From contig PASR01000008.1 in the NCBI GenBank assembly GCA_002713365.1, positions 210,363 through 274,362 on the forward strand: a DNA stretch of 64,000 bases, written 5' to 3'. Numbering within the stretch: the stretch's first letter is position 1; every line of letters starts with the position of its first letter. This DNA is from Rhodospirillaceae bacterium. GTDB taxonomy: Bacteria; Pseudomonadota; Alphaproteobacteria; UBA6615. Made by a program: the position numbers and the translations under genes. Below the pieces are notes generated by a model that saw only the letters and a list, made by a program, of their open reading frames with translations, did not search any database and was not told the origin of the DNA. This document shows, in pieces, positions 1 to 64,000 of this stretch.

Positions 1-2
1 TA

Positions 3-911
3 TTCAATATAAGAAAAAATATTTTCCAAAATTTAAAAGTTCGTATGGCGCTAAACTTAGCTTGGGATTTTGAATGGTATAACAAAAACCTTGCTTATGG
101 GGCATATACACGAACTGATAGTTATTTTGATAACTCTGAACTTGGAAGTAAAGGGCTGCTTTCAAACGCGGGTGAAGAAGAACGTCTAATCCTAGAAAAA
201 TATCGTGAGCGCTTACCTAAAAAACTCTATTCTCAAGTTTATGTGCCCCCCAGTAGTCTGGGCAAAAAAAATAGCATAAGACAAAACCTTCGCCAGGCAG
301 GTAAGCTTTTAAAAGAAGCAGGATGGAGAGTCCGAAATGAGAAACTAACTAATATTAAAACGGGTGAAATCTTTAAATTTGAAATACTAATAGTACAGCC
401 AGCCTTTGAAAGAATGGCCCTGCCATTTTCACGTAATTTAAAACGTCTAGGAATAGAAGCTAATGTGCGTCTTGTAGACAGTGCACAGTATCAAGAGCGT
501 ACAGATTCAAGAGACTTTGACGTAATAATTGCATCTTGGGGACAATCACAATCACCAGGTAATGAACAAAGAGACTTCTGGAGCAGCCAAGCTGCCATAG
601 CTAAAGGATCTCGCAATTTTATTGGCATTAACAGCCAAGTTATTGATGAACTAATAGAGCTAGTTATCATGGCACCAACACGTAAAAGCCTGGTTCAACG
701 AACTCGAGCCCTAGATAGAGCTCTTTTGTGGGGTTACTATGTTATTCCACATTTTCATCTTCCCCTAGATCGTATTGCCTTCTGGGATAAGTTTGGGCGC
801 CCTCAAAAAGTACCTTTGATGGGTGAAGCAACCAATATGTCAGCTTGGTGGGTAGATCCTGAAAAAGAAAAGAAAATTAAAATTCATAGAAATTTAGATG
901 CCAAACACTAA
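3..911 (+). CDS. yejA: ABC transporter extracellular solute-binding protein (family 5, YejA-like), 5' truncated by window edge
   Basis: Frame is open to the window edge upstream of the ORF-track ATG (FNIRKNIFQNLKVRMALNLAWDFEWYNKNLAYGAYTRTDSYFDNSEL), matching the C-terminal half of YejA-type proteins; followed by yejB/E/F homologues. Confidence 0.85.
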   Translation, partial: FNIRKNIFQNLKVRMALNLAWDFEWYNKNLAYGAYTRTDSYFDNSELGSKGLLSNAGEEERLILEKYRERLPKKLYSQVYVPPSSLGKKNSIRQNLRQAGKLLKEAGWRVRNEKLTNIKTGEIFKFEILIVQPAFERMALPFSRNLKRLGIEANVRLVDSAQYQERTDSRDFDVIIASWGQSQSPGNEQRDFWSSQAAIAKGSRNFIGINSQVIDELIELVIMAPTRKSLVQRTRALDRALLWGYYVIPHFHLPLDRIAFWDKFGRPQKVPLMGEATNMSAWWVDPEKEKKIKIHRNLDAKH

Positions 912-943
912 CTTGAATTAGATTGTAAAGATAAGTTAACTCC

Positions 944-2059
944 ATGCTATCATATATAATTCGCCGGCTTTTGTTAATTATACCAACGCTTTTTGGGATA
1001 ATGGTTATAAATTTTGCAGTAATACAAACTGCACCTGGTGGTCCGGTTGAACAAATTATATCACAGATTCAAGGTAATGCAGTCGATGCCACCTCTAGAG
1101 TAACCGGGGGCGGAGGCGAGATTCCACAAAACCTTGATAGCCAGCAGAATTTTGATCAGACTAATGGTTTCCAGTCTAAATACCGTGGGGCAAGAGGATT
1201 ACCGCCAGAGTTAATAGCTGAAATTGAAGAAATGGTCGGGTTTGATAAACCAGTACATATACGTTTTATAAAAATGATAGGTAACTACGCTACATTTAAT
1301 TTTGGAGAAAGCTTTTTTAAAAACCGAAAAGTAGTGGATTTAGTTTTAGATGCAATGCCAGTATCGATTAGTCTGGGGTTATGGACAACTTTGCTAACTT
1401 ACTTAATTTGTATACCTTTGGGTATACGTAAAGCGATAATGGATGGCAGTAGTTTTGATGCCTGGACAAGTGGAATAATTATATTTGGCAACGCAGTACC
1501 AAGTTTCTTATTTGCAATTCTTTTAATAGTACTATTCGCCGGAGGGAGTTTTGTTGATTGGTTTCCTTTGCGAGGTCTAGTATCCGAAAATTGGTCCGAA
1601 CTTAATGTATTTGAAAAGATAACTGACTATATATGGCATATATCACTGCCAGTCATAGCACTGACAATCGGCGCGTTTGCCGGTTTAACAATGCTAACTA
1701 AAAACTCTTTCCTAGATCAAATAAATCAGCAATATGTGATAACTGCCCGTGCCAAGGGATTAACTGAAAATAGGGTTCTCTATGGACATGTTTTTCGCAA
1801 TGCTATGCTAATAGTAATAGCAGGATTTCCAGCAGCTTTTATTGGCATATTATTTACAGGCTCACTCTTAATAGAAGTCATTTTTTCACTTGAAGGTCTT
1901 GGACTTCTGGGTTTTGAAGCAGCACTTAACCGCGACTTTCCTGTGCTTTTTGGTACATTATTCTTTTTTTCTCTACTGGGTCTAATAATGAGTTTAATAG
2001 GGGACCTTGCATATGTCTTTATAGACCCACGTATAGATTTCGAAAGCCGTAAAATATAA
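944..2059 (+). CDS. yejB: ABC transporter permease, YejB-like
   Basis: [37 protein letters not shown]; DppB/YejB-type membrane protein; operon context. Confidence 0.9.
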
Positions 2060-2060
2060 A

Positions 2061-3167
2061 ATGTTAAGAGAAAAAACACACGATTTGAAAAATAAAGAAC
2101 AGCACACTCGAAAAATGAAGTTTTTGAATCACACCATAACTCCATTAACCGAACGCCGTCTCAACAATTTCAAATCAAACAAACGTGGTTATTGGTCTTT
2201 ATGGGTTTTTTTGCTCTTATTTATATTTACTTTATTTGCAGAATTTATAGCCAATGATAAACCATTATTAATACAGTTTAATAAAAAATTCTATTATCCT
2301 ATCTTTACCAGTTATCCTGAAACGACATTCAACGGTGATTTCGAGACTGAGGCTGATTATACAGATCCATTTGTAGCCGAGCTGATAAATGAAAAAGGCT
2401 GGATGATATGGCCAATGATACCGTATAGCTTCGATACGCCTGTTATAAACTTAAAGACTCCAGCACCATCAGCGCCAACAACCCAGAACTGGCTTGGAAC
2501 GGATGATCAAGCCCGCGATGTATCTGCTAGGTTAATATATGGCTTTCGTATATCAGTACTATTTGGATTTACCCTAACTATTCTTTCAAGCATTATTGGT
2601 GTAGCCTCCGGCGCTGTACAAGGATATTTTGGCGGATGGACAGATCTACTTTTCCAGCGCTTTATAGAAATCTGGTCTTCTCTGCCAACACTTTTTTTAT
2701 TGATAATATTAGCCTCAGTAGTGGAACCAACTTTTTGGCTGTTATTAGGACTTATGCTCTTATTCAGTTGGATGTCTTTAGTTGGGGTGGTGAGAGCAGA
2801 GTTTCTAAGAGCGCGAAACTTTGATTATGTTCGTGCTGCCAGGGCGTTGGGAATGAATAACAGATTAATAATGATAAGGCATGTTTTACCTAATGCCATG
2901 GTGGCAACCATAACATTTCTTCCTTTCATTACGGCTTCGTCTGTTACTGTTTTAACATCCCTAGACTTTTTAGGTTTTGGTCTGCCTCCTGGCTCACCTT
3001 CATTAGGAGAAATGCTGAAGCAAGGAAAAGAAAACCTACAAGCACCTTGGCTAGGTATTACAGCGTTCCTAGCCATAGCAATAATGCTTAGTCTCATGAT
3101 CTTTATCGGTGAGGCAATTCGTGACGCTTATGACCCACGAAAACAAATTTCGGCTTATAAAAGATAA
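2061..3167 (+). CDS. yejE: ABC transporter permease, YejE-like
   Basis: LTERRLNNFKSNKRGYWSLWVFLLLFIFTLFAEFIANDKPLL and the WLGTDDQARDVSARLIYGFRISVLFG permease motif; operon context. Confidence 0.9.
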   Translation: MLREKTHDLKNKEQHTRKMKFLNHTITPLTERRLNNFKSNKRGYWSLWVFLLLFIFTLFAEFIANDKPLLIQFNKKFYYPIFTSYPETTFNGDFETEADYTDPFVAELINEKGWMIWPMIPYSFDTPVINLKTPAPSAPTTQNWLGTDDQARDVSARLIYGFRISVLFGFTLTILSSIIGVASGAVQGYFGGWTDLLFQRFIEIWSSLPTLFLLIILASVVEPTFWLLLGLMLLFSWMSLVGVVRAEFLRARNFDYVRAARALGMNNRLIMIRHVLPNAMVATITFLPFITASSVTVLTSLDFLGFGLPPGSPSLGEMLKQGKENLQAPWLGITAFLAIAIMLSLMIFIGEAIRDAYDPRKQISAYKR

Positions 3168-4798
3168 TGGAAAATCCACTCCTTTCAGTCAAAAACTTAT
3201 CAGTTGATTTTAAGGCTTCCAGCCATACAGTTCATGCCGTCAAATCTGTAAGTTTTGATATTTTAAATGGCGAAACCATAGCATTAGTCGGTGAATCCGG
3301 TTCCGGTAAATCTGTTACAGCCTTATCAATAGTTCAGTTATTACCTTACCCTCTCGCCAGTCACCCGAATGGTTCAATAAAATTTAAAAGCAAGGAAATC
3401 ATCGGATCACCACCGGGTGCTATACAGTCAATCCGTGGAAATAAAATTGCCATGGTTTTTCAAGAACCCATGACTTCTCTTAATCCATTACATACTATAG
3501 AAAAACAAATAGGGGAAATTTTACAAATTCATAAAGGTCTAGACAAAAACATTGCAAGAATTCGTTCTCTAGAATTACTAGAATTAGTTGGAATTACCGA
3601 CATTAACCGACACCTTAAATCCTACCCACACGAGTTATCTGGCGGACAGCGCCAACGTGTAATGATTGCTATGGCACTAGCCAACGAACCCGAAATACTT
3701 ATAGCTGACGAACCCACAACTGCTCTTGATGTCACTATACAAGCGCAGATCCTTGAACTTCTTGAAAATCTGCAAAAGAAGTTTGGAATGTCTATGCTTT
3801 TTATAACTCATGACCTAAGTATCGTTAAAAAAATGGCAAATAGGGTATGTGTTATGAATGGAGGAGAAATAGTTGAAAGCGGCAAAACTGAGCAAGTTTT
3901 GAAGAGTCCCAAACACGCTTATACAAAACATTTATTATCTGCAGATTTTTCTAATTTGAGCCCCTCCCCGGTAAAAAAATCAAAAAATATTTTATACAGT
4001 AAGAATCTAAAGGTTTGGTTTCCTTTAAAATCAGGGCTTTTAAGAAGAACCTATAAATATATACGTGCAGTAGATGGCATAAACATAGAAGTTCATGAGG
4101 GACGAACACTTGGGGTAGTTGGTGAATCCGGTTCTGGGAAGACTACATTAGGAATGGCCTTATTGAGATTAATAAGTTCAGACGGCATGATAAAATTTAA
4201 TGAAAAGAGAATTGATAAAATTACATTAAAGAAAATGCGCCCTCTAAGGCGAGAAATGCAAATTGTGTTCCAGGACCCTTATGGAAGTCTAAGCCCACGT
4301 ATGTCTATTTCGCAGATTATAGAAGAAGGCCTAAAAATTCATAAAATTGGAAATACAGACTCAGATAGAAATGACCTAATTATACAATCAATGGAAGAAG
4401 TTGGCCTTGATCCAACTAGCCGTTATCGCTATCCACATGAGTTTTCTGGAGGCCAGCGCCAACGAATAGCTATTGCGCGAGCTATCGCTCTAAAACCAAA
4501 ATTTATAGTACTTGATGAACCAACCTCAGCTCTTGATCGATCAGTACAAGTACAAATTATTAACCTCTTAATTAATCTACAGATAAAACATAAAATAGCC
4601 TATCTGTTTATTAGTCATGATCTAAAAGTAATACGTGCTATATCCGATGAGGTGATAGTGATGCGCAATGGAAAAGTTGTTGAACAAGGACCATCAGATA
4701 ATATTTTTGATCACCCTAAAAAACCTTATACCAAGGCATTAATGGCAGCTGCATTTAACCTAGAAGCAATTGATTCTAATAAAACGAATACAAAATAA
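3167..4798 (+). CDS. yejF: ABC transporter, fused dual ATP-binding protein, YejF-like
   Basis: Two Walker A motifs (GESGSGKS, GESGSGKT) and two LSGGQRQR/FSGGQRQR signatures; start codon overlaps the yejE stop. Confidence 0.92.
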   Translation: MENPLLSVKNLSVDFKASSHTVHAVKSVSFDILNGETIALVGESGSGKSVTALSIVQLLPYPLASHPNGSIKFKSKEIIGSPPGAIQSIRGNKIAMVFQEPMTSLNPLHTIEKQIGEILQIHKGLDKNIARIRSLELLELVGITDINRHLKSYPHELSGGQRQRVMIAMALANEPEILIADEPTTALDVTIQAQILELLENLQKKFGMSMLFITHDLSIVKKMANRVCVMNGGEIVESGKTEQVLKSPKHAYTKHLLSADFSNLSPSPVKKSKNILYSKNLKVWFPLKSGLLRRTYKYIRAVDGINIEVHEGRTLGVVGESGSGKTTLGMALLRLISSDGMIKFNEKRIDKITLKKMRPLRREMQIVFQDPYGSLSPRMSISQIIEEGLKIHKIGNTDSDRNDLIIQSMEEVGLDPTSRYRYPHEFSGGQRQRIAIARAIALKPKFIVLDEPTSALDRSVQVQIINLLINLQIKHKIAYLFISHDLKVIRAISDEVIVMRNGKVVEQGPSDNIFDHPKKPYTKALMAAAFNLEAIDSNKTNTK

Positions 4799-5733
4799 TG
4801 GCAGTTTTGGTTATAGCACCTAATGAACGCCCTGACATATGGGCAAGTTATCTTAGAGAGCTAGCGCCAGAGCTTGATATTAGAATATGGCCCGATACAG
4901 GTGATCCTGACAAAATCATATATGCAGTTGCATGGAATCCTCCAGCTGGGATCTTAGCAAGCTTTACAAATTTAAAAATAATATTCTCGCTTGGTGCTGG
5001 CGTTGATCATCTTTTTAAAGACCCAGATTTTCCTACAGAGGTAACTATATCAAGAGTGATCGATCCATATTTAACAGCTGGTATGAGAGAGTACGTACTT
5101 TTACACGTGCTCAAATATCATAAAAACCAACCAGAGCTCGATAAACAACAAAGAAAACATATATGGAATTCAAGAGAGAATGAGAGACTTCAGTCTGATG
5201 AAAGAAATATTGGGATTCTGGGGTTAGGTATACTTGGAACCGATTGTGCAAAATCTCTTTCAGCCCTTAATTTTAATGTAAAAGGCTGGAGTCGTTCTAT
5301 GAAAGTTATTCCAGGCATAACTTGTTTAACTGGTTTAAGTGGTCTTAATCATCTTTTAAATAGTTCAAGTATATTAATTTGTTTATTACCACTTACCAAA
5401 GATACAGAGGGTATACTGAACTTTAGTTTATTTTCCAAACTACCCAAAGGCGCTTATCTTATAAATGCAGCAAGAGGGAATCACCTTATTGAGAAAGACC
5501 TAATTACGTGTTTAGATTCAGGACAACTAACCCACGCTACACTAGATGTTTTTAGAAAAGAACCCTTACCCAAAGAACATATATTTTGGGATCATGATAA
5601 AATCACAGTAACCCCACATAATGCTTCTATTACCGATCCACGAACCGTAGTCTATCAAATTCTAGAAAACATTCAGCGACACCTAGATGCAAAACCAATT
5701 TCCAATACAGTAGATATTAAAAATGGTTACTGA
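4798..5733 (+). CDS. Glyoxylate/hydroxypyruvate reductase A-like D-2-hydroxyacid dehydrogenase
   Basis: NAD-binding GILGLGILGTDCAKSLSALNFNVKGWSRS, LLPLTKDTEGILN, INAARGNHLIEKDL; start overlaps the yejF stop. Confidence 0.85.
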   Translation: MAVLVIAPNERPDIWASYLRELAPELDIRIWPDTGDPDKIIYAVAWNPPAGILASFTNLKIIFSLGAGVDHLFKDPDFPTEVTISRVIDPYLTAGMREYVLLHVLKYHKNQPELDKQQRKHIWNSRENERLQSDERNIGILGLGILGTDCAKSLSALNFNVKGWSRSMKVIPGITCLTGLSGLNHLLNSSSILICLLPLTKDTEGILNFSLFSKLPKGAYLINAARGNHLIEKDLITCLDSGQLTHATLDVFRKEPLPKEHIFWDHDKITVTPHNASITDPRTVVYQILENIQRHLDAKPISNTVDIKNGY

Positions 5734-5769
5734 TCGACAGTTATTAGAATTATTGGAAATCTTTTTCTC

Positions 5770-5801
5770 AAAAAAAAGGGGGTCCATATATATGGACCCC
5801 C
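5770..5801 (-). terminator. Rho-independent terminator for the minus-strand LLM gene
   Basis: Perfect 24-bp palindrome GGGGGTCCATATATATGGACCCCC (5778-5801), followed on the minus strand by TTTTTTTT. Confidence 0.9.
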
Positions 5802-5825
5802 TTATATAACTAAAAAATGATTATT

Positions 5826-7136
5826 TTACTCAGCAGCCTGCGCCATATCATGTCCGCTACGAGCTGTTATCTCATCTAAAGCCGGTTTCACAACCTCATT
5901 AAACTCTGTCATATTCTGGATAACTTTATCTTTTGGCATTTGAGCATAATGATATATCAGGGTTATATACTCAGCTGGCATTTGTTCCCACTGAGCTACT
6001 AGCTGATCACGTACCGATTCGGCTGTGCCAATAGCATATAGACCTGAATCTAACATCGAACCAATCACATCACTTTCATCTAACTTCCGACGTCCCATTG
6101 CTGCATAAAAGTTTTTCCATATATCATAATCATGGGCCATAACTGCATCCATAGCGGCATCTTGACTTTCTGCAATCTGTAGCCATCGAACAATATTTTG
6201 GTTCTGTCCTGGCAGCCAATTAAAACCTGATTCTGCAGCCGTTTTAGCGTATTGAACACCCAAGGGCGCCGCCGTACTAATATCAGTAAAGTAGGTTGGA
6301 ATGAAGCCCATACGCGCATTATAATCTATAGTTTCCGGACTACCGCTTCCTGAAACAAATACAGGTGGATGCGGGTCCTGATAAGGAGCAGGGCATACAG
6401 AAATATTCACAACATTATTGTTCTCATCAACCTCATCTAGGGCACCGAGCCTCTGTGTAACTCCTACTTGGGCAAGTTGCCAGTCATCAACCCCTGTATC
6501 ACCCGGATATGGTATCTGCCATGCACTACCTTTATGATTCATTGAATCTTGGGTCCATGCCTTGAGAACAATATCTATATTTTCTTCAAAAACATCTCGG
6601 TTATGTTGATCGTTTTTAACATCTTTATCCGATATGCTAAAACCACTTTGGGCAAATCCTGCACCAACCGCTGTTTGGTTGTTCTTAGCAGCAGTAGGGG
6701 ATTTTGTAGAAGTTGTTCCATAATGTTGCCCAAAAACATTTGTCCAGCGGCTCTGGTATCCTCTTGCAAAACCAACAAAACTGCGTCCTTGAGTAAGATG
6801 GTCAATTATAGCTGTTTCTTCTGCCACTCGTATAGGATTCTGGATACTCATAACGTACCCAAGTTGTCCTACTCGTACATTTTTAGTTATTGCTGCCCAG
6901 TAGGCATCCATAATAGCTGGGGCAGGACCCACTTCATAGCCCTCGGACCAAAAGTGATGCTCAATTGTAGCAACTCCCCAGAAATCTAGATTATCAGCTG
7001 CCATGATTACTTCATGCCAGCCCTGAACGGTTTCTTGATATCTATCTTTATTCCTTCCGATAGGACGAAGTTTAGCACGTTCCTCTTCACTTTCGGCGTG
7101 AATCACAGGATACGTCTGTAAAATAGGTTTGACCAT
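5826..7136 (-). CDS. LLM class flavin-dependent oxidoreductase (luciferase-like)
   Basis: EHHFWSEGYEVGPAPAIMDAYWAAITKNVRVGQLGYVMSIQNPIRVAEETAIIDHLTQGRSFVGFARGYQSRW; bacterial luciferase-like fold motifs. Confidence 0.87.
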   Translation of the reverse strand: MVKPILQTYPVIHAESEEERAKLRPIGRNKDRYQETVQGWHEVIMAADNLDFWGVATIEHHFWSEGYEVGPAPAIMDAYWAAITKNVRVGQLGYVMSIQNPIRVAEETAIIDHLTQGRSFVGFARGYQSRWTNVFGQHYGTTSTKSPTAAKNNQTAVGAGFAQSGFSISDKDVKNDQHNRDVFEENIDIVLKAWTQDSMNHKGSAWQIPYPGDTGVDDWQLAQVGVTQRLGALDEVDENNNVVNISVCPAPYQDPHPPVFVSGSGSPETIDYNARMGFIPTYFTDISTAAPLGVQYAKTAAESGFNWLPGQNQNIVRWLQIAESQDAAMDAVMAHDYDIWKNFYAAMGRRKLDESDVIGSMLDSGLYAIGTAESVRDQLVAQWEQMPAEYITLIYHYAQMPKDKVIQNMTEFNEVVKPALDEITARSGHDMAQAAE

Positions 7137-7285
7137 AAATATTCTCCCTACTAAATGCGGGTTATAGTTTTTAATTCTATACTATAGCTATATTATCTAG
7201 ACGTTAATTACAAATTAAGTTTTACAATACTTTTCATAGTTTAAAACTATAACTTAAATAATAACCAAATTTAAATGTTTTATTA

Positions 7286-8662
7286 CTAATTACCATATCT
7301 TTCTACAATGAGACTAAACGCAGCTCTCATAGCCTGTGCTTCCCCTCCCTCAGGACGACCGGCTCTAGAGAAAGTGTTCCAGGCCATAATATCAAAATGT
7401 GCCCAGGGTATACCTTTTTCCACAAATTCTTGAAGAAAAAGTGCGGCGGTAATACCCCCACCGAAACCTCCTTCACTAGCGCTTGAAATATCCGCCACTT
7501 TACTATCAAGCATTCGGCGATAGGGACCATATAAAGGTAAACGCCATAACGGGTCATTGGTTAATTTGGCATGTTTTTTAAAATCTTCAGATAAATCATC
7601 GTTATTACAATACATAGCAGCCAATTCAGTTCCAACAGCAACTCTAGAAGCTCCAGTCAAAGTTGCATAATTTAATAATAAATCTGGTTTCTCGCGAGAA
7701 GCCTCTGTAAGGCAATCACCAAGAACCAACCTTCCTTCGGCATCTGTGTTTACGTTTTCTACTGTAATTCCCTTACGAGAATTAAGAACGTCTAAAGGAC
7801 GATATGAATTTCCAGAAACAGAATTCTCCACCGCGCCTATCAAAACCCTTAGTTTGACCGGTAATTTTGCGGACATTATCATCAGGGCTAAACCTAATAC
7901 ATGAGCTGCCCCCCCCATATCTTTTTTCATGCGCAACATGCCGGAAGCCGATTTAAGATCTAACCCCCCAGTATCAAAACAAACACCTTTTCCAACTAAT
8001 GTCACAAGAGGCCCGCTATTTCCCCATCGCATATCAATTAGCCTGGGAGTATCATCTGATGCGCGTCCAACCATGTGAATCATGGGATAATTAGCTTTTA
8101 AAAGTGAATCGCCCTTTATAACTTTTGTAGTTGCTTTAAAACGTCTAGCCAAAGAGCGAATAAAGGTAGTTAATTCAGATGGCCCCATATCTTCTGCAGG
8201 TGTATTAATTAGATCACGAACTAATTTAATTGCCTCTAGTGTATAAGATACAGCCGATCGGTCACTATTTTTTGGCCAAACTAACTTCGGTCGGTTTAAA
8301 GAAGGTTTTCGGTATTTGGTAAATTCATAAGAAGCTAATCCCCAGCCCAACGCAGCATCAGTAGCCATAGTTTCATCTAAGCTACCATGGAACCAATACG
8401 TGGCCTTTGGCAAATTAGCGGCTAGTTCGCTCCAACACCAAAGATCAGTACTATCATCTATTACGAATACTACCTTATCTAAACCACCGGACCTTAAAGG
8501 TAACAGTCCAATTGAGTTCTTTTTAGCCTTAAACCCATTTTGACTTAGCCATTTTCGTTGACCCAAAGAAATTTTATCTATCCATTCATCAATGTTTTTA
8601 GTTCTAACGATCGTGATAGGAATACTGTCGCGATGTTTTCTAACAATTAGGTTATGTGACAA
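7286..8662 (-). CDS. Leucyl aminopeptidase family protein (peptidase M17)
   Basis: VGKGVCFDTGGLDLKSASGMLRMKKDMGGAAHVLGLA and NTDAEGRLVLGD active-site/metal motifs. Confidence 0.92.
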   Translation of the reverse strand: MSHNLIVRKHRDSIPITIVRTKNIDEWIDKISLGQRKWLSQNGFKAKKNSIGLLPLRSGGLDKVVFVIDDSTDLWCWSELAANLPKATYWFHGSLDETMATDAALGWGLASYEFTKYRKPSLNRPKLVWPKNSDRSAVSYTLEAIKLVRDLINTPAEDMGPSELTTFIRSLARRFKATTKVIKGDSLLKANYPMIHMVGRASDDTPRLIDMRWGNSGPLVTLVGKGVCFDTGGLDLKSASGMLRMKKDMGGAAHVLGLALMIMSAKLPVKLRVLIGAVENSVSGNSYRPLDVLNSRKGITVENVNTDAEGRLVLGDCLTEASREKPDLLLNYATLTGASRVAVGTELAAMYCNNDDLSEDFKKHAKLTNDPLWRLPLYGPYRRMLDSKVADISSASEGGFGGGITAALFLQEFVEKGIPWAHFDIMAWNTFSRAGRPEGGEAQAMRAAFSLIVERYGN

Positions 8663-8769
8663 TGCAATACCTCGTAAAATTAGTATTTAAGAATATTTAT
8701 ATGCAAAAATAAAATATAATAAATAAATTACTTAGCACTAATGTGAAATATATTATTATTTGAATAATC

Positions 8770-8787
8770 ACTAAATTATAATTTAGT
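8770..8787. promoter_or_regulatory. 18-bp perfect palindrome ACTAAATTATAATTTAGT in the divergent pepA-like/GST intergenic region (candidate operator)
   Basis: Read directly; ACTAAATTA|TAATTTAGT is self-complementary. Confidence 0.4.
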
Positions 8788-8906
8788 ATAATAGTGCCAA
8801 ATTTTAGGTTTACCAATTGACCCGTTAAAAAACTCCTCATAGGGTGCCTTAACAGATGCACATAACAAAGCAAAAATAATTTAAACTCTCTTGGAGAATT
8901 ATTCCG

Positions 8907-9545
8907 ATGATTGACTTCTATACTTGGTTTACACCAAATGGTCGCAAAGTTTCACTAATGCTAGAAGAAACAGGTCTAGATTATAAGACCATAGCAGTTA
9001 ATATTGGTAAAGATGAGCAATTTGAACCTGACTTTCTAAAAATTAGTCCTAACAATAAAATACCTGCAATTGTAGATCATGATAATAATAGCATGCCCCT
9101 ATTCGAAACAGGCGCGATATTACTTTATTTAGCTGAAAAGACTGGTCAGTTTCTTAACACAACTGATCGAGATTCATACTGGCGCACTATGGAATGGCTA
9201 ATGTGGCAAATGGGCGGTCTCGGGCCAATTTTTGGACAAGTACACCACTTTACTCATTATAATCCTGGGGTAGCCCCATATGCTCAGGAACGATATGAAA
9301 AAGAGGCAAGGCGGCTTTATGGAGTATTAGATAAAAGACTAGATAATCGAGAATTTATCATAGATACTTATTCAATAGCTGATATGGCAGTCTGGCCATG
9401 GGCAGCTAGGCATAATTGGCAAGAAATAAATCTAAATGATTTTCCTAATGTTCGTCGCTGGTATATGTCAATTTTGGAACGCCCAGCTACTAATAGAGCT
9501 TGGAATATTCCTGAAAATGATCAGCCACTTCCAATTCCTGATTAA
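8907..9545 (+). CDS. Glutathione S-transferase family protein
   Basis: MIDFYTWFTPNGRKVSLMLEETGLDYK...SPNNKIPAIVDHD; thioredoxin-like GST N-domain plus a helical C-domain. Confidence 0.9.
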   Translation: MIDFYTWFTPNGRKVSLMLEETGLDYKTIAVNIGKDEQFEPDFLKISPNNKIPAIVDHDNNSMPLFETGAILLYLAEKTGQFLNTTDRDSYWRTMEWLMWQMGGLGPIFGQVHHFTHYNPGVAPYAQERYEKEARRLYGVLDKRLDNREFIIDTYSIADMAVWPWAARHNWQEINLNDFPNVRRWYMSILERPATNRAWNIPENDQPLPIPD

Positions 9546-9730
9546 TAAATAATTGGCTTATTTAATTAATAGATATCTGATATCAAGAAGGTATACTAGC
9601 TTGATACACTTTCTTCCAACCCATTTAGTTCTCTGATTCACCGACCTAATCAAGAGTTAATTTAGAGAAGTAAAAAATCTCTTGAAACTCATGTTTGCCT
9701 ACGGATAAATTTACTAAACAATGGGGAATC

Positions 9731-10195
9731 TTAACCTTCTTTATCAGCAATAATTTCCCCACTGGATTCAATTACGCCAGAATTTTTAACTTTTCCAGAA
9801 AGTTGTCCACCCGCAGATACTGTAATTTGATTATAAAATACATTGCCAGATACAGACCCACTTTTTTCTATTTTTAATAAGCCCGAAACGTTAAGGTCTC
9901 CATCGAAAATGCCTTCTATTTCAGCTGTTTCAACTTGCGCAGTTCCTTTAAAAACTCCTCGAGATAATATTTCTAATTGCTGGCATTGAACTGTCCCCTC
10001 AACCTCACCTTCTATTACCAGAACTGCGCACTTGCTGATTTCTCCCTTCATTTCTATTCCAGGACCAATTGTCATGCGGTTACCCTGTGATATAGATGAG
10101 GACAAAACCTCGCTATCTATCCCTTTAGGCGGTATGTCAGATAAACCAAGATTGGGAAGAGGCAATACCTTTTTGTTGTTATCGCTAATTGTCAT
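9731..10195 (-). CDS. Polymer-forming cytoskeletal protein (bactofilin)
   Basis: IGPGIEMKGEISKCAVLVIEGEVEGTVQCQQLEILSRGVFKGTAQVETAEIEGIFDGDLNVSGLLKIEKSGSVSGNV; beta-helical bactofilin repeats. Confidence 0.88.
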   Translation of the reverse strand: MTISDNNKKVLPLPNLGLSDIPPKGIDSEVLSSSISQGNRMTIGPGIEMKGEISKCAVLVIEGEVEGTVQCQQLEILSRGVFKGTAQVETAEIEGIFDGDLNVSGLLKIEKSGSVSGNVFYNQITVSAGGQLSGKVKNSGVIESSGEIIADKEG

Positions 10196-10256
10196 TATTT
10201 ATATCTATTCCTAATGTTCTGAATTTTATATTTACGACTTAAAACTAAATTACTTT

Positions 10257-11285
10257 TTAAAAGTCAGGTTTATCAAGACAATAAATACTAGAGGCATTAT
10301 CATGGTACAAAAGAGCTTTTTCATTTTCAGAGTACCCTTTAGTGAGTCGCTTGAACGAATTCCAAATGACATTATAACTACAGCTAATTTTATCAACTGG
10401 AAAATTTGATTCAAATAGACAACGATCTACACTAAATTTCTCAATTGTATAGTTATACCAATCGCGCGTAGCCTTCATAAGGGTTTCACTGGATGGTGGT
10501 TTCAAGCCCAAGTGCCAGCCGAACCCGTTTATTTCCATGTTAATGCCACCAAGTTTAGCAAATACATTAGAGCATTTAGCTAATTCAGAAATATTTTTTT
10601 TCCAAACTTCAAATACTTCCTGCCTTTTATTTGCATAAGGACCCACGCCTAGAGGTCCTCCAAAATGATTTAAAATAATCTTTGTGTCAGGAAATGCTTT
10701 AGCAAGATCTATTAATTCAGGTAACTGGGGATGATATAACCATGCTTCGTAGCTAAGTCCGTATTTAGACAAATGTGCAAAGCCTTCTCTATATACCTTG
10801 TGCATTAACAAATGAGGGGGGCGTTTACCGCGGATTACAGGCACATCATTACTCTTATCCCATGGTACGCTGTGTCGAATTCCTCTGAACCTGCCCCCAC
10901 CGGCGGAAATTTGTGACTCCAAGACTGGTATAACAGCATCACCCAATAAAAGATTTGCATGCCCAATAATACCCGAGGCAACACGGCTCGCACCATAATG
11001 ACCAGAAGCGCTCATTGCAGCTATCCCATTTACAAATTCTGTTTCTCCAATAGGCCTCATTTCCTCTGGTCCGGAAGCCTTATACATGGCACCACATTCT
11101 ATGTAGACGGTAGAAACAATATTATGACCACCGTTAATATCTGCTAAAATATCGTCTAAAAGATAGCGAGATTGCGTTTGATCATTCCGAAACTCCCAAA
11201 AGTGATGATGCGGATCGCAAATTCTTAAATTCGGCTCTAATGCCTTTTCATCACTGAGCCCGAGCCAATCCGAGTTATCTTCCAT
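10257..11285 (-). CDS. Amidohydrolase family protein (PDC-hydrolase-like TIM barrel)
   Basis: LRICDPHHHFWEFR, IILNHFGGPLG, CLFESNFPVDK motifs. Confidence 0.85.
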   Translation of the reverse strand: MEDNSDWLGLSDEKALEPNLRICDPHHHFWEFRNDQTQSRYLLDDILADINGGHNIVSTVYIECGAMYKASGPEEMRPIGETEFVNGIAAMSASGHYGASRVASGIIGHANLLLGDAVIPVLESQISAGGGRFRGIRHSVPWDKSNDVPVIRGKRPPHLLMHKVYREGFAHLSKYGLSYEAWLYHPQLPELIDLAKAFPDTKIILNHFGGPLGVGPYANKRQEVFEVWKKNISELAKCSNVFAKLGGINMEINGFGWHLGLKPPSSETLMKATRDWYNYTIEKFSVDRCLFESNFPVDKISCSYNVIWNSFKRLTKGYSENEKALLYHDNASSIYCLDKPDF

Positions 11286-11464
11286 ATTAGCCTTCTTCCT
11301 TAATAATTAAAGAACAAAGTAAATAAGCAGTAGGAGCAATAACTATAGAACATTAATACAAATTTTTAAAATTTATGAATAATCACAAATAGTTTACACG
11401 TGTATTAATATGATGGTTAGTTGAACAAATATAAAACTGAATAATAATACTTACTGTGAGAAAC

Positions 11465-11803
11465 CTATTTTTTATACTCTATTTCTAACGCTATAATATC
11501 CTCTTCACCCACGTTTATAGCATTATGATCAAAGCCATTGCCTACATCATAAAAACTAGCCTTTCCTGACTCTGATTTTATTGTACCACTCGATCCGTCT
11601 GAATCCTGGTGAATTAGATTTCCAGACTTCAAATGATATGCAACATAATTTTTATCGTGCCGATGCCACCCAGTTTCTTGACCTGGTTTGATATGATGAT
11701 AAGTAATCCGTGTACTTTCATTTTCCAAAAGAACCTCAGCACTACTTAGATTAGTTTTTAAAACACTATTTTCATTAAAATCTGATTTTTTAGACATATG
11801 CAT
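11465..11803 (-). CDS. Cupin-domain protein
   Basis: ENESTRITYHHIKPGQETGWHRHDKNYVAYHLKSGNL; about 110 aa single-domain cupin. Confidence 0.75.
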   Translation of the reverse strand: MHMSKKSDFNENSVLKTNLSSAEVLLENESTRITYHHIKPGQETGWHRHDKNYVAYHLKSGNLIHQDSDGSSGTIKSESGKASFYDVGNGFDHNAINVGEEDIIALEIEYKK

Positions 11804-11845
11804 TTACACTATATAATGAGCCTAGATAAACGTAAGTAATAAAAT

Positions 11846-13081
11846 TTACTCCGCAGCAATAGAATATTCTGGTGTTTCTAATTCTGGAACAACTTTTTCC
11901 ATAAACAGCTGTAGTTCCTCTAATAATTCATCTTTAGGCTGCTGAGCCCAATGCCATATAAGCGTTATGTATTCGCAGGGAATGCGTGAATATATTTCCT
12001 GCCAATCAGCAATAGCATCATCTATTGTGCCGCCAAGAAAAAATTTGGATTCTTTCATTAATTTAAAAGCTTTTTCTGAATCATTATTAACTGCATCCAC
12101 ATTATGATTAGCAAATACACTATAAAAGTTTTTAAATATATCTAGATCATATTTTTTTAGCCTAATATCAAAATCCTCGGCAGATTTTGCGATTCGCGTA
12201 TGTCGAACTAAGTTTTGATTCTGACCATACTGAACATTGCGACCATGTTTCAATGACTCCTCTACATAAACTTTTGCTAATTCAACTACACTATCAGTTG
12301 GGTTGAAATAACTAGGACTAAAGCCATGTTTAGCAGCAAATTCAATGGTTGCACGACTTCTTGCAACCGCACAAAAACAAGGTGGGTGTGGATTTTGATA
12401 GGGTTTAGGCACAACAGAAATACGACGTAAAACGCCATCTTCATCAATTTCACCTTCAGCACCTGCTTCACCCGCTATCTGGTGACCTTCATACCCCTTA
12501 ATCCCTGATTCCAGAGGATAAGGCGCCTGATAATACTTACCATCCAATCTAACTGAATCCTTTGTCCAACAATCAAGTACCATCTGAACACGCTCTTCAA
12601 AAATTTCTCTATTTTTTGAATCATTGGCACTACCATCAGATACTGTGGCCACGGCATCACTGCCTTGGCCCAGAATATTTGTCCAACGTGATTGATAGCC
12701 TCGTGCAAAACCAACAAAATATTTTCCATTGGTCAAATGATCTATCATTGCAGTTTCTTCAGCTACACGAATTGGATCATGAGTTGCCATTACATAGCCA
12801 AAAGCTCCTACCCTTATATTTTTAGTGTAAGCAGCCCAGTGAGCATTAAGCACTCCTGGATTAGGACCAACCTCATAGCCCTCAGAATGTAGATGATGCT
12901 CAATGGTAGACATACCCCAAACACCCATCTCATCTGCTGCTTTAATTATATCAGTCCACTCATGGATAATTTTATGATATAGCTCGGAATCACGTCCGAG
13001 AGGACGTTTTTCTTTTCTTTCTTCCTCATCCTTTGCCGGAAATACAGGATAAAGCTGCACGATAACCTTTGGTGATCCCAT
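11846..13081 (-). CDS. LLM class flavin-dependent oxidoreductase (paralogue of 5826-7136)
   Basis: STIEHHLHSEGYEVGPNPGVLNAHWAAYTKNIRVGAFGYVMATHDPIRVAEETAMIDHLTNGKYFVGFARGYQSRWTN; near-identical motifs to the first LLM protein. Confidence 0.88.
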   Translation of the reverse strand: MGSPKVIVQLYPVFPAKDEEERKEKRPLGRDSELYHKIIHEWTDIIKAADEMGVWGMSTIEHHLHSEGYEVGPNPGVLNAHWAAYTKNIRVGAFGYVMATHDPIRVAEETAMIDHLTNGKYFVGFARGYQSRWTNILGQGSDAVATVSDGSANDSKNREIFEERVQMVLDCWTKDSVRLDGKYYQAPYPLESGIKGYEGHQIAGEAGAEGEIDEDGVLRRISVVPKPYQNPHPPCFCAVARSRATIEFAAKHGFSPSYFNPTDSVVELAKVYVEESLKHGRNVQYGQNQNLVRHTRIAKSAEDFDIRLKKYDLDIFKNFYSVFANHNVDAVNNDSEKAFKLMKESKFFLGGTIDDAIADWQEIYSRIPCEYITLIWHWAQQPKDELLEELQLFMEKVVPELETPEYSIAAE

Positions 13082-13267
13082 GACCTAACTTCCTTGCTAT
13101 TTAAATTACTAATATTTTAACAAACCAAATAAGACACTAAAATAAATAATTATCTATAACCGCTATATCCAGTATTATATAGATCAATTTGCTGACTCAC
13201 TATTTTTTATAAAGCTAAACGTTTGCCTATAATCTTATCAAGATATGATGTCTATTATCATACTAAA

Positions 13268-14524
13268 TTAATCAATAACACCTCGTTTAATTGCCCAGAA
13301 AAACAAAGCAACTATGCATACAAACAATAGTAAAGCGCTCAATGCTAGTGAGAAATGAATTCCTATTAATCCGCCTCCAAAACCTACTGTGAATCCGCTA
13401 AACGTTCTTCCTCCCAAACTTCCTACATTAAACAATCCAATGGCACGGCCTCTTATCTCTGGGGGAGCGTGTAATTGGGCTAATGTTTGTGTCATAGAAT
13501 TAAATGACAAATCAAAGAAACCTGCACAAAGCAATAAAATAATTGCTAATATATAATTTCTAGAAAGAGAGAAACCTAAAATAGCCAATGCCCACATTAT
13601 GCCGAGAATAAAAGATGTACGTGTTTTTGCTTGCAACATATTTCGGGCCTCTAAAACTAGACCAGCAATAAGAGCGCCCGCCGCATTGGCCGCCAGCAGA
13701 AGACTATAATATAGACCTTGCCCGCCATAGCCGAGGTCACTCGCAAACTCTGGCATTTGCGGCTGATGGGCATTACCAACAATTGTCGCAGCAAGGCCGG
13801 CAAGAACAGACATAGTGAAGACAATTGGAATACCAGATATTTGACGAACAGCCTCAATTAAATCATGTAAACTCGTCATTGCCAGAGGAGGTTTCTTGCC
13901 GTTTTCCTTTATGGGTTTTGGGTTTTTAATTAGCCACAATGTAAGGGGAAGATAGATAAGAATATTTAATAAAATTCCCTTTGTTGGTCCAACAATTAAT
14001 AGTAGAGCTCCTCCTATGGCTGGGCCTAATAACATGCCAAGGGTCATGGCTGTCGCGAGTAATCTAATACCACTTTGTAATTGCCTTGAACCAACAACAT
14101 TATGAATTAATACTTGGCCTGCAGGCGCCCACAATGCTCCCGCAAACCCATGAACAATAAGAAGAATTACAGCATGCCACTTTTCCAGACTATCAGTGGC
14201 AAATAATAATCCCCAACCTAACGAGCCCAACATAAACAAACTCATTGCAACTTGAATTATACGTCTTGGGTCATAACGATCAGCTAAAGCACCTGCCCAG
14301 ATAGAACCAACAAGAAAAGGCAACCAATGAGAAATAACAGCAAACCCAGCTAAAGAAGGTGAATGAAATTTTTCAAATATTATCCAGTAACTTATTACAT
14401 GCTCAACACTATCAGCCATCATTGCCAAGGCGGCACCAATCAGATAGTGGCGCGAAGCAGGATATCGAAGAGCAGCGTAAGACCTCTGGTCTGCTTCATT
14501 CAATTTTGAAACTCTTTTTTCCAT
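13268..14524 (-). CDS. MFS transporter
   Basis: Multi-TM; GALADRYDPRRIIQVAMSLFMLGSLGWG; likely start is the internal ATG (MEKRVSKLNEADQ) at 14524. Confidence 0.85.
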   Translation of the reverse strand: MEKRVSKLNEADQRSYAALRYPASRHYLIGAALAMMADSVEHVISYWIIFEKFHSPSLAGFAVISHWLPFLVGSIWAGALADRYDPRRIIQVAMSLFMLGSLGWGLLFATDSLEKWHAVILLIVHGFAGALWAPAGQVLIHNVVGSRQLQSGIRLLATAMTLGMLLGPAIGGALLLIVGPTKGILLNILIYLPLTLWLIKNPKPIKENGKKPPLAMTSLHDLIEAVRQISGIPIVFTMSVLAGLAATIVGNAHQPQMPEFASDLGYGGQGLYYSLLLAANAAGALIAGLVLEARNMLQAKTRTSFILGIMWALAILGFSLSRNYILAIILLLCAGFFDLSFNSMTQTLAQLHAPPEIRGRAIGLFNVGSLGGRTFSGFTVGFGGGLIGIHFSLALSALLLFVCIVALFFWAIKRGVID

Positions 14525-14639
14525 TAATACAAAAAGCCAATGCAACCAAATTTAATAAGAGGATAATAGTTCAATACAACCACGCGAAATGGTTACCATT
14601 TTTACTAATATCCAAAATTCAAATCTTTGGTTTTGGCTA

Positions 14640-15989
14640 TTAGCCAAATACAAGTTCGGGAAGTATGGTTACTATACCCGGAAAAATATATAGTAGGATA
14701 ATTAATGCCAGCAGCAAAATCCAATAAGGTGTAGACCCCTTAAATATATCCATTAAAGTAATATCGCCTTCGTGGCCAGCGGGAATTGACGCTCTAACGG
14801 TGTAAACCAGAAGGCCAAATGGTGGCGTCAAAATACCAGCTTCAATAGCTAAAATTCCAATCAAAGCATATGCTAGAGGGTCGAGACCAATCGCGGTAGC
14901 AATCGGGGCAAAAATTGGCACCGTTAAAAGCATGATAGAAACCGAGTCGACAATCATTCCCAATACAAACCATACCAGCACCATAATTGTTACAACCTGC
15001 CAAGGGTCCAGGCCGGCATCAGCAAAGAAGGTTTGAATAGCCGATACGACGCCTGTCATTGTCAATGTACGTGAATACAGTTGAGCAGCTATAAGCAATA
15101 TGAGCAAAGGAGCGGCAGTTCTTCCAACTGCTAGAATACCAGCATATATATCAGGCCAACGCATTCCCTTAATAATACCTAGTAAAAGAGCTATTAGTGC
15201 TCCCATACCCGCAGCTTCAGTGGGAGTGAATAGGCCAGCCCAAATCCCTCCCAAAACTGTAACGATTAGTCCCAGCAACCCTAATCCACTAGTCCACATA
15301 GACAAAGAATCAATCTGTTTTTCGTCAGATAGATCACTAACTTCTTGCTTAGACCCAGGGGTTAACCCAACTAATTGTGGTTTTAGAAAAGATGCTCCTA
15401 ATATGTATATTGCAAAGAAAGACACCAAGATTAGACCAGGCAAAACACCCGCTAAAAATAGTTTTCCAATGGATTGCTCTGTTAAAATACCCCACACTAT
15501 CATCAGCACACTCGGGGGAATAAGCATCCCTAGGCACCCGCTACCAGCTATTGAGCCTAAGGCAAAGCTTTTATTATAACCATGGCGCTTCATTTCAGGA
15601 TATGCAATTCGGGTAAACGTCGCCGCCGAGGCAATACTTACACCAGTGACAAAAGAGAATACAGCATTCCCAAACAGTGTAGCTAAAGCTAAGCGTCCAG
15701 GAATACGACGAAATGACCGCTGGAGACCTACATAGAGATCACCTGTAGCTCCTGACCTTCCAATAAATTCGCCCATGAGCATAAATAACGGTATGACAGC
15801 AAAAACATAGTCACGGATAGCGTCATAGAAAGTGTTCTGTATTAGGGCTAGTACTACTGTTTCACGACCGGTAACCATATAAATACCAACCGCACTTGTT
15901 ACTCCAAGTGCAATGGCGACATGTATTCCAGAAAACACTAATACCAAAAGGAGTATTAGTACGACAGCGGCAATATCAGCAGAAAACAT
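14640..15989 (-). CDS. dctM: TRAP transporter large permease subunit
   Basis: VIPLFMLMGEFIGRSGATGDLY...GSGCLGMLIPPSVLMIVWGILTEQSIGKLFLAGVLPG...FTPTEAAGMGAL. Confidence 0.93.
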   Translation of the reverse strand: MFSADIAAVVLILLLVLVFSGIHVAIALGVTSAVGIYMVTGRETVVLALIQNTFYDAIRDYVFAVIPLFMLMGEFIGRSGATGDLYVGLQRSFRRIPGRLALATLFGNAVFSFVTGVSIASAATFTRIAYPEMKRHGYNKSFALGSIAGSGCLGMLIPPSVLMIVWGILTEQSIGKLFLAGVLPGLILVSFFAIYILGASFLKPQLVGLTPGSKQEVSDLSDEKQIDSLSMWTSGLGLLGLIVTVLGGIWAGLFTPTEAAGMGALIALLLGIIKGMRWPDIYAGILAVGRTAAPLLILLIAAQLYSRTLTMTGVVSAIQTFFADAGLDPWQVVTIMVLVWFVLGMIVDSVSIMLLTVPIFAPIATAIGLDPLAYALIGILAIEAGILTPPFGLLVYTVRASIPAGHEGDITLMDIFKGSTPYWILLLALIILLYIFPGIVTILPELVFG

Positions 15990-16009
15990 ATTTAGAACTC
16001 CTCGATGGC

Positions 16010-16558
16010 TTAGCCAGCAATATCCGGTTCAGCCTCGACAACGTAAGATGGCAAAATTTCTTTTAAAGCTAGAATCATATAATTAATTACTAGAAGGCCA
16101 GCTGATAATAAGACAACTACACGAGCAGGCCAGGTAGGAACTCGTAATGCACCTTCACCCTCAAATTCGCCGGTAATTATAGCGTGCCAAGCAGGCTCAA
16201 TAGTACCTATAAATAATCCAGCAAAAAACAAAGCGCCTAAGATATACCCGGCGCTATTTATAAACCTTTCGGGTTTACCGCCGAGTAAATGCAGAATAAA
16301 GTCTGCTCGGAGCATCGATCGGGCCATAACACAGTAAGCTGTTTGCATAAAAGCAATCATCACGATTGCGTTTTTTACTAATTCATGCGTACCTTTCAAA
16401 GGGAAACCAAAGGCTCTTCCTACCACATCAATAAGAATATAAAAAGCTAGAAGAAATGCCCACATTGCTGCGACAACCATTAAGCCCCTACTTAAACGGC
16501 TTGACCATATATCAATCTGACGAATTATTGGGATGTTCAAATAAGACAAGATCCTCAT
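16010..16558 (-). CDS. dctQ: TRAP transporter small permease subunit
   Basis: Four-TM protein of about 180 aa with VDVVGRAFGFPLKGTHELVKNAIV-type DctQ motif; adjacent to dctM. Confidence 0.88.
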   Translation of the reverse strand: MRILSYLNIPIIRQIDIWSSRLSRGLMVVAAMWAFLLAFYILIDVVGRAFGFPLKGTHELVKNAIVMIAFMQTAYCVMARSMLRADFILHLLGGKPERFINSAGYILGALFFAGLFIGTIEPAWHAIITGEFEGEGALRVPTWPARVVVLLSAGLLVINYMILALKEILPSYVVEAEPDIAG

Positions 16559-16895
16559 ACCCCTTTTATTATTACAGAATCTCTAGATTAAGAAATTATT
16601 GCTTCAATTAGTTTATTTTAACCAGACTAAAGATAAACTAGCAAAAAAATTTCCTAATTCATTCTAAACTGGGGCAATGAGCCAAAACGTTAGCCGTTCC
16701 AATAGATAATTATGAGTATATTAGTGGTTTCATGACTTGTCACGCCCCAATAAGGCAGTTAACAATTATTTAGGATAATTTGAATAATTAAAAAATAATA
16801 ATAAAATAGAGTAGTTTTTTTGTTTATTATAGTTAAACTGACCTAGTCTACCCTTGCAGATCGTAAATTAAACAACGATTCTGTAACAACTACAA

Positions 16896-16913
16896 TGGAA
16901 CTATATAGTTCCA
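16896..16913. promoter_or_regulatory. 18-bp perfect palindrome TGGAACTATATAGTTCCA just upstream of dctP (candidate operator)
   Basis: Read directly; self-complementary and 8 nt before the ATG at 16922. Confidence 0.5.
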
Positions 16914-16921
16914 AAAGTAAT

Positions 16922-18010
16922 ATGAGGAGAAGAAACTTGTCTAAAACACTTGGAATACTGGCAACTGGTGCTCTAGCTATAGGATTAGCTGCAGCCCTAC
17001 CAGGCGCAGCTAGTGCCGATAAATTTAATTTTCGTATGGCGTCAGGACATGCACCGGCCACTGGTTATGTAAGAATGATGTCCGAACAATTTGCTCCACG
17101 AGTAGTAGCGAAGCTTGAAGCAATGGGACATAAAGCTACCTTCAATGAAGCCTACGGCGGTTCAATCGTTAAAGTGGCTGAAACACTTGAAGGAGTTAAA
17201 GATGGAATAGTTGATCTAGGTGGATATTGTTTCTGCTTTGAACCTTCTAACTTGTTCCTTAATACCTATCCACTATGGATGCCATTTGACGCACAAAATG
17301 CCACCCTCGGAACAAAGGTAGCTCGCGAAGTCTATAATAATGTGCCGCACATGGCCGGAGTATTTGAGAAAAAGTACAACCAAAAATTATTAGGGCTATT
17401 TGGATTTGATAATTATGGCCTTTACACAACCTTTGCCTGGGATTCTGTTACAGAGCTTAAGGGTAGAAAAATGTCCGGTGCAGGTCCAAACTTACCTTGG
17501 GTAGAGGCAGTTGGAGCTATCCCGGTTGGTACAACATTACCTGACGTATACCCATCTCTGCAAACAGGCGTTTATGATGGCGTACTTCTGTTCCCTTCCG
17601 TTGGCTGGAGTCATAAACTCTTTGAACCAGCCCCTCATTATAAAATTGTTGGATTTGGTTCAAAAACATTTCATGGTGTAACCATAAACATGGACACATG
17701 GAAGTCGCTACCAGCGGACGTGCAAAAAGCAATGTCTGAAGCCGGAATGGAGACAGAAGACTTTACAGGTCCTTGGGTTGACGAACTAGAAGCGACTAAC
17801 CTTGGCCGCATGGTTATGGCAGGTGCAAACGTTACACGAGTAACGCCTGAAGCCCGTTTAGCTTGGGCTAAAACACTTGCTGGTTTTCCAAACATGAGAG
17901 CGAAAGAAGCCGATTCAAAAGGTTTACCTGGCTCCAAAGTAGTTGGAATGGCAGTCGATGTAGCAGAAAAACTAGGTCATAAATGGCCAGTTAGATATGT
18001 CATTAAATAA
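16922..18010 (+). CDS. dctP: TRAP transporter substrate-binding protein DctP family
   Basis: MRRRNLSKTLGILATGALAIGLAAALPGAASADKFNFRMASGHAPATGY (signal peptide plus DctP fold); LYTTFAWDSVTELKGRKMSG...TTLPDVYPSLQTGVYDG. Start could also be TTG at 16937. Confidence 0.9.
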   Translation: MRRRNLSKTLGILATGALAIGLAAALPGAASADKFNFRMASGHAPATGYVRMMSEQFAPRVVAKLEAMGHKATFNEAYGGSIVKVAETLEGVKDGIVDLGGYCFCFEPSNLFLNTYPLWMPFDAQNATLGTKVAREVYNNVPHMAGVFEKKYNQKLLGLFGFDNYGLYTTFAWDSVTELKGRKMSGAGPNLPWVEAVGAIPVGTTLPDVYPSLQTGVYDGVLLFPSVGWSHKLFEPAPHYKIVGFGSKTFHGVTINMDTWKSLPADVQKAMSEAGMETEDFTGPWVDELEATNLGRMVMAGANVTRVTPEARLAWAKTLAGFPNMRAKEADSKGLPGSKVVGMAVDVAEKLGHKWPVRYVIK

Positions 18011-18036
18011 TATATTAAAATAAATAAGTATTTAGA

Positions 18037-18067
18037 AGAGCCGGCCTAAAAGCCGGCTCTTTTTTTA
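18037..18067 (+). terminator. Rho-independent terminator after dctP
   Basis: AGAGCCGGC-CTAAAA-GCCGGCTCT followed by a T run. Confidence 0.93.
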
Positions 18068-18133
18068 TGTTTATTTAATAATAGGGTATATAAATAAAAA
18101 AAGCTTACACATAGATACGTAGGAGAATGATAA

Positions 18134-18586
18134 ATGAAACTCCCAGTATTATTATTTTTGACATTAAACATTCTTTTTATACCCATCGCTAATAGCGATA
18201 ATATGCAAATACAAATGCAGGTAGACCGGTCTAAACCAAATGCCAGTGCCACACCAGCTGAGCGACCTCAACTTACATTTAGTGGCAAGATTAAACAGAA
18301 CACATGTCCGTTTAGTTTTAACGCTTATTTTTTAGGTAGAATCCAGGATGGCCACATAAGTGGTATGGCCGGTGAGGGGACAAATTATGACTGGGCGATA
18401 GCCAACGATGGAACATTTCAAGGCAGATTACCATTAAAAAAAGATGCCTCTGGCGAGCAAATATATCAAACAATAAATGGACGAATCACCAATAAAAATA
18501 TTTCTATCAATATTCAATATGGAACCTCAAATAGACCCGACCTTTATTGTATAAGTAATGGAAACAATATTTTTGTTGGAGGATAA
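18134..18586 (+). CDS. Hypothetical secreted protein (about 150 aa)
   Basis: [23 protein letters not shown] signal-peptide-like N-terminus; no family recognised. Confidence 0.65.
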
Positions 18587-18628
18587 AGCTTCATATTACC
18601 AGTTTCTCGGCGCTCCAAAATTTTAGTT

Positions 18629-18705
18629 TGGCGCACCCGACAGGATTCGAACCTGTGACCTTCGGCTTCGGAGGCCGACACTCTATCCAGCTGAGCTACG
18701 GGTGC
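18629..18705 (-). tRNA. tRNA-Arg(CCG) with encoded CCA
   Basis: RC: GCACCCGTAGCTCAGCTGGATAGAGTGTCGGCCTCCGAAGCCGAAGGTCACAGGTTCGAATCCTGTCGGGTGCGCCA; anticodon loop CTCCGAA. Confidence 0.97.
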
Positions 18706-18863
18706 GCTAAAATGACAGTACGCTTTTAGTTTTTAGGGTCAAGTAAGTTCAACCCTTATAATGTATAAAGCCAAAGTAAATTGTTTGAGCTATAGTATGT
18801 ACAAATACTAGACTAGAAATCAATTGTATTGATAATGAAGTTAAAAAACATGAAAAAATTGAT

Positions 18864-19283
18864 ATGAAAAAAAGTAAGAATGACAAATTGAAAAAAACTG
18901 ATCAAGAATGGCAATCCCTACTGACCCCGGAACAATATCATGTGACACGTGAACATGGAACTGAGCCTGCTTTTAGCGGTGAGTACAATAACTGTAAGGA
19001 TAAAGGTATATATAAATGTATCTGCTGCGGAAATCCTTTATTCCATTCGGATCAAAAATATGATTCAGGAAGTGGCTGGCCAAGCTTTTATGACCCTATA
19101 ACCAAAGAATCTATCGAAAGTCGTGAAGACAATAGCCTTTTTATGGTTAGAACTGAAACTGTTTGCGCCAACTGCGATGCTCATCTAGGGCACGTCTTTA
19201 CTGATGGTCCTCAACCAACAGGTCTTAGATATTGTATGAATTCACTTTCTCTAGTCTTAGAAAAATTGCCTGAAGATGATTAA
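18864..19283 (+). CDS. msrB: Peptide-methionine (R)-S-oxide reductase
   Basis: CICCGNPLFHSDQKYDSGSGWPSFYDPI...CANCDAHLGHVFTDGPQPTGLRYCMNSLSL. Confidence 0.95.
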   Translation: MKKSKNDKLKKTDQEWQSLLTPEQYHVTREHGTEPAFSGEYNNCKDKGIYKCICCGNPLFHSDQKYDSGSGWPSFYDPITKESIESREDNSLFMVRTETVCANCDAHLGHVFTDGPQPTGLRYCMNSLSLVLEKLPEDD

Positions 19284-20293
19284 TCTTTTGTTATATTAAG
19301 AAAAACATCTTCAAGGTCAGGTTCAACTGTAACTAAGTCCGTAATTGTCAATCCTGTCTTAGAAAGAGTTTCAACAAAACTTGATATATCAATTTGACCA
19401 GTTCTATAACGAAAAACCATCTGATTTTTTCCAATAACCTCAACATCAAAATTGTTTAATTCAAGTACTGCATCGGTAATATCTTCAGCTACCGAAATAT
19501 GTAATTCTTTACTATCCAGACTAGCCACCATTTTATGTGTTTCATCGCAAGCTATGAGTTCACCATTATTAATTATTGCAATCCTGTCACATAACTCTTC
19601 AGCTTCTTCTAGATAATGAGTGGTGAGTAATACTGTTGTACCCGCCGCATTAAGTTCTCGAACAAAGGTCCATAGTGATTTACGCAATTTAATATCAACA
19701 CCTGCTGTTGGTTCATCGAGTACAAGTACTGGAGGATTATGAACCAAAGCTTTTGCCATAAGAAGACGTCTACGCATTCCCCCAGAAAGATCTCTTGAGT
19801 ATGTTTCTGCTCTATCTGATAGACCAACTCTTTCTAATATCTCTAAAGTACGACGTTCATTATTAGGAACCCCATAAAGACCCGCTTGTAGCTCTAATAA
19901 TTCTCGTGGGGTAAAAAAGGCGTCAAGATTAAGCTCCTGAGGCACCACTCCAATTGCTGCACGAGCTGCCCGCGCATGACTGTCGATATCAATACCCCAA
20001 ACTTTTACCTTGCCGCTAGTCTTTATAACTATTCCTGAAAGTATGTTTATTAAAGTTGATTTCCCTGCGCCATTTGGGCCAAGCAAACCAAAAATAGATC
20101 CACGCTCAATATTCAGGTTAATATCTTTCAGTGCATGAGTGTCTATACCCTTCTTCTTTGCACGATAAACTTTGTTCAAACCTTCGAGACTCAAGGCGTA
20201 CTTAGGTCTCCTAATTGAAGACTGTTCAGAAACAGATGAATCATATCTAATACTTTCATTCATAATGCTATTACGGTAAACGGATACCCTCAC
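19280..20293 (-). CDS. ABC transporter ATP-binding protein (ABC-2 / YadG-like)
   Basis: GLLGPNGAGKSTLINILSG, DLSGGMRRRLLMAKALVHNPPVLVLDEPTAGVD; no permease gene nearby. Confidence 0.9.
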   Translation of the reverse strand: MRVSVYRNSIMNESIRYDSSVSEQSSIRRPKYALSLEGLNKVYRAKKKGIDTHALKDINLNIERGSIFGLLGPNGAGKSTLINILSGIVIKTSGKVKVWGIDIDSHARAARAAIGVVPQELNLDAFFTPRELLELQAGLYGVPNNERRTLEILERVGLSDRAETYSRDLSGGMRRRLLMAKALVHNPPVLVLDEPTAGVDIKLRKSLWTFVRELNAAGTTVLLTTHYLEEAEELCDRIAIINNGELIACDETHKMVASLDSKELHISVAEDITDAVLELNNFDVEVIGKNQMVFRYRTGQIDISSFVETLSKTGLTITDLVTVEPDLEDVFLNITKD

Positions 20294-20394
20294 CCTGCTA
20301 GTTGAGCCTGAACAATTATTAGATTATTTATGACCCGGTGATTATTATAGCAACTACTTTTGTTAGATTAAAAATGTAAAGGAGATAGTTACTG

Positions 20395-20556
20395 ATGAAA
20401 CCACCAGAAATTATAGAGGTTGAAAGAGCTGTTTTTTCCTGTGACGGTGGTGATGATCTGCTGGGGCATCCCAGGGTTTTTCTAAACATGGGTAATAAAA
20501 CAAAAGTCGATTGCCCGTACTGCGGTCGTCAATATATACTTATTTCCAATAATTAA
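20395..20556 (+). CDS. zf-CHCC (NDUFS6-like) zinc-finger domain protein, 53 aa
   Basis: Not in the ORF track (<60 aa). MKPPEIIEVERAVFSCDGGDDLLGHPRVFLNMGNKTKVDCPYCGRQYILISNN; C-X9-H...CPYC zinc ligands; SD-like GGAG upstream. Confidence 0.85.
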   Translation: MKPPEIIEVERAVFSCDGGDDLLGHPRVFLNMGNKTKVDCPYCGRQYILISNN

Positions 20557-21175
20557 CGCTGATAATAATATACAACTCCGGGTAAAAAAACTGACTAAAC
20601 CGGCTAAACTAATTACTCTTAAAACTAAGCGATTAGAAGTTTTACCAGCTGATCGCGAGCTTGTTCGAGCACTTATCAATAATCGACAACTAGCGTCCAA
20701 ATTAACAGGGGGATTAATTCACCGGGATTTTCCTGATTCGGAACTAGCTGCAAAATTACCAGCATTTGCCCAGCGACTTGATGATGCATCTAATCCTGCT
20801 CTCGGAAGAACAGCTCCAGCCGCAATTGGGGGATGGGGTCTCTGGCTGTTTTTCTATAAACCTGAGAGATTGGTTGTTGGCGCCGCTTCATTTAATGCGC
20901 CCCCAACTAATGGACAAGTAGAGCTTGGTTATCAAGTTGTTCCTGCACACCGAAGGAGGGGTTTAACATTTGAAGGATGCAGCGCTCTAATCGAGTGGGC
21001 ATTTTCTGATTCTCAGACAACGAGTATTGTAGCTGAATGTAACTCAAATAATATTGCTTCCGTCCATACTCTTGAGAAGCTAGGGTTTACATTATTAGAA
21101 AATCGAGTCGAACAGCTGAAATGGCAGCTATTAAGAACTGATTGGATATCATTGCATAAAAACAATTTGATTTAA
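20552..21175 (+). CDS. GNAT family N-acetyltransferase (start uncertain, no canonical start codon)
   Basis: Frame open from 20486; ITLKTKRLEVLPADRELVRALINNRQLASKL...VELGYQVVPAHRRRGLTFEGCSALIEWAFS...ECNSNNIASVHTLEKLGF. ORF-track start (TTG 20870) is internal. Start listed as ATT 20552; CTG 20591 is an alternative. Confidence 0.75.
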   Translation: MNADNNIQLRVKKLTKPAKLITLKTKRLEVLPADRELVRALINNRQLASKLTGGLIHRDFPDSELAAKLPAFAQRLDDASNPALGRTAPAAIGGWGLWLFFYKPERLVVGAASFNAPPTNGQVELGYQVVPAHRRRGLTFEGCSALIEWAFSDSQTTSIVAECNSNNIASVHTLEKLGFTLLENRVEQLKWQLLRTDWISLHKNNLI

Positions 21176-21210
21176 TTCAAATTATAGAAAATATTAATAT
21201 AGAGGTATTA

Positions 21211-21855
21211 GTGAAAAATTTTCATAAAGATTATGTCTTGTATGGCCACCCACGGTCTGGCAACGCTTACAAGGCCGCTCTAATTCTTTCAATGACAAAT
21301 ACCATTTATGAATTTATAGCTGTGGATCTACCAAATGGCGGTAATTTAAATCAGGACTTTTTAGATATTAACCCACTCGGTAAAATACCAGCACTTAAAC
21401 ATGAAAATATTTTACTACGCCAAAGTCATGATATTTTACGTTATGTTTCAGAAAAAACGGGGAAATTCGGTCCTGACGGCTGGGATGAAGAATCGCGGAT
21501 AGGGGATTGGATAGGTTATTCAGTAGATTTCATGAGCTATGGCATTGCCCGACTGCGTTTTGAAAGACTTTTTGGAAATTCCGATCAATCAATACTAGAA
21601 TACTTTAAGGTTACAGCTGATCGTGGTTTGAAAATTATTGAACTGCATCTAGCTACAAATCAGTGGTTAGCTTGTGCACGCGCAACCATTGCTGATATAT
21701 CGGTGTACCCTGTTATGACCTACATAGAAGATGCTGGCTATAATACTGCTGATTTTCCTTATATAAACGATTGGATGAATAGATTTCAATCATTACCAGG
21801 TTTTGCACAACAAATAGAATTAATGCCTGTAAAAAGTTGGCCACCAACTAAATAA
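21211..21855 (+). CDS. Glutathione S-transferase family protein (GTG start)
   Basis: YVLYGHPRSGNAYKAALILSMTNTIYEFIAVDLPNGGNLNQDFLDINPLGKIPALKHEN. Confidence 0.88.
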   Translation: MKNFHKDYVLYGHPRSGNAYKAALILSMTNTIYEFIAVDLPNGGNLNQDFLDINPLGKIPALKHENILLRQSHDILRYVSEKTGKFGPDGWDEESRIGDWIGYSVDFMSYGIARLRFERLFGNSDQSILEYFKVTADRGLKIIELHLATNQWLACARATIADISVYPVMTYIEDAGYNTADFPYINDWMNRFQSLPGFAQQIELMPVKSWPPTK

Positions 21856-21881
21856 TAATAGAAAGAAAATAAGAATCTAGT

Positions 21882-24722
21882 ATGGCTGATATCGAAGATA
21901 AAAAAACATTTTACTTAATTGATGGGTCAGGGTTTATCTTTCGCGCCTTCCACTCATCTCCCTTGGATGCATATAAACGTTCAGATGGGGTATATACCAA
22001 TGCTGTAGCTGGTTATTGCAGCATGTTGCTCAAACTAATAGACCAAGCAAAATCGGGTGGAAATTTAGGCTATATGGCCGTTATTTTCGATGCTGGCAGA
22101 AAAACTTTCCGAAATGACATTTATCCAGAATACAAAGCAAACCGTGAATCACCTCCTGATGAATTAATTCCACAATTTGAACTGGTTCAAGAAGCAACTC
22201 GAGCTTTTAATCTACCAGCCGTTCAGATGGTAGGATATGAAGCTGATGATTTGATAGCAACCTATGCTAGGGATGCAGTAGATCGTGGAATTGAAGTTAT
22301 TGTTGTGTCATCAGATAAAGATCTAATGCAGCTAGTTCAGACAGGTATTACCATGTTTGACCCGATGAAAAACCTGCTTATTAACGAAAACGAAGTGATT
22401 GAAAAGTTTGGTGTCCTTCCAAAAAAAGTAATCGATGTGCAATCTTTAGCAGGAGACAGCTCTGATAATATTCCCGGGATACCGGGTATAGGTATAAAGA
22501 CAGCAGCCCTTTTAATAAATGAATTTGGTGATTTAGATACGCTACTTTCGAGAGCTAATGAGATTAAACAACCCAAACGTCGAGAGAACTTAATTAACTT
22601 TACCGATAAAGCTCTTCTTAGCAGAAAGCTAGTTACACTAAAAGATAATGTTGAGGTGCTTGAAAAATTAGAAAGTTTTACTATCAAGGACCTTGACCAA
22701 TCTAAAGTAGTATCATTTTTAAATAAAATGGAATTCCGAACCTTAACCAGACGAGTAGAAAGTCGGTTTTCATCAGAAACCAGCCTTACCTCGCCTCCTG
22801 ATTTAGAAAAAAAGGAAAAAAGTGCTAATAGCAAATATGAGCTAATACAAGACAAAGAAACCTTATCAAGGTGGATTACGAAAGCTTATAAAATTGGCAC
22901 AGTAGCTTTTGATACAGAAACCACCTCCTTGAATGCTATGCAAGCAGAACTCGTAGGGTTTTCTCTTAGCATAGAAAGTGGCAGTGCATGTTACGTTCCA
23001 TTAAAACATAGGTATAAGGTCACAAACGAGCTAGATCTGACGGATAGTGAGAAAGGAAAGAATAAAGAGATCAAGCAGATTCCCATAGCGGTAGCACTAT
23101 CACTATTAAAATCTTTGATCGAAGACCCAACGATATTAAAGGTCGCACATAATGCTAAATATGATCTTATGGTCATATCTAGAAACTGTGAAAAATATTT
23201 AAATGAAGAAAAAACAAAAGTCCTTAAACCAGCTGCAGTAGATGATACTATGTTGCTAAGCTATGTTCTCGACGCTGGGCGAGGTAAGCACAACCTTGAT
23301 GACCTAGCTTTTCGTCATTTAAACCATCAAACAATAAAATTTTCTGAAATTACCGGAAGTGGTAAAAATCGTATAAGTTTTGCTGAAGTGCCCATAGATA
23401 TTGCTCTCAATTATGCTGCCGAAGACGCCGACGTAACATTGCAGATCTTCAAGCTTTTTAAGTCACGTATCATTAAAGAAAAAATGAATACAGTTTATGA
23501 AACTATCGAAAGACCTTTAATAACCGTAATTAGTGAGATAGAAAAAACAGGCATTAAGGTAAACTCAAATACCCTCATAGAGCTATCAAAAGACTTTGCC
23601 ATAAGAACCAGAAAACTTGAAGAAAAAGCCCATAAAGAGGCTGGAGAAGTATTTAATATTGCATCGCCCAAGCAATTAGGCGAGATATTATTTACCAAAT
23701 TAGGTATCGAAGGTGGAAAAAAGGGTAAAGCCGGTGCATTTTCAACTGGTGCAAATATACTTGAAGATTTGGCAAGTCAGGGTCACAATTTACCACAAAC
23801 AGTTCTTGACTGGCGCCAACTTGCGAAACTTAAATCTACTTATACTGAAGCGTTAGTTAATCAAATTAACCTTGATACAGGTCGCATTCATACATCTTAT
23901 GGCATGGCCACCGCGCAAACAGGGCGTTTATCTTCAAATGAACCCAATCTACAAAACATACCCGTTCGTACTGAAGAAGGTCGTAAAATTAGAGCGGCAT
24001 TTATTCCAGAAAAGGGTCACAAATTATTATCTCTAGATTACTCACAGATTGAACTTCGAGTACTCGCCCATGTGGCAAATGTTTCAGCACTTCGAGAGGC
24101 GTTCGAGCAGGGCCAAGATATTCATGCTCTTACTGCTAGCCAGGTATTTGAAGTCCCACTAACTTCACTTTCTGCTGATTTACGTCGAAGAGCAAAGGCA
24201 ATAAATTTTGGGATTATTTATGGAATTTCTGCCTTTGGTTTAGCCCGAAATTTAGGCATCTCTCGTACAGATGCTCAGGCATATATAGACGCGTATTTTT
24301 TAAGGTTTCCTGAAATTCGTGAATATATGGATACCACTATCTTATTTGCTAAAGAAAATAGCTATGTAAATACTATTTTTGGCAGACGTATTCATATAAG
24401 TGGAATTAAAGATAAAAACCCTATGACGCGAGGTGGAGCTGAACGACAAGCTATAAACGCACCGATACAAGGAGCTGCAGCTGATATTATAAAAAGAGCC
24501 ATGATCAGGATGGGTCCGGCATTAAAAAACAAAGGCCTTAATGCAAAGATTCTCTTACAAGTACACGATGAATTATTGTTTGAGCTTCCAAAAGATGAAG
24601 AGTCAGCAACTATCAAAGCTGCTTCTGAAGTAATGGAAAATGCTGCTTTTCCAGCAGTAAATATATCAGTTCCGCTGGTTGCTGAGGCTGGTTTAGGTGA
24701 TACCTGGGATGAAGCCCATTAA
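21882..24722 (+). CDS. polA: DNA polymerase I
   Basis: 5' nuclease (DGSGFIFRAFHS), 3'-5' exonuclease (AFDTETTSLN, AAEDADVTLQ) and polymerase (LSLDYSQIELRVLAHV, RRRAKAINFGIIYGIS, QVHDELLFE) motifs. Confidence 0.98.
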   Translation: MADIEDKKTFYLIDGSGFIFRAFHSSPLDAYKRSDGVYTNAVAGYCSMLLKLIDQAKSGGNLGYMAVIFDAGRKTFRNDIYPEYKANRESPPDELIPQFELVQEATRAFNLPAVQMVGYEADDLIATYARDAVDRGIEVIVVSSDKDLMQLVQTGITMFDPMKNLLINENEVIEKFGVLPKKVIDVQSLAGDSSDNIPGIPGIGIKTAALLINEFGDLDTLLSRANEIKQPKRRENLINFTDKALLSRKLVTLKDNVEVLEKLESFTIKDLDQSKVVSFLNKMEFRTLTRRVESRFSSETSLTSPPDLEKKEKSANSKYELIQDKETLSRWITKAYKIGTVAFDTETTSLNAMQAELVGFSLSIESGSACYVPLKHRYKVTNELDLTDSEKGKNKEIKQIPIAVALSLLKSLIEDPTILKVAHNAKYDLMVISRNCEKYLNEEKTKVLKPAAVDDTMLLSYVLDAGRGKHNLDDLAFRHLNHQTIKFSEITGSGKNRISFAEVPIDIALNYAAEDADVTLQIFKLFKSRIIKEKMNTVYETIERPLITVISEIEKTGIKVNSNTLIELSKDFAIRTRKLEEKAHKEAGEVFNIASPKQLGEILFTKLGIEGGKKGKAGAFSTGANILEDLASQGHNLPQTVLDWRQLAKLKSTYTEALVNQINLDTGRIHTSYGMATAQTGRLSSNEPNLQNIPVRTEEGRKIRAAFIPEKGHKLLSLDYSQIELRVLAHVANVSALREAFEQGQDIHALTASQVFEVPLTSLSADLRRRAKAINFGIIYGISAFGLARNLGISRTDAQAYIDAYFLRFPEIREYMDTTILFAKENSYVNTIFGRRIHISGIKDKNPMTRGGAERQAINAPIQGAAADIIKRAMIRMGPALKNKGLNAKILLQVHDELLFELPKDEESATIKAASEVMENAAFPAVNISVPLVAEAGLGDTWDEAH

Positions 24723-25034
24723 ATTTTTGTAAAAAATAAAAAAAAATTCAAATGTTACATTTTCAACAAAAAAGCCAAAAATCACTTAAATAAATATCAT
24801 ATTATTTTTTATTTTATGTATAATTAACATATAGTTATTAATAACCCTAGAGTAGTTTTAAATACAATTACTCTATCTCACCCAATGGCATATAATCACA
24901 ACCCAATTTTATGCTATCTGTTAAAATTTGTGCTAAGCTTATTGCCAAAGTACAATGTAACCCCGACAATAGATAAAGAGAAGAATTAGTAATAACGAAA
25001 GTATGGTAGTAATTTACAGTGAGGAACGTCATAC

Positions 25035-25532
25035 ATGACAGATTCTAGTCTATCAAATACCGATGAGAGCGTAAAAAAATCGGCGATCGTTAAATGGTTT
25101 AATCCAATTAAGGGTTATGGGTTTGTGCAACCGGATGATGATACCGGAGATGCATTTGTGCATATATCTGTGCTGGAGGCTGCAGGACATAGAGACTTAC
25201 CGGATGGAGCTGCCGTTGAGTGTGAAATAAATGATGGAGAAAAAGGTCCTACAGTGACAGTTATATTTAGCGTCACTGAACAAGAGGGGTCTGAGGAACC
25301 AGCTGCTGCGGTCGAACCCGATGGACCATTGATTGATGGCATAGTGAAATTCTTTGATGCTAATAAAGGATATGGATTTATTGTTCCTGATGATGGAGGA
25401 CCAGATATCTTTATTTCAGGTCGGGTCGTGGCCAGTGGTGGACTAAGAAGTCTAGAACCAGAAACAAGAGTCCGTGTTGGCACCCAAAAAGGAGAAAAAG
25501 GCCCTTTAGCTGTTTTAGTTGAACTGTCTTAG
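25035..25532 (+). CDS. Cold-shock protein with two CSD domains
   Basis: IVKWFNPIKGYGFVQPDD...FVHISVLEAAG and GIVKFFDANKGYGFIVPDDGGPDIFISGRVV. Confidence 0.94.
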   Translation: MTDSSLSNTDESVKKSAIVKWFNPIKGYGFVQPDDDTGDAFVHISVLEAAGHRDLPDGAAVECEINDGEKGPTVTVIFSVTEQEGSEEPAAAVEPDGPLIDGIVKFFDANKGYGFIVPDDGGPDIFISGRVVASGGLRSLEPETRVRVGTQKGEKGPLAVLVELS

Positions 25533-25644
25533 CAGTCATTAGATCTTTTTATCCCAAAAAAAACTATTGGTATTATGGAAGCAGAAAAATTTCTGAGTAT
25601 GCTGAAATGTTTGCCCAGGGGACGTTAACTTGAAGAGCAAGTGC

Positions 25645-25668
25645 TTTTGTTAATAATTATTAACAAAA
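25645..25668. repeat. 24-bp perfect palindrome TTTTGTTAATAATTATTAACAAAA with outer GAGCA/TGCTC arms, between convergent genes
   Basis: Read directly; self-complementary, flanked by GAGCA (25635-25639) and TGCTC (25671-25675). Confidence 0.7.
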
Positions 25669-25754
25669 TCTGCTCAAAAATTTATAATATTTACGATTAT
25701 AAGTTCCAGACAAGATTAAGTTAAATAGGCGCAAACAAAAAAAATATTTGGGGC

Positions 25755-26495
25755 CTATTTCGGGGCTTTAGCAAGTCTTGTTAGTTCTTTCTTTGCTTTA
25801 TCAGGGCAGCTAATAAGCTCATCAAAGTCCAAACGAGCTTCAGCGTCATTCCTAGCTAGGTCAATACCTTCTGGATCAATACCAGTCATTTTCCAATCCA
25901 TTCCTGGTCTACCAATTAAATGTTGTGCATAGATATCAACCGCCTCCGCATGATTCTCATTCATATGGTCTAAAATTTCAGGTTCAGCTGCCATAAGTTC
26001 AGAAGAGATTTCTCCATTTAATAAAACATCAGAATTATCAAGAATATGATCACCACCAAAGCCAGCTAAAAAATGTATGCTTTCTACCTCCATTCGGTAT
26101 AAAGTAAAATCGGTAAACTCAACAAATGTTTGAACAGTTGTATGTCGTGCTAAAAAGCGTTTGCTAAGTAAAGGGTCATCGCACCTTATCGCACGTCCAA
26201 TGACAGTCGCCCGGCCCTGTGTAATTGCATCTCTGGTTGTTCTTGAAAATAATAGTGAAATTCTTCCATCAACCTCAATGTTACGGCTATGTCGTGCTAG
26301 ATCTGAAATCATAAAAATGGGAGATCCATCCTGACCGCAAGCAACCAATATTAAACTTGCATATGGGCAACCGCCAGTTTCAACATCAAGCGTTGCTAAC
26401 GACGCTTGCTTCATAGTTCGCATAAGTCGTCGAACAATACGGCCGGGTTCTTTATTAATAATACTTTTATTCATAACCGCACAAACACTTAACAA
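25755..26495 (-). CDS. HugZ-like / pyridoxamine 5'-phosphate oxidase-related protein with DUF2470 domain
   Basis: RRLMRTMKQASLATLDVETGGCPYASLILVACGQDGSPIFMISDLARHSRNIEVDGRISLLF; C-terminal HMNENHAEAVDIYAQHL. Confidence 0.88.
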   Translation of the reverse strand: MLSVCAVMNKSIINKEPGRIVRRLMRTMKQASLATLDVETGGCPYASLILVACGQDGSPIFMISDLARHSRNIEVDGRISLLFSRTTRDAITQGRATVIGRAIRCDDPLLSKRFLARHTTVQTFVEFTDFTLYRMEVESIHFLAGFGGDHILDNSDVLLNGEISSELMAAEPEILDHMNENHAEAVDIYAQHLIGRPGMDWKMTGIDPEGIDLARNDAEARLDFDELISCPDKAKKELTRLAKAPK

Positions 26496-26535
26496 TACCT
26501 CTATAATGAACCAGAAAAGTTTTTTAATTAGGTAG

Positions 26536-27060
26536 TTATTTTTTAATCATATGTTTTTTATGTTCCATTTCAGATATACCACTGTGATCTGGACCTCGAG
26601 ATCCGGCAGGTAAAACAATAGCCAACACATTAATTTTGCCACTTTTTTCAAATATAAGGGTCAGAGGAATATTTGAATTTTCTTTCAGTCGTTTTTTTAA
26701 ACCCATGAGCATAATGTGCTTTTGTCCAGGAGAGAGGATTACTTCACTATTTGCTGATACTTTTATTCCCCCCTTGATAGCACGCATTTTCATCACCCCA
26801 TTTTCATGGATCATTTGATGCAATGACGAATGATTAGCAATATCCGCTTCCACACCAATTAATTTATCGGAATGCATTCCAACATTTTTTATTTTTAAAA
26901 ATACTGCACCAGTTTTTTGTGATGAAGTCGTCGCTCTTGACCATGATTCGTTAATCTTTAAAAGGTTACCCTGATCAGCGTAAACTATTTTTGCAGGCAA
27001 CAAAAAAGAAACCAAAACAATTGCTAAGGCTAATATATTTTTAACCAATACTTCTATCAT
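26536..27060 (-). CDS. Copper chaperone PCu(A)C
   Basis: SWSRATTSSQKTGAVFLKIKN...SLHQMIHENGVMKMRAIKGGIKVSANSEVILSPGQKHIMLMGLK; H-X10-M and H/M copper motifs. Confidence 0.9.
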   Translation of the reverse strand: MIEVLVKNILALAIVLVSFLLPAKIVYADQGNLLKINESWSRATTSSQKTGAVFLKIKNVGMHSDKLIGVEADIANHSSLHQMIHENGVMKMRAIKGGIKVSANSEVILSPGQKHIMLMGLKKRLKENSNIPLTLIFEKSGKINVLAIVLPAGSRGPDHSGISEMEHKKHMIKK

Positions 27061-27173
27061 ATTATCTTTCTATACTCGCTTAAGTAATAAATTCTAGATT
27101 AAATATATAGAAATCATCTAATTCTAATTTCATATAAATAAGTTTTAGCATAGGTTTTAAATAATTATAAAAT

Positions 27174-27788
27174 CTAGCCCCTCATATGCCTCCTAATATT
27201 CGAGGCTATTTCTTCAGGAGATGTTCCATAACGAAATAGTGATACGACTTTTCCTTCAGGATTAAGCAGGTAAACAAATGATGTATGGTCCATCAGGTAA
27301 TAAGTAAACTGTGTATTTTCAGCACGACTGAAAAAAATACGATATAAATCTGCTATATCTTTAATCTGCTTTCTAGTCCCTGTTAAGCCTATAAGCCTAT
27401 CATGGAACAATGGAACATACTCAGCTAAAACAGCCGGAGTATCGCGGTCTGGGTCAATAGTAATCATTAGGGGTATAACACCAACCGCATCTGTATCCAA
27501 TTCATCTATGGCCTGGGCAATATCTCCAAGGGCTGTAGGACAAACATCAGGACAAAAGGTATACCCAAAAAAAACGAGTACAAAGCTTCCAAAATAATCC
27601 TTTTCAGTAACAGTACGACCTTTGTGATCAACTAATGTAAAAGGACCCCCAATTTCTACACTGGCAATAAGTCCATTAGGCGCCTTTGTGATGGTATCGT
27701 TTCGAATAACCAACCATTCAGCTAAAGCAGCAAATGCAGCAATTACAACAATTGCAAATACCACGCCTATTCTGGTCGACTTTTTCAT
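27174..27788 (-). CDS. SCO family protein (SCO1/SenC)
   Basis: GPFTLVDHKGRTVTEKDYFGSFVLVFFGYTFCPDVCPTALGDIAQAI (CPDVC) and a downstream DHTS histidine. Confidence 0.95.
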   Translation of the reverse strand: MKKSTRIGVVFAIVVIAAFAALAEWLVIRNDTITKAPNGLIASVEIGGPFTLVDHKGRTVTEKDYFGSFVLVFFGYTFCPDVCPTALGDIAQAIDELDTDAVGVIPLMITIDPDRDTPAVLAEYVPLFHDRLIGLTGTRKQIKDIADLYRIFFSRAENTQFTYYLMDHTSFVYLLNPEGKVVSLFRYGTSPEEIASNIRRHMRG

Positions 27789-28021
27789 AATTAAATAAAT
27801 AAAACCTTTATTATTATATATACAATGTGTCGCACAGTCGCAGATTTTAAATGTTTTAGATCATATAAATAGCAGTTTTATAAGTTGTCATGATAGATAA
27901 TAATGGACAGACTAATATATTATTAAGAAATCTAATAAAACCCTTGTCGTAAATCTGCCATAATCAGAAAATAAAATTATATTTAGCTTGTTTTCTGTGA
28001 CGTTTTAAAGAGGAATATCGT

Positions 28022-28717
28022 ATGGTGCAAACCATAGCGTTAGTTGACGACGATAAAAATATATTAACTTCATTATCTATGGCCTTAGAGGCTGAAGGTT
28101 TTATAGTAAATATTTATTCAGATGGCACTGAAGCTTTTTCTGGCCTATCAATTAAACCAGCAGACCTAGTCATACTTGATATAAAAATGCCACGAATGGA
28201 TGGCATGGAACTATTGAACCGACTAAGACAAAAATCAAATATTCCTATTATTTTTCTCACCTCAAAAGATGATGAAATTGATGAAGTTATAGGCCTACGC
28301 ATGGGAGCAGATGATTATATAACTAAGCCTTTCTCCCAGCGTCTGTTAATAGAAAGAGTTCGTGTTGTTCTAAGACGCAAAGAAAATAAAAATAATCCTG
28401 ACGAGAATTCTAGTGGAATTATGAAGCGTTCTGGTTTGGAGCTTGATCCTGCAAAACATCTTTGTAGATGGCACGAAAGGGAAGTCGTTTTAACAGTTAC
28501 AGAATTTCTTATAGTCAAAGCTCTTGCGCAAAGACCAGGTCATGTTAAAAGCCGTGACCAACTTATGGACACAGCGTATGGTGATAATATTTATGTAGAT
28601 GACCGAACCATAGATAGCCATATTAAACGATTAAGAAAAAAGTTTAAGAAAGTAGATAATAGTTTTGCTCAAATAGAAACACTTTATGGCATAGGTTATC
28701 GTTATAAAGAAGGTTAA
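28022..28717 (+). CDS. chvI: Response regulator transcription factor, ChvI-like (OmpR family)
   Basis: [24 protein letters not shown]...[18 protein letters not shown]...[16 protein letters not shown]. Confidence 0.9.
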
Positions 28718-28838
28718 TTTAGAGACACTAACTTTAATTCTCGGTAGAATTAATTATACTAACCACCCATACTAGATAAGATCGTGATAATAAAGAGACT
28801 AAAGCTAATCATTAAAGATTCTACGAGGGCTCTACTGC

Positions 28839-30509
28839 TTGATTGGGGTTAGTAATTTGGTGTTCCGTTATCTGCAATATATAATAACTTGGTGTAAACA
28901 AAGAAGAGCTTCTTCTTCCCTGACCAGACGCATTTTAGCAATCAACCTTTTGGTGTTAATAGTGCCTGTAGGCGGATTCTTTTTTCTTGAAAGCTATCAG
29001 AAAAGGCTGATTGAATCAGAGATTGAAAGCCTAAAAGTTCAAGCCGAAATATTTGCAGGAGCGGTCGGAGCTCTTGCCACAAAAACATCTCCAATACTAG
29101 GACATCAAATTATTCCTATTCGGGCTAACATAATGCTGCACCGGTTAACCAGCATTACTAATACAAGAGTTAGGTTATATGGATCTAACGGAACACTAAT
29201 GGCTGATACTCAGCTCTTCCCAATATCAAGAGGAGCAGTTCTTATAGATGAATTACCTCCACCTGATAGTGAGATAGGGCCCGGCCGCTGGTTTGTTAAT
29301 CAGATAAATAAATTTTTAAATTGGATTCCAGGACAAAATAAGCTGCCTCTTTATATTGAAGCCAACCCCTCCAATGCGGAAAACTTTAAGGAAGTTAAAG
29401 TTGCTTTATTTGGAGAGCAAGCCGCAGCAGTTAGACGACATGAACCAAATGGACTAATAATTTCAGTTGCATTGCCTGTTCAACATTACCGCCAAGTTAT
29501 TGGCGCGCTAATGGTGTCCAATAATGGACATAAAATCGAACAAGCAATGCGAGCAATTCGTTTAGACATACTAAAGGTTTTTACTATAGCCTTAATTATT
29601 ACCATACTCTTATCACTTTACCTGGCAGGGACTATTGCAAGGCCCATAAACCGACTGGCCGCAGCAGCTGAGAAAGTAAGGACAGGTCATGGACGACATG
29701 TTTATATACCTGATTTTACTTCAAGGCGTGATGAAATAGGAGAACTAAGCCGTGACTTAAGAGGTATGACTGAAGCCCTTTGGCAGCGTATGGATGCTAT
29801 TGAAAAATTTGCTGCAGATGTTTCACACGAAATTAAGAATCCACTTACTTCATTACGAAGTGCCGTCGAAACCGTCGCTCGCATTAGTGATATAGAAAAA
29901 CAAAAAAAACTGATGGCAATTATCTTAGACGACGTTCAACGTCTTGACCGTTTAATTAGTGATATATCTGATGCATCACGGCTGGACGCAGAGCTAAGCC
30001 GCGATGTACCAGCTCCCGTAAATCTTAGACAGCTTTTAGAAGCACTTACAGAGATTGAAAAAGACACAGCCCTAAACCTAAAGCTATCAATTTATTTATT
30101 TTTAGAAGAAGAAACTGACTTAATTGTTTCTGCTTCAGAAGGACGATTAGGCCAAGTGTTTTTAAATATTATTAATAATGCGATATCATTCAGTCCTCCA
30201 CACACGAAAATCATAATTCGTGCCGAACGGAGGATTAAGGAAAATGGGAGTTTTATAAGGGTAAGCATAGAGGATGAAGGCCCTGGAATTCCAGAAGATA
30301 AACTAGCATCCATTTTTGACCGATTTTATACAGACCGTTCTGTAAATGCAAAAAAAGATGACAGCATACTCTTAACTCACTCAGGTCTTGGTCTAAGTAT
30401 ATCGAAGCAAATAGTGGAAGCAGCCGATGGACATATATGGGCAGAAAATTGTTATAAAAATAATCTTATTTCAGGGGCTATATTTATTGTTGAATTGCCG
30501 GCTAATTAG
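28839..30509 (+). CDS. chvG: Sensor histidine kinase, ChvG-like (TTG 28839 or GTG 28860 start)
   Basis: HAMP, VSHEIKNPLTSLRSAVET H-box, N/G boxes; directly downstream of the regulator. Confidence 0.9.
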   Translation: MIGVSNLVFRYLQYIITWCKQRRASSSLTRRILAINLLVLIVPVGGFFFLESYQKRLIESEIESLKVQAEIFAGAVGALATKTSPILGHQIIPIRANIMLHRLTSITNTRVRLYGSNGTLMADTQLFPISRGAVLIDELPPPDSEIGPGRWFVNQINKFLNWIPGQNKLPLYIEANPSNAENFKEVKVALFGEQAAAVRRHEPNGLIISVALPVQHYRQVIGALMVSNNGHKIEQAMRAIRLDILKVFTIALIITILLSLYLAGTIARPINRLAAAAEKVRTGHGRHVYIPDFTSRRDEIGELSRDLRGMTEALWQRMDAIEKFAADVSHEIKNPLTSLRSAVETVARISDIEKQKKLMAIILDDVQRLDRLISDISDASRLDAELSRDVPAPVNLRQLLEALTEIEKDTALNLKLSIYLFLEEETDLIVSASEGRLGQVFLNIINNAISFSPPHTKIIIRAERRIKENGSFIRVSIEDEGPGIPEDKLASIFDRFYTDRSVNAKKDDSILLTHSGLGLSISKQIVEAADGHIWAENCYKNNLISGAIFIVELPAN

Positions 30510-30677
30510 TTTAAATTCTTATTAGTCTTTATTCACTAATATTATCTTCTTCCAAAAAATAATTTTATTTTCTACAAAGTTATATAGATAACTGCTTCGC
30601 CATTTAGTGTAATAATATTTGCTAGCTAATATAGGGTTTTATATAATTGTAAAATATCTAAAATAGAGGGTTTTGTT

Positions 30678-31577
30678 ATGGGAATATCGAGAGTTGAATC
30701 TTTAATTTATGGTGTTACAGATATAGATTCTGGGATCCGGTATTTTGAAAATTGGGGCCTAGAAAATGTAGAGAAAGGTGCAAGCGGCGCAATATTCAAA
30801 ACGCCCACTAATCAAACCATTCATATAAAATCAAAAGACAATCCATCTTTACCATCAGCCCCAGATGACGAAAACTCAACTGTACGCCAGACAATATGGG
30901 GTGTTGAAACAGCTGCAGATCTAGAAAAAATTGGGGCAGAGATGTCGATTGACCGAGAAGTCAAATTAAACCCTGATAATTCTATACAAGTAACAGATGA
31001 ATGCGGGTTTTCCCTGGGTTTTTGTATTGGTAAAGTCAAAGAGTTAAAGGCCTTACCTTCTCGCGTTAACTTGAATGAAAACTCTGAAAGGCTTAATGCA
31101 GTTGTTGAATCATTGCCGCAGGCTAAACCTTTAAGGCTCGGGCATGTGGTCTATTATGTTCCTATAGAAAAAGCCGACAAAGCTGTTTCTTTTTATATCG
31201 ACCGATTAGGGTTTCGTCTATCCGATCGAACTTTAGGACGCGGAGATTTTATGCGCTGCCCAGGATCAAGGGATCATCACAACTTGTTTTTACTAAGACG
31301 TAAAGATAAAGCTGCATTCAATCATGCAGCATTTGAAGTACAAAATTTTGATGAAATTATGATGGGAGGCGTATTTATGAAAAATAATGGATGGCAGCCC
31401 GAGACTACTCCAGGGCGTCATGTTCTTGGATCAAATCTTTACTGGTATTTTCGTAATCCGTGTGGCGGCAACACAGAATATTTTGCAGACATGGACTGTA
31501 TGGATGATGATTGGGAACCACGTATTTGGGATAAAAACCCAGGATTTTCGCTTTGGTCAATAAGCGATCCGGATTAA
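30678..31577 (+). CDS. VOC family protein (extradiol-dioxygenase-like)
   Basis: LRLGHVVYYVPIEKADKAVSFYIDRLGFRLSDRT...DHHNLFLLRR...FNHAAFEVQNFDEIM; tandem glyoxalase-fold modules. Confidence 0.83.
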   Translation: MGISRVESLIYGVTDIDSGIRYFENWGLENVEKGASGAIFKTPTNQTIHIKSKDNPSLPSAPDDENSTVRQTIWGVETAADLEKIGAEMSIDREVKLNPDNSIQVTDECGFSLGFCIGKVKELKALPSRVNLNENSERLNAVVESLPQAKPLRLGHVVYYVPIEKADKAVSFYIDRLGFRLSDRTLGRGDFMRCPGSRDHHNLFLLRRKDKAAFNHAAFEVQNFDEIMMGGVFMKNNGWQPETTPGRHVLGSNLYWYFRNPCGGNTEYFADMDCMDDDWEPRIWDKNPGFSLWSISDPD

Positions 31578-31802
31578 AAGTTATTGTTGAATCATTAATA
31601 AAATTTAACCATTAGATTGAATCGTAAGTTTTAATTAAGCAAAAAGAAGGTATATATAAAGCCATTCTGGAAAATATTTGAGAAACATAACTAACTTTTA
31701 TTAAACCTTTATTATTATTTTCTAAAATGTGAGTTATACATTTAGTAAATAATTTCATTATATAGTAATTGTTAGGGCGCGTTATAAAAAAAGGACAAAA
31801 TT

Positions 31803-32855
31803 ATGAAGCAAATAAATGTTGGAGTAATAGGGACTGGTTGGACTGGAGGAATCCGGGCTAATGCTTGTGCACGAAGTCCATTGATTGATGAACTCCACAT
31901 AGCTGAGATTAACCCAGAACGCCTTGCAGAAGTTAAAGATGAGACAAACCCTGTTTTTTCTACAACAGATTGGGAAGTCCTTTTAAAAAAGGATGAAGTC
32001 GATACAATAATTATTTCTGCTACTCCAGAGTCAACGCACTATCCAATGATAAAAGCAGCCTTGGAAGCTGGAAAACATGTTTTTGTAGAAAAACCCATTT
32101 CAACCACAATAGCCGAAGCAGATGAAGTGATAGCATTGGCTGCGGAAAAGAATCTAAAATTTACCGTTGGTTATTCACAGAGGTTTGAGCCCAAACATGC
32201 CTATATAAACAAAGCATTAAAAGAAGGGTTGGTAGGTGATCCAGTAACCTGTCTAGTTAGTCGTAATGTAACACGCGAGTTGGGGAACAAAATAACTGGT
32301 CGTTCTAAACTGTCACCAGCAGCCATGGAAGCAACACATGATCTCGATTTTCTCTTATGGTGCCTTCAACCCCGCAAGCCTATTCGTGTTTACTCACAAA
32401 CATCAGGAAAGCTATTCAGACGAAATAGCGAAACACCTGACCATCAATGGATTATGGTGACCATGGATGACGGTACAACCATTACAGTTGGTGCCGGATG
32501 GATTTTACCTATTGGTTATCCAAATTATTCTCAGTGTTGGATAGAGGTCGTTGGAACTGATGGGGCGCTAACGATAGATGACACGCATAAGGAGGTTCAA
32601 TTCAATACTACTGATCATGGAATACGTTATCCAATGTCATCTATGCCTGGAGAACCTGTCGACCACGTGTTCGCCGGGCCGATGGCAGCTGAAACAATCC
32701 ATTTTGTCGAAGCTGTAGTCTATGACCGACCTGTGATGGTAAAACCGGACGAAGCTAGGCTAGTTATGGATGTATATACTGCAGCAGATTTATCAGACGA
32801 ACTTGGTGAACCGGTAACTCTGCCGCGAAACGACCCTACATTGATAACAGAATAA
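31803..32855 (+). CDS. Gfo/Idh/MocA family oxidoreductase
   Basis: NVGVIGTGWTGGIRANACARSPLIDELHIAEIN...VFVEKPISTTIAEADEVI. Confidence 0.92.
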   Translation: MKQINVGVIGTGWTGGIRANACARSPLIDELHIAEINPERLAEVKDETNPVFSTTDWEVLLKKDEVDTIIISATPESTHYPMIKAALEAGKHVFVEKPISTTIAEADEVIALAAEKNLKFTVGYSQRFEPKHAYINKALKEGLVGDPVTCLVSRNVTRELGNKITGRSKLSPAAMEATHDLDFLLWCLQPRKPIRVYSQTSGKLFRRNSETPDHQWIMVTMDDGTTITVGAGWILPIGYPNYSQCWIEVVGTDGALTIDDTHKEVQFNTTDHGIRYPMSSMPGEPVDHVFAGPMAAETIHFVEAVVYDRPVMVKPDEARLVMDVYTAADLSDELGEPVTLPRNDPTLITE

Positions 32856-32981
32856 ATTATAAAATATTATTAGATTACATCAGACAATACTAGGGTAACT
32901 TCAGCTACGTTAATACTAAAAATAATTTCCCAATAAATTTATTAATATTATCTGAAACTTTGGACATTATGGGAAAACAAA

Positions 32982-33737
32982 ATGGATCAAGCAGTTTGGG
33001 CAATCTGGTATGACCTCCAAGATCAGACACAGTCAGAATATACAGATTGGTTACATAAAGAATATTTGCCTATCCTACAATCACGTCCTGGTTTCACTTG
33101 GGCGGCTCATTACCAAAGCCAGGGTGGTGGAGCGGATATGGAAAAAGTCAGAAACACTTTTCCAAAGTCACATGGAATGGAAGGCTTAGGAAAGGGAACG
33201 CAGTTTCTAATGTTAGTTGGCGCCACAGAACCATGGGTTTTACTGGATCCCAGCGTAATACATGAAGAACGCGCAATTACCGGAAAAGTGAAAGAAATGC
33301 TTAATATGCGTCAAAATACCCGGTCATGTATATTTTCAGTTTTTGCTCGGGTTAATGGTCCAGAAATGAATAAGAGACCTCTAGGAACGACCCCGGCCCC
33401 TGCAATACAGATGGGTAGCTTCCGTATAAATGAGTTGGAAAATGAGTATGATGTCGGCGCATGGTACGCTCAACAAAGACTTCCAGCCATGGCCAAAATG
33501 CCAGGGTGTATTGGGGCCAGGGTCATGTTATCAATAGCTGGATGGGCAAAGTACTCAGTTTTGTACGAATTTACTTCATTAGAAACTCGTCTTAAATATT
33601 TCGAAAAGCCACTTGAATCCTTAATGCTAGATGAGCAGGAATGGTCAGGTAAGATCGTCCGTTCAACAATGCATACTCCTGGTTCACCAACCATAGCTAG
33701 AAGAATATGGCCAGCAGTGCCAGTTGAAGATGAGTAA
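32982..33737 (+). CDS. Uncharacterised protein, EthD/Dabb-like tandem domains (tentative)
   Basis: AVWAIWYDLQDQTQSEYTDWLHKEYLPILQSRPGFTWAAHYQ; repeated in the C-terminal half (DVGAWYAQQRLPAMAKMPGCIGARVMLSIAG). Confidence 0.6.
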   Translation: MDQAVWAIWYDLQDQTQSEYTDWLHKEYLPILQSRPGFTWAAHYQSQGGGADMEKVRNTFPKSHGMEGLGKGTQFLMLVGATEPWVLLDPSVIHEERAITGKVKEMLNMRQNTRSCIFSVFARVNGPEMNKRPLGTTPAPAIQMGSFRINELENEYDVGAWYAQQRLPAMAKMPGCIGARVMLSIAGWAKYSVLYEFTSLETRLKYFEKPLESLMLDEQEWSGKIVRSTMHTPGSPTIARRIWPAVPVEDE

Positions 33738-34650
33738 AATAGACTTACACTTCGGAGGCTACCAGGGCCCATACTCGGTACATAGCCGCGCTATATCTGT
33801 ATTCAGAGAAACATTAGATTTTTCGCTAGGAAAAGATTTAGATTTTACCCAGTCTCTTAACATAATGGATATGGGAAGGCCCGCTTCAGATTTAATTAAT
33901 ATGGTATCTTCTGGCGAACTCACATTTTGCTATTTTTCTTCAAGTTATTTAGCTGATACAGTTAAAGAATTTCAACTACTAGACCTGCCATTTATGATTC
34001 AAGACCGTGAACAGGCTTACGCCATGATTGACGGCCCTTTAGGGCATTTTCTTGAAGAAAAAATTGATGAGGCTTGTGATTTTAGAATTGTCTCATGGTG
34101 GGATAATGGGTTTCGTCACTTTTCTAATAAAGTACGTCCTATTCGAAACCCAGCTGACTGCGATGGCCTTATTATTAGAAGCTTACGCAGCGATATATAT
34201 AAAAAAACATACTCTAGCCTTGGTTTTAAACCAGTATATTTAGATGTAAGCAAATTAAAAAGTGCAGTGGTATCGGGAAAGGTCGATGCCCAAGAGAATG
34301 CATTAACTAATATATTTAATTTTGGAATTAATAATCATCATCGCTGGATTACCCTATCACAGCATTTTTTTGGACTAGCAGTAGTATTATGCCACAAAAA
34401 AACGTATGACAGTTGGCCTGTAGAAGTTAGAGAAATCGTTAATGCCTCAATTAAAAAAGCTACTGATGCTCAACGCAAACTTGCCGCCGCAGAGGAAAAA
34501 GAGGTTTTAGAAAGATTTGATCTATCAAACAACGAAATTATTACATTAGGTGATGCTGAACGACTAGAATTTGCCTCAACTGTAAAACCAGTTATTGATA
34601 ATACAGTAAGCGGTTTTCGAAATAAACTTTTTGATTTTATTTCTGTTTAA
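33730..34650 (+). CDS. DctP-like (TRAP SBP fold) protein lacking a signal peptide
   Basis: GLIIRSLRSDIYKKTYSSLGFKPVYLDVSKLKSAVVSGKVDAQENALTNI matches the DctP core; N-terminus MSKIDLHFGGYQGPYSVHSRA has no leader. ATG 33730 overlaps the upstream gene. Confidence 0.82.
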   Translation: MSKIDLHFGGYQGPYSVHSRAISVFRETLDFSLGKDLDFTQSLNIMDMGRPASDLINMVSSGELTFCYFSSSYLADTVKEFQLLDLPFMIQDREQAYAMIDGPLGHFLEEKIDEACDFRIVSWWDNGFRHFSNKVRPIRNPADCDGLIIRSLRSDIYKKTYSSLGFKPVYLDVSKLKSAVVSGKVDAQENALTNIFNFGINNHHRWITLSQHFFGLAVVLCHKKTYDSWPVEVREIVNASIKKATDAQRKLAAAEEKEVLERFDLSNNEIITLGDAERLEFASTVKPVIDNTVSGFRNKLFDFISV

Positions 34651-34677
34651 AATATTTAAGTCGATCAATAAATACTG

Positions 34678-35565
34678 TTAATTAGAATTTCGTATTTTAT
34701 CAAATTCTGGATATAATAAACTATAGTCTTTTTCCGCCATGCCATTATCAATAGCCCGATTAAGAAACTGCAGCGTTTCTTTAGCGTAGCGTGCATCAAT
34801 ATTCATTGATTCTGCCATTTTTACCGCCATGCCTAGGTCTTTATTCAAGTTATAGACTCGCGATCGAGCATCCCATTTTTCAGAAAGTATATGTTTAGGA
34901 AACCTAAATTCACTAGAATAGCTACGTGCATTAGAGTTATTAAAAACCTCAACCATATCTGCCAAAGATATACCTGCTGCCTCAGCCATTATACCAGCTT
35001 CACAATTGGTAAGAAAAATTGTGTGAACAACCATGTTATGTATTAATTTCATAGCATGACCCGCTCCGCTCTCACCAAGATAAAATATACTTTTAGCTAT
35101 AGCATTTAGCATCGGTCTTGAGCTTTCATACACGTTCTTATCACCACCAATCATTAAGGTAAGTGAGCCTGAATCAGCTCCTGTCGCACCGCCGCTCATA
35201 GCTGCATCTAGATATTTCACACCGTGTTTATCCGCTAATTCAACTACTCTTTTCGTGTCCTCTGGAAACGATGTTGTTAAATCAAAAACTACTGTACCTT
35301 CTGCTGCTTGCGCCAAAACACCCTGCTCTCCCTCCAATGTTTCTTCTATTTCTCGTGTTGCTGGCACAACATAAAATAATGTGGCCCCTTGAGCGGCCAT
35401 CTCACCTGGAGATAAAACATACGTATTTTCAATATTTCTAAATTTCATAATTGCTTCTTTAGAAACATCCCACACACCTGTTTCATAGCCAGCAGCTGCC
35501 AAATTTCTAGCAACACCACCTCCCATATTTCCAAGCCCAATAACCCCTGCTTTCAAACTAGTCAT
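34678..35565 (-). CDS. NAD(P)-dependent oxidoreductase, 3-hydroxyisobutyrate dehydrogenase family
   Basis: AGVIGLGNMGGGVARNLAAAGYETGVWDVS...DAAMSGGATGADSGSLTLMIGG...GAGHAMKLIHNMV. Confidence 0.92.
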   Translation of the reverse strand: MTSLKAGVIGLGNMGGGVARNLAAAGYETGVWDVSKEAIMKFRNIENTYVLSPGEMAAQGATLFYVVPATREIEETLEGEQGVLAQAAEGTVVFDLTTSFPEDTKRVVELADKHGVKYLDAAMSGGATGADSGSLTLMIGGDKNVYESSRPMLNAIAKSIFYLGESGAGHAMKLIHNMVVHTIFLTNCEAGIMAEAAGISLADMVEVFNNSNARSYSSEFRFPKHILSEKWDARSRVYNLNKDLGMAVKMAESMNIDARYAKETLQFLNRAIDNGMAEKDYSLLYPEFDKIRNSN

Positions 35566-35639
35566 TATAAGTACTCCAAATTTATTCGGCTGTTTTTGCG
35601 GTAAATATTAATATTGTATTTAAGCAAACTTATGTAGGA

Positions 35640-36767
35640 TTATAGTTGTTGATAATACTCGTCGAGATTAAGGGGTAGTTTTAGTTCTTCACATCTAGCT
35701 GAAGATAGATCCATAGCCATTGTCAGAAGAAGGTTTTTATGGCCTTCAGCAGCTGTCGCATGCGGTGTTTTCATACCTGTGTAAAGGCGTTGATACCATG
35801 AGTTAGTTTCTTCTCTCATGGGCCCCCAAAACTGGCCGTCAAAAATGTCACCAGCCGGATAGCTTGTAAGAAAGTCTACATGACGTTGATATTCTGGAGT
35901 AAAACCATCTGGAACATATCCTCCGCCCTGTGGGACTTCAGTAGCAAGTACAAGGTCCCTATGAGTATCTTCAATGTCTATAACACCTTTATTACCAATT
36001 ATACCAATTTCCAAGCCATAAACAGCTCCAGGCCACACAACAGGTGCTGCCCAACTTATATTCATAGAAAACATGGTATCGTCATCCATCATAAATACAC
36101 CAAAGGTTGAGTCCTTTGTTCCATATTGAGAAAGAGCTAAATCATTAGAGCGGGCATAAATAGAAACTGGCTTTTTACCCTCCATCAACCACATAGACAT
36201 ATCTAATGCATGAGTACCTGAAACAACCATAGGGGTTAAATTTTCACGTTGGTTGGTTCTTTGCACCGTGGCAATAGGTACCATCCGATTCATTATTGCA
36301 CGCGTTACTACTCCTGTAACCTGGCCTATTTGACCCGTATTTAGTCGCTCTTTAACTGCTAGGAACCTTCTGCGAAAGCGATTAGTATAACCAACGACAG
36401 CATCCACACCAGCTGCTTCTATGGCATCTAGAACCCTCTGCGACTCTCTAACGTCTGTAGCTAATGGCTTTTCAATAAATAAGCTATGACCTTGGTCCAC
36501 GGCGGCAAGTGTTGGAAGCACATGATGGTTTTCATCTGTAGAAATAATAACTGCGTTTACTTCCGGTCTTTTTAGTAATGTTTCATAACTGGTAGTAAAG
36601 AAATCAGCTTTTGTATCTTGTGCAAGTTGCTTTCCTAGATCTTCTTTTATATCACACAGGCCTAACCAACCAATACCCGGGTAATCACGCGCAATTTCAG
36701 CACGTATTCTTCCTATTGTACCGCAACCTATTATTGCTAGTCCTATTTCTTTACGTTCGCCGATCAT
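35640..36767 (-). CDS. Gfo/Idh/MocA family oxidoreductase
   Basis: GLAIIGCGTIGRIRAEIARDYPGIGWLGLCDIKED...LFIEKPLATDVRES. Confidence 0.92.
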   Translation of the reverse strand: MIGERKEIGLAIIGCGTIGRIRAEIARDYPGIGWLGLCDIKEDLGKQLAQDTKADFFTTSYETLLKRPEVNAVIISTDENHHVLPTLAAVDQGHSLFIEKPLATDVRESQRVLDAIEAAGVDAVVGYTNRFRRRFLAVKERLNTGQIGQVTGVVTRAIMNRMVPIATVQRTNQRENLTPMVVSGTHALDMSMWLMEGKKPVSIYARSNDLALSQYGTKDSTFGVFMMDDDTMFSMNISWAAPVVWPGAVYGLEIGIIGNKGVIDIEDTHRDLVLATEVPQGGGYVPDGFTPEYQRHVDFLTSYPAGDIFDGQFWGPMREETNSWYQRLYTGMKTPHATAAEGHKNLLLTMAMDLSSARCEELKLPLNLDEYYQQL

Positions 36768-37047
36768 AGTTTTTAATGCTCCATAAGCTCATGTTGTTAC
36801 ATATCTACTAGCAATAAGTTTTTAATTTTTTACAAGTGACCAGATCGTACCGATTCTTGTATAAAGCATCAAGGAAGACGATAGTTATTGTTTATTAAAA
36901 TAATAAGATGAGGTAAATACAAAGAGTTTGTATTCCTACTGTAGAAATTTAGCTGGGAGGGTTCTAAGGTTATAGTGACTGCCCGATAAATTCAAAACAA
37001 CTAAACCTCTTTTTTAATTGGGTTTAAAATCTTAGAAGGAGCGTAAG

Positions 37048-38058
37048 ATGTACTCGGTCGATATCCATGCCCATTTTTTTAGCAGTGGTTATATTTCTAT
37101 ACTTGAAAAACATGGACATATTGTTGGGTGGTCAGTTGACCGTCACAGTGATGGATCTATTTCAATGATCCCACCCAATGGTCGCGCGATAGGCCCTATA
37201 GAACCCAGCTATTTTGATGTTAATGCTCGTCTAGAAGGTTTGGACCGTCAAGAAACGGACCTGCACGCTCTATCTTTAACAAATCCAATGTGCCATTTCA
37301 GAGATGATGCTTTTAACCTTGATTTAGCTCAGGCTTACAATGATGAAACAGCAGAATTTCATTCTGCTCACCCAGATAGGTTTATCGGTTTAATTACATT
37401 ACCTATGCTTAAAGCTGATGATGCTGTCTCCGAACTAGAGCGAGCTGCAAAACTGCCAGGGTCCAGAGGTGTATATATGTGCACTAACGTGGCAGGGCAT
37501 AATCTATCAGAACCAAGATTCGCACCAATATTTGATAAGGTTGCTGAATTAAAATTACCAATATTTCTGCATCCCGGGAATGTAATTGGAGCAGACCGCC
37601 TTAATGATTATCATACAATTAATACTATTGGAAATCCTACCGATACAGCAGTCGCCGCCACTTTTCTAATATTTAGCGGTATTCTAGATAAATACCCAAA
37701 TTTGGAAGTAAGTCTTCCACACGCAGGTGGAACTTTCCCTATACTAATAGGCAGAATCGACCATGGTTGGACAGTAAGAAAGGAGTGCAAACATCTCAAA
37801 AATGCACCATCAACCTACTTACGCCGTTTTACCTATGATACAATTGGTCATGCTAATTATGTTATGAAATACTTAACTGAACTAGTTGGCGTAGACCGAG
37901 TCGTTTTGGGTAGTGACTTCTGTTTTGATATGGGTCATGAAAAACCAGTACAAAATGTTATGGAATATGACTGGCTAAACGAAGAAGAAAAGAGAGCTAT
38001 CATTGGCGGTAACGCTTGCCGTATCCTTGGCTTAAAAGTGCCTGAAGCCTCAGAGTAA
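37048..38058 (+). CDS. Amidohydrolase family protein (ACMSD-like)
   Basis: VDIHAHFFSSGYI...IFLHPGNVIGADRL...VSLPHAGGTFPILIGRIDHGW...VVLGSDFCFDMG. Confidence 0.88.
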   Translation: MYSVDIHAHFFSSGYISILEKHGHIVGWSVDRHSDGSISMIPPNGRAIGPIEPSYFDVNARLEGLDRQETDLHALSLTNPMCHFRDDAFNLDLAQAYNDETAEFHSAHPDRFIGLITLPMLKADDAVSELERAAKLPGSRGVYMCTNVAGHNLSEPRFAPIFDKVAELKLPIFLHPGNVIGADRLNDYHTINTIGNPTDTAVAATFLIFSGILDKYPNLEVSLPHAGGTFPILIGRIDHGWTVRKECKHLKNAPSTYLRRFTYDTIGHANYVMKYLTELVGVDRVVLGSDFCFDMGHEKPVQNVMEYDWLNEEEKRAIIGGNACRILGLKVPEASE

Positions 38059-38209
38059 GGAATAGAAAATTACCCATTGGGTCTGGTTTATTTTATTAAT
38101 ATTGCAGACAAACCAGTGGTCTGATAAGACGCGGCCAAGATATAATATATTTCATTAATAATGTATGTTTTACAATTATATAGTTGTGAAGATTATTCTG
38201 GAGACCTAA

Positions 38210-39523
38210 ATGAAGACCGTTGAAGATAATGCCCTAGATAAAGACTATAAAGTTGCTGATATCACTCTCGCTGATTGGGGCAGAAAAGAAATAGCCATAG
38301 CTGAGACTGAGATGCCTGGGCTAATAGCGCTTCGTGAGGAGTATGGTGAAACTAAACCTTTAGATGGTGCTCGTATAAGTGGGTGTTTGCATATGACAAT
38401 CCAAACAGCTGTACTTATAGAGACTCTGACTGCTTTAGGAGCAGAAGTTCGTTGGTCTTCATGTAATATTTTTTCTACACAAGACCAAGCAGCTGCAGCA
38501 ATTGCTTCAACTGGTGTTCCAGTTTTTGCTTGGAAAGAGGAAAGTGAAGAAGAGTTTTGGTGGTGTATAGATAAAACTATAGAAGGCCCTAATGGCTGGC
38601 GCCCAAATTTAATTTTAGATGATGGTGGTGATCTAACAGCGGTAATGCATGAAAAATACCCCGAATTTCTTAAAGATGTTAGAGGCCTTAGCGAAGAAAC
38701 GACAACAGGAGTGCACCGACTGCATGAAATGGCTCAAGATAAATCTTTAATGGTCCCGGCCTTCAACGTGAACGATAGTGTTACCAAATCAAAATTTGAT
38801 AATCTCTATGGCTGTAGGGAAAGTTTGGTTGATGGAATTAGGCGAGCAACAGATGTTATGATGGCAGGAAAAGTTGCGGTGGTGTGTGGCTTTGGTGACG
38901 TTGGCAAAGGATCATCGGCCAGCCTTAGAAATGCAGGCTGTCGGGTTTTAGTAACAGAGGTTGACCCCATTTGTGCACTGCAGGCCGCCATGGAAGGTTA
39001 TGAAGTTGTTACGATAGAAGATGTAGCATCCCAAGCCGATATTTTTGTAACCACAACCGGGAATGTTGACGTTGTAACAATCGAGCATATGAGGGATATG
39101 AAAGATCGTGCTATTGTTTGTAACATTGGCCATTTTGATACAGAAATTCAGGTTTCGGCTCTAAAAAACTATCAATGGCACAATGTTAAACCTCAAGTAG
39201 ACGAAATAGAATTTCCAGATGGTAAAAGGCTTATTCTCTTAGCCGAGGGCAGGCTAGTTAATCTAGGTTGCGCTACCGGGCACCCAAGTTTTGTAATGAG
39301 TGCGTCATTTACAAATCAAGTATTAGCACAGATTGAACTATGGGAAAATTATGGTGAATATAAAAATCAGGTATATGTTTTACCCAAACACTTAGATGAA
39401 AAAGTAGCAATGCTCCACTTAAATAAGGTCGGTGCTAAATTAACTAAACTGACTGTAGAGCAAGCTGATTACATCGGGGTACCTGAAACAGGTCCATTTA
39501 AAGCCGAAACATATAGATATTAG
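38210..39523 (+). CDS. ahcY: Adenosylhomocysteinase
   Basis: [26 protein letters not shown]...[31 protein letters not shown]...KAETYRY C-terminus. Confidence 0.98.
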
Positions 39524-39622
39524 ACAATAAGATTACTTGCAGCACTGGTGAAGCCCGTCTAAACTTTATCTGTGCAAAATTAAGTCGTTTGTTATCTACG
39601 GCTAAAGGTTAGACAATTCAAA

Positions 39623-40117
39623 ATGATGTCCCGGGGAATTATAGAAAAATCAACAACTTTATATAGAGATTTATATAACCTTAGCGCAACGGAAAACCTG
39701 GCTAATTCCATAGCTCCGTTATTACAAAAAAGTGATGTCATAGCCCTATATGGAGAACTTGGGGCTGGAAAAACTAGCTTCGCTCGTGCCTTAATAAAAA
39801 AACTAGGTTATAAGGGGGAAGTTCCAAGTCCAACATTTACATTAGCTCAGAATTATAATCTTGAATCTGTAAATGTATGGCATTTTGACCTTTACCGCAT
39901 ATTAGACCCTGATGAACTTATAGAGCTCGACATTGAAGAGGCTATGATACAATCTGTTTTGCTTATCGAATGGCCCCAGCGAATGGATAAGTGCCTACCA
40001 AATAACCGCCTTGATATTCAATTAAATTATACTGAAAACGAAGAAAGCCGTTCAGCAATCATTACCGGTCATGGACACTGGTCTTCAAGATTAAAAAAGG
40101 TGAGTAATGAACTCTGA
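39623..40117 (+). CDS. tsaE: tRNA (adenosine(37)-N6)-threonylcarbamoyltransferase complex ATPase TsaE
   Basis: YGELGAGKTSFARALIKKLGYKGEVPSPTFTLAQNYN...WHFDLYRI. Confidence 0.95.
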   Translation: MMSRGIIEKSTTLYRDLYNLSATENLANSIAPLLQKSDVIALYGELGAGKTSFARALIKKLGYKGEVPSPTFTLAQNYNLESVNVWHFDLYRILDPDELIELDIEEAMIQSVLLIEWPQRMDKCLPNNRLDIQLNYTENEESRSAIITGHGHWSSRLKKVSNEL

Positions 40118-43100
40118 AACGAGAGTTAAATCACCCTCTATATATAGCATACCAGCCGATGAGCATTTTTTAGACGTTCTAACACAAGGAATAATGGATC
40201 GTTACTTCGATGAAAAAGATCCATTTGGATTAGCTCAAATTCTAGTTTTGTTACCAACAAGACGTTCTTGTCGAGCTCTTCAGGACGCCTTTTTGCGCCA
40301 TACTGATGGTCGCTCTATTTTGCTACCTCGCATGGTTCCAATCGGAGATATAGATGAAGATCAGTTACAAATAGACACCTTAGCAACAGATATTTTTTCA
40401 GAAGAAAATAATGTATTACCAGCAGTAAATGATATGCAAAGACGTTTAATGCTATCACAATTAATTCAACAGCAGGCACAAAAAACAACCGACAATATAC
40501 TGGAAGATAAAAATTTTCCAACAGATAGAGCTATTCGGCTAGCATTTGAATTATCTAGCCTACTAGATCAAGTACAAAATGAACGGCTTGGGTTTGAGAA
40601 CCTAGCAAAACTAGTTCCGGATGATTATGCATCTCATTGGCAAATAACACTACAATTTTTAAATATATTGACCGAGGAATGGCCTAAGCGATTAGTTAAA
40701 GAAAAGGCTATTGATCCTGCCCATCGACGTAATATGCTTATACAGGCTAGGGCCAAAAAATGGCAAAATCATCCGCCAAAATCGCCTATTATTGCCGCGG
40801 GTAGTACTGGAAGTATTCCAGCGACTGCAGACTTACTTTCCATTGTAGCAAAACTGCCTAAAGGGTCCGTAGTTTTACCGGGGCTTGATAGAGAAATTTC
40901 TCCAGACATGTGGAGTTTGCTGGAAGCTTCACATCCACAGTTCGGCTTTAGACAATTACTGCTACACTTGGATTTTGAGCCAACAAAAGTGAAAGACTGG
41001 ATAGAAACTTCAAGCTCCGAGTCATATCAGAAGGAAAGAGTAAAGTTAGTAAGTGCGGCACTAAGGCCGGCAATAACCACTAGTAATTGGTCTAAAATCA
41101 AGAACATAAAAAGTTCTGCATTAACTGGATTAACTCGTATTGACTGCGTAGACGCCGATGAAGAAGCAGGCGTAATTGCATTAATAATGCGTAATATACT
41201 GACAGAAGGTAATACTAACAGTAATGCAGCTTTAGTTACTCCCGATAGAGAACTGGCACGCAGAGTCGCTTCGGCTCTGACGCGCTGGGACCTCAAAGTT
41301 GATGATAGTGGCGGCGTTCCTTTAGCAAATACCCCTGAAGGCACCTATTTCCGGTTGATTATAAAGTTGATATTCCAGGAAGCAGCTCCATTACCATTCT
41401 TGTCAGCACTAAAGCATCCTCTTGCTGCTGGAGGTCTAGCACCAGCTATATTTCGCAAGCATATTAGAGATTTAGAAATCGCATTATTGAGAGGCCCCAG
41501 ACGGAAGCCTAGCCTTGTCGCCTTAGCTAATTATTCGAAGCAGTGGGCAAATACTAATCCAGAATTATCTGATGCTGCCGATGCCCTGCAAAATTTAGTT
41601 CAATATGCTGAACCATTCATAAAAGTACTCTCTAAACCTAATCAAAATGTCAGCAAAATCATTTATGAACATATTCAGTTTGCTGAGAACATCGCCAAAA
41701 CAGATGTCTTATCTGGACCAGAAAGACTTTGGTCGAGCAATAGTGGTGAATCGCTCGCTAACTTTATAATAGATTTTATCGAGTCGAGTGAAATTCTAGG
41801 CAACATAAACCCGGCACATTATCCCTTATTAATTGATGCCCTTATGCATGGCTATACGGTTAGGCCTAAATATGGTGGACATCCTCGTCTTGCAATCCTA
41901 AGTCCCTTAGAGGCACGTTTGCAGCACTATAATACAATAATTTTAGGGGGCCTAAATGAGGGTACATGGCCATCACCTCCATCGGCTGACCCTTGGATGA
42001 GTCGGCCAATGCGAGCTAATTTTGGTTTACCCCAACCTGAACGAAAGATAGGCTTAAGTGCTCACGACTTCTCTCAAGCAATGGGAGCAGAAACGGTTTA
42101 TTTGACGCGGGCTGAAAGAGTAAATGGTTCTCCCTCAGTAGCAGCTCGCTGGCTTACGAGGGTAGAATTTGCTGCAAAATCTATCGGACTTAATACTCAG
42201 GAATTAGAGAAAAAAGGCAAAAAATGGTTGGAATGGCAAAGGGGCCTTAACCTAGCATTGCCCAAAGAGAAAAGTTTGTCATTAGATTCAGAAAAAAGAC
42301 CGCCACGCCCTAAACCGCCTGTAGAAGCAAGACCAAGAAGATTATCAGTAACTGATATAGAACAATGGATGCGTGACCCCTATTCCATCTATGCCCGCCA
42401 TATTCTTAAGCTCACCCCACTAAAACCTATTGACGAGGAACCGAACAGAGCCGACTTTGGATCACTTATTCACGCCACCCTTGAAAAGTTTTTAAGTCGC
42501 CATCCATCAGGATCTCTCCCTCCGAATTCTTACGAAGAACTAATTTCTACAGGAAAAGAAGTATTTTCTCCAATTATAGAAATGCCTGCTGTATGGGCAT
42601 TTTGGTGGCCTAGATTTGAAAGAATAGCTGGATGGATCGTTAAGACCGAGCTATTAAACCGAAAAAATATTAAAAGGATTTTTACTGAAATAAAAGGTAG
42701 TCATATTATAAGAAACCTACCACATGCAAACTTTGAGATAGTTGCAAAAGCAGATCGTATAGAACAGCTCAATGACGGCACTTTAAAAATTATAGATTAT
42801 AAAACCGGCTCTATTCCAAATGATAAAGAAATTACAGCCGGGTTTTCACCACAACTGCCTTTAGAGGCTGTTATTGCCATAAATGGTGGATTTCATGACT
42901 TGCCATCAGCGAAAGTAAGCAAGCTAGAGTTTTGGAAAATTACGGGGGGACAAGCAGAAGGAGAGATACATTCCATAGGCTCAAACGAAGCCAGCTATTT
43001 TGAAACTGAAAAAATAGGAGAAAAAGCGCAAAATGGGCTAATAGAACTTATCACTGCCTTTGATAACCCTGAAACGCCTTATGAAAGTCGTCCTCGGGTC

Positions 43101-43190
43101 GATTTTGCTCCAGCCTACTCTGATTATGAACATCTTGCCCGAATTAAAGAATGGTCAATAATTAGTCTAGACAGTAAAGACCAGCAATAA
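40107..43190 (+). CDS. addB: Double-strand break repair protein AddB
   Basis: About 1027 aa; LVLLPTRRSCRALQDAFL N-term, PD-(D/E)XK C-term nuclease (LKIIDYKTG); next to addA. Confidence 0.93.
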   Translation: MNSETRVKSPSIYSIPADEHFLDVLTQGIMDRYFDEKDPFGLAQILVLLPTRRSCRALQDAFLRHTDGRSILLPRMVPIGDIDEDQLQIDTLATDIFSEENNVLPAVNDMQRRLMLSQLIQQQAQKTTDNILEDKNFPTDRAIRLAFELSSLLDQVQNERLGFENLAKLVPDDYASHWQITLQFLNILTEEWPKRLVKEKAIDPAHRRNMLIQARAKKWQNHPPKSPIIAAGSTGSIPATADLLSIVAKLPKGSVVLPGLDREISPDMWSLLEASHPQFGFRQLLLHLDFEPTKVKDWIETSSSESYQKERVKLVSAALRPAITTSNWSKIKNIKSSALTGLTRIDCVDADEEAGVIALIMRNILTEGNTNSNAALVTPDRELARRVASALTRWDLKVDDSGGVPLANTPEGTYFRLIIKLIFQEAAPLPFLSALKHPLAAGGLAPAIFRKHIRDLEIALLRGPRRKPSLVALANYSKQWANTNPELSDAADALQNLVQYAEPFIKVLSKPNQNVSKIIYEHIQFAENIAKTDVLSGPERLWSSNSGESLANFIIDFIESSEILGNINPAHYPLLIDALMHGYTVRPKYGGHPRLAILSPLEARLQHYNTIILGGLNEGTWPSPPSADPWMSRPMRANFGLPQPERKIGLSAHDFSQAMGAETVYLTRAERVNGSPSVAARWLTRVEFAAKSIGLNTQELEKKGKKWLEWQRGLNLALPKEKSLSLDSEKRPPRPKPPVEARPRRLSVTDIEQWMRDPYSIYARHILKLTPLKPIDEEPNRADFGSLIHATLEKFLSRHPSGSLPPNSYEELISTGKEVFSPIIEMPAVWAFWWPRFERIAGWIVKTELLNRKNIKRIFTEIKGSHIIRNLPHANFEIVAKADRIEQLNDGTLKIIDYKTGSIPNDKEITAGFSPQLPLEAVIAINGGFHDLPSAKVSKLEFWKITGGQAEGEIHSIGSNEASYFETEKIGEKAQNGLIELITAFDNPETPYESRPRVDFAPAYSDYEHLARIKEWSIISLDSKDQQ

Positions 43191-43192
43191 TC

Positions 43193-46100
43193 ATGAAAAC
43201 AAAAATTGATCGGCTATATAAATCAACAGAGGCAAACCAACATCGAGCTGCCAACCCACAGACAAGTGCCTGGGTTTCTGCCTCGGCCGGTTCAGGAAAA
43301 ACTAAAGTACTTACGGACCGAGTTTTGAACCTTTTACTTAGTGGCGTATCTCCTCAACGAGTACTCTGTCTTACTTTTACAAAAGCAGCAGCGGCAGAAA
43401 TGGCACAGAGAATTAACTCTGAGCTTGGAAGTTGGGCCGTCTCAAATTCTAACGACCTTGAAAGTAAGTTAAGGGTTCTTACTAAAAGCTCAGTTAATTC
43501 CTCACAGATGAACCTTGCACGTCGGCTTCTAGCCCAAGTGCTAGAGGTTCCTGATGGCATGAAAATTATGACAATCCATGCCTTCTGCCAGTCAGTTCTA
43601 AGTCGTTTTCCTATTGAAGCTGGGGTTTTGCCTAATTTTTCTGTTATGGACGAGCGGGACACCAATGATTTATTAAAGCATGTTCGGCTTGATCTAATAG
43701 TTAATTCACAATTAATAGATAGTGAATTAACCTTTGCTGTCGCTAATTTAACAAGTAGTTTCCATGAATCGCAATTTCCAGAACTAATGACTGAATTGAC
43801 TAAGTCACGCAGTCGCGTAGGTGACCTGATTGATAAACATGGTGGGGTCGAACCCCTAATAGAAGCAGTTTATAAAACGCTAAATTTAAGTGAAAATGAA
43901 GATAAAAATAAAATCTTAAAAAAAGCCTGTGAGGATGTATCGTTTAATTTTGAAGGCTTAAATAGTTGCATTAAATATTTTCATCACGGTAGCAAAATAG
44001 ATAAGAGGAATGCAGGAATTATAAAAAAATGGCTTCATAACCCTCACCAAAGGATAGATTTCTTTGATGAGTATTTAAGCTGCTTCTTTACTAAGAACGA
44101 AACCATAAGAAACACACTCATCACCAAGCGAATAATTGAACAATACCCCAAATCCGAAATATTTATGGCAGAGGAAGCGCGTCGACTACATGATATAAAA
44201 CAAAAGATAAAGAGTGTAAATATTGCAGAAATAACATCTTCTATAATCCACCTGGCAAATGGAATAATGGAGACTTATACAAGCCACAAATCATCAAGAG
44301 CACTTCTCGATTACGATGATTTAATTATCCGAACGCGTCAATTATTGGAAGCCCAAGGTACTGCAGCCTGGGTATTATATAAACTAGACGGTGGGATTGA
44401 CCATATTCTCATAGACGAAGCACAAGATACAAACTCAGATCAATGGCGTATCATAGCATCTATTGCTAATGAGTTTTACGATGGCATAGGTTCTGAAGCG
44501 GAAAAACTTAACAGCCAAGGGCTGCCCTCTCGCAGTATATTTGCCGTTGGAGATGTAAAACAATCTATTTTTAGTTTTCAAGGAGCGGAACCTGAAGAAT
44601 TTGGGGTTAGGAGAAAGCATTTTTCAAAAAAAGCAAGTAACTCTCAAAACCTCTGGGAAGATGTAAGCCTTGATGTATCTTTCCGTTCAACTGAACCTAT
44701 TCTGAAAGTCGTGGATTCAGTTTTTTCAAAAACCCCCGCCAGTATCGGGGTTGTTAAAACAGAAGAAGTCTTAGAACATTTACCCATAAGATTTGGTGAT
44801 GGTGGATGTGTAGAAATTTGGCCTCCTTTAAAAAATAAAGGCCCATCTGCACCACAGTCATGGAAGCCGCCAATTGAAAGAGTATCGTCAATAGGAGTTG
44901 AAGAAAGACTGGCTGGATTAATTGCAAGACGTATCTCTTCATGGATAGAAACTGGTGAAATACTAGAAAGCTATAATAGGCCAATAGAACCATCCGATAT
45001 TATGGTTTTGGTAAGAAGGCGCACTCCATTTGTTGATTCTCTAGTACGTTCCCTTAAGGACCTAAGTATTCCTGTTGCCGGGGTCGATCGAATGTTATTG
45101 ACAGATCAATTAGTGGTTATGGATCTACTTGCACTTGGTGAATTTTTATTATTACCGGAAGATGATCTTAATTTAGCAACAGTTCTAAAGTGTCCACTAA
45201 TAGGTTTTAACGATGAGGATCTTTATAAACTGGCCTATAAACGACCTGGTACAATATGGGATTCATTACGTGAACAATCTAGTAAAATTAAAAAATATGA
45301 TACTGCTTATAAATATCTTTTAAAATTATTGAACAGTGTTGATTTTCTTAAACCTTATGAATTATACGCTCAACTGCTCAACCAAGATGGTCGTGCCCTA
45401 ATACTTTCGAGACTCGGGCCAGAGTCAGCAGATCCACTAAATGAATTTCTTTCACTGGCATTAGCTTATGAAAAAAATAATACACCTTCGTTGCAAGGGT
45501 TTTTAAAATGGGTGACATCAAGCCAAACAGAAATAAAAAGAGATCTTGATCAAGCCACCGGAGCAGTAAGAGTGATGACAGTACATGGGGCCAAGGGCTT
45601 ACAAGCGCCAATTGTTATTCTACCCGACACAATGCAAACGCCTAAAAAAATATCGCAATTATTATGGTATAAAGATATTCTTCTATATGCATCCAAAAAA
45701 TCTGATCGAGACGAAACTACATCTAGAGCCTATGAAAACGCAAAAAATATACAAAGTGAAGAATATAGGCGTTTACTATATGTCGCCATGACCCGTGCAG
45801 CTGATCGTCTATATATTTGTGGCTGGGAGACTAAAAACAGTCCTCCTAAGGATTGTTGGTACAACCTTATTAATGACCCAATGAAAGGCATTGCTGAAAG
45901 CACTAAATGCGAGTTTTTAGCGAATGATTCAGAAGATTTAAATGGTGCGGTTCTAAGGCTAGAATCGGTGCAAACTCAAAAACCAAATATTGAAAATAAA
46001 ATTATTCATAAATTTTCAACATCTCCCCCTCCAAACTGGGCGATTGAGTTGCCCCCCAAGGAAACAAAAATACTAACACGTATATCCCCATCAGAAAGCA

Positions 46101-46669
46101 AACAAAATTATCAAACACAATCCCTGATTGAGAATGTAAATGATAAAAATCGGTTTCATCGTGGCAATATTATTCACCATTTAATGCAATGGCTACCAAC
46201 ATTACCTTTGGAAACTAGACAGAAAGCTGCCCGTAAATATTTGTCTAAATCATATTTTCAGATTCCCACTGAAATTATCAATAAAATATTAATACAAACC
46301 GAAAAAATACTCCAAGATGAAAAACTCTCAGACCTGTTTTCATCTGCCAGTATTGCAGAAGTACCAATTTCTGGAGTGGTTTCTGGATCCGATGGTTTAA
46401 AAAGAGTGATATCAGGTCAAATAGATAGACTTTTAATCTTAAAAAGATCGATTACTGTTGTTGACTATAAGACGGATTGGAATCCTCCTAAGTCACCAAA
46501 AGCGGTCGACCCCACGTATTTGCGTCAAATGTCAGCTTACCAAACATTATTAAAAGATGCTTATCCAGATAGAACTATAAGTTGTTACCTTTTATGGACT
46601 GAAACCCCTCACCTCATGGAAATACCGCATAAATTGTTAGAAAAATATTCTGTTGTTAACATAAAATAA
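43193..46669 (+). CDS. addA: Double-strand break repair helicase AddA
   Basis: UvrD-like WVSASAGSGKTKVLTDRVLNLLL, HILIDEAQDTN, AVGDVKQSIFSFQGAEPEEF, YVAMTRAADRLYICGW; C-term nuclease VVDYKTDW. Confidence 0.96.
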   Translation: MKTKIDRLYKSTEANQHRAANPQTSAWVSASAGSGKTKVLTDRVLNLLLSGVSPQRVLCLTFTKAAAAEMAQRINSELGSWAVSNSNDLESKLRVLTKSSVNSSQMNLARRLLAQVLEVPDGMKIMTIHAFCQSVLSRFPIEAGVLPNFSVMDERDTNDLLKHVRLDLIVNSQLIDSELTFAVANLTSSFHESQFPELMTELTKSRSRVGDLIDKHGGVEPLIEAVYKTLNLSENEDKNKILKKACEDVSFNFEGLNSCIKYFHHGSKIDKRNAGIIKKWLHNPHQRIDFFDEYLSCFFTKNETIRNTLITKRIIEQYPKSEIFMAEEARRLHDIKQKIKSVNIAEITSSIIHLANGIMETYTSHKSSRALLDYDDLIIRTRQLLEAQGTAAWVLYKLDGGIDHILIDEAQDTNSDQWRIIASIANEFYDGIGSEAEKLNSQGLPSRSIFAVGDVKQSIFSFQGAEPEEFGVRRKHFSKKASNSQNLWEDVSLDVSFRSTEPILKVVDSVFSKTPASIGVVKTEEVLEHLPIRFGDGGCVEIWPPLKNKGPSAPQSWKPPIERVSSIGVEERLAGLIARRISSWIETGEILESYNRPIEPSDIMVLVRRRTPFVDSLVRSLKDLSIPVAGVDRMLLTDQLVVMDLLALGEFLLLPEDDLNLATVLKCPLIGFNDEDLYKLAYKRPGTIWDSLREQSSKIKKYDTAYKYLLKLLNSVDFLKPYELYAQLLNQDGRALILSRLGPESADPLNEFLSLALAYEKNNTPSLQGFLKWVTSSQTEIKRDLDQATGAVRVMTVHGAKGLQAPIVILPDTMQTPKKISQLLWYKDILLYASKKSDRDETTSRAYENAKNIQSEEYRRLLYVAMTRAADRLYICGWETKNSPPKDCWYNLINDPMKGIAESTKCEFLANDSEDLNGAVLRLESVQTQKPNIENKIIHKFSTSPPPNWAIELPPKETKILTRISPSESKQNYQTQSLIENVNDKNRFHRGNIIHHLMQWLPTLPLETRQKAARKYLSKSYFQIPTEIINKILIQTEKILQDEKLSDLFSSASIAEVPISGVVSGSDGLKRVISGQIDRLLILKRSITVVDYKTDWNPPKSPKAVDPTYLRQMSAYQTLLKDAYPDRTISCYLLWTETPHLMEIPHKLLEKYSVVNIK

Positions 46670-46781
46670 AATAAGGTATTTCAAAGTGATCGCTTGACCC
46701 ATCACTGAGTCGCACTTTACTTTCTTTTTTATAGCATTATGAATATATTAATTTTTCTAGCAGTTAATTAAGGATAAAAAC

Positions 46782-47102
46782 ATGCCCAGCAAGCCAATTT
46801 CCGACAATTCATTTGAGACCGACGTTTTACAATCAGAAAAACCTGTTTTAGTAGATTTCTGGGCAGAATGGTGTGGGCCGTGTAAACAAATAGGTCCTTC
46901 GTTAGAAGAACTTTCAGACGACAAGGCTAGTGATTTAATAGTGGCCAAACTAAACATAGATGATAACCCAATGACACCATCAAAGTACGGCGTGAGAGGT
47001 ATTCCAACACTGTTAATATTTAAGGATGGGCAAGTGGCATCAATGAAAGTGGGCAGCTTACCAAAGAGTCAGATATATGACTGGGTTGACTCAGTGATTT
47101 AG
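46782..47102 (+). CDS. trxA: Thioredoxin
   Basis: VLVDFWAEWCGPCKQIGPSLEEL...YGVRGIPTLLIFKDG. Confidence 0.96.
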   Translation: MPSKPISDNSFETDVLQSEKPVLVDFWAEWCGPCKQIGPSLEELSDDKASDLIVAKLNIDDNPMTPSKYGVRGIPTLLIFKDGQVASMKVGSLPKSQIYDWVDSVI

Positions 47103-48440
47103 TTAAGAAGAAACCCCACTGTAAGCACGTCCTAAAGTTCCCTTGGAGTTAATAAGAAGGGCTGCTCCTACTATGGCGTGTGAACCACAAATTAAAATAT
47201 GGGCTTCATTTAACGTCTTTGATAAATTATATAAGGATGCTTCTAGAGAGTGATCCCAGCCCGTTTTAATTCCACTTTTTGTTAGAGCAACTGAAGCAAT
47301 TTGTGGATTATGACTACGCGGTTCATCTGGAAGGTCAACTGCAGTTATCGATGAAGCATATTTAATAAACGGTCGTAGGAATATACTCGGATCTTTATCT
47401 TCTAGCATACAAAATATGATATGAAGCGGTAATAGACTTTCAGTATTAATCTGTCTTACAGTTTTAGCTAATACCTTCCCGGCAGCTTCATTATGGCCTG
47501 CATCCAACCAAATACTCCATTTTTTGGGCAGTTTTTTTCTTAAATTACCATCAGGAAGCGCCATAAAACGTCCAGGCCAATTAACATTTTTAAGGCCATT
47601 TGCAATATTTTTGTCCAGTAAATCTATTTTTTTATACATCTCGATGCAAGCAATCGCAGTTGAAGCATTTTGTATCTGGTGAAAGCCAATAAGATTAGGA
47701 ATAGGTAAAGGTAAGGTTGTTTTTTTTGATTTATAAATAAAGCTATCAGCTTTTTTCTGAGTGAACCAATCTCTTCCACCACGAAAAACTGGTGCCCCAA
47801 CTTTAAGAGCAGTATCCTCTATAACATTAAAAGCTTCTGTTGGTTGATAAGCCACTACACTAGGAACATCCTTTTTCTGTATCGCCGCTTTCTCTGCAGA
47901 AATACTTGCTATATCTGGACCCAGGAATATCTCATGGTCTAAAGAGATTGGGGTGATTACAGTTAGAATTGGCTTATCAACAACATTAGTGGCGTCATAA
48001 CGTCCACCAAGACCTGTTTCTAAAAGAACAACGTCCGCCTTTGTACGAGATAATGATAAAAATGCTGCAGCAGTAATAATCTCATATTCAGTTATTTCTT
48101 TGCCATCATTAATGATTTCAACTTCATTTAAGAGATTATAGAGATCATAATTTGATATTGTTCTACCACCTAATAGAAAGCGTTCTTTTAATTGTATTAG
48201 ATGGGGGGATGTGTAGGCGCTAACAACTAGTCCAGATGCCTCAAAAATTGCACGAAGAAAAGCAATAGTTGATCCTTTTCCATTGGTACCCGCAACGTGA
48301 ATTACTGGTGGCAACTTGAGATGTGGCTGTCCCAGAGAACGTAACAGCCTTATTATACGATCAAGAGTTAAGTCTATCCTAGATGGGTGATAACTATCAA
48401 AACGGTTAAGAAGGGTTTTTAGAGATTTATCTATATTCAC
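47103..48440 (-). CDS. folC: Bifunctional folylpolyglutamate synthase/dihydrofolate synthase
   Basis: VIHVAGTNGKGSTIAFLRAIFEASG...VLLETGLGGRYDATNV. Confidence 0.95.
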   Translation of the reverse strand: MNIDKSLKTLLNRFDSYHPSRIDLTLDRIIRLLRSLGQPHLKLPPVIHVAGTNGKGSTIAFLRAIFEASGLVVSAYTSPHLIQLKERFLLGGRTISNYDLYNLLNEVEIINDGKEITEYEIITAAAFLSLSRTKADVVLLETGLGGRYDATNVVDKPILTVITPISLDHEIFLGPDIASISAEKAAIQKKDVPSVVAYQPTEAFNVIEDTALKVGAPVFRGGRDWFTQKKADSFIYKSKKTTLPLPIPNLIGFHQIQNASTAIACIEMYKKIDLLDKNIANGLKNVNWPGRFMALPDGNLRKKLPKKWSIWLDAGHNEAAGKVLAKTVRQINTESLLPLHIIFCMLEDKDPSIFLRPFIKYASSITAVDLPDEPRSHNPQIASVALTKSGIKTGWDHSLEASLYNLSKTLNEAHILICGSHAIVGAALLINSKGTLGRAYSGVSS

Positions 48441-48444
48441 CGTT

Positions 48445-49398
48445 TCAATTACCGATCATTTCTTTATTACCCGAACTATTTTCTTCGTTCTCTAACTTTG
48501 ATAAATTTAGACTTTCTGGATCTGTAGATTGTAAAGTTAAATCATTAGGAGTTTTTTGACACAAAAGTGATATGACACTTATTAAGGTATTACGTAGATC
48601 CTTACGATGAACAACCATATCTATCAGACCATGATCAAGCATTCTTTCAGCTTTTTGAAAGTCCTCAGGAAGTTCTTCCCTGATAGTATCTTCTATAACT
48701 CTTCGACCGGCAAATCCAATCATCGCGCTAGGTTCGGCAAGATGTATATCACCTAACATGGCAAATGAAGCCGACACCCCTCCTGTAGTTGGATCTGTAA
48801 GTATCACAATATAGGGTAAACCAGCCTCACGCACTTGTTCAACAGCAATTACTGTTCTTGGCATTTGAACGAGACTTAACATACCCTCCTGCATCCTTGC
48901 CCCGCCAGACGCAGGAACAGCAATTAGTGATGCCTTAATAGAAAGGGCTTCATTTGCAGCCACTAAGAGCCCCTCACCAACAGCCTGGCCCATAGAGCCT
49001 CCCATAAAACTAAAGTCAAAAGCGGCAACTACGCAGGGCAGTCCTCCTACTTTTCCTTTAGCTACCACAATCGCTTCATCTTCATTTGCATTACTTCTTG
49101 CATCACGCAATCTGTCGGTATACCTCTTAGTGTCTCTGAATTTAAGAGGATCTAAATGTAAAGTGGGTAATTTTATTCGTTCATAGCTGTCTTTATCAAA
49201 AATCATCTCAAGTCTACTGGCTGCTGAAATACGAATATGATAATTACAGTGATGGCAGACACTCAGGTTTGCCGAAAGTTCTCTGTGAAATAACATTTCG
49301 TCACAAGATGGACATCTTTGCCAAAGATTGTCTGGTATGTCTTTTTTACCGACTAGGGCCTGTATCTTTGGCCGCACAAAATTTGTAAGCCAGCTCAT
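48445..49398 (-). CDS. accD: Acetyl-CoA carboxylase carboxyltransferase subunit beta
   Basis: Zinc ribbon [57 protein letters not shown]. Confidence 0.97.
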
Positions 49399-50258
49399 AA
49401 TTTTACCGGATCGGTCAACCGTTCTCTTGCGTGCCGAACGCCCAAAGCAATAGAACGGCTAAAATTTAATACCGTGTCAACCATGTTTTCTTTTGGGCTT
49501 CCATCCTCGTTTATATTATCTGATATAAGCTCAACGATTGCAGATCCGACTACAACAGCATCTGCCACCTTAGCAACTTCAGCAGCTTGGTCTGGTGTTT
49601 TAATACCAAAACCAACAGCAATTGGCAGATCTGTGTGGTTTTTAAGACGAGCGACTGAGTTTTGTATATCCTCTTTTTTAGCTGATCCAGTTCCTGTAAT
49701 CCCGGCAATCGAAACATAATACATGAAACCAGAAGTGTTCTTAAGCACCACAGGAAGACGGTTATCATCGGTCGTAGGCGTAACTAAACGGATAAAGTGT
49801 AATCCTGACTGCATAGCAGGAAGACATAGTTCATTATCTTCTTCAGGTGGTAAATCAACAACTATCAATCCATCAACCCCTGATTCTTTAGCGTCAATTA
49901 AAAATTTTTCAACACCATATATATATATAGGGTTATAATACCCCATTAAAATTATTGGGGTCGTTGTATCGTCACGACGAAACTCACGAACCATATCCAG
50001 AGTTTGCATCACCTTAGCACCGGCTGCTTTTGCTCTAATACCAGCCGATTGAATGGCCGGCCCATCAGCCATAGGATCAGAAAAAATAATGCCCAACTCA
50101 ATAATGTCTGCTCCAGCTTCAGGTAATCCTTTGAGAATTTCCAGACTACTAGAAATAGTCGGATCAGCAGCTACAATAAAAGGTATAAAAGCAGCACGGC
50201 CTTCTTCAGCCAATAATTTGAAACGTGCTTCAACCCGTCCAAATTCAATTTCATTCAT
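49395..50258 (-). CDS. trpA: Tryptophan synthase alpha subunit
   Basis: [35 protein letters not shown]; overlaps trpB and accD by about 4 bp. Confidence 0.97.
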
Positions 50259-51472
50259 ATTTGAACTCCGAGGGCTTCAGCTACGGTAAAAACATCCTTA
50301 TCACCTCGTCCACACATATTTACTACAAGCAGATGACTGGCGGGCAATTTACCTGCTATTTTCTGAAGATGTGCTAAAGCATGCGATGGTTCTAACGCTG
50401 GTATAATACCTTCTAACTGACTGCATAATTTGAAAGCTTCTAGAGCTTCACCATCAGTTACAGAAACATAGTCCACTCTTCCACTTTCCCATAGCCATGA
50501 ATGCTCAGGTCCAATTCCTGGATAATCCAGACCAGCTGAAATAGAGTGTGCATCGAGTATCTGTCCATCATCGTCTTGTAATAAATAAGTTCTATTTCCA
50601 TGCAATACGCCAGGACTACCCCCAGTTAAAGACGCAGCATGAGATCCAGTATTAATTCCATGTCCCGCAGCTTCAACTCCGATAATCTTAATTACAGAGT
50701 CGTCTAAAAAATCATGAAACAAACCTATAGCATTTGACCCACCTCCAATACATGCCAACAGTGTGTCAGGAAGACGACCTTCAGCCTCTAAAATTTGTGT
50801 TCTTACTTCCTTACCAATTATAGATTGAAAATCACGCACCATTGATGGATACGGATGGGGGCCAGCAGCGGTGCCAATCAGGTAATACGTATCATCAACA
50901 TTAGCAACCCAGTCACGAAGAGCCTCGTTCATAGCGTCTTTTAAAGTCGCCGTGCCGCTTTCTACAGGTTTTACATCAGCTCCTAAAAGCTTCATGCGAA
51001 AAACATTCGGAGCTTGCCGTTCAATATCAGTAGCTCCCATATAGACAACGCACTCAAGCCCGAATAACGCACACACTGTTGCTGTAGCAACACCATGCTG
51101 ACCAGCTCCGGTCTCAGCTATTATTCGTCTTTTTCCCATTCGACGAGCTAGTAAAATCTGCCCAATACAATTATTTATTTTATGCGCACCCGTATGATTA
51201 AGCTCGTCACGCTTAAAATAAATTTTTGCGCCTCCATAATGCTCTGTCAACCTTGAGGCAAAATAGAGGGGGCTAGGACGACCAACATAATTTTTAAGGT
51301 AATCTTGAAGCTCATCGTGAAATAATGGATCAGACTTTGCCTCATTATATGATTTTTCAACATCTAAAATTAAAGGCATTAGTGTTTCCGCAACATAACG
51401 GCCACCAAATATTCCGAAATGCCCATTTTCATCAGGGCCTGAGCGATAACTGTTTGAGCGTTTAATAGTCAT
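50255..51472 (-). CDS. trpB: Tryptophan synthase beta subunit
   Basis: [58 protein letters not shown]. Confidence 0.98.
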
Positions 51473-51534
51473 AATATAAATTATTATACATTAGCATTTA
51501 CCACTAGAACATAAACTAATTAGAAAAATTAAAG

Positions 51535-52182
51535 CTACAAGCTTAAAACAGCTTGCATAAATCTTTCTATTTCTAGCGGATCCTTCTCCCCAGGGGAAGA
51601 TTCCACCCCAGAGGATACATCAACAATCATAGCACCAGATTCGGCAACCGCTGTTCCTACGTTTTCAGCATTTAGTCCGCCAGCTAACATCCAAGGTAAT
51701 GACCAATTTCTTCCCGCCAACAAGTTCCAATCAAATTTTAGGGCGTTACCACCTGGCAAAGCATTATCCATTGAATCCGGGGCCTTTGCATCAAACATTA
51801 GCCAGTCTACTGCTTCATAATAATCACTAACACCTTCAATATCATTAATATTAGAAACTTTAATAACTTTCATAACCGGCAAACCAAATATTTTACGGAT
51901 TTCATTACATCTCTCAGGGGTTTCCTCCCCATGTAATTGTATTAAATCAAGGGATACATCATTCAACACTGAATTTAGTTGATTATTAATAGGATTAACG
52001 AATAAGCCAACTTTAGTAATGGAAGGTGGAACTAATGATACTAACCTCGAAGCACTCATAGCATCCAAAGATCTAGGGCTTGGAGGATAAAATACTAAAC
52101 CAACAAAATTAGCGCCATTTATAACTGCCGCCCGCATTGCAGATTCGTCTGTAATACCGCAAATTTTAGCTAACACTGACAT
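51535..52182 (-). CDS. trpF: Phosphoribosylanthranilate isomerase
   Basis: AKICGITDESAMRAAVINGANFVGLVFYPPSPRSL...WMLAGGLNAENV...VDVSSGVESSPGEKD. Confidence 0.97.
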   Translation of the reverse strand: MSVLAKICGITDESAMRAAVINGANFVGLVFYPPSPRSLDAMSASRLVSLVPPSITKVGLFVNPINNQLNSVLNDVSLDLIQLHGEETPERCNEIRKIFGLPVMKVIKVSNINDIEGVSDYYEAVDWLMFDAKAPDSMDNALPGGNALKFDWNLLAGRNWSLPWMLAGGLNAENVGTAVAESGAMIVDVSSGVESSPGEKDPLEIERFMQAVLSL

Positions 52183-52883
52183 TATTGGTCTAATTCATTT
52201 AAAATAGTTTTTGCGGACAAAGCCGGATCCTCGGACTCTGTAATTGGCCTGCCAATTACAATAATATCTGCACCTAGCGCTTTTGCTTTTGCAGGAGTCA
52301 TCACTCTTTTTTGATCACCTGTATGAGCCCAAGCGGGCCTAATACCAGGTACAACCAAATAAAAGTTTTTTCCACATATTTCTCGCAGATTTGTAATTTC
52401 AGATGGGGAACATACTACACCATCAAGTCCCGACGTTTGAGTTAAAAGTGCCAGGCGCCCTACTTGAGACAATATAGGTCCGTTTTGTCCAACAGTCTGA
52501 AGGTCATTCTCGTCAAGACTAGTCAATACAGTCACCCCAACCACAAGTGGTCGGTCTGAACCCATATTAGCAATTGTATTCGACACGGCCCTTAACATAA
52601 CTCCCCCGCCACTAGCGTGTACGTTAAGCATAAAAACACCCAAATCAGAAACAGCACTAATCGCTCTTACTACCGTATTGGGAATGTCATGAAATTTGAG
52701 GTCAAGAAATACTGGTAGACCAAGATTTACAATTTTTCTTACTCCGCCCGGTCCATTTCTATTAAAAAACTCTAACCCTAACTTAACACCACCGACCCAT
52801 GGACTAACTTCATTAACCCAATAAATAGCTTGCTCTATTTCTGTTGTATCTAGCGCAACAAAAACTGGGTTTTTAGTCAGCAT
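52182..52883 (-). CDS. pyrF: Orotidine 5'-phosphate decarboxylase
   Basis: FVALDTTEIEQA, VFLDLKFHDIPNTV, IIVIGRPITESEDP. Confidence 0.97.
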   Translation of the reverse strand: MLTKNPVFVALDTTEIEQAIYWVNEVSPWVGGVKLGLEFFNRNGPGGVRKIVNLGLPVFLDLKFHDIPNTVVRAISAVSDLGVFMLNVHASGGGVMLRAVSNTIANMGSDRPLVVGVTVLTSLDENDLQTVGQNGPILSQVGRLALLTQTSGLDGVVCSPSEITNLREICGKNFYLVVPGIRPAWAHTGDQKRVMTPAKAKALGADIIVIGRPITESEDPALSAKTILNELDQ

Positions 52884-52913
52884 AAAAAAACCTTCCTGTT
52901 TTATTTAATATCA

Positions 52914-54086
52914 TTAGAGAGTTGTTATTCTATCGCGTACCCGGAGCACCTCCGTCAGTGCAAGAAAAATATGATAAAATGATGTCGCAGGCACATTTTC
53001 ACGAAGCAGCAGACCATCTTGGTCTAAATGCTCATGCCACACCCCCTTATCTGTAGGTATATAAAATTTAAATATATAATCTAGCAAATTTTCTAGCCTA
53101 GAATAAACCTCAATATTATTATGGTATTCCAGTAAAGCTATATGTGCTTTAATGGCCTCTGTTTGGCACCATAAGCGTTTATTATCATCTAATTCAGTGC
53201 CCCGGGTTAGTACGGAATCATTTATCAAGCCCCTTGTAGGAACAGGTTTAGAATCAACTCCATGTTTCTCAGCAAAATAATAGATTAAGTTAATATCTTC
53301 ATTACAATTAACTGAGGTTAACGAACTATATTTATTTAAAAGCCAGATCCATTCATATAGATGACCCGGCTCAACAATTTGACCGGCTGTACCCTCAGCT
53401 GGTTTCCATGCAGCATCAAAAAACTCCCCAACTGACCCCGTCTCTTTATTATAAAAATGTCCATAAAAAAGATTAATAATATTTTTAGCGCGTAATAAAT
53501 ATTGTTCGTTCCCGATTGATTCATATAAGGCTAAAAGAGCTTCCAGTAAATGCATGTGAGGATTTTGTCTTCGGGGTAAATCATGGGAAAGATTTTCAAA
53601 ATACCCTCCTTTATTTTTATCTATTAAAGAGCTATCGATAAACTTAAGAACATTTTCAGATATTTCTATAGCTTTTTTGTCCCGAGAAGCTCGATAGTAC
53701 CAAGCACATGCAAATAGCACAAAAGCTTGCTCATATAACTCAACACGCGGCTCATGTATTCTTCCACTCCTATCTGTCGAATAAACAAAACCGCCAGAGT
53801 TTTCTCTCCAAAAATTATTCGTTATAAATTCAAAACCATTTTCTGCAGCTTCTAGAGGCGCTCTTGCTGCGCCTTTAGGTTTCCAGCCAAGAACATGTGC
53901 GTGACTAAATACGTATATTTGACGAGCCTGAACCCTTAATCGCTTAGGAGCATTTCTTATTGAAGCCCCACTAATAGACAAGTTGTCGAAGAAACCACCT
54001 TCTTCATGATCTAACCCTTCGCTACCCCAAAGAGGCAGTGCACTTTCACACAACCAAGTGCGTATACGATCACTAGTAATTGTCAT
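52914..54086 (-). CDS. AGE family epimerase/isomerase
   Basis: LWGSEGLDHEEGGFFDNL...RLRVQARQIYVFSHAHVLGW...NPHMHLLEALLALYE...VEPGHLYEWIWLL. Confidence 0.9.
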   Translation of the reverse strand: MTITSDRIRTWLCESALPLWGSEGLDHEEGGFFDNLSISGASIRNAPKRLRVQARQIYVFSHAHVLGWKPKGAARAPLEAAENGFEFITNNFWRENSGGFVYSTDRSGRIHEPRVELYEQAFVLFACAWYYRASRDKKAIEISENVLKFIDSSLIDKNKGGYFENLSHDLPRRQNPHMHLLEALLALYESIGNEQYLLRAKNIINLFYGHFYNKETGSVGEFFDAAWKPAEGTAGQIVEPGHLYEWIWLLNKYSSLTSVNCNEDINLIYYFAEKHGVDSKPVPTRGLINDSVLTRGTELDDNKRLWCQTEAIKAHIALLEYHNNIEVYSRLENLLDYIFKFYIPTDKGVWHEHLDQDGLLLRENVPATSFYHIFLALTEVLRVRDRITTL

Positions 54087-54165
54087 TTACAACCTTAATT
54101 CATGATGGTTCGTAAAAGCATAAAGTGTTTAAATACCTAGGGTCTAAAGGTGCATTAGCAGAGGG

Positions 54166-54477
54166 TCAATCTAATAAAGTGCGTGTTGCTTCACTAGTCT
54201 TATTATTAATTGCATCCTTAATTTTTATTTCGTTAGTATTTTTATTTTTCTTTAACCAGTGATATCGCATTTTCACTTGAATACCAGAGACCCATATTAA
54301 AAAAGCCCCTAATAAAAATCCCACGATAAGACTTATATAAAGAAAAACATATAGAGGCCATTGAATAGTATAATAAAATGGCCATAAACTTAGTTCAATG
54401 ATATGACGATTATTAATAGCAAAAATAACTAGAATAAGCGCTAAGGGTAAAGTAATAATCCAGCGCATTTTTTTCAA
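54166..54477 (-). CDS. LapA family protein (DUF1049)
   Basis: About 100 aa; two TM segments FAINNRHIIELSLWPF...PLYVFLYISLIVGFLLGAFLIW; position between ihfB and pyrF. Confidence 0.8.
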   Translation of the reverse strand: MKKMRWIITLPLALILVIFAINNRHIIELSLWPFYYTIQWPLYVFLYISLIVGFLLGAFLIWVSGIQVKMRYHWLKKNKNTNEIKIKDAINNKTSEATRTLLD

Positions 54478-54575
54478 AATATTAAAAATTGTTTTTTAGC
54501 TTCGGTTGAATTGTAGGTCTTAGAAATTGGATAAGATTTCTATTTTTCAATCTTTTTTTTAATAAGTTTATAATA

Positions 54576-54857
54576 CTACTCACTATTCAACCGCTGCCTA
54601 AGCTCTTTGCCAGTTTTAAAATAAGGAACTATTTTTGTATCAACGGCTACTGATTCCCCAGTTCTAGGGTTTCTTCCAATACGTGCATCTCTTTTTTTAA
54701 CTGAAAAAGCTCCAAACCCTCTTAGTTCAACCCGATCTCCACGTGCTAGTGCTGAGGTGATTTCATCAAGTATTGTTGAAATAATTCTCTCTATATCACG
54801 TTGGTATAAATGGGGGTTTTGTTCTGCCATACGCATTATCAGCTCAGACTTTGTCAT
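54576..54857 (-). CDS. ihfB: Integration host factor subunit beta
   Basis: [68 protein letters not shown]; start trimmed to ATG at 54857. Confidence 0.95.
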
Positions 54858-54955
54858 TCTTATCCCCGGGTACTTTTTAAGCCAAATATTATAAAATATC
54901 ATATACTAAAAAAATAAGTATCTAGCGATATGATATATATTTTTCTCTTACAGTA

Positions 54956-55864
54956 TTATATGTCAGGGTGCCAAACAGATAAGAGCCCGTCAAGTAGCAG
55001 GGCATTAGTAGTTAATGATTTTCTTGTAATTCTAGAGATAAGTTCAGATATTCTAAGGCTATCTTTAACTGGTTTCAGTGTAGTAATTGGTAATTTAAGA
55101 GAAATATTTTTATTTTCTTCAAGCCATATGCGGGCTTTAAGCTCATTACCAATTTCATCTATAAGGCCGTTCTCAAGAGCTTGACGGCCAGTGTAGACCC
55201 TGCCATCTGCAAGACTTAGCACCTCTGATCTGTCTAAATCTCTTCTTTCAACTATAATATCAACAAAAAAAGCAAATAGGTCATCTATTAAACTTTGAGT
55301 TGCCATCCGCGCTTTATCAGTTAATGGCTCTATCGGCGAAGGCACGGCTTTTAAGGGTCCCGACTTCAGACTTTCTGGTATAACCCCTAATTTATTTAAT
55401 AAATTAGTTACATCTACTGTCTGAAAAAGAACTCCAATTGAGCCTGTAATAGTACTTTCGCGAGCAAATATTCTTTCCGCAGCTACAGCAGACATATAAG
55501 CAGCGGAGGCTGCAACCGTCCCCATTATCACAACTACTGGTTTATTTTTACCAACCACTAATAGAGATCTATAAATGTCCTCTCCACCAACTACTGTTCC
55601 ACCTGGACTATCCAAATGCACAATCAGAGCACGGATACTTGAATCTTTTGCAACTTGAGCTAATAGGGCATCCCTGGAAGAATCTTCAATAATAACCCCT
55701 GTAATACGTAATCGAGCTATCTTTTCACCCTGATACAATAAGCCAGCTGCTCCTAACCCTATAATAATAGCAGCAGCCAAGGAAACAAATGTGGCTAACT
55801 GCCACCAACGCAGTTTGCGCCTGTAACGGCGTCTGGCAATCAAAGCATCAGGGTCAAATGACAT
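54956..55864 (-). CDS. sppA: Signal peptide peptidase SppA (S49)
   Basis: RALIVHLDSPGGTVVGGEDIYRSL...VVVIMGTVAASAAYMSAVAAERIFARESTITGSIGV. Confidence 0.95.
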   Translation of the reverse strand: MSFDPDALIARRRYRRKLRWWQLATFVSLAAAIIIGLGAAGLLYQGEKIARLRITGVIIEDSSRDALLAQVAKDSSIRALIVHLDSPGGTVVGGEDIYRSLLVVGKNKPVVVIMGTVAASAAYMSAVAAERIFARESTITGSIGVLFQTVDVTNLLNKLGVIPESLKSGPLKAVPSPIEPLTDKARMATQSLIDDLFAFFVDIIVERRDLDRSEVLSLADGRVYTGRQALENGLIDEIGNELKARIWLEENKNISLKLPITTLKPVKDSLRISELISRITRKSLTTNALLLDGLLSVWHPDI

Positions 55865-55922
55865 CCAAAATCTTATTTGTATAAATGGTTAATATTTATT
55901 TGTGATTACTTTTTTTATAAAG

Positions 55923-57713
55923 CTAATCTGATGAATCCTTTTCTTCGCTATTATCAGCGTCGGTTGTGTTGGTTTCTTTGTCAGATTCTTCATCATTAGC
56001 AGCTGATTGTTCTTCTCTTTCTCGTAACGCAGCACCAAGAATGTCACCCAATGATGCCCCACTATCTGAAGATCCATAATCCTTCATTGCCTGCTTCTCT
56101 TCATCAATTTCTTTAGCCTTTATTGACAAAGAAATTCTGCGGTTAGAAGCATCAAAATTAACTACTTTAGCATCAACCTTCTCACCTACCGCAAACCTGT
56201 CAGGGCGCTGTTCAGAACGATCACGTGACAAATCTGAACGACGGACAAAAGCACTAAGACCGCCGGTCGTCGTTACTTCAATACCACCTTCACTAACTTC
56301 GGAAACAGTGCAGGTAATAACCTCTCCTTTTCTTATACTGCCGCCGGCCACAGAAAAAGGATCTTCAGTAAGCTGCTTAATTCCTAGGGAAATTCGTTCC
56401 TTTTCAACATCCACATCCAAAACTTTAACTTTAACGTTATCACCCTTATTATAAATTTCTAAGGCTTCTTCTCCAGCCTGATCCCACGATATATCCGAAA
56501 GATGTACCATTCCGTCAATATCCCCTGGTAGTCCAACAAAGAGTCCAAACTCCGTAATATTTCTGATTTCACCTTCAACCGCATTTCCGACCTGAAATTT
56601 TTCAGCAAAACTATCCCATGGATTATCCATAGTTTGCTTAAGTCCCAAGCTAATGCGACGCTTATTTGGATCAACATCTAAGACAACCACTTCAACCTCT
56701 TGAGAGGTTGATACAATTTTTCCTGGATGCACATTCTTTTTTGTCCAGCTCATCTCGGATACGTGAACTAGTCCCTCAATTCCTGACTCGAGTTCAACAA
56801 ATGAACCGTAATCAGTTATATTTGTTATTCTACCAGTTAGCTTAGTCCCTACTGGATACTTATCCTGCACAGCATCCCAAGGATCCGCTTCTAGCTGCTT
56901 CATTCCCAAACTAATACGCTGAGTTTCCTGATTAAATCTAATAACTTGAACCTGAACAGACTGCCCAACCTGCAAAGCCTCAGATGGATGATTAATCCTT
57001 CGCCATGAGATATCAGTTACATGCAGTAATCCGTCAACACCACCTAGATCTACGAAAGCGCCATAGTCGGTTATATTTTTTACAACACCCTGCAGCTCTT
57101 GTCCTTCTTGCAAGTTAGATACAAGCTCGGACCTCTCTGCCGCTCGGGTTTCCTCAAGTACTGCTCTTCGTGATACAACAATATTTCCCCGAGCCCTGTC
57201 CATTTTAAGAATCATGAACGGTTGTGGGGTACCCATTAGCGGACTTACATCTCTTACTGGTCTAATATCAACCTGGCTTCCCGGCAAGAAAGCTACAGCC
57301 CCTGACAAATCAACCGTAAACCCGCCTTTAACCCTGCCAAAAATTGATCCGTCAACCCTCTCACTATTCTCAAAAGCTTTTTCAAGTATCTCCCAGGACT
57401 CTTCACGTCTTGCCTTTTCACGGCTTAATACTGCTTCGCCGTTTGAATCCTCAAATCGTTCAACAAAAACCTCTACCTTATCGCCTATATTAATTTCTGC
57501 GGTTTGGCCCGGTCCAGCAAATTCCTTAAGTGAAACACGTCCCTCAGATTTTAGTCCAACATCAATTAGCGCAGAGTCATTCTCAATAGCAATTACAGTG
57601 CCTCTAACGACGGTACGCTCAAGAGAACCACTACTTCCGATGCTCTCTTCAAGCATTGAAGCAAAATCTTCTATTGCGGGCATACCTTCCTGTGTAACAG
57701 CAGTGTCAGTCAT
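55923..57713 (-). CDS. rpsA: 30S ribosomal protein S1
   Basis: Multiple S1 repeats (GAFVDLGGVDGLLHVTDISWRRINHPSE, GSFVELESGIEGLVHVSEMSWTKKN...). Confidence 0.97.
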   Translation of the reverse strand: MTDTAVTQEGMPAIEDFASMLEESIGSSGSLERTVVRGTVIAIENDSALIDVGLKSEGRVSLKEFAGPGQTAEINIGDKVEVFVERFEDSNGEAVLSREKARREESWEILEKAFENSERVDGSIFGRVKGGFTVDLSGAVAFLPGSQVDIRPVRDVSPLMGTPQPFMILKMDRARGNIVVSRRAVLEETRAAERSELVSNLQEGQELQGVVKNITDYGAFVDLGGVDGLLHVTDISWRRINHPSEALQVGQSVQVQVIRFNQETQRISLGMKQLEADPWDAVQDKYPVGTKLTGRITNITDYGSFVELESGIEGLVHVSEMSWTKKNVHPGKIVSTSQEVEVVVLDVDPNKRRISLGLKQTMDNPWDSFAEKFQVGNAVEGEIRNITEFGLFVGLPGDIDGMVHLSDISWDQAGEEALEIYNKGDNVKVKVLDVDVEKERISLGIKQLTEDPFSVAGGSIRKGEVITCTVSEVSEGGIEVTTTGGLSAFVRRSDLSRDRSEQRPDRFAVGEKVDAKVVNFDASNRRISLSIKAKEIDEEKQAMKDYGSSDSGASLGDILGAALREREEQSAANDEESDKETNTTDADNSEEKDSSD

Positions 57714-57844
57714 TTGTATATGGATCCTTTAATTCAAAATAATTATCTTGCCAGCCATTTATTAATAGCGGTCTTTTTATTATCGCAACCTGTCCAGACC
57801 ATCCAGACATACTAACTGCGAAAACTTTCTTGTCCCACCCCAAA

Positions 57845-58480
57845 CTAATTGAGTTGATCACCTTCAATATATTCCAACGCTCGAAGAAAAACGGCGTCAG
57901 GCGATTTGCCCGAGGTGTCAATAACTATAGCATCGACTGTCTTCAACGGGGATACTTTACGGGTCCTATCTCTCTCATCCCTTTGCTGAATATCGGCCAG
58001 AACGGCGGCATATGTACTCTTCCTACCGTTTTCCTGCAACTCTTTATAACGTCGCCTGGATCTAACATCTAAGTCAGCCGTAACAAAAAACTTGTAAGAA
58101 GCATCAGGACAGACAACACTTGCTATGTCTCGCCCATCCAAAACTGCCCCAGTTTTATCATTTGGCGGACTATAAGCAAAATTGCGCTGATAAACTAGTA
58201 ATTCTTTACGAACTGCCGGTACTGCTGCAATTATAGAGGCTATTTCATCAATTTTTTCTGTATATAAATCAATAACTTCTATCTTATCTGGCTCTAAAGA
58301 ACTAGCCACTAAAACGACTTTTTTTATGTCATTTGGGTCAACTTCTAACCTAATTATTTCATGTGCAACTGCTCGATAAAGCCGCCCCGTATCTAAAAAT
58401 GCTAAATCAAAATGTAGTGCCAATCGTCTAGCTAGAGTTCCTTTACCAGCAGCAGCGGGACCATCTATAGCAATAATCAT
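57845..58480 (-). CDS. cmk: Cytidylate kinase
   Basis: MIIAIDGPAAAGKGTLARRLALHFDLAFLDTGRLYRAVA...LDGRDIASVVCPDA. Confidence 0.96.
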   Translation of the reverse strand: MIIAIDGPAAAGKGTLARRLALHFDLAFLDTGRLYRAVAHEIIRLEVDPNDIKKVVLVASSLEPDKIEVIDLYTEKIDEIASIIAAVPAVRKELLVYQRNFAYSPPNDKTGAVLDGRDIASVVCPDASYKFFVTADLDVRSRRRYKELQENGRKSTYAAVLADIQQRDERDRTRKVSPLKTVDAIVIDTSGKSPDAVFLRALEYIEGDQLN

Positions 58481-58501
58481 AATATAAGTTTTCTGTAGGT
58501 T

Positions 58502-59833
58502 TTAGCTAATATCTGCACCAATACCTCTCATAATTTCAATAAAATTAGGAAAGCTAGTGTAAATTGAGCTTCCTTCATCAATCGTTATTGCTTCTTTACT
58601 TTTTAAACCCAGAACGAGAAAACTCATCGCTATTCTATGATCCATTAATGCATTTATAGTGATACCACCAACTGGCTCAGTCGATGAACCATGGATTATT
58701 AGGGAATCACCATCTACTTCAGCGGACACCCCACATTCAGTCAATCCAGACAATATAGCCGTAATACGGTCACTTTCTTTATATCTTAACTCACCTACTC
58801 CACAAAAAACACTCGAACCAGAAGCACATGCTGCAGCCATTGCTAAAGCAGGATACTCATCAATCATAGATGGAGCTCGCTCTGCTGGAACAGTAACTCC
58901 ATTAAGTTCACTAGATTTAACATACAAATCAGCAACCGTTTCCCCTCCGACCTGGCGCTCATTCTTCCATTCTAAAGAAGCCCCCATTTCTAGTAGAGTC
59001 GTATAAACACCAATGCGATTTGGGTTTTTACATATTCCGGGAAGTTTAATTTTTGATCCCTTTATAAGAAGAGCTGCAACTACTGGAAAAGCTGCTGAAC
59101 TTGGATCACCTGGTACAGTTACTTCAGTTGGTATCAATTCTGGTTGACCAATAATTGTTATCTTATTACCAGCGGCAATCTCTTCCACCGTAATATCTGC
59201 CCCAAAATACTTTAGCATTCTTTCTGTGTGATCTCTAGTTGGCCTTAATTCTATAACAGAAGTAGCGCCAGGCGCATGTAAACCTGCTAATAAGATGGCA
59301 GATTTAACTTGAGCTGAAGCAACCGGTAATTCGTAAGTGATGGGCATTAAATTATCATTGCCTGTAATGGTCATCGGCAATCTATCACCGTCACTAGCAT
59401 GAAATGTAGCCCCCATCTGAGTTAGAGGCTCGATTACTCTAACCATAGGCCTAGAACATAAAGAATTATCACCAGTGACCATAGACGAAAAACCATGTCC
59501 AGATAACAGGCCACAAAGTAGTCGAGCTGACGTTCCTGAATTTCCGACATCAATTAATTTATCGGGCGAAATTAATCCACCAATGCCAACACCATTGATA
59601 CGCCATTTTCCAAAGCCCTCACGCCTAATTTTTACACCAAAACATCTCAACGCTGAGACAGTATGCTGAACATCATCACCTTCAAGCAGTCCAGTAATTA
59701 TAGTCTCTCCAATTGTTATGGCCCCAAGCATTAATGCTCTGTGGGAAATTGACTTGTCACCAGGAATATCTATTGTTCCTTGTAAAGGATTAGAATTTCT
59801 AGAAATAATTCTATTGTTTTCTATATTTTTCAT
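58502..59833 (-). CDS. aroA: 3-phosphoshikimate 1-carboxyvinyltransferase
   Basis: GDKSISHRALMLGAIT, DVGNSGTSARLLCGLLSG, RYKESDRI, DHRIAMSF. Confidence 0.97.
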   Translation of the reverse strand: MKNIENNRIISRNSNPLQGTIDIPGDKSISHRALMLGAITIGETIITGLLEGDDVQHTVSALRCFGVKIRREGFGKWRINGVGIGGLISPDKLIDVGNSGTSARLLCGLLSGHGFSSMVTGDNSLCSRPMVRVIEPLTQMGATFHASDGDRLPMTITGNDNLMPITYELPVASAQVKSAILLAGLHAPGATSVIELRPTRDHTERMLKYFGADITVEEIAAGNKITIIGQPELIPTEVTVPGDPSSAAFPVVAALLIKGSKIKLPGICKNPNRIGVYTTLLEMGASLEWKNERQVGGETVADLYVKSSELNGVTVPAERAPSMIDEYPALAMAAACASGSSVFCGVGELRYKESDRITAILSGLTECGVSAEVDGDSLIIHGSSTEPVGGITINALMDHRIAMSFLVLGLKSKEAITIDEGSSIYTSFPNFIEIMRGIGADIS

Positions 59834-59847
59834 TTTGATCAGTTATC

Positions 59848-59901
59848 TTTATTGACATATTTCAATAGCACAGATTTATTGACACATTTTAATAGCACAC
59901 A
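59848..59901. repeat. Tandem 27-bp direct repeat (two units, 24/27 identical) in the aroA/TIGR02300 divergent intergenic region
   Basis: TTTATTGACATATTTCAATAGCACAGA then TTTATTGACACATTTTAATAGCACACA; each contains TTGACA. Confidence 0.85.
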
Positions 59902-60024
59902 GCCAACAAGCTGGCTATTAAAGTAGCTATAATAGACTATTAATGTAAAATTTTTGTTTTTTGTTTTTGACAGAAGGCTAAGTTCATGGCAAACGGCACT
60001 TCTTAATTCTTTGGAGGATATATT

Positions 60025-60390
60025 TTGGCAAAACCTGAATGGGGTGTTAAGCGAACTTGCTTAGCCTGTTCCACACGTTTTTATGATATGCAAAAGGATC
60101 CTATTACGTGTCCTAACTGTGGTGCTATTTTTGATGTTGAGACCATATTTCGTCCGCGACGATCACGCATTGCTGCTGAGGAACCAGTTATACAACCAGA
60201 AAGTCCAGTTGCCTCAGATGAAGATATAGAAAAACAACTAGCAGCATTAGCAGATGATAGTATTGATGAAGACGCCGATGCTGCAGATGATGATGATGAT
60301 GATAGCACAATACCAGATACATCAGATCTCGAAAACGATGAAGAGGAAATTTCTTCAATACCAAAGGACTTCTCTAACGATAGCAGTTAA
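60025..60390 (+). CDS. TIGR02300 family protein (zinc ribbon plus acidic tail; TTG start)
   Basis: WGVKRTCLACSTRFYDMQKDPITCPNCGAIFDVE followed by Asp/Glu-rich tail; GGAGG upstream of TTG. Confidence 0.92.
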   Translation: MAKPEWGVKRTCLACSTRFYDMQKDPITCPNCGAIFDVETIFRPRRSRIAAEEPVIQPESPVASDEDIEKQLAALADDSIDEDADAADDDDDDSTIPDTSDLENDEEEISSIPKDFSNDSS

Positions 60391-60402
60391 TTTGATTTGA
60401 AT

Positions 60403-60478
<76 letters not shown>

Positions 60479-60656
60479 AACCCTTTATGCAGTATAAATT
60501 AAACCCTATAAAACATAATACAAGACAATCAGCTTTTATGTTTTATAGTTCTTTATACTCATATTATCCTCAATTAGATTCTTCGAAAAATATTTGCCGT
60601 AATATTAATTACCTAAAAATATAGTATTAAAATATATTGAAGGCTAAACTAGATAA

Positions 60657-61670
60657 ATGACCATAAAAATACTATCCACCTTAGGCCCTAGTTCATTAAA
60701 TAAAGAAACAGTTCAGCAGCTTGAAAAAAGTGGCGTACATCTATTCAGAGTAAATCTTTCCCACACAAAATTAGATGACCTTGAGGAAATAATATTTAAA
60801 ATTAACTCCTGGTCAAATACACCCATTTGTTTAGATAGCGAAGGTGCACAGGTCAGAAATGGCTTTATGAAAGATAATAAAGTTTTTTATAAGCTAAAAG
60901 ATTCTGTGATCATTCATAATCAACCCGTAATTGGAGACTCTAATAATATTTCTTTCACACCTGCTAATGTGTGTAACCAGTTAGAAGAAGGAGACGAAAT
61001 TAGAGTAGACTTTAATTCAGTTCGTTTTCTTATAACTAGTAAAAATGATGGTATTGTAAGAGGCGAAGTGACTAGTAAAGGTCATGTAGGAAGCAATAAA
61101 GCTGTTGATATAAATAAACACATTAAACTTCCCGCAATAACTCCTAAAGATATAGATGCATTTAATTTAGGTTTAAAAATGGGAATTAAGAACTATGCAT
61201 TGTCTTTTACTAATACAGCTAAAGACGTCTTATCAGCTCGCGACATTATAGGTCATTCAAATCTAATATCCAAAATCGAGAGTATTGACGGGGTTTTAAA
61301 CCTAAAGGAAATACTGCCATTAGTAGATCAGATATTGATCGACAGAGGTGATCTATCTCGCCAAATATCAATTGAAAAGATACCCTTTATTCAGAGAAGC
61401 ATAATTTCATATGCAAAAAACTTCAAAACTCCAGTTTATGTTGCTACAAATTTACTCGAATCCATGACAAACAATGAAGGCCCAACTAGAGCCGAGGCTA
61501 ACGATGTAGCAAGCACATTATTAATGGGCGCTAGCGGACTAGTGCTAGCTGCTGAAACAGCAATTGGTAAATATCCAGTCGAATCTGTAAAAACTATTAA
61601 TTCCATAATAAAAGAATACGGCAGATGGACACCAAAAACCTCTTTACAGGAAATAGTTTCATTTGATTAA
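60657..61670 (+). CDS. Pyruvate kinase-like protein, A+B domains only (about 337 aa, no C-terminal regulatory domain)
   Basis: IKILSTLGPSS...HLFRVNLSHT, NLISKIESIDGV, IDRGDLSRQI, VYVATNLLESMTNNEGPTRAEANDVASTLLMGASGLVLAAETAIGKYPVESV. Confidence 0.88.
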   Translation: MTIKILSTLGPSSLNKETVQQLEKSGVHLFRVNLSHTKLDDLEEIIFKINSWSNTPICLDSEGAQVRNGFMKDNKVFYKLKDSVIIHNQPVIGDSNNISFTPANVCNQLEEGDEIRVDFNSVRFLITSKNDGIVRGEVTSKGHVGSNKAVDINKHIKLPAITPKDIDAFNLGLKMGIKNYALSFTNTAKDVLSARDIIGHSNLISKIESIDGVLNLKEILPLVDQILIDRGDLSRQISIEKIPFIQRSIISYAKNFKTPVYVATNLLESMTNNEGPTRAEANDVASTLLMGASGLVLAAETAIGKYPVESVKTINSIIKEYGRWTPKTSLQEIVSFD

Positions 61671-62226
61671 TAGAAAAACAACAAATAAAGCTGCCTGTGT
61701 AATATGGATAACTGGCATGTCCGGTTCAGGTAAAACAACTTTAGCAAGTGAAATAAAATCAGCGCTCGAAACCGAGGGTTACAATCTTCTAATCCTTGAT
61801 GGAGATCAGGTACGTGATAGTTACAAAGAAAAGTTAAGTTTTACGCGTGATGATATTTTTAAAAATAACCTAAGAATCGCCAAAAAATGCCTAAGCGCTA
61901 GAGACCAGCATGACGTAATTATTGTCCCAGTTATTAGTCCTTATGAAAAATCACGAAGAGAGGTTAGAAAATTATTAGAACCCGATTTCCACTTAATATA
62001 CCTTAAAGCAAATATAGAAAGCCTTAAAGAAAGAGATCCAAAGGGTTTATATTCCGCAGCCGACGCTGGACTGCTAAAAAACCTCATAGGTTATTGTGAT
62101 TCAACTCCCTATGAAGAGCCTAATAAATACGAATTAATGATTAACACTAGTAAAGGTCATTCAGTAAAAAAAGCCTCAGATAAATTATTTAAATATATAA
62201 ATGATAGAGTTATATCTTGTTTGTAA
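61663..62226 (+). CDS. Adenylylsulfate (APS) kinase-like protein, CysC family (TTG start)
   Basis: WITGMSGSGKTTLASEIKSAL, LDGDQVRDSYKEKLSFTRDD, VISPYEKSRREVRKLL, LKERDPKGLYSAADAGLLKNLIGYCDSTPYEEP; overlaps upstream gene by 8 bp. Confidence 0.87.
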   Translation: MINRKTTNKAACVIWITGMSGSGKTTLASEIKSALETEGYNLLILDGDQVRDSYKEKLSFTRDDIFKNNLRIAKKCLSARDQHDVIIVPVISPYEKSRREVRKLLEPDFHLIYLKANIESLKERDPKGLYSAADAGLLKNLIGYCDSTPYEEPNKYELMINTSKGHSVKKASDKLFKYINDRVISCL

Positions 62227-62321
62227 TCAATATTAAGAAAATGATAGACATCATAAACACAAATTATCTTTAGCTCACTCGAGGCCTAAAGGCCCTATAA
62301 TAATTGGATAATAGTTATCAA

Positions 62322-62558
62322 ATGTATTCCAGGTCATTAAAAATTTTTATAAAGATATTAATTACCGTCTTTGCTCTCATTGGTTGGGGTTTTGCTTGGA
62401 CTTTTTTTATAAAATATATGTCCATAGAAGATATAACTGGTATTAGAATTATCGGGTCACTAGTAGGCGCATTTTTTATCTGGAAATGGATATCTAGTGC
62501 ATTTAATAAAAGAGATATTAAACTTTCGGAAACAAATAGCCCTAATAACCGAAACTAA
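62322..62558 (+). CDS. Small inner-membrane hypothetical protein
   Basis: MYSRSLKIFIKILITVFALIGWGFAWTFFIKYMSIEDITGIRIIGSLVGAFFIWKWI; two TM-like segments. Confidence 0.55.
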   Translation: MYSRSLKIFIKILITVFALIGWGFAWTFFIKYMSIEDITGIRIIGSLVGAFFIWKWISSAFNKRDIKLSETNSPNNRN

Positions 62559-62618
62559 TTATTTCTGTTCAAAAATATAATTGATTTTACCGGCCAAAAT
62601 ATTATTTAACTAAAGAAC

Positions 62619-63551
62619 TTATTTACCCCATGTTAGCGCAACTGGGTTTAATTCTTTTGCCATATTTAATAAAGCGGATTTAACTGCGGGGTTTAATGGA
62701 GCGATAGGGTGACGGCAAAAATCGGATTCTATAACGCCCCCTTCTTTAAAAAGAGTTTTAGCGCCCCTAAAACCGCATAAGCGGTTTTCATGGTTAATTA
62801 AAGGAAGTACTTGGGCGTAAATTGATTTAGCCTCAGATCTGTTGCCAGATAGATGTGCCATAATAGCTGGGCGAATAAGGTCAGGAATAAGTGCTGATGT
62901 CATACTGCCAGTCGCTCCTGCATCAAGATCAGCAAGTAACGTTATTCCTTCTTCGCCATCAAACGGTCCATAAATAGAATCGCCTGCTTTTTCTAATAGT
63001 GAACGAATCTTAATAGCCGCTTGTGCACATTCTATCTTGAAGCAACATAATTGTTCTATCTCAAGGGCCATGCGGACAAGCAAATCCACAGGTAACTCCA
63101 CTCCTGAAATCGGAGCATCCTGTAACATTATAGGAATGCCAACATCACTAGCGGCTGCAAAATGTTCATAAATCTGTTCTGCTGTACCGTGAATCAATGC
63201 TCCATGATATGGCGGCATCAGCATAATCATCGAGGCACCAAGTTCTAATGCTTTATAAGCTCTTGAAACAACAATATCAGTCGCAAAATGACTAACGGTA
63301 ACAATTACAGGCACCCTTCCAGAAACATGACTAAGGCAAACTTTTGTTAATAGCTCTCTTTCTTCATCTGATAGAAGAAATTGCTCTGAAAAATTGGCAA
63401 GAATACAGATACCATCAACACCCTGATCAATCATGCAGTCAAGCACTCGCCGCATACCTTCTAAATCGAGTTCACCTTGATTAGTGAACGGTGTAGGCGC
63501 CACTGGCCATATACCAGTATATTTAGCTTTATTTTTTAAGTTTTTTTTCAG
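62619..63551 (-). CDS. Dihydrodipicolinate synthase/N-acetylneuraminate lyase family protein (likely non-canonical CTG start)
   Basis: KYTGIWPVAPTPFTNQGELDLEGMRRVLDCMIDQGVDGICILANFSEQFLLSDEER; family N-terminus extends upstream of the ORF-track start. Confidence 0.85.
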   Translation of the reverse strand: MKKNLKNKAKYTGIWPVAPTPFTNQGELDLEGMRRVLDCMIDQGVDGICILANFSEQFLLSDEERELLTKVCLSHVSGRVPVIVTVSHFATDIVVSRAYKALELGASMIMLMPPYHGALIHGTAEQIYEHFAAASDVGIPIMLQDAPISGVELPVDLLVRMALEIEQLCCFKIECAQAAIKIRSLLEKAGDSIYGPFDGEEGITLLADLDAGATGSMTSALIPDLIRPAIMAHLSGNRSEAKSIYAQVLPLINHENRLCGFRGAKTLFKEGGVIESDFCRHPIAPLNPAVKSALLNMAKELNPVALTWGK

Positions 63552-64000
63552 GATAACTTCCCTCCTGGCATGAACCCAAGCTCGCGCTCAAGGTCTAACA
63601 TTACTTCAGCTTGGTCCGAAAATGGTTCCTGAATAATAGGCCAACGGTTTATCAAAGGCCTCATATAATCTCCATGGTAAACACTACGAACTTCATTTGT
63701 TAGAGAAAAAATATGATCCCCATTCTCAGGGTTAAAGATTTTATCACAGAAAAAAACCTCCCCTTCACCGGTGCCCATTAATGCGCCTCTTTCTCTTATT
63801 ATGTCACGAGCTGTATTATAATGTGTTATATGAAATGATATATGAAAATTATAGAGCTCATAACTGGCAAGCTTTTTCTCCACAAAAAATAGCTTTTGAA
63901 AGGGCCCAACATTAACTGACGCTGTTCTACTTCCATTCCTTTTCTCAATCTGGGTGATTGAATGGAATACCTCACGATAAAATTTGACAATATGTTCTAA
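63548..64000 (-). CDS. VOC/glyoxalase-fold protein, 5' truncated by window edge
   Basis: Frame open to the window end: LEHIVKFYREVFHSITQIEKRNGSRTASVNVGPFQKLFFVEKKLASYELYNFHISFHITHYNTARDIIRERG. Confidence 0.65.
   Translation of the reverse strand, partial: LEHIVKFYREVFHSITQIEKRNGSRTASVNVGPFQKLFFVEKKLASYELYNFHISFHITHYNTARDIIRERGALMGTGEGEVFFCDKIFNPENGDHIFSLTNEVRSVYHGDYMRPLINRWPIIQEPFSDQAEVMLDLERELGFMPGGKLS

Follow-up and report, generated by a model that had tools for sequence, protein, structure and literature searches.

A DctP-fold protein without signal peptide or cognate TRAP permease in a conserved catabolic gene cassette of a Rhodospirillaceae bacterium

The 64,000-nucleotide stretch of a Rhodospirillaceae genome analysed here (the window) encodes a 306-aa protein that belongs to the DctP family of TRAP solute-binding proteins (SBPs) by sequence, fold and binding arginine, and that fails two defining features of these receptors, the leader and the cognate permease. 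Judged by its sequence, the protein therefore does not function as a TRAP receptor. We consider it probable that it is a cytosolic carboxylate-binding protein that has departed from TRAP transport, likely serving as an enzyme or accessory binder in sugar-acid or carboxylate catabolism. The following features of the window are referred to below:

14640-15989, minus strand: DctM, partner of the DctP at 16895-18010
16010-16558, minus strand: DctQ, partner of the same DctP
16895-18010, plus strand: leadered DctP of ordinary type, accompanied by a DctQ and a DctM of its own, outside the cassette and given for contrast
30678-31577, plus strand: VOC-family protein, extradiol (catechol 2,3-) dioxygenase-like (PF00903; TIGR03211 at 58.6 bits, under its cut-off), found in the own genus only
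31803-32855, plus strand: Gfo/Idh/MocA oxidoreductase A, at the same place in relatives (62-92% identical)
32982-33737, plus strand: soluble protein of 251 aa with no family assigned, earlier called EthD-like (79% mean column identity over 11 relatives)
33694-33696, plus strand: in-frame TAG that closes the frame upstream of the DctP start
33730-34650, plus strand: leaderless DctP-fold gene
34678-35565, minus strand: HIBADH/threonate dehydrogenase-like oxidoreductase, convergent with the DctP gene and conserved in the cassette
35640-36767, minus strand: Gfo/Idh/MocA oxidoreductase B, a conserved cassette member (76-91%)
37048-38058, plus strand: Amidohydrolase_2 (PF04909), kept in three relatives (L009-L011)

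Family membership, start codon and predicted fold

The frame is open from the ATG at 33730 to the stop at 34648-34650. Its product matches the DctP model PF03480 over residues 53-291 (E 2.3e-49), with 168.7 bits against a curated cut-off of 23.4, and passes NF037995 (127.7 versus a cut-off of 50), while its score with TIGR00787 (139.6) lies below the 175 of that model. From an alignment of 33 sequences, AlphaFold2 predicts a complete two-domain TRAP SBP fold (pLDDT 92.5, pTM 0.89) in which strand 1 is formed by residues 4-9; the modelled protein is a mature TRAP receptor with nothing ahead of this strand. The best 50 Foldseek matches listed are all TRAP SBPs (TM 0.75-0.91 by query length). The DctP core that the original prediction had read in the translation is thus borne out by both the PF03480 match and the predicted fold.

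Three residues, R129, R150 and N190, are invariant among the 33 leaderless sequences introduced below. In alignments with 4p47 and 4ovs, R150 falls on their arginine, at the site of SiaP Arg-147. This SiaP residue binds the carboxylate of the ligand, and 96.8% of DctPs retain it (PMC4646407); the window protein has this carboxylate-binding arginine of TRAP SBPs. Other positions set the leaderless clade apart: G10, Y11, H18, Y68, Y73, N194 and H204 are fixed or nearly fixed in it and not in the leadered comparison set, and an N-terminal motif, G-Y-Q-G/P...S-V-H-x-R-A, is specific to it. By homology, these clade-specific conserved residues would be placed in the pocket. The leadered comparison set was obtained partly via the stretch WWDNGFRH, and the sharing of this motif is therefore a selection effect that we did not count as evidence.

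No hydrophobic Sec or Tat leader is found in the 306-aa protein. An in-frame TAG had been described about 15 codons upstream of the ATG; the codon is there, at a distance of 11 codons (LEEYGQQCQLK), which excludes a longer N-terminus and leaves no room for a leader. The alternative start TTG 33724 would add two residues and alters nothing. Within the first 40 residues, hydrophobicity peaks at 0.63 in the window protein, and the leaderless set of 33 spans -0.40 to 1.55. The nine leadered DctPs that the own genome encodes reach higher values: eight of them score 2.0-2.5, and the ninth, which is Tat-like, scores 1.6. Together with conservation across homologues, this upholds the absence of a signal peptide that had first been read from the sequence. 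The upstream gene ends with the stop at 33735-33737 and shares 8 bp with the DctP gene, exactly as had been stated; the EthD-like label of that gene is not supported, as its product does not match the Pfam EthD model. Pfam returned DUF4286 (0.0005) and ABM (0.14) only, both sub-threshold, and the AlphaFold2 fold of the 251-aa protein (pLDDT 40) was not used.

Distribution, origin and permease pairing of the leaderless proteins

A leader is missing from each of the 33 homologues aligned (31-63% identity), as judged where the N-terminus is in the sequence, and they begin at the same Met or within a few codons of it. Homologues were found in about 20 genomes of family mates, in two Rokubacteria, in a Rhodospirillaceae MAG and in the cultured Jannaschia aquimarina. 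Leadered close homologues, which the original prediction had named as evidence that would count against it, were not found among the homologues checked. The Rokubacteria copies have no ATG, GTG or TTG at the expected position, and translation there likely begins at a CTG that overlaps the preceding gene's stop codon. As the contig is MAG-derived, and as the reading frame of the gene is broken in one relative (L022), one might suspect an annotation or assembly artefact in the form of a start further upstream, a frameshift or a decaying pseudogene. We regard this as extremely unlikely: the stop just upstream of the ATG, a predicted fold that begins at strand 1, an N-terminus that is the same at over 40 loci in independently assembled genomes, and dN/dS values of 0.06-0.31 (eight pairs of leaderless genes), which indicate purifying selection, all speak against it. 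A start-site or frameshift error specifically is ruled out by the start conserved in independent genomes and by dN/dS. The break in L022 (8001-8925), within the leaderless DctP of a single MAG, is a sequencing error or a young pseudogene.

In a maximum-likelihood tree of 83 DctPs, a single branch (support 100/100) separates all 33 leaderless sequences from the rest. The leader label changes once in this tree, and the leaderless clade is recovered in 200/200 bootstrap trees; the leader was lost once, and the clade has a single origin within a leadered sample that was picked by similarity, such that other leaderless groups may exist elsewhere. Among 385 alphaproteobacterial genomes, matches at the level of the leaderless proteins occur in the own family only, the next match beyond it (210 bits) being a leadered protein in genome G083. 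A plasmid collection yielded matches of 26-31% only, and those that carry an annotation are named TRAP receptors.

The own genome (2.52 Mb) holds 12 DctP genes, nine DctM loci (from 11 hits, three of which are pieces of one gene on contig C10) and nine DctQ genes. Each of the nine leadered DctPs adjoins a DctQM, including one on contig C3 that is truncated by the contig end, with its leader and DctQM present. The three unpaired DctPs are exactly the leaderless ones: the window gene (contig C6) and two paralogues on contigs C8 and C18, which are 33% and 31% identical to it and 53% identical to each other. No cognate DctQM lies near the window gene, as had been noted from the sequence; the nearest (14640-16558, minus strand) is about 17 kb away and has its own leadered DctP. 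This ordinary TRAP set (14640-18010) has its DctP on the plus and its DctQM on the minus strand, in divergent orientation. The DctM/DctQ inventory rules out an overlooked adjacent DctQM, both in the window and elsewhere in the own genome. Across the loci of 18 relatives, tblastn with two DctM, one DctQ, TctABC and TAXI queries found no TRAP permease beside window-type genes and TctABC alone there; with two DctM queries, a divergent permease might have escaped detection.

Conserved neighbouring permease genes in relatives had likewise been named as grounds for doubt. In the loci searched, none adjoins the window-type genes; at C8-type genes the picture differs, as in genus g216 (among the matches listed) a TAXI-type TRAP permease and its own leadered TAXI receptor lie upstream. 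The permease is found about 31 bp upstream in L118, beyond an intervening GST gene in L128, and also in G409; L118 and L128 belong to the family mates G403 and G413, in which it is fused. The DctM matches listed over 20 family mates were used for such positive cases only. This adjacency is what could be held in favour of a periplasmic receptor that is exported without a classical leader, by a non-classical or piggy-back route, and serves a TRAP or TAXI permease. Yet the g216 permease has a leadered receptor of its own, window-type genes adjoin no TRAP or TAXI permease, the partner proteins of the cassette have no obvious leader either, and ordinary leaders are used by the nine leadered DctPs that the own genome encodes. 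We therefore consider such export very improbable. The absence of a leader in all homologues checked, its single loss, the unpaired paralogues and the soluble enzymes of the cassette together make a non-periplasmic location well supported. We strongly infer from these sequence data that the window protein is cytosolic and has no part in TRAP uptake.

The conserved cassette and the settings of deeper paralogues

The cassette has a conserved order: Gfo/Idh A, the 251-aa protein and the leaderless DctP, followed in convergent orientation by the HIBADH-like gene, a GntR/UTRA regulator and Gfo/Idh B. Metallo-beta-lactamase-fold genes and TctBAC are optional between Gfo/Idh A and the 251-aa protein. 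The regulator is present in most cassettes, and no match to it was found in those of the window, L009 and L010. Gfo/Idh A is 78-92% identical in relatives and 62% in the distant L121, where the pair of 251-aa protein and DctP is retained with a DctP just 43% identical. Identity across relatives is 52-63% for the DctP versus 63-92% for its cassette neighbours, a lower conservation that would be unusual for a core enzyme. In four relatives (L011, L016, L121 and L026, the Jannaschia aquimarina locus) a TctC with intact leader, part of the TctABC carboxylate importer, lies beside the leaderless DctP, and in L025 a gene 35% identical to the window amidohydrolase lies directly upstream of it.

Upstream of the cassette, the window carries a ChvI/ChvG-like two-component pair (28022-30509), which is also seen in L011, L014, L016 and L018. 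Relatives have RapZ, and some also an HPr-kinase-like gene, after the cassette; in the window, AHCY, TsaE and an AddB-like gene occupy that place. The catabolic cassette thus seems to be inserted into a chvIG-hprK-rapZ locus.

The neighbourhoods of the leaderless paralogues are catabolic settings as well. The C8 paralogue is adjoined by a copy of Gfo/Idh A (64% identical), one of two Gfo/Idh genes there. Its locus (L074) further holds two amidases, an isochorismatase-fold hydrolase, RidA, Ldh2, a GMC oxidoreductase and an FMN-dependent alpha-hydroxy-acid dehydrogenase, and the cluster looks like one for the breakdown of an N-containing or amide substrate. C18-type genes are accompanied by a molybdenum hydroxylase, alpha/beta hydrolases and SDRs, the Rokubacteria copies by an HbpS-like protein and an enoyl-CoA hydratase, and the Jannaschia copy by TctA-TctC, a zinc alcohol dehydrogenase and a DHDPS-family aldolase. 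Elsewhere in one Rokubacterium locus (L024, about 11600-14000), a repeat array that reads as 'SVPSSSGNIVE' ORFs is probably a CRISPR array, and a Cas4-like ORF (14497-15171) lies beside it.

Possible functions and relation to known systems

A cytosolic ligand sensor, a chaperone or a repurposed enzyme had originally been suggested; of this proposal, it is the non-periplasmic location that conserved leader absence, the unpaired leaderless paralogues and the soluble cassette enzymes sustain. The putative ligand in the cleft might be a carboxylate, such as a sugar acid or a related oxo- or hydroxy-acid, and the leaderless DctP would bind the acid that the neighbouring Gfo/Idh and HIBADH-like dehydrogenases would process. 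Among the possible roles we favour, at a probability close to even, that of a pathway enzyme of the isomerase, lyase or dehydratase type, in which the cleft would close over the substrate. This reading draws on the clade-specific residues shared by deep paralogues, on the dehydrogenases that constantly accompany the gene and on cyclohexadienyl dehydratase as a precedent; it is weakened by the retention of transport-type binding residues, by divergence faster than that of the neighbours and by the fact that no catalytic residue can be identified. Nor is one common reaction evident, since the genes around the deeper paralogues vary (Mo-hydroxylase, GMC/amidases, TAXI, HbpS-like).

The retained carboxylate residues of transport type fit plain binding as well as catalysis. 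A non-catalytic cytosolic carboxylate binder, acting as a carrier or buffer that takes the acid after import, passing a labile intermediate from one enzyme to another or serving as a sensor for the GntR/UTRA regulator, is a serious candidate, if at less than even probability. R129, R150 and N190, the TctABC or TAXI importers adjoining in some relatives and the regulator in most cassettes agree with it. Three points speak against it: UTRA regulators sense ligands themselves; the window, L009 and L010 retain the DctP with no GntR/UTRA match; and, in addition to the carboxylate clamp, the three deep paralogues have conserved residues specific to the clade in common. Where relatives encode TctABC or TAXI alongside, the transporter relies on a leadered receptor of its own, and the leaderless protein would come into play once the acid has entered the cell.

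Compared with known DctP TRAP SBPs (PF03480; SiaP, DctPAm 7bbr, 4p47), the leaderless clade shares the whole-length fold, the carboxylate arginine and a significant sequence match, but differs in having no Sec/Tat leader, no cognate DctQM, an N-terminal motif of its own and a catabolic cassette. Solute-binding folds have been reused in catalysis in other cases: MqnA/MqnD, THI5 and hydroxymethylbilane synthase are enzymes of SBP fold. Cyclohexadienyl dehydratase is likewise a solute-binding protein turned enzyme (PMC7683729). All of these derive from SBP families other than TRAP DctP, and they offer a precedent for an enzyme role, which for the window protein is a possible one. Orphan receptors such as Bordetella Bug/TctC and R. 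palustris AdpC resemble it in having a receptor-type fold with no adjoining permease, but they are extracytoplasmic and belong to another family, TctC (PMC5812351), whereas the window protein is leaderless. No report of a leaderless DctP was found in the open-licence literature searched.

Since NF037995 passes its cut-off, automated naming would call the leaderless proteins TRAP substrate-binding proteins; the uptake capacity of these marine bacteria would thereby be overcounted and a catabolic component missed. The single leader loss, with orthologues and leadered outgroups at hand, makes the transition from binder to cytosolic protein testable by expression and ancestral comparison, as for cyclohexadienyl dehydratase. 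Tentatively, the TRAP receptor fold may have been internalised once through loss of the leader, to become a cytosolic catabolic enzyme or a dedicated acceptor of imported acids, and then have split into at least three paralogous lines, which would make it the first known DctP-derived enzyme.
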